Positions 1 through 64,000 of a stretch of DNA of 64,000 bases are shown one piece after another. The DNA comes from Rhizobium sp. 16-488-2b. Its GTDB lineage: Bacteria; Pseudomonadota; Alphaproteobacteria; Rhizobiales; Rhizobiaceae. The stretch covers positions 124,001 to 188,000 of the forward strand of contig NZ_JAGHMF010000014.1 in assembly GCF_017741815.1 (NCBI RefSeq), in the 5' to 3' direction. Numbering within the stretch: position 1 is the first letter of the stretch; each line of letters starts with the position of its first letter. The notes beneath the pieces were generated by a model. It did no database searches, was not told the origin of the DNA, and was given only the letters and a program-made list of their open reading frames with translations. The position numbers and the translations under genes were made by a program.

Positions 1-426
1 GTCGAAGACTGGCTGATCGACGAAGGGCAAGCCGATGCGCGCCGCTTCCAGACAATGGAAGAGCAGCGAGGGTTCCAGATAGAGCATGCGGTATTGCAGC
101 CCGTGATCCGTCCCCGCCCCGCCATCATGCTCCTCGTCGGGATGCAGAACGATCACCTGCCCCGGCAGGCTGAAACGCCGCTCGCCACGATAGGAAAAGG
201 TCTGCACGCCCTTGATCGTCACCCCGAGCGCATAGGTATCGTGACGATGCGGCTCGAAGGCGTTTCCCGCGAACTGCGCCTCGATGCGCTCGATGCCAGG
301 AAAGGCCGGCGCGGTTACAATTCCCGGAGCAATCGCACCGGACGCAATGGAGCGCCCGTCAGTGCCCGGCTCCGTGCACAAACGTTCAAGACCCTCAAGG
401 GCGTGATGGCTTAGATCCTCATCCAA
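1..426 (-). CDS. AraC-family transcriptional regulator, N-terminal part (cut by left edge)
   Basis: Reading the minus strand gives a continuous frame with a cupin-type AraC ligand-binding domain: a segment with EPHRHDTYALGV, then a FSLPGQVIVLHPDEEHDG segment, a typical metal- or effector-binding beta-barrel N-terminus. The C-terminal helix-turn-helix part lies outside the window. No in-frame ATG is seen at the 5' end; a TTG at about 426 is the most upstream plausible start, so the start is uncertain. It is divergent from the DUF2000 gene, with a gap of only about 30 bp, so the two probably share a control region and the regulator may control its neighbour. The family assignment is from the sensor domain only. 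Confidence 0.7.
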   Translation of the reverse strand, partial: MDEDLSHHALEGLERLCTEPGTDGRSIASGAIAPGIVTAPAFPGIERIEAQFAGNAFEPHRHDTYALGVTIKGVQTFSYRGERRFSLPGQVIVLHPDEEHDGGAGTDHGLQYRMLYLEPSLLFHCLEAARIGLPFVDQPVFD

Positions 427-459
427 CCGACGTCGAAACCCGCATGAAAAGAGACTGGA

Positions 460-867
460 ATGTTTGATACCAAAATTGCGATCGTGCTGCGAAACAATCT
501 TCCATCCTGGCAGACGCTGAATGTCACCGCCTTCCTGATGAGCGGGATCACCGGCCAGAACCCCGAGATCATCGGCGACGCCTACAAGGACCGATCGGGC
601 AATCTGTACAACCCGCTCTCGATCCAGCCGATCATCGTTCTGGCAGCGCCCAAGGAGACCATGTCCACCATCCACCGCCGCACGCTGGAGCGCGGCATCA
701 CCGCCTCGCTCTTCATCGAGGAGATGTTCGCGACCGGCCACGACGCCGCCAACCGCGCCGTCTTCGCCGAATACGCGCCCGATGACGCCAGGGTGGTCGG
801 CATCGCGATCCGCGCCGACAAGAAGATCGTCGACAAGATCACCAAGGGCGCTGTCATGCACCCTTGA
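460..867 (+). CDS. DUF2000 family protein
   Basis: A 135-residue protein matching the DUF2000 family by its opening (FDTKIAIVLRNNLPSWQ), the central YNPLSIQPIIVL segment and the late VVGIAIRADKK segment. The family has a small alpha/beta fold, usually about 130-140 aa, with no established reaction; the length here is normal. No signal peptide or membrane segment is seen, so it is probably cytoplasmic. It is transcribed away from an AraC-type regulator whose start is next door, suggesting a regulator/target pair. The Shine-Dalgarno sequence is weak. Function is not assigned. Confidence 0.8.
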   Translation: MFDTKIAIVLRNNLPSWQTLNVTAFLMSGITGQNPEIIGDAYKDRSGNLYNPLSIQPIIVLAAPKETMSTIHRRTLERGITASLFIEEMFATGHDAANRAVFAEYAPDDARVVGIAIRADKKIVDKITKGAVMHP

Positions 868-937
868 AGCAATGCCAGGAAAAGTGTGAAGCGGTTTTCC
901 GTCCGGAATTGCGTAATTCAAACTACTCTAACGCAAA

Positions 938-962
938 ACGGCCGGGCATCGAGCCCGGCCGT
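938..962 (-). terminator. Rho-independent terminator of the OmpA-like lipoprotein gene
   Basis: A perfect 10-bp inverted repeat (ACGGCCGGGC / GCCCGGCCGT) with a 5-nt loop. On the minus strand it is followed by TTTTGCGTT, so it ends the lipoprotein transcript; it may also slow plus-strand readthrough from the DUF2000 gene. Confidence 0.8.
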
Positions 963-984
963 CTTAACTCTCAAGCGAGCCCGA

Positions 985-1650
985 TCAGCTCTGGGTGATC
1001 GGCGCGATCTGGATTTCGACGCGGCGGTTCTGTGCGCGTCCGGCTTCCGAGGCGTTGGAAGCCACCGGCTGCGACGGGCCGAAGCCGACGGCCGACATGC
1101 GGCGCTGGTCGATACCCTGGCCGCCGAGATAGCCGGCAACGGACTCGGCGCGGCGCTGCGACAGTTCCTGGTTATGCTGCAGGCTGCCGGTCGAATCGGT
1201 GTGGCCGTTGACGTCGATCAGCGTGCGGTTGAACTTGCGCAGCACGATCGCCACCGAGTTCAGCGTCGGGTAGAAGCCCGGCTTCACGGCATCCTGGTCG
1301 ACGTCGAAGGTGATGTTCGACGGCATGTTCAGGATGATGTTGTCGCCGTTGCGGGTAACGGAGATGCCGGTGCCCTGGAGCTGCGCGCGCAGTTCCGATT
1401 CCTGCTGGTCCATGTAGTTGCCGATCGCACCGCCGGCGAGAGCGCCGACACCGGCGCCGATGAGCGCCGCGTTACGTCGACCTACCGGCGAACCGCCAAC
1501 AGCGAGACCCGCCAATGCGCCGACGCCGGCGCCGAGCAGCGCGCCGCCCGATGTGTTCGACATCTTCTGTTGGCCCGTATACGGATCCGTCGTCGTGCAG
1601 GCGCTGAGGTAGGTCGCGGCAACGGCGAGAAGGATGAATTTCTTGATCAT
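985..1650 (-). CDS. OmpA-family lipoprotein with glycine-zipper segment
   Basis: A 221-residue outer-membrane lipoprotein. The start at 1650 gives a short signal peptide ending in the lipobox LSAC (Cys at residue 18); the longer upstream frame would bury this signal. Residues about 35-85 hold two glycine-zipper repeats (GAGVGALAG twice), found in lipoproteins that pack against membranes. The C-terminal third is an OmpA/MotB peptidoglycan-binding domain with the NGHTDSTG and RRAESVAGYL motifs. It resembles E. coli YiaD. It probably anchors the outer membrane to peptidoglycan. It is monocistronic, with its own terminator. A GGAG lies about 12 nt before the ATG. Confidence 0.88.
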   Translation of the reverse strand: MIKKFILLAVAATYLSACTTTDPYTGQQKMSNTSGGALLGAGVGALAGLAVGGSPVGRRNAALIGAGVGALAGGAIGNYMDQQESELRAQLQGTGISVTRNGDNIILNMPSNITFDVDQDAVKPGFYPTLNSVAIVLRKFNRTLIDVNGHTDSTGSLQHNQELSQRRAESVAGYLGGQGIDQRRMSAVGFGPSQPVASNASEAGRAQNRRVEIQIAPITQS

Positions 1651-1836
1651 GGACAGGCGTATCTCCAATTCGATGGTGATGCGAGCAGTATTAAGGAATG
1701 CGGCAAGAAGATGAAGCGCGCGCCCTGAATACTGGAAAATCGATGGATTGCACAGCCTTAGAGCCGGAACTCCCGAAAAAGTCACCGGCGTCGGCGACGC
1801 CGGCCGCCAATAGCGGCCGATACAAACGATGACGCG

Positions 1837-2832
1837 TCAGAAGTTCTGGAACAGCTGCCGCACCGTATCGTAGGTGGCGTTTGCGATGTTGAGCGATTGC
1901 AGGCCCAGTTGCTCCTGCGTCTGCAGCGCCGCAAGCCGGCTCGATTGCTCCTCCATGTCGGCATCGATCAGCTTGCTCATCCCGCGCGCGAAGGCATCGC
2001 CCAAGTTCTGCGCGAAGTCGCTCTGCAGGCTGATGCGCTTTTCCAGCGCGCCGAAGGACGAGCCGATCGTCGTCATCTGGCCGAGCATCTTGTCGACGAC
2101 CGAGACCATCTCCTTGACCTCCGCGGTGGTCGTGGTCGAGGATATGCCGATCTCGACCTGCCCCGCCGTATTCCCCGCGCTAGCGAGCATCACATAGTTC
2201 TTCGAGGCCCCCAGTTCCGTCGCGAAATACTGCGAGGTCAACGCCCCGTATTCACCTGATCCCGTGGTCCGATCGTCGATCAGGTAGCGCGCGTCCTTGG
2301 ATGTCGTCGATCCCACCGGCGCGATATCGACCTCGTAGCTCAGCGTTCCGATTTCGACGCTTCCATCGGGATGGCGCGTGAACGACGCCGGAATCTCGCG
2401 CGGCTTGGCCGGATCGTCGCCATCATCGATCGCCACCCAATTGTCGTTGTTGAAGCTCGCCGCCGCGGAAACGGAACGAAGCTGATCTTTCAGATGGGTG
2501 ATGTCGAGATTGATCTTGTCCTTGTCGACACCGTCCTCGGTGGCGGCGACGAGCTTGGCCTTGATCTGGCTGACGAGATCGGTCGATTCGCCGACGGCGG
2601 TATAGGCCGTATCCATCGTCGCAGCGGCCAATCCCAGCGCATCGCGCACTGCCGATTGGGCCTTCTGGTCGCTTTTCAAGGTCGAGCTGATCGCCCAATA
2701 GGCGCCATTATCCGAGGCGCGTTCGACCCGGAGGCCGGTGGAGACCTGCCTCTGGGTCGTCGTCAGTTTATTCCCGATGTCGCGCAATACATAAAGCGCG
2801 GCATCCACCGAAGTGCGCCGATAAATACTCAC
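1837..2832 (-). CDS. Flagellin, orphan copy (FlaE/FlaD-like)
   Basis: A 331-residue flagellin. The N-terminal helical D0/D1 region (LRDIGNKLTTTQRQVSTGLRV, ASDNGAYWAIS) and the C-terminal helix (LQSLNIANATYDTVRQLF) are conserved; the middle carries the rhizobial LVAATEDGVDKDKI segment. I chose the GTG at 2832, which has GGAG about 11 nt upstream and yields a flagellin-like N-terminus; an ATG at 2970 would add a non-flagellin tail. The first residues (SIYRRTSVDAALYVL) differ from the usual TN-AAMAALQTL start. No other flagellar gene is nearby. Rhizobia are known to have one or more flagellins outside the main cluster (flaE-type); identity with flaE is inference. Confidence 0.85.
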   Translation of the reverse strand: MSIYRRTSVDAALYVLRDIGNKLTTTQRQVSTGLRVERASDNGAYWAISSTLKSDQKAQSAVRDALGLAAATMDTAYTAVGESTDLVSQIKAKLVAATEDGVDKDKINLDITHLKDQLRSVSAAASFNNDNWVAIDDGDDPAKPREIPASFTRHPDGSVEIGTLSYEVDIAPVGSTTSKDARYLIDDRTTGSGEYGALTSQYFATELGASKNYVMLASAGNTAGQVEIGISSTTTTAEVKEMVSVVDKMLGQMTTIGSSFGALEKRISLQSDFAQNLGDAFARGMSKLIDADMEEQSSRLAALQTQEQLGLQSLNIANATYDTVRQLFQNF

Positions 2833-3047
2833 GGATACAGAACTCCGAACACAACAATACGCAACAGGTACAAATGAACCGGTGCCGCGAACACTCATGT
2901 CCGGGGGCGCCAAAACAGCGGCGCCGTGCAGCCTCCCGAAACGCTGGGAGACCATCGGTATCGATGCCAATGATTACGGCTCATGCTTAAAAAACAGCTA
3001 AAAGTCGCAATTAATTTAGCCTGTTATGCAACCATTCGGAAACTATG

Positions 3048-3095
3048 AAAAAACGCCGCCCGCAACCTGCCCGAAGGCAAGATTACAGGGCGGCG
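3048..3095 (-). terminator. Rho-independent terminator of the RND operon
   Basis: Stem CGCCGCCC / GGGCGGCG with an inner small hairpin (TGCC-ttcg-GGCA) in the loop. On the minus strand it is followed by a run of six T. It lies directly after the stop of the RND permease. Confidence 0.85.
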
Positions 3096-3099
3096 ATTA

Positions 3100-6000
3100 T
3101 CACTCCGCAGCTTCGAGCTGATCCCGCGCGGCAACGATCTTCGGCCGCTCGGCATTTTCCATTTCCTGATGCAACCGTGCCTCTTCATGCGCATGCGGCT
3201 TGGCGAAGCGGGCGATCAGCAGATAGGCGACGGGCGTGATGAACAGCGTCACCAGCGTCGCGAAGCCCAGCCCGCCGACGATCACCCACCCGAGCGCCAC
3301 GCGCGCTTCGGCACCCGCGCCATGCGCGAAGACCAGCGGCACGCCACCAAGGATGGTGGCGATCATCGTCATCATCACGGGACGCAGACGCAGCGCGCAG
3401 GCCTTTTCGATCGACGCCCTGACGTCCTGGCCCTCATCGCGCAACTGGTTGGCGAACTCGACGATCAGGATGCCGTTCTTGGCCATGACGCCGACAAGCA
3501 GCACCAGGCCGATCTGGCTGTAGATGTTGAGGCTGGAACCTGTGATCACGAGCGCGAAGACCGCGCAGGCAAGCCCAAGCGGCACCGTCGACATGATGAT
3601 CACGGATGAGAACATGCTCTCGAACTGCGCCGCCAGCACCAGGAAGATGATGATGATGGCAAAGCCGAAGGTGAGAGCCATGCCGTTGGCGTTTTCTTCC
3701 AGCGTCGCCGCTTCCGCAAGCGGCATCAGCCGCGCACCCGAGGGAAGCAGAGGCCCGGCCAGCGTCACGGCCTCTTTCACCGCATCGCCAAGCGACACGC
3801 CATCCTTGAGGCCAGCGGTGATCGCCACAGACGCCAGCTGCTGCTCACGATTGAGCTGCGGCGCCACGGCGCCCTCTTGCAGCGAGGCGATGACCGACAT
3901 CGGCACGATCTTGCCGTCGCCGGTTTTCAGGAACACGTTCTCAAGATCGGTCGGATCGTCGAGCGGCCGCGTGTTCGAGGTCAAAAGCACTGGATAGGCA
4001 TCGCCCTTGACGAACACGTCGACAACAGAGCGCCCTTCCAGCAGCGATTGGATGGCGGTCGACAGGCCGGTGATGTTGATGCCGAGATCGGATGCCCGCT
4101 CGCGATCGATCGAGATCGACACCTGCGCCTGCGTCGGCTCGTTGGCGAGGCGCGGCGTGTCGTAGCGGCCGGTCGCGTCCAGCGCCTGTACCAGCTTCAG
4201 CGCCGATTGCGTGAGCGCATCATAATCGCTGCCGATCAGCGCCATCTGCAACCCGTTGCCGGCGCCGCGAATACGCAGGCTGTTGGACTGGATGGCATTG
4301 CCGCGCAGCGCCGGAACCTTCAAAGCCGCGCGATTGATATCCGCAACGATCTCGTTCTGCGTGCGCTCGCGCTCGCCCCATGGCGCCAGCGTCAGCACCA
4401 TGAAGCCGCTATTGGCCTGCCCATTCTGCCCGGAGACGGAAAAGACATTGCGGATATCGCCGCTGTCGACCAGCGGCTGCAGATATTCCTCGACCAGCTG
4501 CAGCTTGTCGCGCGTATATTCGAGGCTCGATCCCTGCGGCGTCGTCAGCCGCATCATCACCATCGCCCGGTCCTCGTTGGGCGTCAGCTCGCTCTTCACG
4601 CCGGTAAAGGCCACGACGGCGGCACCCGCGAAGATCACCGAGAACACGATGACGACGAAGGGCGCATTCAGGCAGCGCTGCAGGCACCACTCGTAGGCGC
4701 TGGAAAACCGGTCGCCGAAGCGGCCGAGCATCCCATGATCCTCTTTCATCTCCCGGGTCAGCATCCGCGACGCCATCATCGGGCAAAGCGTTAGCGCCAC
4801 CAGCGACGACAGGCCGACGGAGAATGCAAGCACGAAGCCGAACTCGCGAAACAGGCCGCCCACCTGCCCCGGCAGGAACGACAGCGGAATGAACACGGCT
4901 GCCAGCGTCGCCGTCGTCGCAATGACCGCGAAGAATACCTCGCGCGTGCCAAGCACGGCAGCCGCGCGCGGCCCCATGCCCTGCGCGCGCCTGCGCACGA
5001 TATTCTCGAGCACCACGATGGCGTCGTCGACCACCAGACCGGTCGCCAACACGATCGCCAGCAGCGTCAGGATATTGATCGAGAAACCGACCATGTAGAT
5101 CGCCGCCAGCGTGCCGATCAGCGCCACCGGCATGCTCACCGCCGGAATGATCGTCGCCCGCCAGTCGCGCAGGAAGAGATAGATGACGGCGGTGACGATG
5201 ACGGCGGCCAGCACCAGCGCCAGCACCACCTCGTGGATGGCGCCCTGGATGAACACCGCGTCATCGCTGGTAATCGCGATCCTGGTACCCTCTGGCAGCG
5301 TCTTCGACAGCTGCTCGACCGCGGCCTTGATGCCGTTGGAAATATTCAGCGTATTGGATTGCGCCTGGCGGATGACGCCGAGACCGATGCCCGGCACCCC
5401 GTTCGAGCGCAGCGCCGTCTGCCCATCGCGCGGTCCAAGCGTCACGGTCGCCACATCCCCCAGCCGCACGCGGTCGAGCAACATGACGTTGGCGAAATCC
5501 TCGGGCTTCTGCAGGCTGGCGGTAGCGCGCACGACGATGTTCTGCGTCGGGCTCTTGAGCGAGCCGGCCGGCACGTCGAGTGCCGCGTTCGACAGCGCAT
5601 TGGTGAGATCGCCGATCGTCAGCCCACGGCTCGCGAGCTCCGACTGATCGACATCGACCCGAAACACCTTCTCCTGGTCGCCATAGCTCTCGACATCGGC
5701 AACGCCGTCGACGGAGGCCAGCCGGTCGATCACCTCATTGTCGACGAGCAGCGTCAGGTCGTCCATGTTGAGCTTGGTGGAGGTGACGGCAAGACGCATG
5801 ATCGGCTGCGAATCCGAATCCGCCTTGACGATCTGCGGCGCGTCGGCGTCGTCAGGCAGCCGGTCGGTGATCCGCCCGATCGCGTCGCGCACGTCGTTGG
5901 CGGCGACCGCCAGATCCACCGTATCGGAAAACTCCAGCGTCACCCGGCTCTGGCCGAACTGCGAGCTCGACGAGATCGACTTCAACCCGCTGACGCGCGC

Positions 6001-6255
6001 CGACGCGCCCTCGATGATCTTGGTCACCTCCTGGTCGATCGTCTGCGGCGACGCGCCGTCGAAGGTGGTGCGCACGGTCACGACCGGCCGGTCGACATCA
6101 GGCAGCTCGCGCACCTCGATGCCGACATAGGCGGCGAGACCCGCAACGATCATCAGCGTGTTGAACACCAAGGCCAGGATCGGCCGGCGCACGAAGAGCG
6201 CCGTGAACGTCTGCTTGCCCGATGGCGTATTGTTGTGGGGGCCGCTGTCGCTCAT
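3100..6255 (-). CDS. RND-family multidrug efflux permease (HAE1 type)
   Basis: A 1051-residue inner-membrane proton/drug antiporter, the usual length for AcrB/MexB-type pumps. It shows the N-terminal FVRRPILALVFNTLMIVAG helix, two large periplasmic loops and twelve expected helices. The proton-relay residues are present: a DD pair in TM4 (GLVVDDAIVVLEN) and the TM10 lysine (GVMAKNGILIVEF). The start codon overlaps the adaptor stop by one base, so the two are translated together. No outer-membrane channel gene is next to it, so it probably borrows a TolC-type protein encoded elsewhere. The substrate cannot be read from sequence. Confidence 0.93.
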   Translation of the reverse strand: MSDSGPHNNTPSGKQTFTALFVRRPILALVFNTLMIVAGLAAYVGIEVRELPDVDRPVVTVRTTFDGASPQTIDQEVTKIIEGASARVSGLKSISSSSQFGQSRVTLEFSDTVDLAVAANDVRDAIGRITDRLPDDADAPQIVKADSDSQPIMRLAVTSTKLNMDDLTLLVDNEVIDRLASVDGVADVESYGDQEKVFRVDVDQSELASRGLTIGDLTNALSNAALDVPAGSLKSPTQNIVVRATASLQKPEDFANVMLLDRVRLGDVATVTLGPRDGQTALRSNGVPGIGLGVIRQAQSNTLNISNGIKAAVEQLSKTLPEGTRIAITSDDAVFIQGAIHEVVLALVLAAVIVTAVIYLFLRDWRATIIPAVSMPVALIGTLAAIYMVGFSINILTLLAIVLATGLVVDDAIVVLENIVRRRAQGMGPRAAAVLGTREVFFAVIATTATLAAVFIPLSFLPGQVGGLFREFGFVLAFSVGLSSLVALTLCPMMASRMLTREMKEDHGMLGRFGDRFSSAYEWCLQRCLNAPFVVIVFSVIFAGAAVVAFTGVKSELTPNEDRAMVMMRLTTPQGSSLEYTRDKLQLVEEYLQPLVDSGDIRNVFSVSGQNGQANSGFMVLTLAPWGERERTQNEIVADINRAALKVPALRGNAIQSNSLRIRGAGNGLQMALIGSDYDALTQSALKLVQALDATGRYDTPRLANEPTQAQVSISIDRERASDLGINITGLSTAIQSLLEGRSVVDVFVKGDAYPVLLTSNTRPLDDPTDLENVFLKTGDGKIVPMSVIASLQEGAVAPQLNREQQLASVAITAGLKDGVSLGDAVKEAVTLAGPLLPSGARLMPLAEAATLEENANGMALTFGFAIIIIFLVLAAQFESMFSSVIIMSTVPLGLACAVFALVITGSSLNIYSQIGLVLLVGVMAKNGILIVEFANQLRDEGQDVRASIEKACALRLRPVMMTMIATILGGVPLVFAHGAGAEARVALGWVIVGGLGFATLVTLFITPVAYLLIARFAKPHAHEEARLHQEMENAERPKIVAARDQLEAAE

Positions 6256-7454
6256 CAGGTGACAGGCTCCTTGGCGGCAAGTTCGCCCCCTTCGGAGCGC
6301 ACCGGCCCGCCCTCGCGCACACGCTGCAGGCCCTGCGTGACGATCAGGTCGCCATTATCGAGGTTGCCCTTGACCAGCACATAGTCGGGATTGCGCTGGA
6401 CGATGCTGACGCGCACCTTGTGCGACTTCTGCTCGGCCACGCGCCAGACGAAGGAGCCTTGCGAATCCCACTGCACCGACTGCGGATCGACCGCCGGATA
6501 CTGGTCGCCATCGAACCGCATGCCGACGCTGAACGACATCCCTGCCCTCAGCTCGTCGGCTGCATTGTTGAGCCGCGCCCGCATCCGGAGCGTACGGCTG
6601 GCGGGATCGACGCGGTTGTCGATCGCCTCGACCGCGCCCGAAAACACCTGCCCCGGCCGCGCCACCGACGTCGCCTCGACCGCCTGGCCGACCTTGACCG
6701 TATTGGCGAAACGCTCCGGCACCCAGTAGTCGACGAGGATTTCCGTGCGATCGTCGAGCGTCACGATCGGCGTCGTCGTCGAGACGTTGTCGCCGATATT
6801 CACGGGCATGATGCCAACGATGCCGTCGATCGGCGCCAGGATGTTGCGGCGATCGAGGCTCAGCTGCGCCGCCTGCAATTGCAGCCGCGCGTTCTGCTCG
6901 GCGATCTCCTGATCGAACACGTCCATGCGCGACACGCTGGACTTGATATTGTTGTAGAGGCTGGACTTCTCGACCGCCGATTTCAGCGCGACTTCGGCCT
7001 GCCCCTTGACGATCACCTGCTCTTCGCTGTCGAGCTTGGCGATGATCTGCCCCTGCTTGACCCGGTCGCCGGACTTGACGAGGATTTCGCGGATGAGACC
7101 GCTCGCCTGCGGCGTCACCACCACCGAGCGGATCGCATCCCCCGTGCCGATCGCACCCAGCCGATCATTGACGACACCGGGAACCACGGCCTGCGTGACG
7201 ACAAGCACCGCGCCGTTGCGGCCACCGCCACCATTGCCACCATTACCGCCGGAACGACGATTGCTTGCCTGCTCGCCACCTGCTGTAGGCGGCGCCGCGC
7301 TTGCTTTGTCAGGATCGATCGCCTTGCCAACAAGAGCTTCGGGAACGCCGGCATTGCGCAGCGTATCGCGCGCACCAGGCACAAAGACAGCCCATCCGGT
7401 AACGCCGGCGGCGATAACGATGAGACAGATCGCAAACTGCTTCCAAAATGACAT
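6255..7454 (-). CDS. RND efflux periplasmic adaptor (membrane fusion protein)
   Basis: A 399-residue protein with an N-terminal membrane anchor (residues about 7-27), a low-complexity G/N-rich linker, a biotinyl/lipoyl-like barrel-sandwich domain (VVVTPQASGLIREILVKSGD, then QGQIIAKLDSEEQ), a coiled-coil hairpin rich in A/Q/L and a C-terminal beta-barrel/membrane-proximal domain. It links the inner-membrane pump to an outer-membrane channel. It is the first gene of a two-gene operon, overlapping the permease by one base. A palindromic operator-like site lies about 125 bp upstream. Confidence 0.92.
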   Translation of the reverse strand: MSFWKQFAICLIVIAAGVTGWAVFVPGARDTLRNAGVPEALVGKAIDPDKASAAPPTAGGEQASNRRSGGNGGNGGGGRNGAVLVVTQAVVPGVVNDRLGAIGTGDAIRSVVVTPQASGLIREILVKSGDRVKQGQIIAKLDSEEQVIVKGQAEVALKSAVEKSSLYNNIKSSVSRMDVFDQEIAEQNARLQLQAAQLSLDRRNILAPIDGIVGIMPVNIGDNVSTTTPIVTLDDRTEILVDYWVPERFANTVKVGQAVEATSVARPGQVFSGAVEAIDNRVDPASRTLRMRARLNNAADELRAGMSFSVGMRFDGDQYPAVDPQSVQWDSQGSFVWRVAEQKSHKVRVSIVQRNPDYVLVKGNLDNGDLIVTQGLQRVREGGPVRSEGGELAAKEPVT

Positions 7455-7578
7455 TCACGTCTCCAGAGGGACTCGAGGTTGTCCAGGGTCGATCGAAAGA
7501 GGCGCATACGTGGCAAATCGCCGCGCAACGCAGGAATTATTGTCCGATTGCAGGTCAGCGGCAAGCAAATTGGCCGCC

Positions 7579-7600
7579 CATTACAGCATTGTAATGTCAA
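7579..7600 (-). promoter_or_regulatory. Palindromic operator overlapping a -35 element of the RND operon
   Basis: CATTACA-gcat-TGTAATG is a perfect 7+7 inverted repeat at 7579-7596. On the minus strand a TTGACA hexamer (7600-7595) overlaps its edge. The site lies upstream of the RND adaptor gene. TetR- and MarR-type repressors of efflux pumps commonly bind such sites; the actual regulator is not in the window. A clear -10 hexamer was not found. Confidence 0.55.
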
Positions 7601-7806
7601 CTGTTGGTGACCGGCTGATGTCGGTCATCTCGCCCTGACGTTGCCGTCCTCGCAAAAGCGCGCACCGACGCGAGCAAATGTCGGCCGGCCTGGCAAATAG
7701 TGCTTTCGTTTCTGATCATTCCGATGTTCTCTGCCGTCGCGCAATGGGCCGCAAGCGCGCCCGCCGCTCCATTCATTCAACAGCGAACGCAAAGAGGATG
7801 ACGAGC

Positions 7807-8628
7807 ATGCCGAAGATCACCACCAAGGACGGAACGAAGATTTTCTACAAGGATTGGGGCACCGGCCAGCCGATCCTCTTCTCGCATGGCTGGCCGCTTT
7901 CGGGCGACGCCTGGGAAGCGCAGATGCTCTATTTCGGCCAGAACGGCTACCGCGTCATCGCCCATGATCGCCGCAGCCACGGCAAATCCTCCCAGACCTG
8001 GGACGGCAACAACATGGACCAGTACGCCGACGATCTCGCCGAGCTGATCGAGAAGCTCGATCTCAAGAACCTGATCATGATCGGCCACTCCACCGGCGGC
8101 GGCGAAGTCGCCCACTATCTCGGCCGCCACGGCACCAAGCGCGTCGCCAAGGTGGTGCTGGTCGGCGCCGTTCCGCCGTTGATGCTGAAAACCGACGCCA
8201 ACCCCGAAGGCCTGCCGCTCGACGTCTTCGACGGCATCCGCAAGGGCACCGCGCTCGACCGCTCGCAATTCTTCCGCGACCTCTCCATGCCCTTCTACGG
8301 CTTCAACCGCGACGGCGCCAAGGTCAACGAAGGCCTGCGCGAGACCTTCTGGCTGATGGGCATGGCCGGCGGCATCAAGGGCGAATACGATTGCATCCAC
8401 GAATTCTCCGAGGTCGACTACACCGACGACCTCCGCAAGATCGACAAGCCGACCCTCTTCATCCACGGCGACGACGACCAGATCGTCCCCATCGTGGCAG
8501 CGGCCCTTAAGTCCTCGAAGATCGTCAAGGGCGCCGTGCTCAAGGTCTACGAAGGCTCCAGCCACGGCCTCGCCCAGGTCGAGCCGGAACGCTTCAACGC
8601 GGATGTGCTGGCCTTCATCAAGGGGTGA
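7807..8628 (+). CDS. Alpha/beta hydrolase, non-heme chloroperoxidase/arylesterase type
   Basis: A 273-residue alpha/beta hydrolase. The catalytic triad is visible: Ser95 in GHSTGGG, Asp at about 223-224 in [11 protein letters not shown], and His253 in SSHGLAQ. The opening [19 protein letters not shown] is typical of the cofactor-free haloperoxidase/arylesterase group, which is usually about 273-278 aa. I chose the ATG at 7807: AGAGG lies nine bases upstream and the length fits; an in-frame ATG at 7798 adds three residues. No signal peptide. It stands alone, divergent from the RND operon, with an upstream gap of about 350 bp that also holds the pump's promoter region. The natural substrate is unknown. 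Confidence 0.9.
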
Positions 8629-8666
8629 GCGGGTCACCGCGCGGTTGCGTGTTGGACGCTTGAGGT

Positions 8667-8860
8667 TCATCCGCACCGTTGAACTCGCGGAGACGTGCTT
8701 AGATCCTCGGCACAAGGCCGAGGATGACGCCGAGCGAGAGGAAAGCGCTTCGACCTCAATAGGTTACAGACGCGCCCCTCATTCTCAGCCGTCATCCTCG
8801 GGCTCGTCCCGAGGATCTGCCAAGCCCTCGCTTTGCTCGACGTGAATGGACACTTGGCGC
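8667..8860. repeat. Intergenic mosaic repeat A, copy 1 of a tandem pair
   Basis: A 194-bp unit repeated with about 90% identity at 8895-9088. It contains two palindromic modules: GATCCTCGGcacaaggCCGAGGAT near the start and a CCTCGGGctcgtCCCGAGG hairpin near the end. No reading frame in it looks coding. It resembles the rhizobial intergenic mosaic elements (RIME-like), which fold into RNA or DNA hairpins. Confidence 0.8.
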
Positions 8861-8894
8861 TGCACCGGGCCATTATCCTTTGAAGCGTTGAAGC

Positions 8895-9088
8895 TCATCC
8901 GCGCCGTTGAACTTGCGGAAACGTGCTTAGATCCTCGGCACAAGGCCGAGGATGACGCCGAGAGAGAGGAAAGCTCTTCTACCTCAATAGGTTACAGACG
9001 CGACCCCCATCCTCAACCGTCATCCTCGGGCTCGTCCCGAGGATCTGCCAAGCCCTCGCTTTGCTCGACGTGAATGGACACTTGGCGC
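8895..9088. repeat. Intergenic mosaic repeat A, copy 2 of a tandem pair
   Basis: Second copy of the 194-bp unit, 228 bp downstream of the first, with scattered substitutions and no length change. It ends about 110 bp before the helicase start, so any helicase promoter must lie in or just after it. Confidence 0.8.
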
Positions 9089-9196
9089 AACCCGCACACC
9101 ACTCGCACCCCCACAACACACAACATCCCGTGGACCGGGAATGAAAGCAGAACATCTTTTCTGGTCTTTCCGATCCGAATCACTACATTACGCGCC

Positions 9197-11680
9197 ATGA
9201 GCAACAGTTTCGACGATATGCCCTTCTTCGACGAGGAGCCGGGCGAAGCGCCGCGCAAGCCGCAAGCCCCCGCAGCCCCAGCCCGCGGCGCCCCAGCATC
9301 GGGAGGTCTCGCCGCCCGCGCCATGGCCGCCCGTGGCGGCGCTCGAGAGCGGCCGGATTATCTCGATGGTCTCAATCCCGAGCAGACCGAAGCCGTCGAA
9401 ACGCTGGAGGGCCCGGTCCTCGTGCTCGCCGGCGCCGGCACCGGCAAGACGCGCGTGCTGACCACGCGCATCGCCCATATTCTGAATACCAACCGCGCCT
9501 TCCCCTCGCAGATTCTCGCCGTCACCTTCACCAACAAGGCCGCCCGCGAAATGAAGGAGCGTATCGCGCATCTGGTCGGCGGCGCGGTCGAGGGCATGCC
9601 CTGGCTCGGCACCTTCCACTCGATCGGCGTCAAGCTGCTGCGTCGCCACGCCGAGCTCGTCAACCTGCGCTCCGATTTCACCATTCTCGACACCGACGAC
9701 GTCGTGCGCCTCGTCAAGCAGCTGATCCAGGCAGAAGGCCTCGACGACAAGCGCTGGCCGGCCAAGCAGTTCGCCGGCATGATCGACACCTGGAAGAACA
9801 AGGGGCTGGGCCCCGCCGACATCCCAGAAGGCGACGCCCGCGCCTTCGCCAACGGCAAGGGCCGCGAACTCTACTTCGCCTACCAGCAGCGCCTCTCGAC
9901 ACTGAACGCCTGCGATTTCGGCGACCTCCTGATGCATCCGATCGCGATCTTCAGGAAGACGCCGGATCTGCTCAAGGAATACCATCAGCGCTTCCGCTAT
10001 ATCCTCGTCGACGAATATCAGGACACCAACACCGCGCAGTACATGTGGCTGCGCCTGCTCGCCCAGCGCCCAAAGGGCGAGCCGCAGAATGTCTGCTGCG
10101 TCGGCGACGACGACCAGTCGATCTATGGCTGGCGCGGCGCCGAAGTGGACAACATCCTGCGCTTCGAGAAGGATTTCCCCGGCGCCAAGGTGATCAAGCT
10201 CGAGCGCAACTACCGCTCCACCGCCCATATTCTGGGCGCCGCCGCCCACCTGATCACCCATAATGAAGGCCGCCTCGGCAAGACGCTGTTCACCGACCGC
10301 CGCGACCCCGATGATATCAAGGTGCAGGTCCACGCCTCCTGGGATTCGGAAGAGGAAGCCCGCGCCATCGGCGACGAGATCGAACAGCTGCAGCGCAATC
10401 AGCACAAGCTGAACGACATCGCGATCCTCGTGCGCGCCTCCTTCCAGATGCGCGAGTTCGAAGACCGCTTCGTCACGCTCGGCCTCAACTACCGCGTCAT
10501 CGGCGGCCCACGCTTCTACGAGCGCCTCGAAATCCGCGATGCCATGGCCTATTTCCGCCTCGTCGCCCAGCCGGCCGACGACCTCGCCTTCGAGCGCATC
10601 ATCAATACCCCCAAGCGCGGCCTCGGCGACACCACCGTACGCGCGCTGCACGATTATGCCCGCGCCCGCGACATCCCGATGCTTGCGGCAGCCGCCGACA
10701 TGATCGAGACCGACGAGCTGAAGCCGAAGGCGCGAAAAGCGCTGTTCGACGTGATTCAATCTTTCCGCAGATGGCAGGAAAGGCTTGAAAACACATCACA
10801 TACCGAGCTCGCCGAGCAGATCCTCGAAGAGTCCGGCTATACCGACATGTGGAAGGCCGACAAGACCGCCGACGCCCCCGCCCGCCTCGACAACCTGAAG
10901 GAACTCATCCGCTCGATGGAGAGCTTCGAGTCCATGCGCGGCTTCCTCGAGCACGTCTCGCTGGTCATGGACGCCGAGCAGAACGAGAACCTCGACGCGG
11001 TCTCGATCATGACGCTGCACTCGGCCAAGGGCCTCGAATTCGAGACCGTCTTCCTGCCCGGCTGGGAAGAAGGCCTCTTCCCGCACCAGCGCTCGCTCGA
11101 CGAGACCGGCCGCGCAGGCCTCGAGGAAGAGCGCCGCCTCGCCTATGTGGGGCTGACCCGCGCCAAGCGCCGCTGCCACATCTGGTTCGTCTCCAACCGC
11201 CGCATCCACGGCCTGTGGCAATCGACCATCCCCTCGCGCTTCCTCGACGAACTGCCCGATACCCATGTCGAGGTCGCCGAAGTCGAGCAGAGCTACGGCG
11301 GTTACGGTCGCGGCGGCTATGGCCAGTCGCGCTTCGACAAGGCCGAGCCCTTCGCCAACAGCTATTCCACCCCCGGCTGGAAACGCGCCCAGCAAAACCG
11401 CAACGACGCCACCCGCGACAACTGGGGCTCCCGCTCCGGCCACTCGGTCGAGCGCATCGGTTACGGCGAAAGCGGCCCGAAAACCCGCACCATCGACGGC
11501 GAACTCGTCGCCAAGTCGACAGCAACCCAGCCCTCGAAATTCACCATCGGCGACCGCGTCTTCCACATGAAGTTCGGCAACGGCAACATCAAGATGATCG
11601 AGGGTAACAAGCTGACGATCGACTTCGACAAGGCCGGCGAAAAGCGGGTGCTTGACGGGTTTGTCGAGGCGGTCGGCTAG
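9197..11680 (+). CDS. uvrD: UvrD/PcrA/Rep-type SF1A DNA helicase
   Basis: An 827-residue ATP-dependent 3'-5' helicase of the UvrD/PcrA group. Walker A GAGTGKT is at residues 79-85, the Q motif LNPEQTEAV just before it, motif II is VDEYQDTN, motif III DDQSIYGWRG, motif IV ERNYRS, and the LHSAKGLEFETVFLPGWEEGLFP and YVGLTRA motifs follow. The C-terminal RFGNG-like segment (HMKFGNGNIKMIE) is the UvrD Tudor-like domain that binds RNA polymerase. The N-terminal 55 residues are Ala/Pro-rich and extra to the core. Role: nucleotide excision and mismatch repair. The start at 9197 is the first ATG that omits the repeat-derived leader. Confidence 0.9.
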   Translation: MSNSFDDMPFFDEEPGEAPRKPQAPAAPARGAPASGGLAARAMAARGGARERPDYLDGLNPEQTEAVETLEGPVLVLAGAGTGKTRVLTTRIAHILNTNRAFPSQILAVTFTNKAAREMKERIAHLVGGAVEGMPWLGTFHSIGVKLLRRHAELVNLRSDFTILDTDDVVRLVKQLIQAEGLDDKRWPAKQFAGMIDTWKNKGLGPADIPEGDARAFANGKGRELYFAYQQRLSTLNACDFGDLLMHPIAIFRKTPDLLKEYHQRFRYILVDEYQDTNTAQYMWLRLLAQRPKGEPQNVCCVGDDDQSIYGWRGAEVDNILRFEKDFPGAKVIKLERNYRSTAHILGAAAHLITHNEGRLGKTLFTDRRDPDDIKVQVHASWDSEEEARAIGDEIEQLQRNQHKLNDIAILVRASFQMREFEDRFVTLGLNYRVIGGPRFYERLEIRDAMAYFRLVAQPADDLAFERIINTPKRGLGDTTVRALHDYARARDIPMLAAAADMIETDELKPKARKALFDVIQSFRRWQERLENTSHTELAEQILEESGYTDMWKADKTADAPARLDNLKELIRSMESFESMRGFLEHVSLVMDAEQNENLDAVSIMTLHSAKGLEFETVFLPGWEEGLFPHQRSLDETGRAGLEEERRLAYVGLTRAKRRCHIWFVSNRRIHGLWQSTIPSRFLDELPDTHVEVAEVEQSYGGYGRGGYGQSRFDKAEPFANSYSTPGWKRAQQNRNDATRDNWGSRSGHSVERIGYGESGPKTRTIDGELVAKSTATQPSKFTIGDRVFHMKFGNGNIKMIEGNKLTIDFDKAGEKRVLDGFVEAVG

Positions 11681-11685
11681 AGAAG

Positions 11686-11710
11686 ACGCGGCGGCCCAAA
11701 GCCGCCGTCA
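11686..11710 (+). terminator. Possible terminator after the helicase gene
   Basis: GGCGGC-ccaaa-GCCGCC hairpin just after the stop, followed only by CACCCTTTCG. The T-run is poor, so termination is uncertain. Confidence 0.4.
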
Positions 11711-11794
11711 CCCTTTCGTGACTTCGCATATAGGCCCACCTCCCGCATACTCCCGGCGCCCGCACCATAATCACGGGCCTAATAGGAGGATGCC

Positions 11795-11896
11795 ATGAAA
11801 CGCTACTCGCTATCCCTGATCGCAATGTCCCTTGCACTGGCCATCGTCGGCAACCCGGCGATCGCGCTCGCTTGCAACAAGATCATCGGGACGTGA
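11795..11896 (+). CDS. 33-aa exported micropeptide
   Basis: A strong AGGAGG (11785-11790) sits four bases before an ATG that opens a 33-codon frame. The product is nearly all signal peptide: basic start MKRYS, hydrophobic core LSLIAMSLALAIVG, and an A-L-A cleavage site before a single Cys (ALAC), leaving a mature tail of only CNKIIGT. The site is not a canonical lipobox, so signal peptidase I or II are both possible. It lies alone between the helicase and the convergent HsdR_N gene. Such tiny exported peptides occur in alphaproteobacteria but have no known role. Confidence 0.55.
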   Translation: MKRYSLSLIAMSLALAIVGNPAIALACNKIIGT

Positions 11897-11948
11897 TCAG
11901 CTGAAATGAATAGGGTGAGCGGGTGCGAGCCCGCTCATTCCCTGCCAC

Positions 11949-13025
11949 TTAGCCGCCATTTCCGATGTAGGATTGGATCACAGACTGAATTTGCGTCTTC
12001 GCTTTGAAGATATCGGTCACCTGCACGATATCAAATCGCGCGCCCGCTTTGTCTGAATCGAAAATCGTCAGGAATTTTGTCTTCGAGTTGAAGTGAAGCC
12101 TGACGATCGGCTTGCGATTATTGTCATCGAAGTTGATGCCGCAATACGATTTCTGATCACGCATCACCACGCGGGAAATATCGGCGATCTCCGCCGCAAT
12201 CGCGCGAACGATGTTGAAGCCATCGACTTCTTCCTGTGTCGTCTCGATCCCGTCGCCGTCCTCCGTCAGTTGCGTCACGGAGTCGACGTCCTTGATCGTC
12301 GGGATATTGACGTTGTCGTTGAAAGCGGCCGTGAGCTTCTTCTGTATCTTCTGCCTGACCAGATCCTCGAACGCGCGCTTGATGATCGGCTTGAACTCGC
12401 TGACCACCGCTGAGGTCAGCTTGCCTTCATAAAGCCCTTTCGAGATCATCCGGACAAACTCGTCATCGGGATCGTTGAACTGCGCTTCGATGCTACTGAT
12501 CGCAGCCTTCATCCGTTTCAACGTATTGGCAGAACTCTTGATGTCGGCGATCGAGAAGCGATCCTTGTGGAATTTCTCCAATTCCTTGAGATCGTTGTCG
12601 TCGTAGTCGAAGAGATCGAACTTGAAGAACGGATTGGTGTCCAACTTGTTTGGCGCATCAAGGTCGGTGAAGAACCAGATCTGGATGCCGTTCGTCAGGA
12701 TGGCAATCGAGCAGTCTGTCGTTGAGAAATATCGATAAAGCTGGCTGTATTGAGCTTGTGACAGGTTGGCGCTTACAGCCTTCGCCTCCAGTATATACTC
12801 GATGCGATCATTGATCCTGACCGCATAATCAACTTTCTCACCCTTTTTCAGACCGACATCCGCGGTGAACTCCGGGACAATCTGTGAGGGATCGAAAACA
12901 TCGAAGCCTAAAGTTCGAAGAAATGGCATGACTAGCGCGTTCTTTGTCGCCTCTTCTGTTAACGCAATAGTCTGCGCGGAAACGGCACGCTTGGAGAGTT
13001 CTGTAACCTGTTCTTTGAAAGACAT
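11949..13025 (-). CDS. Stand-alone type I restriction R-subunit N-terminal (HsdR_N/PD-(D/E)XK) protein
   Basis: A 358-residue protein. The N-terminal 150 residues look like the nuclease domain of type I restriction R subunits: a KNALVMPFLRTLGFDVFDP segment, then EKVDYAV and YILEAKAV, which fit the D and E-x-K residues of the PD-(D/E)XK fold, followed by QLYRYFSTTDCSIAILTNG. The C-terminal part has no helicase motif; it contains a FDDNNRKPIVRLHFN strand pattern. No hsdM or hsdS gene is nearby. It could be a solitary nuclease, a defence remnant or a housekeeping family member. I prefer the start at 13025 (GGGGA eight bases upstream); 13055 is possible. Confidence 0.75.
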   Translation of the reverse strand: MSFKEQVTELSKRAVSAQTIALTEEATKNALVMPFLRTLGFDVFDPSQIVPEFTADVGLKKGEKVDYAVRINDRIEYILEAKAVSANLSQAQYSQLYRYFSTTDCSIAILTNGIQIWFFTDLDAPNKLDTNPFFKFDLFDYDDNDLKELEKFHKDRFSIADIKSSANTLKRMKAAISSIEAQFNDPDDEFVRMISKGLYEGKLTSAVVSEFKPIIKRAFEDLVRQKIQKKLTAAFNDNVNIPTIKDVDSVTQLTEDGDGIETTQEEVDGFNIVRAIAAEIADISRVVMRDQKSYCGINFDDNNRKPIVRLHFNSKTKFLTIFDSDKAGARFDIVQVTDIFKAKTQIQSVIQSYIGNGG

Positions 13026-13104
13026 TGATTGATCCCCAGAATCACTAGGAATCAATTATTAAATGCACTCATAAAAAGTGCAATCCATGGGAGAGTTGAA
13101 GCCC

Positions 13105-13452
13105 TCACCCCAAGATCGGCATCGACCCCAGCCCCAATATATCGTTGAGCAGCGCCAGCCCGATCCCCGCGGCCACGATCGTCAGTCCGATCAGAAACAA
13201 CCGCCGCGAGCGGTCGTATTTGGCGGCGATCAGCGAATCCCGCGCCAAGAGATCGGCGAAGACCTTCACCTGCAGGCCGATGCCGACGACAAGCAGCAGC
13301 ATTGGCAGGATGTCGATCCGGCTCCAGTCGTTCGGGTTGGAGACCCAGCGGCTGATGAAGGTGAGGCAGAAGCCGAGGATGATGCCGGCGGCGGTCAGCG
13401 AGCCGTTGCGGAAGGTGGCGTCGATCTTCTCTTCCGGATCCGGCTCGGGCAT
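13105..13452 (-). CDS. Small three-helix membrane protein of unknown function
   Basis: A 115-residue protein with an acidic start (PEPDPEEKIDATFRNG) and three hydrophobic segments at about residues 18-36, 48-68 and 84-106, separated by short basic loops (KYDRSRR). No known family is recognised. It lies 80 bp from the HsdR_N gene on the same strand but upstream of it, so co-transcription is possible. The Shine-Dalgarno sequence is weak. Confidence 0.7.
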   Translation of the reverse strand: MPEPDPEEKIDATFRNGSLTAAGIILGFCLTFISRWVSNPNDWSRIDILPMLLLVVGIGLQVKVFADLLARDSLIAAKYDRSRRLFLIGLTIVAAGIGLALLNDILGLGSMPILG

Positions 13453-13740
13453 GGCTCTGGCTTTCGGTTGAACGGCTCAACGAAGCAAGGCAGAAATCGC
13501 GCGAAACGGCAAGAGCGGCCGAAGATTACAAAAGCTTCACTAAAATATCATGTTTTAATCTTGCCAGTCCTGTCGGCCCCGGCTAGGTAAGAAACACATC
13601 TGCCGCATCCGCTCCTTGAGAGCGGCGCCGCACGTAAGCGTTAACGTCAACCAACGCGCTGATCGAACCCGAAGCCGGGGTGCGAGCGGCGCGGCGTGCC
13701 TGCGTCCTGAGCGTCCCGGTTCTTGAAGAAGGAACCGAAT

Positions 13741-14577
13741 ATGACGGCCAACACCACGCCATCCCCCACCGAAAAGCGCCACCTGATCGAACGCGTTCGC
13801 CATGAACTGAAGCGCCGCGTGCTCACCGTCCGCCGCGTCGAACACGTCACGCCGCAAATGCTGCGCGTCACCCTCGAGGGCGCCGATCTCGAAGGCTTCG
13901 TCAGCCTCGGCCATGACGACCACGTCAAGATCCTCGTGCCCCGCCCCGGCGAGGAACCGGCGTTTCCGGAGATGGGCCCCGAGGGCAAGCTTTTGATCGA
14001 CCCGGAAAACCGCCCGTCGCTGCGCGACTACACGCCTCGCCGCTATGATCCCGTGGCCGGAGAACTCGACATCGACTTCGCGCTGCACGAGGCCGGCCCC
14101 GCCACCGAATGGGCGCTCAATGCCAAGCCCGGCGACAGGCTCGGCCTCGGCGGTCCGCGCGGCTCCTTCGTCGTCTCCACCGATTTCGACTGGTATCTGC
14201 TGGTCGGCGACGAAACCGCGCTCCCCGCCATCGGCCGCCGCCTCGAAGAGTTGCCCGAAGGCGCCAAGGCGATCGTCGTCGCCGAAGTCGCCGGCCCCGA
14301 GGAAGAGCAGGCCTTCGCGAGCAAGGCCGACCTCTCCGTCACCTGGCTGCATCGCGGCGCACAGCCGGCGGGCACCACGGACGATCTCGAACAGGTGCTG
14401 CGCGATATCATGTTGCCCGAGGGCGACGGCTATGTCTGGATCGCCTGCGAAACCGTCCTCGCCAAGCGCCTGCGTGTCGTCATGGTCGAGGAGCGCGGGC
14501 ACCCCAAGCCCTGGATCAAGGCCGCCGGCTACTGGAAGCGCGGCCAGGCCGATTTCCACGAGACGCACGGGGATTGA
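13741..14577 (+). CDS. Siderophore-interacting protein (FAD/NAD(P)H ferric-siderophore reductase)
   Basis: A 278-residue flavoprotein of the ViuB/SIP family. The FAD-binding barrel carries RDYTPRRYD, followed by ELDIDFALHEAGPATEWA and GPRGSF for flavin and phosphate binding. The C-terminal half is the NAD(P)H domain (YLLVGDETALPAIGRRLEEL, then YVWIACET) ending in the family signature GYWKRGQADFHE. It would reduce iron in imported siderophores in the cytoplasm. The ATG at 13741 has GAAGGA eight bases upstream; the nearby TTG at 13723 is less likely. No siderophore uptake gene is adjacent. Confidence 0.9.
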   Translation: MTANTTPSPTEKRHLIERVRHELKRRVLTVRRVEHVTPQMLRVTLEGADLEGFVSLGHDDHVKILVPRPGEEPAFPEMGPEGKLLIDPENRPSLRDYTPRRYDPVAGELDIDFALHEAGPATEWALNAKPGDRLGLGGPRGSFVVSTDFDWYLLVGDETALPAIGRRLEELPEGAKAIVVAEVAGPEEEQAFASKADLSVTWLHRGAQPAGTTDDLEQVLRDIMLPEGDGYVWIACETVLAKRLRVVMVEERGHPKPWIKAAGYWKRGQADFHETHGD

Positions 14578-14587
14578 GGACTCCGCC

Positions 14588-14838
14588 GTCATACTCGGGC
14601 TCGTCCCGAGTATCTGCTCAGCGTGCCACTTGCTCGACGGGAATGGACACGAGGAAAGGCGGGGCTGCGGGTGCTCGCAGCCGTCCACCCACAGCCGCAC
14701 CGTTGCACTCTCGGCGACGTGCTTAGATCCTCGGCACCTTGGCCGAGGATGACGCCGCGCGTGGGGTTTTCGCTGCGGGAACAAGTGGTTGGTGGCCGTC
14801 ACCAGATGTCTGGGCACCGCCGCTGCTCCACTCTCGGC
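14588..14838. repeat. Intergenic mosaic repeat A', copy 1
   Basis: A 251-bp unit repeated directly after itself. It starts with a CATACTCGGG-ctcgt-CCCGAGTAT hairpin, runs through TGCTCGACGGGAATGGACAC and later holds the GATCCTCGGcac...CCGAGGAT palindrome and GGGGTTTTCGCTGCGG. These modules are shared with the repeats at 8.7-9.1 kb but in the opposite order. Confidence 0.75.
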
Positions 14839-15050
14839 GTCATACTCGGGCTCGTCCCGAGTATCTGCTAAGCGTGCCGCTTGCTCGACGGGAATGGACA
14901 CGAGGAAAGACGGCGCTGCGGGTGTTCGCGGGCACCGAGTCAAAGCCGCACCGCTGCACTCTCGGCGGCGTGCTTAGATCCTCGGGACAAGCCCGAGGAT
15001 GACGCCGCGAATGGGGTTTTCGCTGCGGAAACAAATAGTTGCCGGTTGCC
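14839..15050. repeat. Intergenic mosaic repeat A', copy 2
   Basis: Second copy of the unit, slightly shorter. Its GATCCTCGGGacaaGCCCGAGGAT palindrome is closer to perfect than in copy 1. From here to the EF-hand gene no further gene is seen; the stretch 15060-15180 is plain leader. Confidence 0.75.
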
Positions 15051-15229
15051 GCCCCGAATCGCCCACACACATAGCGTAAACGAAATCTTAATCCCGCCCC
15101 TTGATCTCGGTCAATCGGGGGAAATTCATCACAACATTCCCCTTTTGACGCCGCCGGCAAATCACCTTAGCCCGTCCATGTTCGTCCATGAAGGACGGCT
15201 TTCACGATGGACTCGCAAAGGAGATTCCA

Positions 15230-15733
15230 GTGACCAGTGTTTCCTCCCTGGGCGGCAATAGCGCCCAGTATATTTCCAGCCTCGACAAGAATGGCGACGG
15301 CATCGTCTCCGCCGACGAACTGGCCGCAGCCAACACAACCAGCGCCACGAGCGCGACGACGACCAAGGCATCGACGGCGAATAGCACCGCCGACAGCGCC
15401 AGCGTCACCCAGAAGATCGCAGCCGACATCCTCTCGCTGATGCTGCAGCTGCAGCAGTCGAGCGAAAGCGACGACGGGTCGAGCGACGATGGCAGCCTCT
15501 CCGGCAACAGCCCCAAGGGCATTCTGGCGCTGATGGACAGCAACAACGACGGCAAGCTGACGACCAGCGAAGTTCTCTCCGCCGATCCGTCGAAGATCGC
15601 CGAGAGTGCCGGCGCCGGCGACAACACCGCAGTGACGCAGGTCCTCACCGACATGCAGACCGCCATCCGCGCCTACCAGACCACCTACGGCTCTTCGCTC
15701 GCCGCCGATACCGACAACACGCAGACTGCGTGA
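15230..15733 (+). CDS. EF-hand calcium-binding protein
   Basis: A 167-residue protein with two canonical EF-hand loops: residues 19-30 (DKNGDGIVSADE) and 103-114 (DSNNDGKLTTSE), each with the D-x-N/D-x-D-G-x-hydrophobic-x-x-x-E pattern. The loops are joined by an Ala/Thr/Ser-rich stretch and an acidic Ser/Asp/Gly patch. There is no obvious signal peptide. I chose the GTG at 15230 because AAGGAG lies six bases before it; an upstream ATG at 15188 lacks a site. It is monocistronic, followed by a 260-bp gap. The partner or process is unknown; calcium binding is predicted from the loops only. Confidence 0.82.
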   Translation: MTSVSSLGGNSAQYISSLDKNGDGIVSADELAAANTTSATSATTTKASTANSTADSASVTQKIAADILSLMLQLQQSSESDDGSSDDGSLSGNSPKGILALMDSNNDGKLTTSEVLSADPSKIAESAGAGDNTAVTQVLTDMQTAIRAYQTTYGSSLAADTDNTQTA

Positions 15734-15994
15734 TCGACCAGACTTCTGACCTAAAAGGCCGCCTGATTGGCGTGCAACACGGCTCCGCCGGGGGAGCCGA
15801 AACAGCCTGTTCTTGCGATACCGCCCGCCGTGTATGGGCAAGCGGATCCAGCCTCTTCAAGCACTTGACCCGCAGTGCACGCGCCTATGGCGCAATGTCG
15901 CAGGTCGGGTGAACCAATAGCCCCGCCGTTGCAACGACAGCCAAAAACCCGCAAAACCGAACTTCGACGGTAAGAACGAAGGACATGGCATTTC

Positions 15995-17635
15995 ATGGAA
16001 AGCATCAGCGTTTCGTTGATCCTGCTCTTTGCAGTGGTCGTTAGCGGAACACTCACCAGGCTCTCCCCGATCCCGATCCCGCCGCCTCTCGTGCAGATCG
16101 CGCTCGGCGCCGTCATCGCCTCGGTGGCCGATCTTGGTGTGAACCTCGATCCCGACCTCTTCTTCCTGCTCTTCCTGCCGCCGCTGCTCTTTCTCGATGG
16201 CTGGCGCATTCCAAAGGAAGGCCTGTTGCGCGACAAGACCGTCATCCTCGAGCTGGCGCTCGGCCTCGTCATCTTCACCGTTCTCGGCGTCGGCCTGCTG
16301 ATCCACCTGCTCATCCCCTCCATGCCGCTCGCGGTCGCCTTCGCGCTGGCAGCCATCCTCTCGCCGACGGATCCGATCGCCGTTTCGGCGATTGCCGCCC
16401 GCGTGCCGATCCCCAACCGTCTGATGCACATCCTCGAGGGTGAATCGCTGCTCAACGATGCATCCGGCCTGGTTTGCATGCGGTTTGCGGTCGCTGCCGC
16501 ACTCACCGGCACCTTTTCGCTGACGGATGCCGTCGGCACCTTCTTCTGGGTGGCGATCGGCGGCATTGCCATCGGCGTCGGCGTCACTTGGGCCGTCATG
16601 CAGCTGCAGCGCTTTATCACGCGCAAGCTTGGCGAGGAGACCGGCTCGCAGATCCTCATCAGCCTGCTCTTGCCGTTTGCCGCCTATCTGATCGCCGAAC
16701 ACCTGGAATGCTCCGGCATTCTGGCGGCGGTCGCGGCTGGCATCACCATGAGCTACGGCGAGCAGAGCGGCCGCGCATCCGCCGTCACCCGCGTGCGCCG
16801 CACCGCCGTATGGGATACGGTCCAGTTCGCCATGAACGGCGTCATCTTCGTGCTGCTCGGCGAGCAGCTCCCGCAGATCGCCTCCAGCGCCATCCACATC
16901 GTTCGCGAAACCGGGCATTATGACCCGCTGTGGCTCATCGTCTACATCGTCGCGATCAACGTCGCGCTCGCCGCGCTGCGCTTCTCCTGGGTCTGGGTGT
17001 CGCTGCGCTTCACGCTCTACCGCGCCGCCCGTAGCGGCTACGATTTTACCCGCCCGAGCTGGCGCCTCGTGGCCGCCACCTCGCTTGCCGGCGCGCGCGG
17101 CGCCATCACGCTCGCCGGTGTTCTGACATTGCCGCTGACCATGGGCGACGGCTCCCCCTTCCCCGGCCGCGACCTGTCGATCTTCCTCGCCGCCGGCGTC
17201 ATCATTGTCTCCCTCGTCGCCGCCAGCATCGGCCTGCCCTTCCTCTTGAAGAACCTGCATGTGCCGGCAGAACCCTCCCACCAGCGCGAGGAGGACGAAG
17301 CGCGCATCCGCGGCGCCGAGGCCGCCATCAAGGCGATCGAGCAGCTGCAGCACGACATGGGCGAAGGCCGCGCCGATGCCGACCTCTACGCCGACGCCGG
17401 CGCCCGCCTCATGGACGTCTACCGCCAACGCATCGCCGGTCGCTCCAAGACCGGCGACGACGCCATGCTCGCCCGCCGCAGCGAAGAAATCGAACGCAAG
17501 CTGCGTCTCGCCGGCGTCAAGGCCGAACGCGCCGAGTTTTTCCGCCTCGCCAAGAACCGCAAGCTCTCGGAAGAGCTGATGAAGAAGCTCGTGCGTGAGG
17601 CTGATCTTGCCGAGGCGCGTTTTTCGGGGACGTGA
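15995..17635 (+). CDS. Na+/H+ antiporter of the CPA1 (NhaP/NHE) family
   Basis: A 546-residue membrane protein with about twelve hydrophobic segments in the first 415 residues. The CPA1 signature motifs are present: FLPPLLFLDGWR, the ion-binding ILSPTDPIAVSAIAARVPIP and EGESLLNDASGLV segments, and GARGAITLAGVLTLP. The last 130 residues are a soluble, charged, mostly helical tail rich in Glu/Arg. It would exchange sodium (or potassium) for protons across the inner membrane for pH and salt homeostasis. It stands alone, between the EF-hand gene and an array of intergenic repeats. Confidence 0.9.
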   Translation: MESISVSLILLFAVVVSGTLTRLSPIPIPPPLVQIALGAVIASVADLGVNLDPDLFFLLFLPPLLFLDGWRIPKEGLLRDKTVILELALGLVIFTVLGVGLLIHLLIPSMPLAVAFALAAILSPTDPIAVSAIAARVPIPNRLMHILEGESLLNDASGLVCMRFAVAAALTGTFSLTDAVGTFFWVAIGGIAIGVGVTWAVMQLQRFITRKLGEETGSQILISLLLPFAAYLIAEHLECSGILAAVAAGITMSYGEQSGRASAVTRVRRTAVWDTVQFAMNGVIFVLLGEQLPQIASSAIHIVRETGHYDPLWLIVYIVAINVALAALRFSWVWVSLRFTLYRAARSGYDFTRPSWRLVAATSLAGARGAITLAGVLTLPLTMGDGSPFPGRDLSIFLAAGVIIVSLVAASIGLPFLLKNLHVPAEPSHQREEDEARIRGAEAAIKAIEQLQHDMGEGRADADLYADAGARLMDVYRQRIAGRSKTGDDAMLARRSEEIERKLRLAGVKAERAEFFRLAKNRKLSEELMKKLVREADLAEARFSGT

Positions 17636-17690
17636 GGGCGGGCCGGGTCGTGTAAGGTTTTGGTCTGACGTTGAGAGGTTTTACCGTGTA

Positions 17691-17835
17691 ACGCCCTCTC
17701 TGGCCTGCCGGCCATCTCCCCCACAAGGGGGAGAAGACTCGCGTCTATAACTCGCCCAGACAGCAAATGTGGAGCGAGCGGCCGCCCCCAGCGTTCTCCC
17801 CCCTTGTGGGGGAGATGCCGGCAGGCAGAGAGGGT
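17691..17835. repeat. Intergenic palindromic repeat B, copy 1
   Basis: A 145-bp imperfect inverted repeat. Each arm is about 42 bp and reads CCCTCTCTG-CCTGCCGGC then ATCTCCCCCACAAGGGGG, and the centre holds AGCAAATGTGGAGCGAGCGG. It is a typical rhizobial intergenic palindrome (RIME-like). It is not coding. Confidence 0.82.
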
Positions 17836-18308
17836 CTTTCGTGCACAACTCCAGCCGCCCCATACCACCACCCCACCTCACGGGCACAACCACCCACCCC
17901 ACAAAACAAATCCCTCAACCCACTCAACACCCTACCCGCGTCACCCCACTTTTCTCATCCCCACCCCAACGCCGCCTCGCCATACTCCCCTCGTCACCGC
18001 ACTGGGAGCCGGGTCGCGAACCGGATGCTCAGCCGCTCGAAATCTGGCGTGTGGTGATGGTTGCCAAGGGGATCGGACGCCGTCAGGGCCGATGATCCAC
18101 CGGCAAGGCCGATCCGAGAGACGCTCCTGTCGGGTCGGGCGAACCGGAAACCGAGGTGATCGGGCAGGCGGACAGCCTGACACTTATACTACCGACAACA
18201 AACCGCCTGCCCTTCCCGTTTTATGACGCCGACCGTCGCGAGGTTTTGCTTCGCGCGCGGTTTTGGCGTGCGTGGTGGGTGTGATGATGGGTGGCGTTCT
18301 GCCGTGCA
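17836..18308. other. Spacer between the two B repeats, no gene recognised
   Basis: The first part (to about 17990) is C/A-rich, low-complexity DNA without a credible frame. From about 18000 to 18225 the composition returns to normal and there are nested inverted repeats (for example GGATCGG...CCGATCC), ending in the hairpin listed separately. It could be a small RNA, a decayed gene end or an attenuator; I cannot decide. Confidence 0.35.
18162..18222 (+). terminator. Long-loop terminator-like hairpin
   Basis: GGGCAGGCGG pairs perfectly with CCGCCTGCCC over 10 bp across a 31-nt loop, followed by TTCCCGTTTTATG. It would end a plus-strand transcript of the unidentified region just upstream. No protein gene precedes it within 500 bp. 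Confidence 0.45.
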
Positions 18309-18454
18309 ACGCCCTCTCTGACCTGCCGGCCATCTCCCCCACAAGGGGGGAGAAGACTCGTGGTCAGCGCTCGCCCATACAGCAAATGTGGAGCGAGCGG
18401 CCGCCCCCAGCGTTCTCCCCCCTTGTGGGGGAGACGCCGGCAGGCAGAGAGGGT
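18309..18454. repeat. Intergenic palindromic repeat B, copy 2
   Basis: Second copy, 618 bp downstream of the first in the same orientation, with the same 42-bp arms (one extra G in the left arm) and the same AGCAAATGTGGAGCGAGCGG core. Confidence 0.82.
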
Positions 18455-18700
18455 GTTTCGCCCCGCAAACACCGTCACAAACACCCTCTCCCCGCTCATC
18501 ATCTCGCAAATGCGAAACATTTTACTGCAAAGCACAACAAAACACTTTGAATACTATCGAAATCCTGGAATTGCGCGTATATGACGCACCGTGGCTTGCT
18601 GCACGCTTCCTCCCAGAGCGCCCCGCCGAGCCACCGCCGGCCCGTTTTGACAACGGCTTTCAAAGGAAAATACCCGGCGTCCACAACAGGAGGTACCAAA

Positions 18701-20002
18701 GTGGCCAGTATAACAACAAGCAATGCTGCGAAGACGTCCGCGTCGTCGTCTCCGGCAGCCAACTATCAGTTTGCGCTCATTGCCCTGACATCGCTGTTCT
18801 TCATGTGGGGCTTCATCACCTGCCTGAACGACATTCTCGTCCCGCATCTGAAGAACGTCTTCCAGCTGAACTACACGCAGTCGATGCTCATTCAGCTATG
18901 CTTCTTCGGCGCCTATTTCATCGCCTCGCTGCCATCGGGCGCGATCGTCAAGCGTATCGGCTATAAGTGGGGCATCGTGCTCGGCCTGATCATCGCTGCC
19001 ATCGGATGCGCGCTCTTCGTTCCGGCAGCAAGCTACCGCGTCTACGGCCTGTTCCTCGGCGCGCTCTTCGTGCTGGCATGCGGCGTCACGCTGCTGCAGG
19101 TCGCGGCCAACCCATACGTCACCGTTCTCGGCCCGCCGGATACCGCCGCAAGCCGCCTGACCATGACCCAGGCCTTCAACGCGCTCGGCACCACGGTCGC
19201 GCCGATCTTCGGCGCCTTCCTGATCCTGTCGGCAGCCACCGCGGCCGTTTCCGGCGCCACGCCCGAACAGCTCGACGCGATCAGGGTGGCCGAAGCCGGC
19301 GCCGTGAAGTTCCCCTACATGCTGCTTGCAGCCGCCTTCCTGGTGCTCGCCGCCGTCTTCGCGGCCCTCAAGCTGCCGCAGGTCGAAGGCGATGAGGAGA
19401 TCGAACCGATCGTCGGCGGTGGTTCTGCCTGGCAGTTCCGCCACCTCGTCCTCGGCGCGATCGGCATCTTCGTCTATGTCGGCGCTGAAGTCAGCATCGG
19501 CAGCTTCCTCGTAAACTTCATGAGCCAGCCCGACATCGCCGGCTTCTCGGAAGCCGACGCCGCCCACTACGTCTCCTATTTCTGGGGTGGCGCCATGGTC
19601 GGTCGCTTCATCGGCGCGGTCGCCATGCGCTATGTCGACGATGGCAAGGCGCTGGCCTTCAACGCGGCCGCCGTCATCATCCTGCTGCTCGTCACCGTGT
19701 TCACGACCGGTCACACCGCCATGTGGGCGATCCTCGCGGTTGGCCTGTTCAACTCGATCATGTTCCCGACGATCTTCTCGCTCGGCCTCTATGGCCTAGG
19801 CAAGTTCACCAGCCAGGGCTCCGGCATCCTGTGCCTGGCGATCGTCGGCGGCGCGCTCCTTCCTGTCCTCCAGGGCGTTCTTGCCGACACGATCGGCATC
19901 CACCTCGCCTTCCTGATGCCGATCGTGTGCTACGCATACATCGTCTTCTACGGCCTGAAGGGTCACCGCCCGGTATCGCACCAGATCGCGCGTCACGCCT
20001 GA
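18701..20002 (+). CDS. Sugar MFS transporter, FucP/GluP family
   Basis: A 433-residue major facilitator with twelve predicted helices. It shows the FHS-family features [20 protein letters not shown] at the start and [20 protein letters not shown] in the middle, shared by L-fucose permease FucP and the Brucella glucose/galactose porter GluP. It would import a hexose by proton symport. The GTG at 18701 is the start: AGGAGG lies seven bases upstream and nothing else fits. A terminator follows 12 bp after the stop. There is no neighbouring catabolic gene, so the sugar is not resolved. Confidence 0.88.
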
Positions 20003-20014
20003 CCGATAAAATCG

Positions 20015-20040
20015 CGCCCCGCCTTGCTGGCGGGGCGTTT
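20015..20040 (+). terminator. Terminator of the sugar transporter gene
   Basis: CGCCCCGCC-ttgct-GGCGGGGCG followed by a short T-run, directly after the stop codon. Confidence 0.75.
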
Positions 20041-20105
20041 CCACTCTTGCGCCATCACACACGTCTTGGCATGTTGCCGTGCAACAATAGGTGGAGAAAC
20101 TGCCA

Positions 20106-20732
20106 ATGAAGGCCTTGCTGCTGATCGACATCCAGAACGGGTTCTGCCCCGGCGGAAACCTCGCCGTTCCCGATGGCGACAAGGTGGTCCCGATCGCCAA
20201 CCGGCTGATCGCAAGCGACCGATACGACCTGATCGTCGCCTCGCAGGACTGGCACCCGGAAGGGCACGGCAGCTTCGCCTCCTCTCATGAAGGCAAACAA
20301 CCCTTCGAACTCCACGAGCTGTCAGGCAAGCCGCAGATGATGTGGCCGGACCATTGCGTCCAGGGCACGAAAGACGCCGAACTGCATCCCGAGCTCAGGG
20401 TGCCCGAGATCGATGTGATCTTCCAGAAGGGCGAGAAGCACCACGTCGACAGCTACTCCGCTTTCCGCGACAACGACCAGGACGCCATCACCGGCCTCGC
20501 CGACTATCTCAAGGAACAAGGCGTCACCGAGCTCGACCTCTGCGGCCTCGCAACCGATTACTGCGTCAAGTTCTCGGCCCTCGATGCGCTCGAAATGCTA
20601 CCCGGCGTCAAGGTTCGCTTCATCGAGGACGCCAGCCGCGGCATCACGCCGGAAGGTGTGGCGGCCGCGATCAGGGAGATGCGCGAAAGCGGCATCGACA
20701 TCGTCACCAGCGAGCAGCTGATCGAAAACTAA
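20106..20732 (+). CDS. pncA: Nicotinamidase (pyrazinamidase-type)
   Basis: A 208-residue isochorismatase-fold amidase that turns nicotinamide into nicotinate for NAD salvage. The catalytic triad Asp8 (LLLIDIQNGF), Lys108 (IFQKGE) and Cys153 (GLATDYCVK) is present, as are the metal ligands Asp48 and His50 (SQDWHP) and His83 (WPDHCVQGT). The length matches E. coli PncA. The ATG at 20106 is chosen because the GGTGGAG upstream fits it and the protein then starts with the beta-strand that carries Asp8. Its end overlaps the end of the convergent DUF2164 gene by four bases. Confidence 0.95.
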   Translation: MKALLLIDIQNGFCPGGNLAVPDGDKVVPIANRLIASDRYDLIVASQDWHPEGHGSFASSHEGKQPFELHELSGKPQMMWPDHCVQGTKDAELHPELRVPEIDVIFQKGEKHHVDSYSAFRDNDQDAITGLADYLKEQGVTELDLCGLATDYCVKFSALDALEMLPGVKVRFIEDASRGITPEGVAAAIREMRESGIDIVTSEQLIEN

Positions 20733-20977
20733 TCGCCGGCATCGCGCTGCAACTGATAGACATCATCCGAGAAGTCGTCGATGCGCCGCGCCAGCGCCGC
20801 CTGTGCATCGTCGATGCCCTGGCGATAATAGGCGGCCCCCACCTCCTTGGCGAAGAAATCAAGCACCAGCTCGGCCTTCAACTGGCCGATCGGCTGGTCG
20901 AGCTCGCGGTCGAAGTGGTGCTGGATGCGCGCGATCAGCGCCGCCTTCTCGTCCTTGGAAAATTCGATCGGCTTCAT
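20729..20977 (-). CDS. DUF2164 family protein
   Basis: An 82-residue cytoplasmic protein matching DUF2164 by IEFSKDEKAALIARIQHHFDRE and the LKAELVLDFFAKEVGAAYYRQGI segment. It is mostly alpha-helical and acidic. The role of the family is unknown. It is convergent with pncA with a 3'-end overlap of four bases and has its own short upstream region next to azlC. Confidence 0.85.
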   Translation of the reverse strand: MKPIEFSKDEKAALIARIQHHFDRELDQPIGQLKAELVLDFFAKEVGAAYYRQGIDDAQAALARRIDDFSDDVYQLQRDAGD

Positions 20978-21110
20978 CGTCCCCTCATTGGCTTCACGGC
21001 TACTGCATTGGCACCGTTCAGCGAAATCGATCGGTCAATCAAGGAAATTCGCTTGCGGCCATAGCCCTCGCCCCTTAGAGGGGTTCCAAATTCCAGGAGG
21101 ATGATCGCCG

Positions 21111-21827
21111 ATGTCACGCGCGAATTTTATCGACGGCCTGCGCGGCGGTTTCCCGATTGCGTTGGCTTCCGCCCCGTTTGGCGCGCTGTTCGGCGCTCTG
21201 GCCGCAGATCACGGCATGTCGCTGTTCGAACTCACCTTCATGAGCGCCACCGTCTATGCCGGCGCCAGCCAGATGGTCGGTCTCGAGCTTTTCGGCCATG
21301 ACGTCCAGGCATGGCTGATCGTCGCCTCCATCCTCGCCGTCAATTTCCGCCATGTGCTCTATTCGGCGGCGATCGCGCCCTACATCAAGCATTTCACCAG
21401 GGTGCAGAAGTTCTTCACCTTCTTCCTGCTTGTCGACCCGCAGTTCGCCGAGACGGTGAAGCGCGGCGAAGCCGGAAAGCCGGTGACCTTTGCCTGGTAT
21501 CTCGGCTTCGGCCTGATCATCTATGTTCCATGGACGCTGGTCAGCCTGCTCGGCGGCACGCTCGGCCGCTATATCGGCGATCCGAAGTCGATCGGGCTGG
21601 ATATCCTGCTGCCGGCCTATTTCCTCGGCATCGTTCTCGATTTCCGCCACCGCGACAACTTCATCCCCGTGGCCGCCGTCAGCGCCGTCGCCTCGGTCGT
21701 CGCCTATCACTATGTCGGCTCGCCCTGGCATGTGAGCCTCGGCGCTGCCGCCGGCATCCTGCTTGCCGCCCTGTTCCCGCCGCCGCCAACGGCGCAGGAA
21801 CTCGAATCCGATCTGCACGAGGTGTGA
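21111..21827 (+). CDS. azlC: AzlC-family branched-chain amino-acid exporter, large subunit
   Basis: A 238-residue inner-membrane protein of the AzlC family. It shows GFPIALASAPFGALFG at the start, then VYAGASQMVGLELF and ILAVNFRHVLYSAAIAPY, and several hydrophobic helices. AzlC works with AzlD (as in the E. coli YgaZH valine exporter) to export branched-chain amino acids or related compounds. AGGAGG lies 9 bases before the ATG. The azlD start follows after one base, so the two form an operon. Confidence 0.92.
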   Translation: MSRANFIDGLRGGFPIALASAPFGALFGALAADHGMSLFELTFMSATVYAGASQMVGLELFGHDVQAWLIVASILAVNFRHVLYSAAIAPYIKHFTRVQKFFTFFLLVDPQFAETVKRGEAGKPVTFAWYLGFGLIIYVPWTLVSLLGGTLGRYIGDPKSIGLDILLPAYFLGIVLDFRHRDNFIPVAAVSAVASVVAYHYVGSPWHVSLGAAAGILLAALFPPPPTAQELESDLHEV

Positions 21828-21828
21828 C

Positions 21829-22137
21829 GTGACCTTCGATCCCCACATGTTGCTGATCATTCTGGCGGCCGCTGTCGCAACCTATGCGACGCGCATCGGC
21901 GGCTATATCCTGATCACCACGATGAAGCGCATTCCGCCGCGCATGGAAGCGGCCCTTGCCGCCGTGCCGGCAGCGGTGCTCACCACGCTCGTCGCCCCCG
22001 CCTTCTTCACCGGCGGCTGGGAAACCAAGCTGGCGTTGATCGTCGCCCTTCTGGTCGGCCTGCGTGTCTCGCACACCTGGATGCTGGTCGCCGCCTGGGC
22101 GGTCGTCATGGCCTGGCGCCACACGATCGGCGGCTGA
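21829..22137 (+). CDS. azlD: AzlD-family branched-chain amino-acid exporter, small subunit
   Basis: A 102-residue membrane protein with three or four helices: AAVATYATRIGGYIL at the start, AVPAAVLTTLVAPAFF in the middle, and the HTWMLVAAWAVVMAW end. This is the standard AzlD pattern, and it partners AzlC in the membrane. The start is the GTG at 21829, one base after the azlC stop, indicating translational coupling. Confidence 0.9.
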   Translation: MTFDPHMLLIILAAAVATYATRIGGYILITTMKRIPPRMEAALAAVPAAVLTTLVAPAFFTGGWETKLALIVALLVGLRVSHTWMLVAAWAVVMAWRHTIGG

Positions 22138-22184
22138 CGCGGCGACCGATCAAACGGTCGCCGCCACCACAGTTTCAATAGTTC

Positions 22185-24020
22185 TCAATATTCCAGCGGC
22201 AGCGTCGCGTTTTCCAGCCACGCCTTGACCTCGTGGTCATGGATCAGCGGCATCAGCGCCTCACGCGTCTTCATGTGATAGTCGTTGAACCAGTGCAGCT
22301 CGTCATGGGTCAGAAGCTCGGGAATGACGAGGCTGCGGTCGATCGGGCAGAAGGTCAGCGTCTCGAAGCTCAGCACCGGCATGTCGCCGCCCTCGACGGG
22401 CTCTGCATCGCGCACATAGATCAGGTTCTCGATGCGGATCCCGAAGGCGCCCGGCCGGTAGTAGCCCGGCTCGTTGGAAAGGATCATTCCCGGCAGAAGC
22501 TCCTGCGTCGACATCCTGGAGATCCGCTGCGGCCCCTCGTGAACCGAGAGATACGAGCCGACGCCGTGACCGGTGCCATGGCCGAAATCGGCCCCTGCCC
22601 GCCACAGCGCGATGCGCGCCAGCGGATCGAGATCGCAGCCGCGCGTGCCCCTAGGGAACCGCGCCGTGCTGATCTGGATCATCCCCTTCAGCACCAGCGT
22701 GAAGAACCGCTTCTGCTCTTCGGAGACCGTGCCGACGCCCACCGTGCGGGTGATGTCGGTGGTGCCGTTGATGTACTGCGCGCCGGAATCGATCAGGAAC
22801 AGCTCGCCCGCCTCAAGCTTGCGGTTGCTCTCGGTCGTCACCCGGTAGTGCATGATCGCCGCGTGCGGTCCGGCACCGGAGATCGTGTCGAAGGAGATGT
22901 CCTTCAGCGGGTTCTGCATGCTCTGCCCGACCTTGGCGCGCGCCGCCTCGAGCTTCTCGGCGACCTCGATCTCGGTCACCGTGCCGGGCTTGGTCTGCGC
23001 CAGCCAGCACAGGAACTCGACCATCGCCGCGCCATCCTGCAGATGCGCCGCCGCCGAGCCGTTGATCTCGACGCTGTTCTTGACAGCACGCGGCAGCTTT
23101 GCCGGATCATTGCCCTCGACCACGACACCATCAGCCGCGCGAATGATGCTGGCAAGCCCGTAGGAGGTCAGATCGGGATCAACGAGCACCCGGCCGCCAG
23201 CCTTTGAGACAGCCGAAAGCTTGTCCTCGAGCGCCGATGGCGGCAGCTGCACGCACATCTGCGCCAGATAGGCCTCCTGCTCGATCCCCGTCTTGCGCTT
23301 GTCGAGAAACAGATCGGCCTTGCCGTCCGCGTAAATGATGGCGCGCGCCAGCGGATGCGGCGTGTGCGGCACGTCGGCGCCGCGAATGTTGAAGATCCAG
23401 GCAACCGACGACGGGTCGGCGATCAGAACGGCCTTGATATCCTTGGCCTTAAGATCGGCCGCGATCTTGGCGATCTTCTCATCGGCGAGAACACCCGCCT
23501 GCGCCACGTTCTGGATCGCTACAGCCCCCAGCGGCTCCTGCGGCCGGTCGGCCCAGAGCCGGTCGAGCGGATTGTGCGGCAGGATGACCAGCGAACCGCC
23601 GATCGCGTCCAGCGCCTTTTCCAGCCGCTTGACCTCGGCGCCCGAATGCAGCCACGGGTCGATCCCGAGCCGCAGGCCCTTGGCGCCGTGATTGCCGAGC
23701 CACAGATGCGGCGGCTCGTTGACGAGATCGCCGCCGGTAAACACCGATCCGTCCACCTGCTCGGCAAGCTGCGTCACATAGCGGCCGTCGACGAACACGA
23801 TCGCCTCAGCGCGCGTTACCAGTGCCATGCCGGCCGAACCGGTGAAGCCCGTCAGCCACGCCAGCCGCTCCGAACACGCCGGCACATATTCGCCGTTGAA
23901 CTCGTCCGCCCTGGGGACAAGAAAGGCGTCGATTGCAAGTTCGTCGAAACTTGCACGCAGCGCAGAGGTGCGATCGCGGCCGAATTGTGGCGTGGAGGTG
24001 ACTTCGAAAGACTGGTACAT
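22185..24020 (-). CDS. Xaa-Pro aminopeptidase (aminopeptidase P, M24 family)
   Basis: A 611-residue peptidase that releases N-terminal residues ahead of proline. It has two creatinase-like N-terminal domains and a C-terminal pita-bread domain. The dinuclear-metal ligands are visible in order: Asp (FLIDSGAQ), Asp (GTTDITRT), His (GTGHGVGSYLSVHEGP), Glu (LSNEPGYY) and Glu (IRIENL). The long three-domain form resembles eukaryotic XPNPEP1 rather than short E. coli PepP. The start at 24020 (MYQSFEVTSTPQFG) matches the family; an ATG 12 codons upstream is not needed. It is monocistronic. Confidence 0.93.
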   Translation of the reverse strand: MYQSFEVTSTPQFGRDRTSALRASFDELAIDAFLVPRADEFNGEYVPACSERLAWLTGFTGSAGMALVTRAEAIVFVDGRYVTQLAEQVDGSVFTGGDLVNEPPHLWLGNHGAKGLRLGIDPWLHSGAEVKRLEKALDAIGGSLVILPHNPLDRLWADRPQEPLGAVAIQNVAQAGVLADEKIAKIAADLKAKDIKAVLIADPSSVAWIFNIRGADVPHTPHPLARAIIYADGKADLFLDKRKTGIEQEAYLAQMCVQLPPSALEDKLSAVSKAGGRVLVDPDLTSYGLASIIRAADGVVVEGNDPAKLPRAVKNSVEINGSAAAHLQDGAAMVEFLCWLAQTKPGTVTEIEVAEKLEAARAKVGQSMQNPLKDISFDTISGAGPHAAIMHYRVTTESNRKLEAGELFLIDSGAQYINGTTDITRTVGVGTVSEEQKRFFTLVLKGMIQISTARFPRGTRGCDLDPLARIALWRAGADFGHGTGHGVGSYLSVHEGPQRISRMSTQELLPGMILSNEPGYYRPGAFGIRIENLIYVRDAEPVEGGDMPVLSFETLTFCPIDRSLVIPELLTHDELHWFNDYHMKTREALMPLIHDHEVKAWLENATLPLEY

Positions 24021-24305
24021 GCTCAAAAACCTGATGTTTGGTCCGACATTCAACACGAATCCGGCAGGCGGAATGCCGCTATGTTATCGGAATTTCACGC
24101 GAACGGGAGAAAAACCGCGTCTCGCCGACAACCGAAAGCCGCGTAATATTTGGGCGGAAATGAGGCGCAATTCACCGGCTTGGCACGCTTTATGCATTGG
24201 CTGCATGGCTCCCATGAGACAAACCCTCTGCCTCGATTTTTTCAATCGGTTATAAGGCGCTCATCGAATGGTTCAAAGTGAACCGGAAACAAAAGGAATT
24301 TTGAA

Positions 24306-24455
24306 ATGACTGCCTCTCTGTCGCGCTCCGCTTACAGCAGCCCGGTACAGGCTGGCGAGCGCCAGACTGTCCGTCATATCATCGGCGCTCGTCGCCCGCT
24401 GAACGAAGGCCCCCGCACCATTCTCGCTGGCGCCGCAAGAAGCTACGCATTCTGA
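24306..24455 (+). CDS. 49-aa basic small protein
   Basis: A 49-codon frame preceded by AAGGAA at a good distance (AAAGGAATTTTGAAATG). The product is Ser/Arg/Ala-rich with many basic residues (SLSRSAYSSPVQAGERQTV, then IIGARRPLNEGPRTIL) and ends RSYAF; no membrane segment or signal. A strong rho-independent terminator lies 117 bp after the stop, so there is a complete small transcription unit between the aminopeptidase and prmA. No family is recognised; the message could also act as an RNA. Confidence 0.5.
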   Translation: MTASLSRSAYSSPVQAGERQTVRHIIGARRPLNEGPRTILAGAARSYAF

Positions 24456-24571
24456 GCAACGCGCCGCTCCGCTCTCCTCCTCCCTCACCGGAACGGCGAT
24501 CAGAATAAGTAGACGTCTGCTTGAGCACTCCTCCTCATCAAGCTCGCAGACATGATCGGGAAACCGGTCGC

Positions 24572-24605
24572 AAGGCGGTGCCATTGGCGCCGCCTTTTCT
24601 TTTTG
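24572..24605 (+). terminator. Strong terminator of the small-protein transcript
   Basis: AAGGCGGTGCC-att-GGCGCCGCCTT (one G-T pair) followed by TTCTTTTT, on the plus strand. There is no other plus-strand gene it could serve than the 49-aa frame or an RNA. Confidence 0.82.
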
Positions 24606-24631
24606 TCGCGATTTGACGCGACAAGAAATGC

Positions 24632-24668
24632 AAAAGCCCCGAGGCCAATCAGGCGCTCGGGGCTTTTT
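24632..24668. terminator. Bidirectional terminator, serves prmA
   Basis: AAAAGCCCCGAG...CTCGGGGCTTTTT with a 12-nt loop; A-run on one side and T-run on the other, so it can act both ways. It ends the prmA transcript on the minus strand. Confidence 0.85.
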
Positions 24669-24693
24669 GATTGCAAATTAGATCCTGGTGGCC

Positions 24694-25572
24694 TCAGGGC
24701 CGGTCGAGATGGATGGTCACCCAGCCATTGCGCCAGATCGTGCGCACATGCCTCAGATGCGCGCCATTATAGGCCGCCAGCACCTTCCAGCGCTGCGACG
24801 CCAGAATGCCCGACAGGATCACTGATCCGCCCGGCGCCAGATGCGTGACGAGCTGCGGCGCCATCTTGATCAGCGGCCGCGCCAGGATATTGGCGATGAT
24901 GAGATCGAACGGACCGTGGTTCGAAAACGCCGTCGAATGGAACCCTGGCGCCGTCTCAGTGACGATACCCGACGCGATGCCGTTGCGGCGCACGTTCTCG
25001 GCCGCGACACGGGTGGCGATCGGATCGATGTCGGTGGCGAGAACCGGAATGTTCTTCAGCTTGCGCACCGCGATCGCCAGAACACCACTGCCGGTGCCGA
25101 GATCGAGCGCGTTGCGGACGCGGCGCGAGCGGACCACACGGTCGATGACCTCAAGGCAGCCAGCCGTCGTGCCGTGGTGGCCGGTGCCGAAGGCCTGGCC
25201 GGCATCGATCTCGATGGCGATATCGCCGGAGCGCACCTTGTCGCGATCGTGCGAACCATGCACCAGGAAGCGCCCTGCCCGCACAGGCTTCAGCCCCTCG
25301 AGCGATTTCGCCACCCAGTCGACATCGGGAATGACCTCGCGCTCGACGGTCATCTCGGGGAACGCTTCGGAAAGCGCCGCCTCGACGCGGACGCGGACGT
25401 CATCCTCGTCGACCTGCATCATGTAGACGGAGGCTTCCCAGATGTCCTTCTTCTCGTCGATTTCGGTGGTGGCGATGGCGAAGTCTTCTTCGCCGAACAC
25501 CTCGGACAAAAGGTCGAGCACTTCCCCGGCCAGCACTTCTGTCGTCGTCACATAGAGGCGGATTTCACTCAA
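24694..25572 (-). CDS. prmA: Ribosomal protein L11 methyltransferase
   Basis: A 292-residue SAM-dependent methyltransferase. The N-terminal half is the substrate-recognition domain; the catalytic half begins at GQAFGTGHHGTTAGCL, followed by SAM motif I ALDLGTGSGVLAIA, the acidic loop ATDIDPIA and the post-motif DLIIANILARPL. It trimethylates lysines and the N-terminus of ribosomal protein L11. The length is normal. It is followed by a strong terminator, and the FAD monooxygenase ends 15 bp upstream on the same strand, so the two may be co-transcribed with the SCO1 gene. Confidence 0.93.
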   Translation of the reverse strand: MSEIRLYVTTTEVLAGEVLDLLSEVFGEEDFAIATTEIDEKKDIWEASVYMMQVDEDDVRVRVEAALSEAFPEMTVEREVIPDVDWVAKSLEGLKPVRAGRFLVHGSHDRDKVRSGDIAIEIDAGQAFGTGHHGTTAGCLEVIDRVVRSRRVRNALDLGTGSGVLAIAVRKLKNIPVLATDIDPIATRVAAENVRRNGIASGIVTETAPGFHSTAFSNHGPFDLIIANILARPLIKMAPQLVTHLAPGGSVILSGILASQRWKVLAAYNGAHLRHVRTIWRNGWVTIHLDRP

Positions 25573-25587
25573 GGTCGGTCTTTCCCG

Positions 25588-26712
25588 TTACAACGCGCCG
25601 TCGATCCACGGCGGCGGCGGCGTGTCGTATCCCGCAACGCCGGTCAGCAATCTTCGTTGGAATGCAGGTAGTCTAAAAAGCACCGGCACCGCAAGGTTCC
25701 GGATCGAAATTGCCAGTCGATTGCGCATCGCAATCAGCCTTGTCAGCTGCCGCGTCTGCTTCAGCACCGTCTTGACCGCCGGCAGCCGCAGCCGGCTGTA
25801 CTCGGCCTCCCGCCCCTCTGAGATCAGATAGGCGAGCCAGCAGGCATCCTCGATCCCGAGGTTCATGCCGCGCGCACCGGCCGGCGAATGAATATGGGCG
25901 GCATCGCCGGCCAGAAACACATTGCCCTTTGCCATCTCCTCGACATAGCGGAAGTGAATGCGAAACTCCGAGGCCCAGAGACGCTCCGCCACCGGCCCGG
26001 GATGGACGATCTTCTGTTCGAAATCCGGCAGCGTCGAAATGAACCGCAGCACATCACGCTCGACCGGGATCCGGCCGATCATGCCGGGATCGACCAGCTG
26101 CATCTCGATGAAATGCGGATCGATCTCCTTCTTGTAGCGAAAGTCGGCGAGATAGAAGCTGCTCTCCAGCGCCTCGCCCGGAAAGCCGATGCCGACAGCC
26201 TTGCGCACCACCGAATGCGCGCCATCCGCCCCGATGACGATATCGAACGTCGCCGTCTCGACCGTCCCGTCAGGCTTGCGCAGCGTGACGACAGGCTTGA
26301 GATCGCCGGATACCTTCTCGATCGCGGTCTGCCATTCGGGATCGACTTCGTAATCATCGAGCTTGCTTAAGAGCAGCCGTTCGGTATGGCCCTGCGCCAG
26401 CGCGTAAATGGCGCTGAAGCGCCCCGGCAGCTTCGTCGTGTCGACCGTCGCCAGGCGTTTCCCCTCGGACGTCGCGCGAAACTGCGCGATCTGCTGCGCC
26501 TCCTGCAGGATGGCATCCGTCACCCGTGACGGACCAAGCAGCGTCAGTGTCCGGGCATTGACGCCGAGCGCCCGGCTTTCGGCGAGCGGAACGGGACCGA
26601 CGTCATTGTCGACGACACGCGGCCGAAAGCCGCGTCGGGCGAGTTCGAGGGCAACAGTGAGACCGGTCGTGCCGGCGCCTGCAATCAGAATGCTGCGATG
26701 CCCCGGCGCCAT
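25588..26712 (-). CDS. FAD-dependent monooxygenase (PHBH/UbiH fold)
   Basis: A 374-residue flavoprotein. The N-terminal Rossmann motif is SILIAGAGTTGLTVALELARRG, the middle DG motif is FDIVIGADGAHSVVRKAVG, and the C-terminal FAD-ribityl motif is FLAGDAAHIHSPAGARGMNLGIEDA. These three define aromatic-ring hydroxylase-like monooxygenases. The substrate is unknown. The gene lies between SCO1 (four-base gap) and prmA on the same strand, so it is probably in an operon with the SCO1 gene. Confidence 0.9.
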   Translation of the reverse strand: MAPGHRSILIAGAGTTGLTVALELARRGFRPRVVDNDVGPVPLAESRALGVNARTLTLLGPSRVTDAILQEAQQIAQFRATSEGKRLATVDTTKLPGRFSAIYALAQGHTERLLLSKLDDYEVDPEWQTAIEKVSGDLKPVVTLRKPDGTVETATFDIVIGADGAHSVVRKAVGIGFPGEALESSFYLADFRYKKEIDPHFIEMQLVDPGMIGRIPVERDVLRFISTLPDFEQKIVHPGPVAERLWASEFRIHFRYVEEMAKGNVFLAGDAAHIHSPAGARGMNLGIEDACWLAYLISEGREAEYSRLRLPAVKTVLKQTRQLTRLIAMRNRLAISIRNLAVPVLFRLPAFQRRLLTGVAGYDTPPPPWIDGAL

Positions 26713-26716
26713 GATC

Positions 26717-27319
26717 TCATCCCTTGTTGGCGAGGTTCTCCAGCTTTTTTACCGCCGTATCGGGATTTTCGCCATAGGCGATCGTTCCAGCGAAACGCCC
26801 TTGGGAATCGAGCAGGAACACCGAGGCCGTATGGTCCATCGTGTAGTCGCCATTGGGATTGTTTTCGTCGACCGGCACCTTCTTGGCGTAGACGCGATAA
26901 CCCTTGATCACGTCCGCCACCTTGTCGGGCGCGCCCGAAATGCCGACGATCCGCTTGGAGACGTTCGACACATACTGGTTCATCACATCGGGCGTATCGC
27001 GCTCCGGATCGACGCTGACGAAATAGGCATGCAACTTGTCGCCATTGGGATCGACCTGCTTCAGCCAGCCATCCAGTTCGAACAGCGTCGTCGGGCAGAC
27101 CTCGGGGCAATGGGTGAAGCCGAAGAACACCGCCGACGGCTTGCCGCGAAACGCCTGCTCGGTGATCGGCTTGCCGTCCTGCGCCACAAGCGTGAACGGC
27201 ACGCCGAACGGACCATCGGAGGCCACCTCCTTGGTCTGCGTCACATTCAAGGTCAGCCATCCCAGGATGCCGGCCATCAGGAACACGGCAACCCACACGG
27301 CGATACGCACTGTTTTCAT
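26717..27319 (-). CDS. SCO1/SenC family copper-binding protein
   Basis: A 200-residue thioredoxin-like protein with one N-terminal membrane anchor (residues about 5-24). It has the copper ligands of the family: Cys71 and Cys75 in FTHCPEVCP and His163 in MDHTASVF. SCO proteins deliver copper to the CuA site of cytochrome c oxidase or control redox state. The start at 27319 has GAGGAAAT upstream; a longer frame adds a non-signal leader. No cox gene is adjacent, so the partner oxidase is elsewhere. Confidence 0.92.
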   Translation of the reverse strand: MKTVRIAVWVAVFLMAGILGWLTLNVTQTKEVASDGPFGVPFTLVAQDGKPITEQAFRGKPSAVFFGFTHCPEVCPTTLFELDGWLKQVDPNGDKLHAYFVSVDPERDTPDVMNQYVSNVSKRIVGISGAPDKVADVIKGYRVYAKKVPVDENNPNGDYTMDHTASVFLLDSQGRFAGTIAYGENPDTAVKKLENLANKG

Positions 27320-27623
27320 CGATAATTTCCTCGCCCGGGAAAGCAATCCCGCCCCTTGCCTGATATCGCGTCGCCGGCAGCCACGCAATTCAACAAGACG
27401 TTTTTCGGGCCGTGATGAATTGCCTCACCCGTGCGACATCCGCAATCTGCAAAACCTGGCCCGATATTGCCGCGAACCCGCGACATGTTAAATCAATCGT
27501 AACCTCTCCACGCGAACAATCGAAACAACTGAACGAGATCGATACAGCGACGACTCGAAGCCTGACGAACAGGCTGAAGACGCGGCGGGATCGACAAGAC
27601 GAACGTTCAATATCGGCGAGGGC
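27320..27623. other. Upstream region between SCO1 and the cheW unit
   Basis: About 300 bp. It holds the SCO1 Shine-Dalgarno and presumably two divergent promoters. From 27492 onward the frame of the 52-aa gene stays open (residues such as TTERDRYSDDSKPDEQAEDAA) but has no ATG, GTG or TTG before 27624; this may be the decayed upstream part of a chemoreceptor tail. Confidence 0.45.
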
Positions 27624-27782
27624 ATGAATGCCCGTCACACGCCGCGGGAAGCATCAGCAGCCTCGCATCCGAAATCATCTCCCGCCCGAGCCCTCATCGG
27701 CAAGGTCGCGGGCGCATTCAGCGGCGGCAGCGCCGCACGAGCCATGGCCGCTCCGGCCGGAGACAACTGGGAAGAATTTTGA
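27624..27782 (+). CDS. 52-aa microprotein ending in a chemoreceptor NWEEF tail
   Basis: An ATG at 27624 opens 52 codons that stop two bases before the cheW ATG, so the two are probably translated together. The sequence is an Ala/Ser/Pro-rich flexible stretch, with SPARALIGKVAGAFSGG, and ends GDNWEEF. NWEEF/NWETF is the C-terminal pentapeptide of methyl-accepting chemotaxis proteins that binds CheR and CheB. No receptor signalling domain is present upstream. It is either the remnant of a deleted mcp gene or a free tether peptide. The Shine-Dalgarno is only GGCGAGG at short spacing. Confidence 0.55.
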   Translation: MNARHTPREASAASHPKSSPARALIGKVAGAFSGGSAARAMAAPAGDNWEEF

Positions 27783-27784
27783 TC

Positions 27785-28255
27785 ATGAATAGCACTGTCA
27801 TCAACCAGACCGGTTCTCATCTGGAGATCGTGTCCTTCCATCTCGGCGAGCAGGAATTCTGCATCGACATCATGGCGATCCGCGAAATCCGCGGCTGGGC
27901 GCCGGTCACCCCGATGCCGCACACGCCGCCCTACGTTCTCGGCCTGATCAACCTGCGCGGTGCCGTCATCCCCGTCATCGACATGGCCTGCCGCCTCGGC
28001 ATGAAGATGACCGAGCCTTCCGAGCGCTCGGCGATCATCGTCACCGACATTGCCGGCAAGCTGGTCGGTCTGCTGGTCGAACAGGTCTCCGACATGATGA
28101 CCATCAAGAGCGAAGACCTGCAGCCGGCGCCGGAAATCATTCCGGAAGAACAGCGCGCCTTCTGCCGCGGCATCGTGGCGCTGGAAAAGACCATGGTCTG
28201 CTTCCTCAACCTCGACACCGTCATCGCCGACGAACTGGCCCGCGAAGCCGCGTAA
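27785..28255 (+). CDS. cheW: Chemotaxis coupling protein CheW
   Basis: A 156-residue protein, the usual size. It has the two SH3-like subdomains of CheW: LEIVSFHLGEQEFCIDIMAIREI, then VLGLINLRGAVIPVIDMACRLG with the receptor/CheA-binding N-L-R-G motif, and LVGLLVEQVSDMMTI followed by FCRGIVALEKTMVCFLNLD. It links chemoreceptors to the CheA kinase at the cell pole. The ATG at 27785 has GGGAAGA upstream. It is separate from any main che operon and is preceded by a 52-aa frame with a receptor-type tail. A bidirectional terminator follows. Confidence 0.93.
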   Translation: MNSTVINQTGSHLEIVSFHLGEQEFCIDIMAIREIRGWAPVTPMPHTPPYVLGLINLRGAVIPVIDMACRLGMKMTEPSERSAIIVTDIAGKLVGLLVEQVSDMMTIKSEDLQPAPEIIPEEQRAFCRGIVALEKTMVCFLNLDTVIADELAREAA

Positions 28256-28277
28256 GCCATACCGAACGCTTCAATGC

Positions 28278-28314
28278 AAAACAGCCCGCGACGGCATCCG
28301 TCGCGGGCTGTTTT
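28278..28314. terminator. Bidirectional terminator between cheW and the epimerase-like gene
   Basis: AAAACAGCCCGCGACGG-cat-CCGTCGCGGGCTGTTTT, a near-perfect 17-bp stem with A and T runs, serving both convergent genes. Confidence 0.9.
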
Positions 28315-28340
28315 CATTTCAATCGGCAGCCAGCCTGAGC

Positions 28341-29210
28341 CTAACCGGAGATCTCGACGGAGAAGGCAAAGCGCGCGGTCTTGCCCGCTTCGAGCGTCTG
28401 GCTGTAGGGCCGCTCGGCAAGCGCCCTGGAGCCGCCATTCTCGGCCGCCATGCCATGCCAGGGCTCGATGCAAATGAAGGGTGCGCCGGGCTTCTGCCAG
28501 AGCGCCAGATTGGGAAGGTTCTCGAAGCTGAAATGCAGCGTCGGCCCACCCTCGGCGCTATAGCGCAGCCCCTCGCCGGCCCCCTCAGGAAAGACCATCG
28601 CGTCCTCATCGAACATCCTGTGATCGAGCACCAGCCGTCCGTCCTTGAACGGAGACGGATGCTTGGCGAAGGACAACAGCCCGCCGGACAGGCGGATGAG
28701 CGCGGGCTCGGCCGCATTGTCGAGCGTGATCACATGATCGCTTCCTTGGGCGCCCGGCAGCGGCCAGACGAAGGCGGAATGGAAGCCGAGCCCGAACGGC
28801 ATCGGCCGCTGGTCGCGATTGCTCACCTCCGCGGCCACCGTCAGCGTGCGGCCCTCAAGGCTGTGCTCCACCGCAAGCACGAAATCGAACGGATAGACCG
28901 CCTTGGTCGCCTCCGACGCCGCAAGTTCGTAGCGGCACATCGTATCGCTGGACGCGGTGAGCGCGAACTCGGCGCGGCGGGCAAAACCATGCTGGTTCAT
29001 CGGATAGCTCTTGCCCTCGATCTCGACCGCATCGTCAGGCGCCTTGCCCACGATCGGAAACAGGATCGGCGACCGCCCGCTCCAGAAGGCCGCATCGCCG
29101 TTCCACAGCAGCGAACGGCCATCGCTGGTATCCAGCGCCTGCATCTCGGCACCCAGCGACGATAAGTCGACGCTCAGAAACTCGTTTGCTATCCTGTAGC
29201 TACCAGCCAT
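28341..29210 (-). CDS. Aldose 1-epimerase-like protein (LacX type)
   Basis: A 289-residue galactose-mutarotase fold protein of the LacX/YeaD-like group. Recognisable segments are SLGAEMQALDTSDGRSLLWNG at the start, SPILFPIVG and YPMNQHGFAR with the first catalytic-type His, FGLGFHSAFVWPLP with the second His, and ICIEPWHGMA with the Glu near the end. It may interconvert sugar anomers or phosphosugars. There are two ATGs; AGGA fits the second (29210) better than the first (29213). It is monocistronic, convergent with cheW. Confidence 0.88.
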   Translation of the reverse strand: MAGSYRIANEFLSVDLSSLGAEMQALDTSDGRSLLWNGDAAFWSGRSPILFPIVGKAPDDAVEIEGKSYPMNQHGFARRAEFALTASSDTMCRYELAASEATKAVYPFDFVLAVEHSLEGRTLTVAAEVSNRDQRPMPFGLGFHSAFVWPLPGAQGSDHVITLDNAAEPALIRLSGGLLSFAKHPSPFKDGRLVLDHRMFDEDAMVFPEGAGEGLRYSAEGGPTLHFSFENLPNLALWQKPGAPFICIEPWHGMAAENGGSRALAERPYSQTLEAGKTARFAFSVEISG

Positions 29211-29326
29211 CATCAGTCCTCTCGCATTAAATCTCCGGCGCGGACCTTATCCGCGCCGCATGACGATTGCCATATCGCACGAGACGACAAGAGTGGGCTT
29301 CACCGAAAGTTGCGCGCGCCCCCGCC

Positions 29327-29821
29327 CTATTGCGGCTTGCCGTTCTTCCAGGTCACCGTCTGCCCGTAGAGCGACACGGTGGAGATCGCCATCTTCGCCG
29401 AACCATTGGTGAGCTCGCGCGAATGCGCCAGATAGATCAGCGTGTCGTTCTGCTTGTCGTAGATGCGGGTGACGACGAGCTTCTTCCAGACCAGCGAGAT
29501 GCCAGATTTGAACACCTCGTCCCCGCCCTTCGAAAGGTCGATATCGCCGATCTCGATCGGCCCGGTCTGATGGCAGGAAATGGCGCTGTTGGAAGGATCC
29601 TCGAACCAGTTGCCGTTCTTGACGCGATCGATCACGCTGCGGTCGAAATAGCTGACATGGCAGGTGACGCCCTTCACCTCGGGGTCGGCCACCGCATCGA
29701 CGAGAATATCATTGCCGATCCAGTCGACCCCCACCTTGCCGACGACATCGGCGTACGCGACACCTGCGGACACCCCAGCCAGGATGGCTGCGGAAAGGAC
29801 GAGATTGCGAAGTCTGGACAT
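29327..29821 (-). CDS. creA: CreA family periplasmic protein
   Basis: A 164-residue protein with a clear N-terminal signal peptide cut after AYA (residue 24). The mature part begins DVVGKVGVDWIGNDI and includes VKGVTCHVSYFDR, EDPSNSAISCHQTGPI, with two conserved Cys, and IYDKQNDTLIYLAHSRELTNGSAK. This is the CreA family (PF05981), usually about 155-165 aa; no biochemical role is established. It stands alone. Confidence 0.9.
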   Translation of the reverse strand: MSRLRNLVLSAAILAGVSAGVAYADVVGKVGVDWIGNDILVDAVADPEVKGVTCHVSYFDRSVIDRVKNGNWFEDPSNSAISCHQTGPIEIGDIDLSKGGDEVFKSGISLVWKKLVVTRIYDKQNDTLIYLAHSRELTNGSAKMAISTVSLYGQTVTWKNGKPQ

Positions 29822-29981
29822 GGCGGAATTCCCTCAGCGGCGCTTCAATGTTGCGCAAGCTAAGATAGGCGGCGCCTGCCCCATGGCAAGCAACCCGATG
29901 CCCATGAACTGACCCCTGAATTGCCCCCCAGGAAGCGAGCCACGCCGCGCCGGCCTCACAGCCCGCAACAAGCCCGCGCCG

Positions 29982-30572
29982 CTATCCCTTCCGGCAGGTA
30001 CAGGGCTCATAACCGCGCGACGTCAGCCGCCCCGGCTTCATGCCGATGAATTCGGGGATCGCATGCACCGCGGCAGCCCCCACATGCCGTGCCATGGCAA
30101 TCGCCGCCTGCGCGCAGACGGCGGCATCCTCGGCGGCATTGTGGTGCACGAAGCGCAGACCGAGATGCTCGGCCAGAATATTCAGCCGATGCGACAGGAA
30201 ATGCGGCCAGATCCGCTGCGACATCTTCAGGCTGCAGAGATAGGTGAGCTCGGGATAGGCCTGCCGGTAGCCATCCAAGCAGGCGCGCCAGACGCTGAAA
30301 TCGAAGGAAGCATTATGCGCGATCATCGTCGCCCCCCTGAAGTCATCGATGAACTCGTCCATCACTTCAGGGAACTCCGGCGCATCCTCGACATGTTCAG
30401 GCCGAATACCATGGATGGCGATGTTCATCCCCGAAAACCGCATCTCCCGCGGCCGGATCAACCGCTCCTCCACCCTGGTCACCACGCCATCCTCGATCCA
30501 GGCAAGCCCGACCGAACAGGCACTGCCGCGCTGCTCGTTGGCGGTTTCGAAATCGATGGCGATGGTTTTCAA
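29982..30572 (-). CDS. 3'-5' exonuclease, DEDDh family (DNA pol III epsilon-like)
   Basis: A 196-residue nuclease with the DEDDh catalytic pattern: motif I IAIDFETAN (Asp and Glu), motif II HNASFDFSVW (Asp), and motif III HHNAAEDAAVCAQ (His and Asp). It resembles the stand-alone exonucleases related to DnaQ and might process single-stranded DNA ends or RNA. A C-terminal tail of about 20 residues ends in Cys-x-Cys (CTCRKG). No neighbour suggests a pathway. Confidence 0.9.
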   Translation of the reverse strand: MKTIAIDFETANEQRGSACSVGLAWIEDGVVTRVEERLIRPREMRFSGMNIAIHGIRPEHVEDAPEFPEVMDEFIDDFRGATMIAHNASFDFSVWRACLDGYRQAYPELTYLCSLKMSQRIWPHFLSHRLNILAEHLGLRFVHHNAAEDAAVCAQAAIAMARHVGAAAVHAIPEFIGMKPGRLTSRGYEPCTCRKG

Positions 30573-30662
30573 GGGGTGGGTCCGATTCTCTGGTATCTCC
30601 CAGACATACCGGCAGCCGGCCGGCGAGGCAAATGACGACAGCGATCGCCCACAGCGCCCCGA

Positions 30663-31043
30663 TTAGGCGACCGCAAGAGCATACGGCCGAGCAAGGTTCT
30701 CCGACGGCACGCCCCAAGCCTGGTTGAGCTTGAAGATCATCTCGACGGTCAGCGCCCGCTTGCGATTGAGGATTTCCGACGCCCGTGAGCGAGAGCCGAG
30801 AACATCCGCGAGATCAGCCTGATCCCGTCCCGTCATCTCCATGAACGCCTGGAGAAAATCGATCGGCGGAAGATCCAGCACCGGAAAATTCCGGCTTTCA
30901 TAGGCCTCGATGAGATCAGCCAGAATATCGAAACGATCCGCTTCCGGTGTTCCAGCAGGGGGCGGATTGTCGAAATAAGGTCCGATCTCGGCCGTTGCCC
31001 AGGCAAGGTCCGCCTCGTTTCTGATGGGTCGGATAGCGCTCAT
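30663..31043 (-). CDS. higA: HigA-type antitoxin (XRE helix-turn-helix)
   Basis: A 126-residue antitoxin with a leading helical toxin-binding part (ADRFDILADLIEAYE) and an XRE helix-turn-helix (TGRDQADLADVLGSRSRASEILNRKR). Its ATG overlaps the higB stop (ATGA), showing the toxin-first order of higBA operons. It neutralises the toxin and represses the operon. Confidence 0.88.
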   Translation of the reverse strand: MSAIRPIRNEADLAWATAEIGPYFDNPPPAGTPEADRFDILADLIEAYESRNFPVLDLPPIDFLQAFMEMTGRDQADLADVLGSRSRASEILNRKRALTVEMIFKLNQAWGVPSENLARPYALAVA

Positions 31044-31339
31044 CGTATCGTCTCCGGATCGATCCTGTCGTACTCGGCGTGCGTGCCAACGAATTTCACC
31101 AGCACCCGCTTGTGGCTATAGGCAACATGGACAATCAGCCGATACTTGTTGCCACCGATATCGAAGATCACCCTGTTATCGCCGACGAAGTCGACATTGG
31201 CTCCGAACATCCTCTTGACATCGGCGGGCCCCGACCACTGCGCCTTGACGACGGTCGCGTGCCACACGCCCAGGGGTATTCTCGCCTGCGGGTGGCGCTC
31301 CCAAAATGTACGAAGCGTGGATTTGGTGATCACCTGCAC
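31040..31339 (-). CDS. higB: HigB-type RelE-superfamily toxin
   Basis: A 99-residue RelE/HigB fold mRNA interferase: VITKSTLRTFWERHP at the start, WSGPADVKRMFGANVDFV in the middle, and the core strands VIFDIGGNKYRLIVHVAY and VLVKFVGTHAEYD. HigB cuts mRNA on the ribosome. The start is a GTG; 31339 is chosen (GGGAA about 11 bases upstream), and 31333 is the alternative. It overlaps higA by four bases. Confidence 0.85.
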   Translation of the reverse strand: MQVITKSTLRTFWERHPQARIPLGVWHATVVKAQWSGPADVKRMFGANVDFVGDNRVIFDIGGNKYRLIVHVAYSHKRVLVKFVGTHAEYDRIDPETIR

Positions 31340-31437
31340 ATGAAGACGATATTCCCAATACGGGAACAGGTCAACATTCCAAACCCACCAGCCTCTTCGC
31401 GAGACCCAACGAGGCAAATACCCGGATGAGTTGACAA

Positions 31438-31451
31438 ATATGGCCACATAT
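31438..31451 (-). promoter_or_regulatory. Possible higBA operator
   Basis: ATATG-gcca-CATAT, an inverted repeat about 100 bp upstream of higB on its transcribed side. HigA proteins repress their operon at short palindromes; binding here is inference. Confidence 0.3.
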
Positions 31452-31564
31452 CGCAACCTCGCGCCATGATCGCCAACGCAACCATGATGACCCTTCATAT
31501 CACCACGGCCCACCAAGGGTGCGCGGGTGCTGTGCTGTGTTGAATGCATAGCGATCATCCCGAG

Positions 31565-31590
31565 AACCCTGCCGAGGCGAGCAGGGTTTT
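31565..31590 (+). terminator. Attenuator-like hairpin in the GNAT gene leader
   Basis: AACCCTGC-cgaggcga-GCAGGGTT followed by TTGGG. It could be the terminator of a preceding transcript or an attenuator, as no plus-strand gene precedes it closely. Confidence 0.45.
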
Positions 31591-31597
31591 GGGAACC

Positions 31598-31626
31598 GGC
31601 TCTCCTCGTATCGACAAAGGAGAGCC
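31598..31626 (+). promoter_or_regulatory. Hairpin that sequesters the GNAT ribosome-binding site
   Basis: GGCTCTCCT (31598-31606) is perfectly complementary to AGGAGAGCC (31618-31626) over 9 bp, with an 11-nt loop. The Shine-Dalgarno AGGAG is entirely inside the stem, which ends four bases before the ATG at 31630. The base pairing is seen directly; translational control is inference. Confidence 0.6.
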
Positions 31627-31629
31627 AGA

Positions 31630-32163
31630 ATGCCGAGAGACCCTGAAAATCCGCAGCCTAATAAAGCATCACCGGCTGGAGACATCCGCGTGCGCGCCCT
31701 GCTTTCATCAGACGCCGAGGCCATCGCCGAGTTGACGAACCTTCCCGGTTTTCGCGCCGGCACGCTGCGTCTGCCCTATCCATCGGTGACCGAGGTCCGC
31801 AAGTATGCGGAGAACCCCTCGCCCGGCGCGCTGAACCTCGTCGTGACGCTCGACGACAAGATCGTCGCCAATGGGGGACTTAACCGTTTTTCCGGACGCC
31901 GCCAGCACGTCGCGAGCATCGGCATGGGCGTGCACGATGACTTTGTTGGTCGCGGTTTTGGCAGAAGACTGCTGGCGGCGATGGTCGAAGCGGCGGATGA
32001 CTGGCTCGACATCAAGCGCCTTGAGCTCACCGTCTACACCGACAACGAACCCGCCATCGCGCTCTACCGAAAATTCGGCTTCGAGCAGGAAGGGCTGCTG
32101 AAATCCTTCGGATACCGCGCCGGCGAATACGTCGACGCCTATGCCATGGGGCGGTTGCGATGA
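31630..32163 (+). CDS. GNAT-family N-acetyltransferase
   Basis: A 177-residue acetyltransferase. The GNAT fold shows LVVTLDDKIVANGGL, then HVASIGMGVHDDFVGRGFGRRLLAAMVEAA, the acetyl-CoA pyrophosphate loop (V-x-x-G-x-G-x-R/G), and LTVYTDNEPAIALYRKFGFEQEG. The substrate is unknown. AAGGAG upstream of ATG 31630 is strong but lies in a hairpin. It is divergent from higBA and convergent with ligA. Confidence 0.9.
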   Translation: MPRDPENPQPNKASPAGDIRVRALLSSDAEAIAELTNLPGFRAGTLRLPYPSVTEVRKYAENPSPGALNLVVTLDDKIVANGGLNRFSGRRQHVASIGMGVHDDFVGRGFGRRLLAAMVEAADDWLDIKRLELTVYTDNEPAIALYRKFGFEQEGLLKSFGYRAGEYVDAYAMGRLR

Positions 32164-32205
32164 GAGTACGGTGGTCGGCAATCAACCGATCACCGACCTG
32201 AAACC

Positions 32206-34395
<2,190 letters not shown>

Positions 34396-34535
34396 CTAGA
34401 GCAATTTTCACCCGGGAAAAAGCGCCGCTTTATGGTTGTCAGCAACTGGTTACAGATCGGTCCGATGATTGACTGGACCGATCGCCATTGCCGCTGCCAT
34501 CTTGTTGATCGCTACGTCGGCGTGGTGGTCGACGA

Positions 34536-36209
34536 CTACTCGCCCGCCGTCAACAACCGCTTGGCGGCCGCCCTCGCCTCTTCGGTCACCGAAGCGCCGG
34601 CCAGCATGCGGGCGATCTCTTCGGTGCGGTCGTGCGGCTCCATCGTCGCCACGCGGGTGGCGATCTTTTCGGAGCCCTCGGAAGCCGGTCCCTTGGAGAT
34701 CAAGAGATGCGTCGCGGCCCGTGCCGCCACCTGCGGCGCGTGGGTGACTGACAGCACCTGCACCTTGGCCGACAACCGCTTCAGCCGCTGACCGATCGCA
34801 TCGGCGACAGCACCACCGACGCCCGTGTCGATTTCGTCGAAAACAAGCGTCGGCGCCGAGCCGCGATCGGCAAGCGCCACCTTGAGCGCCAGCAGAAAGC
34901 GCGAGAGCTCGCCGCCGGATGCGACCTTCATGATCGAGCCGGGACGTGTGCCCGGGTTGGTCTGGACGTGGAATTCGACGACGTCGATGCCCTCGGCCGC
35001 GGCGTCCTCGGGATTGGAAGCGATCTCCACCATGAAGCGGGCGCGCTCGAGCTTCAGCGCCGGAAGTTCCGCCATGACGGCTCCGGCAAGCGCCTCGCCG
35101 GCCTGGTGACGCTTGGCCGAGACCACCTGCGCGGCAGCCTCATAGGCGACTTTCGCGACGCCGACCTCGGCCTCGAGCTTGGCAAGCTTTTCCTCGCCGG
35201 CATCAAGATCAGCCAGATCGTTGCTCATGCGGATCGCCAGCGCCGGCAGTTCGGTGACCGGCACCGAATATTTGCGCGAGGCGCCGCGCAGCGCGAAAAG
35301 CCGCTCCTCGACGCGCTCGAGTTCCTTGGGATCGTATTCCGTCTTGCGCAGTGCGGCTTCGACTTCCATCTGCGCGTTGGACAGCTGGTCGAGTGCTGCA
35401 TCAAGCAGCGCCACGGTGTCCTCAAGCAGGCCCGGCGCCTCATGGCTCTTGCGCTCCAGCCGGCGCACCAGCGAGGCGATATGGGGCACGGGCGAGGCAT
35501 TGCCGTTGAGGAATTCGGAGGCCTCGGCGATATCGCCGGCGATCCGCTCGGCCTTCATCATCTTCTGGCGGCGTTCGGCGAGCTCGTCCTCTTCGCCGTC
35601 CTGCGGTGCCAGCTTGTCGAGCTCTTCGACGGAAGAGCGGATGTAGTCCGCCTCGCGGGCAGCCGCCTCGACCTTCTCGCGGTGTTTCTTCAGCGTCCGC
35701 TCCGTATCGCGCCAGACGCGGTAGAGCTGCGAGACGCCGGCCACCTCGTCGGCGATGCCGGCGAAGGCGTCGAGCAGGATGCGGTGGGCGTGGGTATCGA
35801 CCAGCGCGCGGTCATCGTGCTGTCCGTGGATCTCGACCAGCATCTGGCCGGCCTGGCGCATCAGCTGCACGCTGAGCGGCTGGTCGTTGACATAGGCCTT
35901 GGTGCGGCCATCGGCGCTCTGCACGCGGCGGAAGATCAGGTCGCCGTCATCGTCGATGCCGTTGTCGCGCAACAGCACGCGAGCCCGGTGGTCGGGGCCG
36001 ACGTCGAAGACGGCCGTCACCTGCCCCTTGTCCTCGCCGTGGCGGACCAGACCGCCATCGCCGCGCCCGCCAAGGGCGAGCGACAGGCTGTCGAGCAGGA
36101 TGGATTTGCCGGCGCCGGTCTCCCCCGTCAGAACGGAGAGACCCGCCTCGAAGGCAAGATCCAGCCGCTCGATCAGGACGATATCGCGGATCGAAAGCTG
36201 GATCAGCAT
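34536..36209 (-). CDS. recN: DNA repair protein RecN
   Basis: A 557-residue SMC-like ATPase for double-strand break repair. Walker A GETGAGKS is at residues 29-36, the coiled coils occupy the middle with QHDDRALVDTHAHR before them, and the C-terminal half has the ABC signature region (ASGGELSRFLLALKVAL) and Walker B (TLVFDEIDTGVGG). The start at 36209 (MLIQLSIRDIVLIERLDL) is the usual RecN beginning; the upstream frame adds 15 residues. It starts five bases after the bamD stop, so it is probably co-transcribed with bamD. Confidence 0.95.
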   Translation of the reverse strand: MLIQLSIRDIVLIERLDLAFEAGLSVLTGETGAGKSILLDSLSLALGGRGDGGLVRHGEDKGQVTAVFDVGPDHRARVLLRDNGIDDDGDLIFRRVQSADGRTKAYVNDQPLSVQLMRQAGQMLVEIHGQHDDRALVDTHAHRILLDAFAGIADEVAGVSQLYRVWRDTERTLKKHREKVEAAAREADYIRSSVEELDKLAPQDGEEDELAERRQKMMKAERIAGDIAEASEFLNGNASPVPHIASLVRRLERKSHEAPGLLEDTVALLDAALDQLSNAQMEVEAALRKTEYDPKELERVEERLFALRGASRKYSVPVTELPALAIRMSNDLADLDAGEEKLAKLEAEVGVAKVAYEAAAQVVSAKRHQAGEALAGAVMAELPALKLERARFMVEIASNPEDAAAEGIDVVEFHVQTNPGTRPGSIMKVASGGELSRFLLALKVALADRGSAPTLVFDEIDTGVGGAVADAIGQRLKRLSAKVQVLSVTHAPQVAARAATHLLISKGPASEGSEKIATRVATMEPHDRTEEIARMLAGASVTEEARAAAKRLLTAGE

Positions 36210-36214
36210 CGGCT

Positions 36215-37057
36215 TTAAGTACCGAGGAGTTTCTTGCCGGCCTGCGAAATCCACGAGCCCTGATTCTCACGCGGCTCTGCGCCGTTGCTCTTCAGCAGCT
36301 TGTAGGAATCCGCGTACCACTGGCTGTCGGGGTAGTTGTGGCCGAGAACGGCGGCTGCCGTCTGAGCTTCCTCGACGATACCCATCGCGTAATAGGCCTC
36401 GACCAGACGCGCGAGCGCCTCTTCAACCTGGTTCGTGTTCGGATACTTCTCGACGACGATACGGAAGCGCGAGATGGCGGCAAGGTATTCCTTGCGCTCC
36501 ATGTAGTAGCGGCCGATCTGCATTTCCTTGCCGGCGAGCTGGTCGCGGGCAAAGCGGATCTTCGCCTGCGCGTCGTCGACATATTCGGAATCTGGATAGT
36601 TGTCGATCACGGCCTGCATCGCCTCGACGGTTCTGGACGCAGCGCGCTGGTCCTGCGTCACGTCGACGATCTGCTTGGAATAGGTGAGACCGATCAGGTA
36701 CTGCACATAGGCGGCATCCTTGGACTTCGGATACTGCGCCATGTAGCGGTTGCCCGAGGCCAGCGCTTCGTCGAGGCGGCCCTGGCGGTACTTCACGAAG
36801 GTGCTCATCACCAGACCCTTGCGGGCCCATTCCGAGAACGGATTTTCGCGGTCGATCGAATCGAACTTGCGCGCGGCTTCCGCCATGTTGCCGGCCTTCA
36901 TGTTGGCCAGACCCTGATTGTAGAGAACATCAGGCGGATCGCTCTGCAGGCCGAGCTTGGTAATATCGATATCGGGGTCCGATTGGCATCCGGAAATCAA
37001 GGCACCTGCGCTCAGCACCAGGAGCGATGCGAACAAAGCACGCGCTGTCTTCATCAT
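36215..37057 (-). CDS. bamD: Outer-membrane assembly lipoprotein BamD (ComL)
   Basis: A 280-residue outer-membrane lipoprotein of the beta-barrel assembly machine. The signal peptide ends in the lipobox LISGC (Cys at 24). The mature part has TPR repeats ([71 protein letters not shown]). It works with BamA to insert outer-membrane proteins. Two adjacent ATGs are possible (37057, 37054). It is the first gene of a bamD-recN unit, separated by a terminator from lpxC upstream. Confidence 0.93.
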
Positions 37058-37300
37058 ACTTTCAGACCCTGCATAACCCATCGGAACATCCCAAGAGCCG
37101 CCATCCCTCAACGGCAGCCACGCCTCGCTGGCGTTTCTAGCCACAAATGCATGGCCAGAGCAACGCATTGATGATGCATTAACGCATTTTTGTGGCGGCC
37201 CCGCCGATAATCGTCTGTTTTGTCCGGATAATTCTCGATTATGCCCAGCTAAATATCTGCCGCGAAAGGTCTATCGGGAATCACACCTGGCTGTTGCACA

Positions 37301-37328
37301 TAAAGAAACCGCCTCCCGAAGGAGGCGG
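37301..37328 (-). terminator. Terminator of lpxC
   Basis: CCGCCTCC-cgaa-GGAGGCGG hairpin; on the minus strand followed by TTTCTTTA, just after the lpxC stop. The 250 bp between it and bamD probably carries the bamD promoter; nothing else is seen there. Confidence 0.82.
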
Positions 37329-37354
37329 CCCTGGCCTAAAGAATGCGACGGAGG

Positions 37355-38311
37355 TCAAGCCGACCAGGGAGCAAATTCAGGAGCGTTGACGCGGATGAAA
37401 TCGCGCGGGGCAACACGCTGGCGTGGTGCCGAGGTCTCGACCACTTCATAGGCGGTCGGATCGCTGAGCAGCGCCTTCAGCGCGTTGGCGTTCATCTTGT
37501 GGCCGCCGCGATAGGAGCGGTAGCAGCCGATGAAGGGAGCGCCGGCAAGCGACAGGTCGCCGACGGCATCAAGCGTCTTGTGACGCACGAATTCGTCCTT
37601 GGCGTAGCGCAGGCCTTCGACGTTGATGACGGTGTGATCGTCGGAGATGACGACCGAGTTTTCCAGCGACGAACCGAGCGCGTGGCCCGAGGCCCAGAGA
37701 CGTTCGACGTCACGCATGAAGCCGAAGGTGCGGGCGCGCGACAGTTCCGACTTGAAGGTGGCGGCGGTCATGTCGCCTTCCCACTTCTGGCGGCCGATCA
37801 GCGGCGTGTCGAAATCGATCTCGACTTCGAAGCGCATGCCGTCATAGGGGCGAAACTCGCTCCAGGAGCCACCATGCTCGATACGAACCGGCTTGGTGAT
37901 GCGGATGTAGCGACGCTTGACGCCGAGCGATACCAGACCCACCTGTTCGATGGCGTCGATGAACGGCATCGAGCTACCGTCCATGATCGGCATTTCGGCG
38001 CCGTCGACTTCGATGACGACGTTGTCGAGGCCAAGCGCGTAGACGGCGGCCATCACATGTTCGACCGTCGCGACGGAGCGCGCCGGAGAAAAGCCGAGAA
38101 CAGTGCACAGATCGGTATTGCCGACCTGCGAGGAAACAGCGCGAAGCTCGGTGACTTCGCCGTTGTCATGCATGCGATTGAATACGACACCAGTGTCGGC
38201 TTCAGTGGGGTTGAAGGTGATCGAAACGTCGGCACCCGAATGAACGCCGATCCCCGAAAGAGTGACCGGACGCGATACCGTCGTTTGAAAACCCAACATG
38301 CCAATAACCAT
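37355..38311 (-). CDS. lpxC: UDP-3-O-acyl-N-acetylglucosamine deacetylase
   Basis: A 318-residue zinc deacetylase, first committed step of lipid A synthesis. It opens LGFQTTVSRPVTLSGIGVHSG; the zinc ligands are in ATVEHVMAAVYAL and LRYAKDEFVRHKTLDAVGDLSLAG (two His and an Asp). The start at 38311 (AAAGG upstream) is preferred over 38299 or the longer frame. It follows ftsZ on the same strand with a 290-bp gap, and has its own terminator, so it is likely its own unit. Confidence 0.95.
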   Translation of the reverse strand: MVIGMLGFQTTVSRPVTLSGIGVHSGADVSITFNPTEADTGVVFNRMHDNGEVTELRAVSSQVGNTDLCTVLGFSPARSVATVEHVMAAVYALGLDNVVIEVDGAEMPIMDGSSMPFIDAIEQVGLVSLGVKRRYIRITKPVRIEHGGSWSEFRPYDGMRFEVEIDFDTPLIGRQKWEGDMTAATFKSELSRARTFGFMRDVERLWASGHALGSSLENSVVISDDHTVINVEGLRYAKDEFVRHKTLDAVGDLSLAGAPFIGCYRSYRGGHKMNANALKALLSDPTAYEVVETSAPRQRVAPRDFIRVNAPEFAPWSA

Positions 38312-38599
38312 TAATCTTGCCTTTATTATCCCTGGCGATCCGCTACGACCCGTATGCCGAAACTCATCCGCCAAGGCTTATTCTCTCCATCGCAGTGCTG
38401 CGTCAAGGCGCACGTAGACGGTTTGTCAGCCCATACATACGTGTGCCCGCGCTGCAATCCAAATCACTGTTTCTTTCGCATTGTTACGAAAGCATGCATT
38501 TGAAATCACAAGGCAATCAGGCGCAAATCGGAGTGCCTGATACAACAATGCCCGGGAGCGAACTCCCGGGCTGTTGCGTGGCGATTCTGCGTGTCTTTA
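38312..38599. other. lpxC-ftsZ intergenic region
   Basis: About 290 bp with no gene. It contains an inverted repeat just after ftsZ (listed separately) and presumably the lpxC promoter. Confidence 0.5.
38550..38571 (-). terminator. Possible ftsZ terminator
   Basis: GCCCGGGAG-cga-CTCCCGGGC-type hairpin right after ftsZ on the minus strand; the following ATTGTTGT is a poor T-run, so readthrough to lpxC is possible. Confidence 0.55.
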
Positions 38600-40321
38600 T
38601 CAGTTCGACTGGCGGCGAAGGAAGGCCGGAATTTCGAGCTGATCGTCTTCCTGCATCATGCGGGCCTGCGGTACGGCACGGCCCTGATCATCCAGGTTTC
38701 CGCGACGCGGAGCATAGAGGCTCGCTTCCGGAGACAGCGGGCGGCGCTGCTGCGAGGACGCTGCCGGAGCCGACGTCATCTCAGGCGCGACTTCCTCTTC
38801 GCGGCGACCAAGCGAGTTGGTGATGCGCTTCAGGAGGCCCATCGGACCGCGCTCTTCATGCGCATGCGACACAGGTGCCGGCTGCGAACGATGATCGATC
38901 TCGGCCTGAACGACCGGCGGGAAGTCCTCGACCTTCGGCATGCGGACCGGCTGCTGCTGCATGACAGGAGCAGGCTGCTGCATGACCGGCGCCGGCTGAT
39001 GCATCACAGGCTGCGGAGCCGGCTGCTGCATCACGGGTGCCTGCTGCTGGACCGGAGCCGGACGGATGACCGGTGCGGCTTCCGGAGCTGCGAAGATCTT
39101 GCTCGCCGGGCGGAAGGTTTCCTGCGGAGCAGGCTGCTGGTGAACCGGGGCAGCCGCACGCGGAGCGTGGATGTCGAGTTCGCGTTCCATTTCGGCTTCG
39201 GCCATGCGGATGGTCTGGGCGATCTGGTCGGCCTTCGGTGCCTGCTGCATGACAGGGGCAGGCTGGACTGCGGCCGGAGCCGGAGCAACGGCCGCCGAAG
39301 GACGGATAATCGGCTTCTGAACCGGCTGGAAGGTCTTGCCGGCGTCCTGGTTCATCGCGCGGTCGATGCCGGTGGCAACGACGGAAACGCGGATGATGCC
39401 TTCAAGCGATTCGTCGAAGGTCGCGCCGAGGATGATGTTCGCATCCGGATCGACTTCTTCGCGGATACGGGTAGCAGCTTCGTCGACTTCGAAGAGGGTG
39501 AGGTCGCGACCACCGGTGATGGAGATCAGCAGGCCCTGTGCGCCCTTCATCGAGGTTTCGTCGAGCAGCGGGTTTGCGATCGCGGCTTCCGCAGCCTGCA
39601 TCGCGCGGCCCTGGCCGGAAGCCTCGCCGGTACCCATCATCGCGCGACCCATTTCGCGCATGACCGAACGGACGTCGGCGAAGTCGAGGTTGATGAGACC
39701 TTCCTTCACCATCAGGTCGGTGATGCAGGCAACGCCCGAGTAGAGAACCTGGTCGGCCATCGCGAATGCGTCGGCGAAGGTGGTCTTGTCGTTTGCGATA
39801 CGGAACAGGTTCTGGTTCGGAATGACGATCAGCGTGTCGACCGACTTCTGCAGTTCCTGGATGCCCGCTTCGGCCAGACGCATGCGGCGGCCGCCTTCGA
39901 AGTGGAACGGCTTGGTCACGACGCCAACCGTCAGGATGCCCTTGTTGCGGGCAGCCTGGGCAACGACGGGAGCCGCACCGGTGCCGGTGCCGCCGCCCAT
40001 GCCGGCGGTGACGAAGCACATGTGGGTGCCGTTCAGGTGATCGACGATTTCGTCGATGCATTCTTCAGCAGCTGCACGGCCGACTTCCGGCTGCGAACCC
40101 GCGCCGAGACCTTCGGTGACGCTGGCGCCGAGCTGGATGATGCGCTCTGCCTTGGTCATCGTCAGTGCCTGGGCATCCGTGTTGGCAACGACGAAGTCGA
40201 CGCCCTGGAGACCAGCGGAGATCATGTTGTTGACAGCGTTGCCACCGCCACCGCCGACGCCGAACACGGTGATGCGCGGCTTCAGCTCAGTGATATCTGG
40301 CGTATGCAGCTTGATAGTCAT
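38600..40321 (-). CDS. ftsZ: Cell-division GTPase FtsZ
   Basis: A 573-residue tubulin homologue that forms the Z ring. The tubulin signature GGGTGTG is at residues 109-115, the nucleotide loop [10 protein letters not shown] at 21-30, and the GTPase T7 loop is in the [17 protein letters not shown] segment. The globular core ends near 320; the remaining 250 residues are a disordered P/Q/V-rich linker with repeated APVMQQ-type blocks, ending in the conserved tip [10 protein letters not shown] that binds FtsA and other partners. The long linker is typical of Rhizobiales. It is 57 bp after ftsA. Confidence 0.97.
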
Positions 40322-40378
40322 GGTACCCGTTCCTTCTCTTTATGGCCGCATCGCCACGCCGGCCAATTCACTCAATTT

Positions 40379-41710
40379 CTAGAAGCTTTCCTTCAGCCAC
40401 TGGCCCATCCGGGCGAAGCGGCTGCTATTTCCGCCAAGCGACATGAGCAGACCGCTCTGTGACGCATGTGTTTCCTGGTCCGCGACTTGCGGATAGATCA
40501 TCAGGCCGACCGCCGTCGAAAAGGCCGGACCCTTGGCAGCGGTCGGGAGACCCGAGACGCCCATCGGGCGGCCGATACGGACGTTGCGGGCAAGAATCTT
40601 GCGGGCAACGTCGGCAAGGCCGGTCAGCTGGCTTGCGCCGCCTGTCAGCACGACGCGCTTGCCGACGATCGGGCTGAAGCCCGAGCGCTGAATGCGGTCG
40701 CGAATGAGTTCCATCGTCTCCTCGATGCGGGCGCTGACGATCCGCGACACCAGTGCGCGCGGCACCTGCGTCGGCAGATCGCGGTCGTCCTCGCCGATCG
40801 GCGGGATCGAGATCAGCTCGCGCTCATCGGAAGAGTTCCCCATGGCCGAGGCATGAACCACCTTCAGACGCTCGGCGTCCTCGATGCGGGTCGAAAGGCC
40901 ACGGGCCAGATCGGTAGTGACGTGATGACCGCCGAGACCGACGGCATCCGTGTGCACCAGCTTGCCTTCGGCAAAGACCGAGATCGTCGTCGTGCCGCCG
41001 CCCATGTCGATGGCAGCACATCCGAGTTCGACTTCGTCGTCAACGAGAGCGGCAAGACCGGAGGCGTAAGGCGTCGCAACGATACCCTCGACCGACAGAT
41101 GCGCGCGGTTGACGCTGAGCTCGAGGTTCTTCAGAGCCGTGCGCTCGGCGGTCACGACATGCATGTCGACGCCCAGAACGTCACCGTACATGGACAGTGG
41201 ATCGCGAATGCCGCGCTCACCATCGAGCGAGAAACCGGTGGCCAGCGAGTGCAGCACGGCGCGATCCTGGCGCAGCGACTGCTGGCAGGCTGCCGCCAAA
41301 ACCTTCTTCAGATCGTTCAGCTCGACTTCCTGGCCGCCGAGATCGATGGTGGCGGTGTAGATGTCGCTGGTGAGGCGTCCGGCCGTCAGGTTGACGATCA
41401 GGCTCTCGACGGTGAGGCCCGCCATGCGCTCGGCGGCATCGACCGCGAGGCGGATGACGCTTTCCAGCGCATCGAGATCCGAGATCGCGCCGGTCTTGAT
41501 ACCGCGCGAACGCTGATGGCCGATGCCGATGATTTCGATGTTATGCGTGCGACCGGGGAGGATCTGGCTCTCCTCGCGCGGCGTCAGCCGGCCGATCATG
41601 CAGACGACTTTCGTCGAACCGATGTCGAGCACGGAAACGACGTGCGACCGCTTGGACGAAAGCGGCTTCAGGCGCGGCAATCCAAAATGGGACGAACCGA
41701 ACAAGCTCAT
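40379..41710 (-). CDS. ftsA: Cell-division protein FtsA
   Basis: A 443-residue actin-like protein that tethers FtsZ to the membrane. The phosphate-1 motif DIGSTKVVC, the 1C domain after it, phosphate-2 DMGGGTTTISVF and adenosine motif VVLTGGASQLTGL are seen. The C-terminal amphipathic helix is FARMGQWLKESF. Its start overlaps the ftsQ stop by four bases. Confidence 0.95.
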   Translation of the reverse strand: MSLFGSSHFGLPRLKPLSSKRSHVVSVLDIGSTKVVCMIGRLTPREESQILPGRTHNIEIIGIGHQRSRGIKTGAISDLDALESVIRLAVDAAERMAGLTVESLIVNLTAGRLTSDIYTATIDLGGQEVELNDLKKVLAAACQQSLRQDRAVLHSLATGFSLDGERGIRDPLSMYGDVLGVDMHVVTAERTALKNLELSVNRAHLSVEGIVATPYASGLAALVDDEVELGCAAIDMGGGTTTISVFAEGKLVHTDAVGLGGHHVTTDLARGLSTRIEDAERLKVVHASAMGNSSDERELISIPPIGEDDRDLPTQVPRALVSRIVSARIEETMELIRDRIQRSGFSPIVGKRVVLTGGASQLTGLADVARKILARNVRIGRPMGVSGLPTAAKGPAFSTAVGLMIYPQVADQETHASQSGLLMSLGGNSSRFARMGQWLKESF

Positions 41711-42639
41711 ATATTCTGCCCCGCCTTCTTCAAATCCTTGGTGCGCTGATCGAGAACAAGCTGACGGCGCTCCATGGCTTCAGGCGTCAGTTGGATGGCC
41801 ATACGGTCGGAGAGGCGAAGATCGACGGCCGCGATATCGCGATCGAGAAGCGCCTGCTCGCCGTTGAATTTCGAAAGGCGCGCCAGCGCCTGATCGACAT
41901 CGTCTTCCGGCAGCTTGACGACGACGCCGTTATCCATGTGCAGGTCCCAACGACGGCCGGAGACCCAGACATAGGCCTTCACGCGCGCCTTGATATCCGG
42001 CCACTTGGAGAATTCGTCCGCGAGCGAAGCGGCAGCCACTTCGGCGCCGCGACCAACGACCAGCGGAAGCTGCGAAAACTTATTGTCGCGAAGCGGCGCG
42101 ATGACCGCCCCGCCCTTCTCGACCAGCGAGAGCTCGGCGCCATGCTGCCAGATCGCGTAGGCTTCGCGCTCCTTGAGCTTCACCTCGATCGTCTTCGGAT
42201 AAACCTTGCGAACCTCGACGCTCTCGACCCAGGGAAGCTTCGCGATCTTCTGACGCGCCGCATCCACATCGAGCGCCACGAGCGAAGTCGTGCCGTCGAG
42301 ACCGATCAGCTGGAGGATATCGATTTCGGAGGTCTCGGAGTTGCCGGATACCTTCACGTCCTCGACGGCAAAGCCGGCGGCAGCCGTCGTCGCCTGGGCG
42401 ACAACTTCCGTGTGACCACCCAGAGACATGCCGTAGAAACCCGTCGCGGCGAAGAACGCCAGCGCCGACACAGTGCCCGTATGGGCAGGAATATAGATGC
42501 GGCCGCTACCGAGGCTGACAAGGAAGCGGACGACGCGACGCAGAGGCCGCGGCAGCACGATGCGCCCATCGCCTTCAGCATAGGAAGGCTCGGCTTGATG
42601 GCTTGGGCGCCCAATCCTTTTGACCGTTACCGAGAACAA
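41707..42639 (-). CDS. ftsQ: Cell-division protein FtsQ
   Basis: A 310-residue bitopic membrane protein of the FtsQBL complex. After a short basic N-terminus a single TM helix ([20 protein letters not shown]) precedes the POTRA domain ([25 protein letters not shown]) and the FtsQ beta-domain ([19 protein letters not shown]). The start is debated: TTG at 42639 has GGTGGAGGA six bases upstream and gives FSVTVKRIG; an ATG at 42660 lies within the ddlB gene. It overlaps ddlB by 13 bp and ftsA by four. Confidence 0.85.
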
Positions 42640-43553
42640 GAAGCGTCCTCCACCATCCAACGAAGAAATTCACCAAACGAGTAGCCGGCATGACCGGCCA
42701 TTTCGGGCACAAGCGAGGTTGGAGTCATGCCTGGCTGAGTATTGATCTCCAGCCAGATGATTTCGCCGTCTTCGGAGAAGCGATCGTCATACCGAAAATC
42801 CGACCGACTCACTCCACGGCAACCAATTGCTTGATGCGCCCTTAGGGACAATGATTGTATTTTTTGGTAAATATTCGGTGAAATTTTCGCCGGAATGACG
42901 TGTTTCGAACCACCGGCCACATACTTGGAATCATAGTCGTAGAAGCTGTGACCCTGCGGAACGATCTCGGTCACACCAAGCACCTGATCACCCATGACGC
43001 CACAGGTGAGCTCGCGACCATGCACGTAACGCTCGACGAGAACCTCCTCGCCATACCGCCATTCGGCCGAGCCGATGATCTGCGGCGGACGCGACTGATC
43101 CTCCTGGACGATGACAACACCGAAGCTCGAACCCTCGCGCACCGGCTTCACCACATAAGGTGGCTTCATCGGATGTTCGGCAGGAAAAGCGAAGCGGTTG
43201 ATCACCTGCGACTGCGCGACAGGAATGCCGGCGGCGGCCGCAACACCCTTTGCCTTGCTCTTGTCCATGGCAAGTGCCGAGGCCAGAACGCCGGAGTGAG
43301 TGTAGGGAATTTCGAGATATTCGAGGATACCCTGGATCAGCCCATCCTCGCCGAACGGCCCATGCAGGGCGTTGAACGCCACATCGGGACGGAGAGCGGA
43401 CAGCTTGGCGGAGACGTCACGATCGATATCGATACGGGTCACCTGGAAGCCTTCAGCCTCGAGAGCATCCGCGCACGCCGCCCCGGACGAAAGGCTGACA
43501 GGCCTCTCCGAGGAAAATCCGCCCATAAGGACAGCGACATGCTTGCGACTCAT
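42627..43553 (-). CDS. ddlB: D-alanine-D-alanine ligase
   Basis: A 308-residue ATP-grasp enzyme that joins two D-Ala for the peptidoglycan stem. The sequence opens [20 protein letters not shown], with [35 protein letters not shown] and the late metal-binding [20 protein letters not shown]. Start at 43553 with GGGGGT upstream. It leads the ftsQ-ftsA(-ftsZ) operon and lies beyond two plus-strand genes that separate it from murB. Confidence 0.95.
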
Positions 43554-44052
43554 AGATACCCCCAAAATAATCCGTACTTTGCATTCCAAGGCTTGCACCA
43601 GGCTGGCTTTCTTCCGAATCTGGCTCGCCTGGCGCACGTGTATTAGAACGTCATTATGGTTAACGAAGCGTTTACTTCTGTTAACTTCCTGGCTGCAGTG
43701 GCATGAATTGCGACAGTCGGGCGCAGCCGACGAAACGCGAAAACCCCGCAGCGCCAAGCGCTACGGCCGATATGTCAAAGCGAAACAAAAAGTTTAAACA
43801 ACAGCGCCAAGCAGGCTCCGACCACCGGCCGCTGCCAGATTTGCGCGGACGCAAATCTGACTTCTCACCGCGCCTGCAACCGCTGGAAATACGGATTGCG
43901 ACGCGGTTGAGCGCCCTACTTTCCGGCTGAAAAAGCAAGTACCCTAGTTTTTGTCGGTTTATTGCGCGATTAACGTTTGCGCCGAATTAAAATTGCGTTA
44001 TGAGCCCCTAGCCTCCCAGGGGCATACAACCGAAATCCCGATTGGAATGAAA
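43554..44052. other. Divergent control region of ddlB-ftsQAZ and the MHS transporter
   Basis: Almost 500 bp without a gene, partly AT-rich. At 43660-43684 the sequence TTAA-cgaagcg-TTTA then cttctg-TTAA resembles CtrA-type sites (TTAA-N7-TTAA). Near 44004 there is a weak GCCCCT/AGGGGC hairpin in the transporter leader. CtrA control of ftsQAZ is known in other alphaproteobacteria; here it is inference. Confidence 0.4.
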
Positions 44053-45357
44053 ATGTCAGACGCGATATCAAGAGTATCGCCGACATCAGCTTCATCGAAC
44101 AGTGCACCGCTCAACTCGCCGGCACGCGTTCTGATCGCAAGCGTCGTCGGCACCACCATCGAATTCTTCGACTTCTACGTATACGCGACGGCCGCCGTGC
44201 TGGTCTTCCCGACGCTGTTCTTCCCGAACAGCGATCCGACGACCGCGCTGCTCGCCTCCTTCGCGACCTTCTCCATCGCCTTCTTCGCACGCCCGCTTGG
44301 CGCCGTGGTCTTCGGCCACTTCGGCGACAGGATCGGCCGCAAGACGACGCTGGTCGCGGCCCTGCTGACGATGGGTATCTCCACCGTCATCATCGGCCTG
44401 CTGCCCTCTTATGAATCGATCGGCGTTCTAGCACCTCTGCTTCTCGCGCTTTGCCGTTTCGGCCAGGGCTTCGGCCTCGGCGGCGAATGGGGTGGCGCGG
44501 TGCTGCTGGCAACCGAAAACGCACCAGAGGGCAAGCGCAGCTGGTACGGCATGTTCCCGCAGCTCGGCGCACCGCTCGGCCTCTTCCTGTCGTCTGGCAT
44601 CTTCTGGGTGCTGCTGCAGTTCATGCCGCAGGAACAGCTGCTGGCCTGGGGCTGGCGCGTTCCCTTCATCGCCTCGATCGTCCTGATCGTCATCGGCCTG
44701 TGGGTCCGTCTCTCGATCACCGAAACGCCTGACTTCCAGAAGGCCATCGACAAGCAGGAGCGCGTTGCCGTTCCCGTTGCCGAAGTCTTCCGCAAGCATA
44801 AGCGCAGCCTGTTCCTCGGCACCTTCGTGGCGCTCGCCACCTTCGTGCTGTTCTACATCGGCTCCGCCTACCTGCTCTCCTACAACGTCAAGGTCCTGAA
44901 GATCCCGTTCCTCGACGCACTCGAGATCCAGATCGTCGGCTCGATCTCCTTCGGCATCTTCATCCCCATCATCGGCAAGCTCGCCGAGCGCTTCGGCCGC
45001 CGCGAAATGCTGATCCTGACGACCGTCCTGATCGGCCTGTTCTCCTTCCTGCTCCCCGGCCTGATGGCTGGCGGCGAAGGCAGCATTCTGGTCTTCGCGA
45101 TCGTCGCCATGGCGCTGATGGGCATGACCTACGGCCTGATCGGCACGGCGCTCGCAGCCCCCTTCCCGACCGCCGTGCGCTACACCGGCTCGTCGATCAC
45201 CTTCAACCTCGCAGGCATCTTCGGCGCATCGCTCGCGCCCTATATCGCCACCTGGCTGCAGGCGAACTACGGCATGCTCTACGTCGGCTACTATCTCGGC
45301 CTCTCGGCCGTCATCACGCTGATCTGCATCCTGGCTTCCGGCCGCGACGAAGTCTGA
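44053..45357 (+). CDS. MHS-type major facilitator transporter
   Basis: A 434-residue member of the metabolite:H+ symporter group (ProP/KgtP/ShiA-like). It has the ASVVGTTIEFFDFYVYATAA opening, the MFS loop-2 motif FGHFGDRIGRKTTL, and FGLGGEWGGAVLLATENAP. The substrate (organic acid, betaine or similar) is not resolved. I chose ATG 44053 (TTGGA seven bases upstream). It is plus-strand and interrupts the dcw cluster. A terminator follows. Confidence 0.9.
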   Translation: MSDAISRVSPTSASSNSAPLNSPARVLIASVVGTTIEFFDFYVYATAAVLVFPTLFFPNSDPTTALLASFATFSIAFFARPLGAVVFGHFGDRIGRKTTLVAALLTMGISTVIIGLLPSYESIGVLAPLLLALCRFGQGFGLGGEWGGAVLLATENAPEGKRSWYGMFPQLGAPLGLFLSSGIFWVLLQFMPQEQLLAWGWRVPFIASIVLIVIGLWVRLSITETPDFQKAIDKQERVAVPVAEVFRKHKRSLFLGTFVALATFVLFYIGSAYLLSYNVKVLKIPFLDALEIQIVGSISFGIFIPIIGKLAERFGRREMLILTTVLIGLFSFLLPGLMAGGEGSILVFAIVAMALMGMTYGLIGTALAAPFPTAVRYTGSSITFNLAGIFGASLAPYIATWLQANYGMLYVGYYLGLSAVITLICILASGRDEV

Positions 45358-45380
45358 TCGAAGCGCTGATCGCAAATTCG

Positions 45381-45413
45381 AGGCCGCGACGGGAAACCGC
45401 CGCGGCCTTTTTC
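45381..45413 (+). terminator. Terminator of the MHS transporter gene
   Basis: AGGCCGCG...CGCGGCCT with a 12-nt loop, then TTTTTCGTT. Confidence 0.75.
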
Positions 45414-45474
45414 GTTGTTGTCTGTTAACGCCCTGCCTCTATTTTCGATGCGATCAAAGGTTGGGGAGAGACGA

Positions 45475-46572
45475 ATGCTGACACGACGATCGCTGCTGAC
45501 GCATGGCCTGGGCGCCGGCCTGTCGCTATCTCTCCCGCCCCTCGCCCGCGCTGCCGACGTCCCCGATACCGACGTCACCTTCCTCGTCATCAACGACATC
45601 CACGCCTGCCGCATCGGCGATGGCCTCAGCCCGAATTGCGAGGCAGAGGGCAAGACCGACGCCAACCTGCTGCGCCACATCAGGGCGCTCAACAACATCC
45701 ACCACCAGACCTGGCCGGAAGCGATATCGGGAAAGCCGACCGGCTTTGCTCTCGCTGGCCAGCGGATCGCCAAGCCGCAGGGCGTCATCGTCTGCGGCGA
45801 CGTCACCGATGACGGCGGCGGTCAGATGGCGGAGTTCGCGGAGGGCTCGCAGTTGCTGCAGTTCTCGCACCGCTATCAGCAGGGGCCGGGCGCCGACCAC
45901 ATCCACTTCCCCGTTTATGTCGGCCTCGGCAATCACGATCTCGACCAGGACGGCCATCCCCCGCAGGTCGACTGGTACCGCGACGAGTTGCGCGACTATG
46001 TGCAGCTGAACCACAAGCCGAGCGTCTTCTTCAAGCCGGTCGTGCCCGTCGACAATTACGACGAGGCCTCCGACAATTACTCCTGGAACTGGGGCGGGCT
46101 GCACCTCATCCAGGCGCAGCGTTATGGCGGCGACAACACCAAGGGCACCGCCAACAGCCTCGACTGGATGAAGCGCGACCTCGCAGCCTATGCCGCCGAC
46201 GGGCGCCCGGTCGTGATCTTCCAGCACTATGGATGGGACAAGTTCTCGCTCGAACGCTGGGACCCGGAAAAGAGCACCTTCACCGTTGAGGGCAGCGGCG
46301 CGCCGCACTGGTGGGGTGAATCAGAACGTCAGCAACTGCTTGCAACCCTTGAAGGTTACAACGTAATCGGCATTTTCCACAGCCACGAGCACGACACGCG
46401 CATGGCCTATCAGGCCGGCGGCATCGACGTCTTCAAGGCGCGCGCCGCCTTCATGGGCGGCTTCAGCCTCGTGCGCATCAAGGGGAATGTCATGGATGTG
46501 GCGATCGGCGATGCCCGCGACGATCTCGGCGGGGTGACCTTCACCACCGCCTTCACCAAACGTTTCGGCTAA
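45475..46572 (+). CDS. Exported metallophosphoesterase (calcineurin-like)
   Basis: A 365-residue phosphoesterase. The N-terminus MLTRRSLLTHG...LARAAD is a Tat-type signal (twin Arg). The core carries the metal-site motifs FLVINDIHA (D-x-H), VIVCGDVTDDGG (GD), VGLGNHDLDQ (GNHD), a VIFQHYG histidine and FHSHEHD, so it is intact. It resembles cyclic-nucleotide or phosphodiester hydrolases in the periplasm; the substrate is unknown. GGGGAGAG upstream fits ATG 45475. It lies in the dcw gap and ends convergently with murB. Confidence 0.88.
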   Translation: MLTRRSLLTHGLGAGLSLSLPPLARAADVPDTDVTFLVINDIHACRIGDGLSPNCEAEGKTDANLLRHIRALNNIHHQTWPEAISGKPTGFALAGQRIAKPQGVIVCGDVTDDGGGQMAEFAEGSQLLQFSHRYQQGPGADHIHFPVYVGLGNHDLDQDGHPPQVDWYRDELRDYVQLNHKPSVFFKPVVPVDNYDEASDNYSWNWGGLHLIQAQRYGGDNTKGTANSLDWMKRDLAAYAADGRPVVIFQHYGWDKFSLERWDPEKSTFTVEGSGAPHWWGESERQQLLATLEGYNVIGIFHSHEHDTRMAYQAGGIDVFKARAAFMGGFSLVRIKGNVMDVAIGDARDDLGGVTFTTAFTKRFG

Positions 46573-46582
46573 GGCACATCGC

Positions 46583-46603
46583 GGTGCCGCAGCTTGCGGC
46601 ACC
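46583..46603. terminator. Hairpin between the phosphoesterase and murB
   Basis: GGTGCCGCA-gct-TGCGGCACC, a perfect 9-bp stem in the 45-bp gap of two convergent genes. The T-run is absent, so it may act by structure alone. Confidence 0.55.
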
Positions 46604-46617
46604 GACAGGCATGTAGC

Positions 46618-47588
46618 TTACTCGCTCGTCACGCCCTGGAACGGACGCACTTCGCGGCCGGGCATGAACAGGCCCAGGCGCTTGATCTCCCATTCCAGCT
46701 TGATGCCGGAATTCTCGAACACTTCGCGGCGAACCTGCTCGCCGAGATATTCGAGGTCGTAGCCGGTGGCCTGGCCGTTGTTGATCATGAAGTTACAATG
46801 CAGGGACGACATCTGCGCGCCGCCGATGACGAGACCGCGGCATCCCGCTTCGTCGATCAGCTTCCACGCGGAATGACCTTCGGGGTTCTTGAAGGTCGAA
46901 CCGCCGGTCTTCTCGCGGATTGGCTGCACCGTCTCGCGATGGCTGCGCACGGCATCCATGTCGGCACGGATCTTGGCGCGGTCCTCGGAATAGCCCTCGA
47001 ACAGAACCGATGTGAAGATCAGGTCGCTGGCGGCCGACGAATGGCGATACTCATAGCCCATGTCGGCATTCGACAGCACGTGCTTGTTGCCCTTGCGGTC
47101 GATCGCCGTGACCTCGACGACGCGATCACGCGTCTCGCCGCCATTGGCGCCTGCGTTCATGCGCGCGGCCCCACCGATGCTGCCGGGAATGCCGTAGTAG
47201 AAGTGGAAACCGCCGATACCGTTGTCCATCGCCATGGCCGCGACATGCTTGTCCGGGCAGATGGCGCCGGCTCGCACGCGGTTTTCGCCCGCGAGTTCAA
47301 CCGAGCCGAAGCCCTTGGCCGAAAGACGCAGAACCACGCCAGGAATGCCGCCATCGCGAACCAGGATGTTCGAGCCGACGCCGACGACGGTCATCGGCAC
47401 TTCCTCGGGCAGGATCTTCAGGAACGCGACCAGGTCTTCCTCGTCGTGTGGCTGGAACATCAGTTCCGCGAGGCCACCGGCATGGAACCAGGTGACGCGG
47501 TCCATCGGCGCATCCGGTGTAATCCTCCCGCGGATGTCCTTTACACCGTCGCCCAGCGACGCAAGAAGCTTTTGCCCATTCACCTGTT

Positions 47589-47592
<4 letters not shown>
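46618..47592 (-). CDS. murB: UDP-N-acetylenolpyruvoylglucosamine reductase
   Basis: A 324-residue FAD enzyme that reduces the enolpyruvyl group to make UDP-MurNAc. It has [17 protein letters not shown], the [27 protein letters not shown] segment and the catalytic Ser in [10 protein letters not shown]. It is the last gene of the upstream dcw block, overlapping murC by four bases. Confidence 0.95.
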
Positions 47593-49000
<1,408 letters not shown>

Positions 49001-49004
<4 letters not shown>

Positions 49005-50131
49005 GCGCTTTTCCCCTTGAACTCTGCAATTGTACGTCCCGCCGCAATAGCCTCTACCATGTCGGCAAGCAAGTTCGCGGCGTCAGGTTTACCCGCCTGC
49101 CTGGCGGCGGCGGCCATGCGCGCCAGCTTTTCCGGGTCGTTCATCGTGTGCGTCAGGATCGACGCGATCTTCTCGGACGAGAGTTCTGCCTGCACGATCA
49201 CCTTGGCGCCGCCGGTCGCCGCGAGCGACGCGGCATTGGCCGCCTGGTCGTGGTCGAGCGCATGCGGATAAGGCACCAGGATCGCCGGACGGCCGATCAC
49301 CGAGATCTCGGAAACAGTCGACGCACCCGACCGGCAGATCACCAGATGCGCCTTGGCCAGCCGTTCGGCCATGTCGGTGAAGAATGGCGCGATGTCGGAT
49401 GCGGCGCCCATCTGAAGCTTGGCGACGCAATCGCCGACCATGCCCATATCCTCGGGACGAACCTGCTGGGTGATCCGGAGCCGCGCGCGCAGATCGTCGT
49501 CGAGCAGGCTGATTGCCGTCGGCATCGCCTTGGAGAAATACTGCGCGCCCTGACTGCCGCCGAAGACGACGAGATTGAATAGCTCGCCGGCATGCGACGG
49601 CATATAGGGCGTCTTGGCCGCCTCGATGACGGCAGGACGCACGGGATTGCCCGTCGTCACCGTCTTCTCGGGGAAAGCGCCACCATTCTCAGGCAGGAAG
49701 CCACCGGCGATCGCCTTGACGCGGTTGGCGAGCGCCTTGTTGGCGCGGCCCATCACCGCATTCTGCTCGTGGATCATCGTCGGCACGCCGAGACGCGCGG
49801 CGGCGAGCAGCGGCGGCACCGTCGGATAGCCGCCGAAGCCGACGACCACCACGGGCTTCAACCGCCCGATCAGGCGCTTGGCCGCCCGCATGCCGCTCCA
49901 CAGCGTCCATAGCGAACGCGCGACGGCGACCGGGTTCTTCGAGGCGATCGTCGCCGACGGCACGACATGGATCTCGTCGGCCGGGAATTTGCCGGCATAG
50001 CGCTCCGCCCGGCTGTCCGTCACCAGATGCACGGAATAGCCGCGTTCCTTCAGCTTGTAGGCCAGGGCCTCCGCCGGAAACACGTGGCCGCCGGTTCCCC
50101 CGGCGGCAAGCAGAACGATGCCTTTGCTCAT
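49001..50131 (-). CDS. murG: Lipid II synthase (UDP-GlcNAc transferase)
   Basis: A 376-residue GT-B enzyme that adds GlcNAc to lipid I. The glycine loop [21 protein letters not shown] opens it, [17 protein letters not shown] and the [12 protein letters not shown] loop follow, and the C-domain has [12 protein letters not shown] and [15 protein letters not shown] with the donor site. It acts on the cytoplasmic face of the membrane. It is followed by murC with a 4-base overlap. Confidence 0.96.
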
Positions 50132-50137
50132 ATAGTC

Positions 50138-51292
50138 TTACTCCGCCGGAATGCCGTGCGCGACGCGAAACAGGCTCCGCTCCTGCGCACGCTTTTCCGG
50201 TCTGTGGCGCGTCAGCGCGAGAATGAACCCGGCCGTGACGCAGATGGCGACCATCGACGAACCGCCGTAGGAAATCAGCGGCAGGGTCATGCCCTTCGCC
50301 GGCAGCAGCTCGAGATTGACGCCCACGTTGATGATGGATTGTATGCCGATCTGCAGCACGAGGCCAGCGACGGCGAAACGGTTGAAATCGTTGCGCTCCT
50401 TGTAGGCATGCGACAGACCGCGCAGGACGAGCGCAGAAAACAGCAGCACCAGAGCGATGCAGAAGATGATGCCGAACTCCTCGGCCGCGACCGAGAAGAT
50501 GAAGTCGGTGTGCGCGTCCGGAATGATGCGCTTGACGATGCCCTCGCCCGGACCCTGGCCGAACCAGTCGCCACGGATGATCGCTTCGCGCGCCGTGTCG
50601 ATCTGGAACGTGTCGCCCTCGCCGGTCATGAATTTGTCGATACGCAACGCCACGTGCGGGAAGACGTAATAGGCGCTGACGAGACCGCCGACGCCACCGG
50701 CGCCAAGCACGATGATCCAAAGCCACGGCATGCCGGCCATGAAGAACATTCCGCCCCACACAGCCGTGGTCAGGATGGTCTGGCCAAGGTCGGGCTGCGC
50801 CACGAGAAGCGCCGCGACCATGCCGAAGAGGATGATGGCGAAGAGATTGCCCGGGATTTCCGGCTGGCGCGCATGCTCGGCAAACAGCCAGGCGCAGACG
50901 ACCACGAAGGCGGGCTTCATGAATTCCGACGGCTGGATCGAGATGCCGGCGAGCGTCACCCAACGGCGGGAACCCTTGACCTCGACACCAAAGAACAGCG
51001 CGAGCAGCATCATGGCGATCGCGACGATCAGGAGAAGGATTGCCGTGCGGCGCACCTGCCGCGGCGTCAGGAACGACAGGCCGATCATCACCGCCAGCGA
51101 CGGGATCATGAAGGCCGCGTGGCGCTTGACGAAGTGGAACGGCTCCAGCCCGATGCGCTCGGCCACCGCCGGCGACGCGGCAAACGACAGCATGAAGCCG
51201 ATGCCCATCAGGAAGATGAACATCGCCAGGAAGAACCGGTCGATGGTCCAGAACCAATCGGCCAATGCCCCGCGTTCCGCACGACTTACCAT
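50138..51292 (-). CDS. ftsW: Septal peptidoglycan polymerase FtsW (SEDS)
   Basis: A 384-residue ten-helix SEDS glycosyltransferase. It shows GSRRWVTLAGISIQPSEFMKP (with the catalytic-region loop), QPDLGQTILTTAVWGGMFF, and the late GMTLPLISYGGSSMVA signature. It works with FtsI at the septum. It lies between murD and murG in close packing (gaps of one and six bases). Confidence 0.96.
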   Translation of the reverse strand: MVSRAERGALADWFWTIDRFFLAMFIFLMGIGFMLSFAASPAVAERIGLEPFHFVKRHAAFMIPSLAVMIGLSFLTPRQVRRTAILLLIVAIAMMLLALFFGVEVKGSRRWVTLAGISIQPSEFMKPAFVVVCAWLFAEHARQPEIPGNLFAIILFGMVAALLVAQPDLGQTILTTAVWGGMFFMAGMPWLWIIVLGAGGVGGLVSAYYVFPHVALRIDKFMTGEGDTFQIDTAREAIIRGDWFGQGPGEGIVKRIIPDAHTDFIFSVAAEEFGIIFCIALVLLFSALVLRGLSHAYKERNDFNRFAVAGLVLQIGIQSIINVGVNLELLPAKGMTLPLISYGGSSMVAICVTAGFILALTRHRPEKRAQERSLFRVAHGIPAE

Positions 51293-51293
51293 G

Positions 51294-52706
<1,413 letters not shown>

Positions 52707-52713
52707 GATCGTC

Positions 52714-53814
52714 TTACCGCAGCTTCAGCGTCGAGAGGCCGAGCATGGCAAGGCCGACGGCGATGATCCAGAAGCGGATCACGACCTGGCTTTCGGTCCA
52801 GCCCTTCTTCTCGAAATGGTGGTGGATCGGCGCCATCAGGAAGACGCGGCGTCCGGTCATCTTGAAGAAGCCGACCTGGATGATGACAGACAGCGTTTCC
52901 ATGACGAACAGGCCGCCGATGATCGCCATGACGATCTCGTGCTTGGTGGCGACGGCAACCGTGCCGATCGTGCCGCCGAGCGCCAGCGAACCGGTGTCGC
53001 CCATGAAGATGGCGGCGGGCGGCGCGTTGAACCACAGGAAGCCGAGGCCGGCGCCGATGACGGCGCCGAGAACGACGGAGAGTTCGCCGGTGCCGGGCAC
53101 GAAGTTGATCTGCAGGTAGTTCGCGAAGACGGCGTTACCGGCCAGATAAGCGATGACGCCGAAGGAGGCCGCCGCGATCATGACCGGCACGATGGCGAGG
53201 CCATCGAGACCATCGGTGAGGTTAACGGCATTGCCGGCGCCGACGATGACGAAGCCGCCGAAGACCACGAACATGATGCCGAGGTTGATCAGGAAATCCT
53301 TGAAGAACGGGAATGCGACCGACGAACCGAAGGTCGAACCCGCAGGGCCCGAAGCCAACGATGCCCGCATCATGAAATAGACGGCAATGCCGGCAATGAC
53401 GAATTCGATGCCGAGGCGCGCCTTGCCGGAGAAGCCCTTGTGGCTCTGCTTGCTGACCTTCAGATAATCGTCATAGAAGCCGATCGCGCCGAAGCCGAGC
53501 GTGACGAGCAGCGTCGCCACGACATAGACGTTCGACAGATCCGCCCACAGCAGCGACGAGCCGACGATGCCGGCCAGAATCATCAGGCCGCCCATGGTCG
53601 GCGTACCGGCCTTCTTGAAGTGCGTCTGCGGTCCGTCGGCGCGGATCGGCTGACCCTTGCCCTGGCGGATGCGCAGCGAATTGATGATCATCGGCCCGAA
53701 CAGGAAAACGATCAGCGCGGAGGTGAAGAGAGAGGCGCCCGTGCGGAACGTAATGTATCTGAACAGGTTCAGAAATTTCAGGTGTTCCGACAGTTCGACT
53801 AGCCAAATCAGCAT
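52714..53814 (-). CDS. mraY: Phospho-MurNAc-pentapeptide translocase
   Basis: A 366-residue inner-membrane enzyme that makes lipid I. About ten helices; signatures are [28 protein letters not shown] with the Asp pair, [14 protein letters not shown] and [11 protein letters not shown], and [12 protein letters not shown] near the end. It lies between murF and murD. Confidence 0.96.
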
Positions 53815-53836
53815 TCAGGGCCCCTTGTTTACCCGC

Positions 53837-55270
53837 TCAAAATTCGCGTTGCGTGTCGGCAAATGGCGGGAACTTGTCAAGGAGCGCGGCAATAATCTTG
53901 CCGAAACCGATGCCCAATGACGATTTTACCATCAGCACGTCGCCTACCGCGACAGAGTTCAATACGTGGTCGATGAGTTCGTCGGTCTGCGCGCGATGCA
54001 CGACCGAAACGCTCTCGGGAAGTGATTCCTTCAGCGCCAGCATCTCAGGCCCGGCGAGCCAGACATGTTCGATGCCGGCGGCAAGCAGCGGCCCGGCGAG
54101 ATCGGTGTGGACCTTCTGCGAATAGTCGCCCATCTCGAGCATGTCGCCGAGCACGGCGATCCGCCGTCCCGATCCTGTCGGCATGGAGCTGGCGAGCAGC
54201 GCGATTGCCGCGCGCATCGATGTCGGATTGGCGTTGTAGCTTTCGTCGATGACGGTGAAGCTTCCATGGCCGATCGAGAGCTTGTGGCGACGCCCCCTGC
54301 CCTTTTCGGCCTGCAGCGTTGCCAGTGCCGCGATCGCCGACTGCAGGTCGGCGCCGACGATCCTGGCGACGCCGAGGGCTGCCAGCGCGTTCTCGGCGAT
54401 GTGTCTGCCGGGCGCGCCGATCGCGACTTCATGAGTCTCGCCGTCGATGGTGATCCACAAGGTCGAGCTCTGGTCGCCGCCGTTGAACTCCGCCATGCGG
54501 AAATCGGCCTTGGCGTGCTGCCCGAAGGAATGAATGTGCTGGATGCCGCAGGCCTGCGCCGTGCGGTCGAGGAAATTGAACTGGTCGTTGTCGCGATTGA
54601 GCACGGCATGGCCGCCGGGCACGACACCCTCGAAGATCTCGGCCTTGGCGGTCGCGATTTCCTTGATGCTCTTGAAATTGCCGAGATGCGCCGGCGCGAT
54701 CGTGGTGATGACGGCGACATGCGGCTCGATCATCTTCACCAGCGGACGGATTTCGTCCGGGTGGTTCATACCGACTTCGAAGACGCCGAAATAGGTGTCG
54801 AGCGGCATGCGCGCCAAGGTCAGCGGCACGCCCCAGTGATTGTTGAAGGATGCGACCGACGCATGCACCTTGCCCGATGGCGCGAGAACCCGGCGCAGCA
54901 TCTCCTTGGTGGTCGTCTTGCCGACGGAGCCGGTGACGGCGATGATCTGTGCGCGCGATCGAGCCCGCGCCGCAAGCCCGAGCTTGCCCAGCGCCACCAG
55001 AACGTCCTCGACGACGATCATCGGCACGGTCAAACGACCGAGCGCCGGCAGACGCGCCTCGCTGACGACGAGCAGCGCAGCACCATTGGCCATTGCCATC
55101 GATGCGTAGTCATGACCGTCGACCCGGTCGCCCTTGATCGCGAAGAAGGCCTCACCCGGCTGGATCGAGCGGCTGTCGATCGCGATCCCGGTTATCCCCT
55201 CCGGCAAGCTGCCGAACGGGCGCCCGGCCATGGCCGTGATCATGTCCTGCGTTGTCCAAAGCCAATTCAC
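53837..55270 (-). CDS. murF: UDP-MurNAc-tripeptide:D-Ala-D-Ala ligase
   Basis: A 477-residue Mur ligase. ATP loop [46 protein letters not shown] and [18 protein letters not shown] are the MurF signatures. It adds the D-Ala-D-Ala made by Ddl. It overlaps murE by four bases (ATGA). Confidence 0.96.
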
Positions 55271-56727
55271 GATTTCAGCTCCTCCAAAGCCTTGCGCAAT
55301 TCGGCGTGATCCGAAAACGGCAGCGTGACGCCACCGATCGTCTGCCCCTCTTCATGTCCCTTGCCGGCCACGATCAGCGTGTCGCCGGAATTGAGCATGG
55401 CCACCGCCTCGCGGATCGCCTGGGCGCGGTCGGCTATCTCGGTGGCGCAGGGAGCCGCCGCCATGATCTCGGCGCGGATCGACGCGGGTTCTTCCGAGCG
55501 CGGGTTGTCGTCGGTGACGACAACGACATCGGCGAGCCTGCAGGCGATCTCGCCCATGATCGGCCGCTTGCCGCGGTCGCGGTCTCCACCGCAGCCGAAG
55601 ACGACGATGACGCGACCAGTCGTGAACGGACGCACGGATTCAAGTACATTCGAAAGCGCATCCGGCTTATGAGCGTAATCGACATAAGCAAGCGCGCCAT
55701 CCTTGGCATGGCCGACCAGCTCGAGGCGGCCGGAAGCGCCCTGCAACTTTTCAAGTGCGGCCATGGCGACCTTAGCCGGAACGCCCGTGGACATGGCAAG
55801 GCCGGCGGCAACAAGCGCATTGGCCACCTGGAAATCGCCTGCAAGCGGAATGTCGACCTCGAAGATCTGCCCTTCGGCGTGGATTTCGGCGACCTGCTTG
55901 TGGCGGAAATGCTCGACGCGCTTCAGCGTCAGATACTCGCCCTTGCGGCCGACGGTGCGCACGACATGCCCGGCATCGATCGCCGCCTTGATCGCCTGCT
56001 CCGACCATGCGTCGTCGGCAAAGATCACGGCGGGGTTGCCCTTGGGCAGCAGCGTATCGAAGAGCCGCATCTTGGCAGCCATGTAGTCCTCGATCGTCGG
56101 ATGGTAATCCATGTGATCGCGGCCGAGATTGGTGAAGGCCGCTGCGGCAAGCTTCACGCCATCGAGGCGCGACTGGTCGAGACCGTGGCTGGACGCTTCC
56201 ATCGAGGCATGCGTCACGCCTTCGTCGGTCAGTTCGGCCAGCAGCGCATGCAGAGACACCGGGTCGGGCGTGGTGAGCGAGCCATAATCGTTTCGGGTCG
56301 GCGAGACGACGCCCGTCGTGCCGATCATCGCGGCCGGGTGGCCGGCAAAGGCCCAGATCTGGCGGGTGAAGGAGGCGACCGACGTCTTGCCGGCGGTTCC
56401 TGTGACAGCGACCATGGTCTCCGGCTGCTTGCCGTAGAAATTGGCGGCCGCGAGCGACAGGAAGCGGCGCGGTTCGCTGACGACGAGAACGGGAATGGAG
56501 GCTTCGGTCGGATGCGAGGCGATCGCGACTGCGGCACCGCGCGCAGCGGCATCGGCGATGAAGCCCGCGCCGTCAGCCTTGGTGCCGGCGACGGCGACGA
56601 AGGCCATGCCGGGCGCGATCTTGCGGCTGTCGGCGGAAAGGCCGGAAATCTCCAGCGCGCCCACCGGGCCGTTCAGTTCTTCCTTCAATTCCGGAAACGC
56701 ATTTCCGGCGATGTCCCTCAGTTTCAT
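55267..56727 (-). CDS. murE: UDP-MurNAc-dipeptide:meso-DAP ligase
   Basis: A 486-residue Mur ligase. ATP loop [17 protein letters not shown] (Ala in place of the usual Asn), [24 protein letters not shown], and [12 protein letters not shown], whose DNPR motif marks meso-diaminopimelate specificity, as expected for Gram-negatives. I chose ATG 56727 (MKLRDIAG); an ATG 19 codons upstream gives an atypical tail, and the Shine-Dalgarno is weak for both. It is 67 bp after ftsI. Confidence 0.94.
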
Positions 56728-56794
56728 CGAACGCACACTTTTCTCTCGAGCCGTCGAGCCCCCATGGCGAATCGGCTGCGACATTCATCCAGAC

Positions 56795-58546
56795 TCAATA
56801 AGACACCAACATGGCCGATCCGTCGTCACCGAACTTCGGTTCCACACCGAGGATTGGCGCCGCACGGGAGATGATGTTCTTGACCATCGGTGCGGCGGTA
56901 TAAGCCGCGATGTTCTGGCCCTTTTCGCCATTGTGCGGCTCGTCGCAGAAAGTCAGCACGACATACTGCGGGTTCTCGATCGGAAATGCCGCCAGGAAGG
57001 CGTTGAAATTGAGGTTGGTGGCGTAGCGGCCGTTGACGACCTTGTCGGCCGTACCGGTCTTGCCGCCGACGTTGAAGCCGGGAACATCGGCGTTGCGGCC
57101 GGAGCCCTTCACACCGTTGACCTTGAAGAGATAGCGCACGTCGTCGCTGGTGCTCTTCTTGACGACCACCTCGGCCACCTCGTCGGCCTGGTCGCGATTG
57201 CGCGGCAGGAAGGTCGGCTCGATCAGCTTGCCGCCGTTGACGAGTGCCGCACCGGCGACAGCCGTCTGCAGCGGTGTCGTCGAGACGCCGTGGCCGAAGG
57301 AGATCGTCACCGAGTTGATCTTCTTCCAGACCTTCGGCTGGCTCGGCATCTTCACCTCGGGCAGCTCGGTCTTCATCTTGGTGAGAAGGCCAAGCTTCGT
57401 CAGATAGTCCTTCTGCGCATCGATGCCGACGATGTCGATGATGCGGGCCGTACCGACGTTCGAGGAATACTGGAAGACTTCAGGCAGCGTCAGCCAGCGG
57501 CGCTGGCCGTGGAAGTCGTGGATGGTGAAGCCGCCGATGTGCAAGGGCTGCGTCGCATCGAAGCTGGAGTTGAGGTTGACCTTGCCGGTATCGAGCGCCA
57601 TGGCGAGCGAGAAGGTCTTGAAGGTCGAGCCCATTTCGAACGTGCCGTTCGACATGCGGTTCAGCCAGCCTTCCTTGGCGCCTTCGAGCGGATTGTTCGG
57701 ATCGAAATCCGGCGCCGATGCCATGGCGAGCACTTCGCCCGTGTGGATGTCGAGGACGACGGCGCCCGCACCCTTGGCTTCGTAATTCTTCACCGCGTTG
57801 ACGACGATATCGCGCACGATGTTCTGGACGCGGATATCGATCGACAGCTTGACCGGCTCCAGCGGCTGATCGCTGGTCATGCCGACCATGGCGAGATCGG
57901 CCAGCCCCTGGTCGTCGATGTATTTCTCCATGCCCGCAACGCCGCGATTGTCGATGTTGACGTAGCCGAGGATATGCGCGGCGGTCGCACCGCCGGGATA
58001 GAAGCGACGCTTCTCCGGGCGGAAGCCGATGCCAGGAATGCCGAGCGCCAGGATCTGGCTCTGCTGCTTCGGCGACAGCTGGCGGCGCAGCCAGGCGAAG
58101 TGCGAATTGCGGTTGGCGAGCTTCTTGTATGTGCCCTTCATGTCGAGATCGGGCAGCACGGTCGTCAGCTTTTCGACGGCCTCGTCGGCATCGACGATCT
58201 TGTTCGGCTCGGCAAACAGCGAGACGGTGCGGATGTCGGTCGCCAGAACCTCGCCGTTGCGATCGAGAATATCGGGACGCGACGCGAGCAGGCGATCGGG
58301 CGGCAGGATGCTGGACACGACGTCGGGGTCACGCACCGCGTATTCGACGAGACGCCCGCCGATGACGCAGTAGACACAGACGAAGGCGAAGGCCAGAAGG
58401 CCGACGCGGCTCTTGGCCTGGCCGCTGCGCTTCTTGCGCGAGCCCTGGATCGACACGCTGCCTGATGGACCGCCAAACCGGCTGTAGACGCCGGAAGAAA
58501 AGTGGGCCTGGCTCTTGGCAACCATGATGCGTGAAAGAAAGGACAT
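56795..58546 (-). CDS. ftsI: Penicillin-binding protein 3, septal transpeptidase FtsI
   Basis: A 583-residue class B PBP. After a basic cytoplasmic start, one TM helix lies at about 47-65. The pedestal domain begins RPDILDRNGEVLATDI. The penicillin-binding motifs are S307-TFK (SxxK), SSN at 361-363 and KTGT at 496-499, so it is intact. It cross-links septal peptidoglycan with FtsW. It directly follows ftsL with a two-base gap. Confidence 0.96.
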   Translation of the reverse strand: MSFLSRIMVAKSQAHFSSGVYSRFGGPSGSVSIQGSRKKRSGQAKSRVGLLAFAFVCVYCVIGGRLVEYAVRDPDVVSSILPPDRLLASRPDILDRNGEVLATDIRTVSLFAEPNKIVDADEAVEKLTTVLPDLDMKGTYKKLANRNSHFAWLRRQLSPKQQSQILALGIPGIGFRPEKRRFYPGGATAAHILGYVNIDNRGVAGMEKYIDDQGLADLAMVGMTSDQPLEPVKLSIDIRVQNIVRDIVVNAVKNYEAKGAGAVVLDIHTGEVLAMASAPDFDPNNPLEGAKEGWLNRMSNGTFEMGSTFKTFSLAMALDTGKVNLNSSFDATQPLHIGGFTIHDFHGQRRWLTLPEVFQYSSNVGTARIIDIVGIDAQKDYLTKLGLLTKMKTELPEVKMPSQPKVWKKINSVTISFGHGVSTTPLQTAVAGAALVNGGKLIEPTFLPRNRDQADEVAEVVVKKSTSDDVRYLFKVNGVKGSGRNADVPGFNVGGKTGTADKVVNGRYATNLNFNAFLAAFPIENPQYVVLTFCDEPHNGEKGQNIAAYTAAPMVKNIISRAAPILGVEPKFGDDGSAMLVSY

Positions 58547-58548
58547 CT

Positions 58549-58947
58549 CTACTCCACAGATCCGGTTGTCATTTCGTCTTCTTCCTCGACAGGCTTCGCC
58601 ACGACCTTCGGCTTCGGCTTGCCGGTCTTGGCGTCGGCAATCTCCGGCACCGGCACCTGCGCCTTCAGCATCGGCAACTCCTTGGCATGCACCAGCGAGG
58701 TCGAGACGGTAGGCTGCAGCTGCAGCTCGCTGTTATAGTTGTTGACCAGCCGCTCCAGCCGGTTCGGCTGCGATTGCAGCGCCCAGTCGGCCTTCAGAAG
58801 ATCGATCGTGTCCTTCTCGAGCTTGATCTCCGCTTCGAGGCGGTGAACCTCCTCGAGCTTGAGTTCGGCCCGATGCTTGATCGTATAGGTCACGGCGGCC
58901 GCGGCCGTCATGACGCCAACAAGAACGAGGTCGAAGGTTCTCAGCAT
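58549..58947 (-). CDS. ftsL: Cell-division protein FtsL
   Basis: A 132-residue bitopic protein. A single TM segment (FDLVLVGVMTAAAAVTYTI) is followed by a coiled coil (KLEEVHRLEAEIKLEKDTIDLL) and the ALQSQPNRLERLVNNY motif of FtsL-type proteins, then an unconserved P/K/V tail. The start at 58947 has GGAG six bases upstream and lies one base after the rsmH stop. Part of the FtsQBL complex that activates FtsWI. Confidence 0.9.
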   Translation of the reverse strand: MLRTFDLVLVGVMTAAAAVTYTIKHRAELKLEEVHRLEAEIKLEKDTIDLLKADWALQSQPNRLERLVNNYNSELQLQPTVSTSLVHAKELPMLKAQVPVPEIADAKTGKPKPKVVAKPVEEEDEMTTGSVE

Positions 58948-58948
58948 A

Positions 58949-59974
58949 TCAGGCTCCGAGCTTTCCGAGGCTTGCGAGGTTGGGCAGTCCGAAGATCGAC
59001 ATGTCGGCGGCTTCCGCAGGTGCCGTGGTTCTGAGACCCGCACGCAGCTTGGCGGAACGCGCGCGCGGATTGATATCGGCTTCCGCGTCGCTTGCCGACA
59101 CCATCGGCTTGCCGATCCGGTCGAAGGTCGCGGCGCGCTCGTGCGCGATCGGCATGTGGCGCGAGCCGGATGCCTTGCCGGCGCGATCGGAGAAGAAGGT
59201 CTTGACGATGCGGTCTTCCAGCGAATGGAAGGTGACGACCACGAGACGGCCGCCCGGCTTCAGCGCCTGTTCGGCGGCAAACAGCGCCTGCGCCAGCTCG
59301 CCGAGCTCGTCGTTGACGAAAATACGCAGCGCCTGGAACACCCGCGTCGCCGGATGGATCTTGTCCTTCATCTTGCGCGGCGTGACGATTTCGATCAGGC
59401 CCGCCAGATCGCGCGTCGTCTCGAAAGGCTTCTCGGCGCGGCGCTTCTCGATCGCATGCGCGATGCGCGGCGACTGGCTCTCTTCGCCGAGGAAATGGAA
59501 GATGCGGATGAGTTCGGCGACCTTGGCACGATTGACGACGTCGGCGGCGGAAACGCCGGATGCCGACATGCGCATGTCGAGCGGCCCGTTCTTCTGGAAG
59601 GAGAAGCCGCGATCGGCTTCGTCGATCTGCATCGACGACACGCCGATATCGAGCACGACGCCATCCAGGCCGGCGGCCGGCGCATGATCGGCCAGCCGCG
59701 AAAATTGCGAGTGAATGAGCTTCAGGCGACCGCCATGCGCATCGACCAGCGCCTGCCCGCCCGCGATCGCCGTCGGATCGCGATCGAGCGCGATCACCTC
59801 AGCACCGGCAGACAGAATGGCCGACGTGTAACCGCCCGCGCCAAACGTACCGTCGAGAATGACCTTGCCGGCAGCAGGCTCGAGCGCCGTCAGCACCTCG
59901 TTGAGAAGAACCGGAATGTGGCGAACCGGTCCGCCACCGGCATCAGTTGAACCTTCGCCAGGATTCGCCGCCAT
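58949..59974 (-). CDS. rsmH: 16S rRNA m4C1402 methyltransferase RsmH
   Basis: A 341-residue SAM-dependent enzyme (MraW) modifying 16S rRNA at C1402. It has [15 protein letters not shown] at the start, the SAM loop [47 protein letters not shown] and [16 protein letters not shown]. The start at 59974 fits; a much longer frame extends upstream through the mraZ gene in another reading frame and is not real. Confidence 0.95.
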
Positions 59975-59988
59975 TCCGTTCCCTCGTG

Positions 59989-60441
59989 TTACGAGGAACG
60001 CTTGCCCGCCAGCCTGCGCTCCTCTCGTGCTCGTTGCTGCACCGCCTGAAATTCCTTCGGCTGCCACAGCTGAAAATGATCCGCCCGACCGACGAAGGTC
60101 ACTTCGTCCGAGATACCGGTGAAGTCGCGAATGAAATCCGTGACCATCAACCGCCCCTCGGCGTCGAGCTTCATGAAGACCCCGCCCCCGTGAATGAGAA
60201 GCGACATCTCGTTCGCTTCCGGCGAAAACGGATCCTCCGCAGCAATCTGCCGCTCGAACCTTTCGAGAAGGTCCGAACCGCCGACGCTGATCGCCGGAAA
60301 CACAAAATCCTGGAAGCAGTACAAATCCTGGATGTTGCCCTGCGCCATCACCGATCGAAACGCCGCGGGCACGGAGACCCTGCCCTTGGAATCGATCCTG
60401 TTGGTCGCATGTGAAAGGAAGCGGCCCATGACACGAAACAT
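59989..60441 (-). CDS. mraZ: MraZ transcriptional regulator
   Basis: A 150-residue AbrB-fold protein with two SpoVT/MraZ repeats: [16 protein letters not shown], then [23 protein letters not shown]. It is the first gene of the dcw cluster and binds TGGGN repeats at its own promoter in other bacteria; four such repeats are seen upstream. A start at 60429 ([10 protein letters not shown]) is equally likely; the 60441 start has GGGAACGG close upstream. Confidence 0.93.
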
Positions 60442-60605
60442 CCGTTCCCGAAAGAGCCCGGACAGCGATTAGGCGCCCCGAACCCCATTTCTCAGACACA
60501 GCTTCGCCAGCCGGATGGACGACATTCCATCCAGCATCTCCGGTGAGGAGTACGCCTTTACTTTGCGATTGGTGGGCACTTGATTGCCCTTGCGCAGTGC
60601 AGGAA

Positions 60606-60640
60606 TGGGATAACATGGGACCATATGGGCGTCAATGGGA
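60606..60640 (-). promoter_or_regulatory. mraZ promoter overlapped by an MraZ box
   Basis: Four TGGGN repeats (at 60606, 60616, 60626 and 60636) recur exactly every 10 bp. On the minus strand TTGACG (60635-60630) and TATCCC (60612-60607) with a 17-bp spacer form a sigma-70-type promoter for mraZ within the repeats. The repeats read in the opposite direction to the gene. Autoregulation by MraZ is known in E. coli; here it is inference. Confidence 0.6.
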
Positions 60641-61012
60641 AACGCCCGTCTCACGATGAGCGCAGTATCGAAAATTTATAAGCTGTTAAGTTTAACAAAG
60701 GGTTATGAACGCCCGAATTCTCAGGCTCCGAAGTGCCCCAAAGCGGCACCGCAGCTTGCGGCGAAAAACATCCCCGGTTGCGGAAAATGAATTCGAACAC
60801 GCCGCGCAGGTGAAAATCACAAAACTCAACTTTAAATGCGCATCTGGCCGTGGACACCTCGAGCCACCTCCCCATTCACTCGCATGTGTTCATCCGGCGC
60901 TTCATGCCTACTATGTCGTTAACGGAAAATAATGTATTTTAGATATCATGCATACACAAAGACAAAAACATATCCATTTGCAGAACAAACTAAGAAAGCA
61001 CGGAGAAAATCC
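60641..61012. other. Region between the mraZ promoter and the zinc-ribbon gene
   Basis: About 370 bp, AT-richer than the surroundings towards the right. TTAA-caaaggg-TTAT at 60692-60706 is a possible CtrA-type site. A CCGCA-gct-TGCGG motif at about 60750 is shared with the hairpin at 46583. No gene is seen. Confidence 0.4.
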
Positions 61013-61207
61013 ATGGCGAGTTTTAGCTTCAAGGGAATGTTGGCTGGAATGAAGTCGCCGAATACTCAGCCTCCACTGAAGAAAGTCGGCATGACTTCTG
61101 AAATTCAGTGTGTAAACTGTGGAAAACTACTCAAGCGATGGTCGGCACTTTCGCTGAGCAGCACCGTTTGCGAGGAGTGTCTTCGCCAGCCGCCAACGTC
61201 TCACTGA
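61013..61207 (+). CDS. Small zinc-ribbon protein, 64 aa
   Basis: ATG 61013 with GGAGA six to eight bases upstream opens 64 codons. Two Cys-x-x-Cys pairs (Cys33/36 in IQCVNCGKL and Cys53/56 in VCEECLRQ) fit a structural zinc ribbon; the N-terminus has FSFKGMLAGMKS. The gene and its leader are AT-richer than neighbours. No family is recognised. It may be a small regulator or a recently acquired gene. Confidence 0.6.
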   Translation: MASFSFKGMLAGMKSPNTQPPLKKVGMTSEIQCVNCGKLLKRWSALSLSSTVCEECLRQPPTSH

Positions 61208-61254
61208 GCCCATGAGGGCCAGTGAAATCGTATGGACGTCGATGAAAAGACAAT

Positions 61255-61658
61255 CGCCAGTTGGCCTGTAAGCCGGGTTCTGTATGGCTCCGGCCGAAAC
61301 CGGAACGTGGCAGCCATTCCTCTGGGACAACGTTTGCACGTTGCCTCTCGCAACCCACCCGGATGACTGGCCTGGAAACCAGCCGGACGGCTTGCGCCGT
61401 CCGCGTCATCCCTATTCGGTCTTGCTCCCGGTGGGGTTTACCTTGCCATCGCCGTTGCCGGAGACGCGGTGGGCTCTTACCCCACCCTTTCACCCTTACC
61501 TGCCGAAGCAGGCGGTTTGCTTTCTGTGGCACTTTCCCTGAGGTCGCCCTCGCCGGACGTTATCCGGCACCGTGTTTCCGTGGAGCCCGGACTTTCCTCA
61601 CCCTACCGTCTTTCGACATTGGTAAAGCGCGGCTGCCCGGCCAACTGGCCCGGCTCCC
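61255..61658 (-). ncRNA. rnpB: RNase P RNA, bacterial class A
   Basis: On the minus strand the sequence has the universal P4 block GAGGAAAGTCCGGGCTCC near its 5' end, ACAGAAAGCAAACCGCC in the middle, and AGAACCCGGCTTACAGGCC near its 3' end, with 5'/3' closing complementarity (CCAGTTGGCC with GGCCAACTGG). These are the class A hallmarks. It is the catalytic RNA that processes tRNA 5' ends. Ends are estimated to within about 10 bases. Confidence 0.93.
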
Positions 61659-61697
61659 TTAACCGAGACTGGGAGCGAATGCCAACAAAATATCGCG

Positions 61698-62894
61698 TCA
61701 AGCTTCGCGGAAATACGGTTTGAAATCCGTCGCGTAGCCCTGTCCGTTGATTCGACCTTCGAGCAGCAGCAGCGCGCCGAGCCGGCCGATCTCGTCCGAA
61801 CTCTTGGCAGCCGTGCCGCAACCGCCCGTCAGAACGCCGATGCGCCGCGACGCGGTATAGCCAATCATCGGATGCCCGCTCGGCGTATACGAGACGACGC
61901 AGGAGCCGCTTGAGGTTGAGACCGGCCGCAACTCCGGCACGGCCTGTTCGATCAGCCGCGTCAGATGCGACTGGACACTCTCGCGGCCGTCGGTCTTGAA
62001 CCAGTCCCGCAGATCCGGCTCGCGCTCCAGCCTGACATCATCGGGATCGCCGCCGATCTTCATGTAGAGCTTACCATCCGGATAGCGGATCGGCGGCAGC
62101 ATGTAGAAATCGTCGAGACCATCGACGCCATGCGAGATCAGCGACGGCATGCCGGCAAACCGTGCGGCGGCCGCCTCGTCGACCTCGTAGAAAGCGATGG
62201 TGCGCGCATAAACCTTCAGATCAACAGGCTGCGGCAAGAGATTCTCCGCAATGGAAAAACCGCCGGCGGCGAGCAGCACCTTCTCGGCCCGATATGTCTT
62301 CCCATCAGCCGTCTCGACGGCAACCAGCCCGCCCTCGTCGCGGATCGACACCGCGACCTCGCGGATGACGGAAGCCCCGGCCCTCTCGGCAGCGATCGAC
62401 TGCGCCCTGACCAGATTGCGCGGGCTGATATAGCCGGCGCCCGTTGCCTCGTGCACACCCTCGGTACCGTCAGCAAAGGCGAAGAACGGAAACCGCTCCT
62501 TCAGGCCGGCATCGTCAAGCAGCGACGTCTCGACGCCGAGCGACCGGGCAGCAGACGATGTCCGCTCGACATAGCCATCCGCCCCACCGCGCTTGGGACC
62601 AACGACAAGGCAGCCGGCGGGCGTGTAGAAGGAAACACCGCTCTCCCCCTCGATCTCGGCGTAGCGACCGATCGAGCGATTGGCGAGCAAGGCCCAGTCG
62701 CGGTCGGGATCGATGGTGCGGGTAATGCGACCCTCGTCGTAATGGCTGGCGAAGACGCCGTCATGCCGCTTGCGATCCTCGGGCTCGTCCGGGCCGATGA
62801 CGGCCACGCCATCGGTCGACTTCGCCAGATGCCGGGCAGCGGCAGCACCCATCATGCCGCGGCCCACGATGATATATTTGAAATCCACGCTCAT
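61698..62894 (-). CDS. FAD-dependent amine oxidase (DAO/sarcosine-oxidase type), copy 1
   Basis: A 398-residue DAO-family flavoprotein. The ADP-binding loop YIIVGRGMMGAAAARHLAKS opens it (an Arg where the usual GxGxxG has Ala or Gly), then [36 protein letters not shown] and the C-terminal TGGCGTAAKSSDEIGRLGA. The start has no second candidate. It resembles monomeric sarcosine oxidases or N-methyl-amino-acid oxidases; no substrate is known. It is 12 bp downstream of a paralogue on the same strand, so the two form an operon. Confidence 0.85.
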   Translation of the reverse strand: MSVDFKYIIVGRGMMGAAAARHLAKSTDGVAVIGPDEPEDRKRHDGVFASHYDEGRITRTIDPDRDWALLANRSIGRYAEIEGESGVSFYTPAGCLVVGPKRGGADGYVERTSSAARSLGVETSLLDDAGLKERFPFFAFADGTEGVHEATGAGYISPRNLVRAQSIAAERAGASVIREVAVSIRDEGGLVAVETADGKTYRAEKVLLAAGGFSIAENLLPQPVDLKVYARTIAFYEVDEAAAARFAGMPSLISHGVDGLDDFYMLPPIRYPDGKLYMKIGGDPDDVRLEREPDLRDWFKTDGRESVQSHLTRLIEQAVPELRPVSTSSGSCVVSYTPSGHPMIGYTASRRIGVLTGGCGTAAKSSDEIGRLGALLLLEGRINGQGYATDFKPYFREA

Positions 62895-62906
62895 GACCGT
62901 CCCGAT

Positions 62907-64000
62907 CTATCGAAAAGAAGGTGTCAGCTGCCGGCCGAAATCGGCCTCGCCGAGCGCGCCTTCCGAAAGCAGCACCGCACCCAGCCGCCCAAGCTCGTCC
63001 GACGACTTCGCGGCAACGAAATTGCCGCCCGTCAGCACCGCGATGCGCGGCGATGGGGTGAAGCCGGCATAGGGATAGGCGGTCGGCGTGAAGGTCGCGA
63101 CGCAGGGCGCCGATGTCACGGGGCAACCGGCGAGATCAGGCATCAGCTCCAGGGCCGTGGCCACCAGCAGATCGCGCTCGGCGGGATCACCGTCCGACCG
63201 GAACCACGCCCCGGCGTCCTGAAGCGTGTCGAAGCTGCGCGTCTCGGTATCGCCGCCAAGCTTCAGATAGGTCTTGCCGTCGGGATAGCGCACCGGCGGG
63301 AGAATATAGACATGGTCCTCGTCGCGATCACCGAAGACGATGCTCGACGGCATGCCGCCGAAGATCGCCTTTTCGCGCTCGCCGAGTTCGTAGAAGACAA
63401 CCGTTCGGGCCGCGACGCGGGTATCCACGGGCGCTGGAAGAAGCTGATTGAAATTGCTGAAACCGCCGGCCGCGACAAGCACGCGCTCCGCCGTATAGGT
63501 GCGGTCGCCGACGCTCACCTCGACATGCGAGCCAGCATCCTGGACGCTGGTTACCGTCGCATTGATGATGGTGACGCCGCCAACTTCCGCAAGCGCCGTC
63601 TGCGCGCGCACCAGGGCGCGCGGATTGACATGGCCGGCGCGACGCTTCTCGTAATAGCCGCTGAAGCTCTCCCTCAGCGTGAACTCAGGAAAACGCTGGC
63701 GCAGGGTGACCGCATCCAGCACCTCATACTCGACACCGAGCCCGTCGGAGACCTCGATCGCGCGCCCGAGATAGCCCTGCCCCGGCTGCGGCACCGGCCC
63801 GGCGAACAGGCACCCGGCTTCCGTGAAGAAGGAGATGCCGCTCTTCGCCTCGATCTCGGCGTAGCGGTCGAGCGAACGGGCGGCGAGCGTCGCCCAGACG
63901 ATGTTGTCGTCGAAAGTGCGGGTAATGCGCGCCTCGTCATAGTGGCTCGCGAACACGCCGTGGTGGCTCTTGCGCTCGACAGGCTCGCTCGGGCCGATCA
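62907..64000 (-). CDS. FAD-dependent amine oxidase, copy 2, cut by the right edge
   Basis: A DAO-family protein of about 363 visible residues, missing its N-terminal nucleotide loop outside the window. It aligns with the neighbour: VFASHYDEARITRTFD, RYAEIEAKSGISFFTEAGCL, VLVAAGGFSNFNQLLP, YILPPVRYPDGKTYLKLGG and LTGGNFVAAKSSDELGRLGA. The frame reads through to the edge (IGPSEPVERKSHHG). It precedes copy 1 in transcription. It is a tandem paralogue rather than a copy of the same gene. Confidence 0.85.
   Translation of the reverse strand, partial: IGPSEPVERKSHHGVFASHYDEARITRTFDDNIVWATLAARSLDRYAEIEAKSGISFFTEAGCLFAGPVPQPGQGYLGRAIEVSDGLGVEYEVLDAVTLRQRFPEFTLRESFSGYYEKRRAGHVNPRALVRAQTALAEVGGVTIINATVTSVQDAGSHVEVSVGDRTYTAERVLVAAGGFSNFNQLLPAPVDTRVAARTVVFYELGEREKAIFGGMPSSIVFGDRDEDHVYILPPVRYPDGKTYLKLGGDTETRSFDTLQDAGAWFRSDGDPAERDLLVATALELMPDLAGCPVTSAPCVATFTPTAYPYAGFTPSPRIAVLTGGNFVAAKSSDELGRLGAVLLSEGALGEADFGRQLTPSFR

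Follow-up and report, generated by a model that had tools for sequence, protein, structure and literature searches.

A short frame ahead of cheW in Rhizobium is the remaining 3′ end of a chemoreceptor gene lost by deletion, probably kept as promoter and leader of cheW

The chemoreceptors Tar and Tsr of E. coli end in the pentapeptide NWETF, which sits on an unstructured linker some 35 residues long and is bound by CheR (PMC7390727). In the window analysed here (the whole stretch of 64,000 nt from Rhizobium sp. 16-488-2b, genome G000 below), a 52-residue frame directly ahead of cheW is the very end of such a gene, with a linker and a terminal NWEEF that conforms to the xZxxZ motif given in the same paper. 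It differs from receptors of this type in that it is a stump without the signalling, HAMP and sensory parts recognised by Pfam.

Upstream of the frame lies a box similar to the CtrA promoters described for the Rhizobiales. The CtrA consensus in S. meliloti is TAA-N7-TTAAC, with CtrA motifs at minC, rpoD and flaA/C/D (PMC3616915), and CtrA directly controls mcpT, mcpU, mcpW and mcpZ in this species (PMC4433202). The likeness to the promoters covered in these papers is a TAA-N7-xTAAC box placed before chemotaxis genes. The differences are one mismatch to the consensus, shared by all 143 loci with the box, and the position of the embedded box, which at intact loci is inside coding sequence; binding by CtrA would be a prediction.

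A related gene arrangement is described for Agrobacterium, where cheW2 (atu2617) stands alone outside the che cluster and adjoins the chemoreceptor gene atu2618 (PMC12654446). The likeness is that of a cheW beside a chemoreceptor gene, and the Agrobacterium loci examined here carry a reverse-oriented box before cheW. In A. fabrum the receptor gene is downstream of cheW2, whereas in the window it was upstream and has been deleted; the two are likened by arrangement. Among open-licence papers in PMC, no description of a cheW promoter inside a chemoreceptor (mcp) gene was recognised.

The stump of a receptor gene

The features of the region, in the coordinates of the window, are as follows.

26717–27316, reverse strand: sco1-like gene (SCO1/SenC by Pfam), transcribed away from the intergenic flank at 27317–27430
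27317–27430, no strand: intergenic flank on the left side of the deletion, 97.4–98.3% identical to intact loci L033–L036 and 90.5% to L037
27431–27482, no strand: deletion junction, lacking about 1.6 kb of mcp coding sequence together with the stretch that holds the mcp gene's own promoter-like box
27483–27548, forward strand: surviving piece of the mcp signalling domain, encoding VKSIVTSAREQSxxLNEINTA in a frame other than that of the tail
27488–27503, forward strand: promoter-like box TTAAATCAATCGTAAC, of the form TTAA-N7-NTAAC, CtrA-like
27515–27520, forward strand: AACAAT, a possible weak −10 element 11 nt after the box, proposed by analogy with the mcp-promoter box and its CTATAT
27620–27633, forward strand: inverted repeat GGGCATGAATGCCC (block 2), surrounding the ATG of the 52-residue frame
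27624–27782, forward strand: 52-residue frame, the 3′ end of an mcp (tail and NWEEF tether), matching the C-termini of intact MCPs
27765–27779, forward strand: NWEEF codons AACTGGGAAGAATTT, containing the Shine-Dalgarno-like GGGAAGAA of cheW
27785–28255, forward strand: cheW (Pfam PF01584, E-value 4.5e-39)

The frame translates as MNARHTPREASAASHPKSSPARALIGKVAGAFSGGSAARAMAAPAGDNWEEF and its C-terminal residues are GDNWEEF. Its stop codon ends at 27782, and the ATG of cheW follows two bases on, at 27785. This arrangement had been noticed in an earlier, sequence-only reading of the window and is confirmed here, with cheW identified by Pfam. The same reading had described the frame as open back to 27492 without a start upstream, and the ATG at 27624 is indeed its sole start codon. 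At an E-value of 0.001, the 52 residues matched no Pfam family (no MCPsignal, HAMP or sensory part), so that of the parts expected in a functional MCP the signalling domain is absent and the C-terminal CheR/CheB pentapeptide is present. The absence of a signalling domain upstream, also stated by that reading, holds for the frame itself; a piece of one does lie at 27483–27548, in another frame. The upstream extension, which had been taken to fit a decayed receptor, consists mostly of this frameshifted remnant and the junction, with little receptor sequence in frame.

A search with 27300–28260 against 148 genomes of the genus gave matches in all 148, weakly in G110. In the nearest relatives with an intact locus (G119, G114, G106, G072 and G132), a frame of 665–691 codons ending in NWEEF stands in the same place, two bases before cheW, and the G119 protein carries the MCP signalling domain (PF00015) and HAMP by Pfam. 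The last 52 residues are identical in four of these five genomes and differ by one residue in G132. At the nucleotide level, the 180-nt tail is 100% identical (180/180) to G119, G114 and G072 (L033, L034 and L036) and 99.4% identical to G106 and G132; the cheW genes of the same five loci are 95.7–98.1% identical to that of the window, and the left flank is 94.8–96.0% identical.

In an alignment with G119, the match breaks off at 27430 of the window and resumes at 27603, with 172 nt between these points against about 1.99 kb in G119, a net loss of 1.8 kb relative to L033. The junction (27431–27482) had no match in the intact loci L033–L037 and is 82.5% identical, over 40 of its 52 nt, to Rhizobium metallidurans DSM 26575 (G050), which has the same deletion. 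The island at 27483–27548 is 90.9% identical to codons within the intact G119 mcp and 100% identical to G050 over 65 of 66 nt. In G050 the tail is frameshifted and the 52-residue frame is destroyed. A search of G000 for the receptor's sensory half gave no match at an E-value of 1e-5, and relocation of the receptor to another part of the genome was rejected on this ground. Among the eight genomes searched, seven of which had been picked for a non-intact locus, this half was found in G119 alone.

The sequence-only reading had offered the last piece of a deleted mcp as one of two explanations, to be checked by looking for a full mcp at the locus in relatives. It is borne out by the intact orthologues in the same place, by the loss of most of the gene with no second copy found, and by decay of the tail in relatives such as G050. 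These comparisons show the 52-residue frame to be the 3′ stump of an mcp that was deleted along with the stretch holding its own promoter-like box. The frame is open in this genome because of a recent common origin with intact receptors, and no selection on the peptide is needed to explain it.

The region 27317–27782 looks mosaic: the deletion and the island are as in R. metallidurans, and the tail and flanks are nearer to the mcp-keeping group of G119. This mixed ancestry suggests recombination across the locus. Elsewhere, G000 has 38 MCPsignal matches, compared with 20–29 in five relatives, and contig C3 of the same genome carries three equal-scoring MCP signalling domains (242–709, 15775–16242 and 222431–222898) that are possibly recent duplicates.

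Receptor loss across the genus

The locus was analysed in 147 of the 148 genomes, G110 being left out for its weak match. A locus was counted as intact if cheW is immediately preceded by an mcp frame longer than 600 codons, and remnants were assigned from tblastn hits. By these definitions there are 58 intact loci, 18 remnants and 71 loci without a recognisable mcp. The tail frame is open in eleven of the remnants, including L044 and L045, which end in NWKEF, and broken in seven (G050, L043, L046, L068, L081, L084 and L104). On a cheW tree, 13 changes between the intact and non-intact states were counted, eight of which are forced by well-supported branches; the counts are rough, given the poor resolution of the tree, in which 23 of 143 inner branches are starred, and the likely recombination at what looks like a mosaic locus.

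A further 39 loci outside the 147 were compared. They come from a set of 80 named loci, and are those of L264–L315 whose contigs, by length and name, are not among the 147, with L236–L263 excluded. At 15 of the 39, from Neorhizobium, Ensifer, Sinorhizobium, Pararhizobium and other genera, a full mcp stands in the same position. The mcp-cheW arrangement would on this evidence be the ancestral one.

A CtrA-like box within the receptor coding sequence

The box TTAAATCAATCGTAAC is the only occurrence of TTAA-N7-NTAAC in the 64-kb window. In either orientation, a box of this form was found within 450 nt upstream of cheW at 143 of the 147 loci, compared with 0.7 in mononucleotide shuffles, a comparison that overstates the significance of the count since the loci are related. 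The forward orientation, that of the window, occurs at all 58 intact loci, where the box is inside the mcp coding sequence, at 16 of the 18 remnants and at 43 of the 71 receptor-less loci.

In intact genes the box is covered by the codons for V550–S556 (GTT AAA TCA ATC GTA ACC TCT), which are largely rare and nearly fixed. When the intact mcp was scanned for codon constraint in windows of five codons, the five best of 523 windows all overlapped the box. Codon-usage divergence over seven columns peaks at residues 550–556, at a value that a single one of 20,000 permutations of the columns attained, with the seven-column width picked after the five-codon scan had located the box and the permutations ignoring dependence between neighbouring columns. 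Paralogous mcp segments had the box in 0 of 30 cases, the segments being selected loci from six genomes and not all of their MCPs. The second-best codon-constrained window is at residues 628–636 (in L033), in the linker after block 2.

Similarity to the mcp changes around the box. In the window it is 0.87 for the 30 nt after the box versus 0.53 for the 30 nt before; the corresponding ranges are 0.90–0.93 versus 0.47–0.60 in five loci of the G024 type, and 0.47–0.63 versus 0.17–0.47 in receptor-less loci with a forward box, against a background of 0.33 (sd 0.08) after and 0.32 (sd 0.09) before. The stretch before the box is thus above background in the window and in the G024 clade, which places the edge of the deletion near the box and not exactly at it. 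Eight of the 39 outside loci have the box, always in reverse orientation, and all 15 outside loci with a full mcp lack it. The embedded box is therefore a feature of Rhizobium. Seven of the outside loci, from Agrobacterium and similar genomes (L280, L291, L294, L296, L298, L302 and L308), carry a reverse TTAA-N7-NTAAC box 146–153 nt before cheW.

A box of the reverse type also occurs at 48 of the 58 intact loci in the 250 nt that precede the mcp start, all in reverse orientation, against 0.4 expected, with the start assigned by motif or as the first Met. The mcp-promoter box and the embedded box thus have opposite orientations. At 26 receptor-less loci it is the reverse-orientation box that stands before cheW, followed by CTATAT 10 nt later; here, it seems, cheW was joined to the promoter of the mcp gene itself, with loss of almost the entire mcp. 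Either box type is therefore kept at 143 of the 147 loci, and at the other four the best match is off by one base. This retention of one box or the other is the strongest sign that the box has a function.

A scan of 27320–27900 for a sigma-70 consensus found no promoter, and a promoter of this type was rejected for that region. The box in the window reads TAA-N7-GTAAC, and all 143 loci with a box have G or C in place of the consensus T, a single mismatch to the CtrA sequence. The regulator may be CtrA; given a mismatch common to all 143 loci, it may also be another protein. TTAA-N8-TAACC has 28 matches in this genome compared with 19 for a reversed control, so that single matches are weak evidence. 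Eight protein fragments beside these 28 sites, chosen by eye, were identified by Pfam as MinC, two flagellins, sigma-70 region 1.1 and protoglobin, with three giving no match. These neighbours, the S. meliloti consensus and the control of mcp genes by CtrA in that species point to CtrA; the mismatch, the small excess over the reversed control, the sigma-70 scan and the lack of the box in full mcp genes outside the 147 speak against it.

The cheW leader and reasons for retention of the stump

The NWEEF codons of the stump contain GGGAAGAA, which stands 8 nt before the ATG of cheW, and AACTGGGARGARTTY has a single match in the genome. A purine core (GGAAG, GGAAA or GGGAA) occupies this place in 88 of the 89 non-intact loci and is present in 4% of windows drawn at random from the leaders. 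A looser Shine-Dalgarno pattern is present in 89 of 89, yet also in 17% of random 18-nt leader windows, and the stricter core was used instead. A frame ending in [NT]WEEF is present at all 58 intact loci and at 37 of the 89 non-intact loci, and both NWKEF remnants retain the purine run. Among receptor-less loci with codons of the WEEF type, 23 of 25 have no ATG, GTG or TTG in the open frame (these were counted with the motif W[EK][EQ]F, hence the difference from the [NT]WEEF count), showing that the codons are not kept there for a peptide, at least not one begun at these starts. The NWEEF codons TGGGAAGAATT thus include a sequence of Shine-Dalgarno type, which would serve cheW as its ribosome-binding site.

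Block 2, the inverted repeat around the ATG of the frame, is the other conserved part of the leader. Among 39 leaders that were chosen by box position and not by the block itself, the counterpart AGAAGGGCATGACGCCCGCCGG hardly varies. The sequence GGGCATGA was found within 330 nt of cheW at 52 of the 58 intact loci, at 17 of the 18 remnants and at 41 of the 71 receptor-less loci. In 40 of the 71 the block has the form AAGGGCATGACGCCC; L141 and L176 are examples of leaders with the repeat. In a set of 40 loci chosen by block 2 itself, its conservation is circular. A wider version of the pattern occurs once each in G000, G119 and G016 and is absent from G001, which has the other type of promoter; block 2 was not found within 330 nt of cheW at the 26 loci with a reverse box. 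Eight leaders, including that of the window, matched no RNA family in Rfam at the gathering threshold. Folding of block-2 RNA in the window was no better than that of shuffled sequences (z 0.07), and reached z −2.17 in one receptor-less leader.

We consider it probable that the stump was kept as promoter and leader of cheW after deletion of the mcp, and not for its peptide. Were it a plain pseudogene without function, its tail and box would be present only because the deletion is recent, as could be argued from a tail that matches three intact genes over 180/180 nt and is too young to show decay, and from the 7 of 18 remnants already broken. This is unlikely, since a box persists in receptor-less clades in which the rest of the mcp is unrecognisable, the embedded box is codon-constrained in intact genes, and cheW requires some promoter and Shine-Dalgarno sequence at this place. 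The second explanation put forward by the sequence-only reading, a free tether peptide selected as a microprotein that recruits CheR/CheB to CheW clusters, can draw on the intact linker and NWEEF end in this genome, on the tethers of Tar and Tsr bound by CheR, on the open tail frame of 11 of the 18 remnants, and on an ATG inside a strongly conserved block. It has become extremely improbable nonetheless. That reading had held that frameshifts in close relatives would speak against selection, and the tail is frameshifted in the sister deletion of R. metallidurans and broken in the six other remnants named above; two more end in NWKEF, and the WEEF-type frames of receptor-less loci lack a start codon in 23 of 25 cases. 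A start, frame and residues conserved without the parent gene, as expected of a microprotein, were not found, and the intact frame in the window is accounted for by its identity with intact mcp genes.

Translation of the leader could also matter irrespective of the peptide made, if ribosomes starting at block 2 and stopping just before cheW were coupled to its translation. Block 2 does include an ATG behind a stretch rich in purines, the block hardly varies in the 39 leaders, and the stop in the window is 2 nt before cheW. At the 58 non-intact loci with block 2, however, the frame from this ATG ends at −2 in 14 cases, at +4 in 10 and elsewhere in 10, and in 24 it runs into cheW; the 26 reverse-box loci have no such block within 330 nt. 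With frame ends scattered in this way, a coupled or otherwise conserved leader frame was rejected as a general rule, and as the reason for retention of the stump it is highly improbable. It is very unlikely, too, that block 2 is a real regulatory element of the cheW leader and the translation start for transcripts from the embedded promoter. In that case, species with an intact mcp would make a tether peptide or coupling leader in addition to the complete receptor, and the 52-residue frame would be its translated survivor.

Retention as promoter and leader of cheW starts from what the genome comparisons establish, namely the deletion of the receptor, the decay of its tail in relatives, the retention of box and Shine-Dalgarno sequence, and the constraint on the codons over the box. 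What is added to the sequence-only reading is why the stump was retained: the 3′ end of the receptor gene very probably also regulates cheW. This second role would fall, in Rhizobium, to the final ~355 nt of mcp coding sequence. An activator, perhaps CtrA, would bind the box at 27488–27503, RNA polymerase would start slightly downstream of it and produce a separate cheW transcript, and ribosomes would load at 27769–27776 to make CheW. After loss of the receptor, decay would be tolerated outside the box and the ribosome-binding site, allowing a receptor-like tail to survive for a while. In one large group, the mcp gene's own promoter would have been fused to cheW instead.

The locus illustrates that a short frame may carry a striking functional motif and yet be a fossil, the surviving bases of which were probably kept for another reason, and stumps of this kind may enter catalogues of microproteins. 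The receptor's final codons would be the ribosome-binding site of the next gene, and a stretch of its signalling domain appears to hold the cheW promoter. This suggests that the dosage of CheW in Rhizobium has been made independent of the neighbouring receptor, allowing the receptor to be lost in many lineages. If so, synonymous changes within an intact mcp are predicted to alter the expression of cheW.

The 24 block-2 frames that run into cheW comprise 13 in the frame of cheW and 11 in another frame. Those in frame are from 11 receptor-less loci (such as L156, L163, L165 and L171) and the remnants L043 and L104. Frames of this kind could mislead gene callers into annotating a CheW protein with an extended N-terminus.
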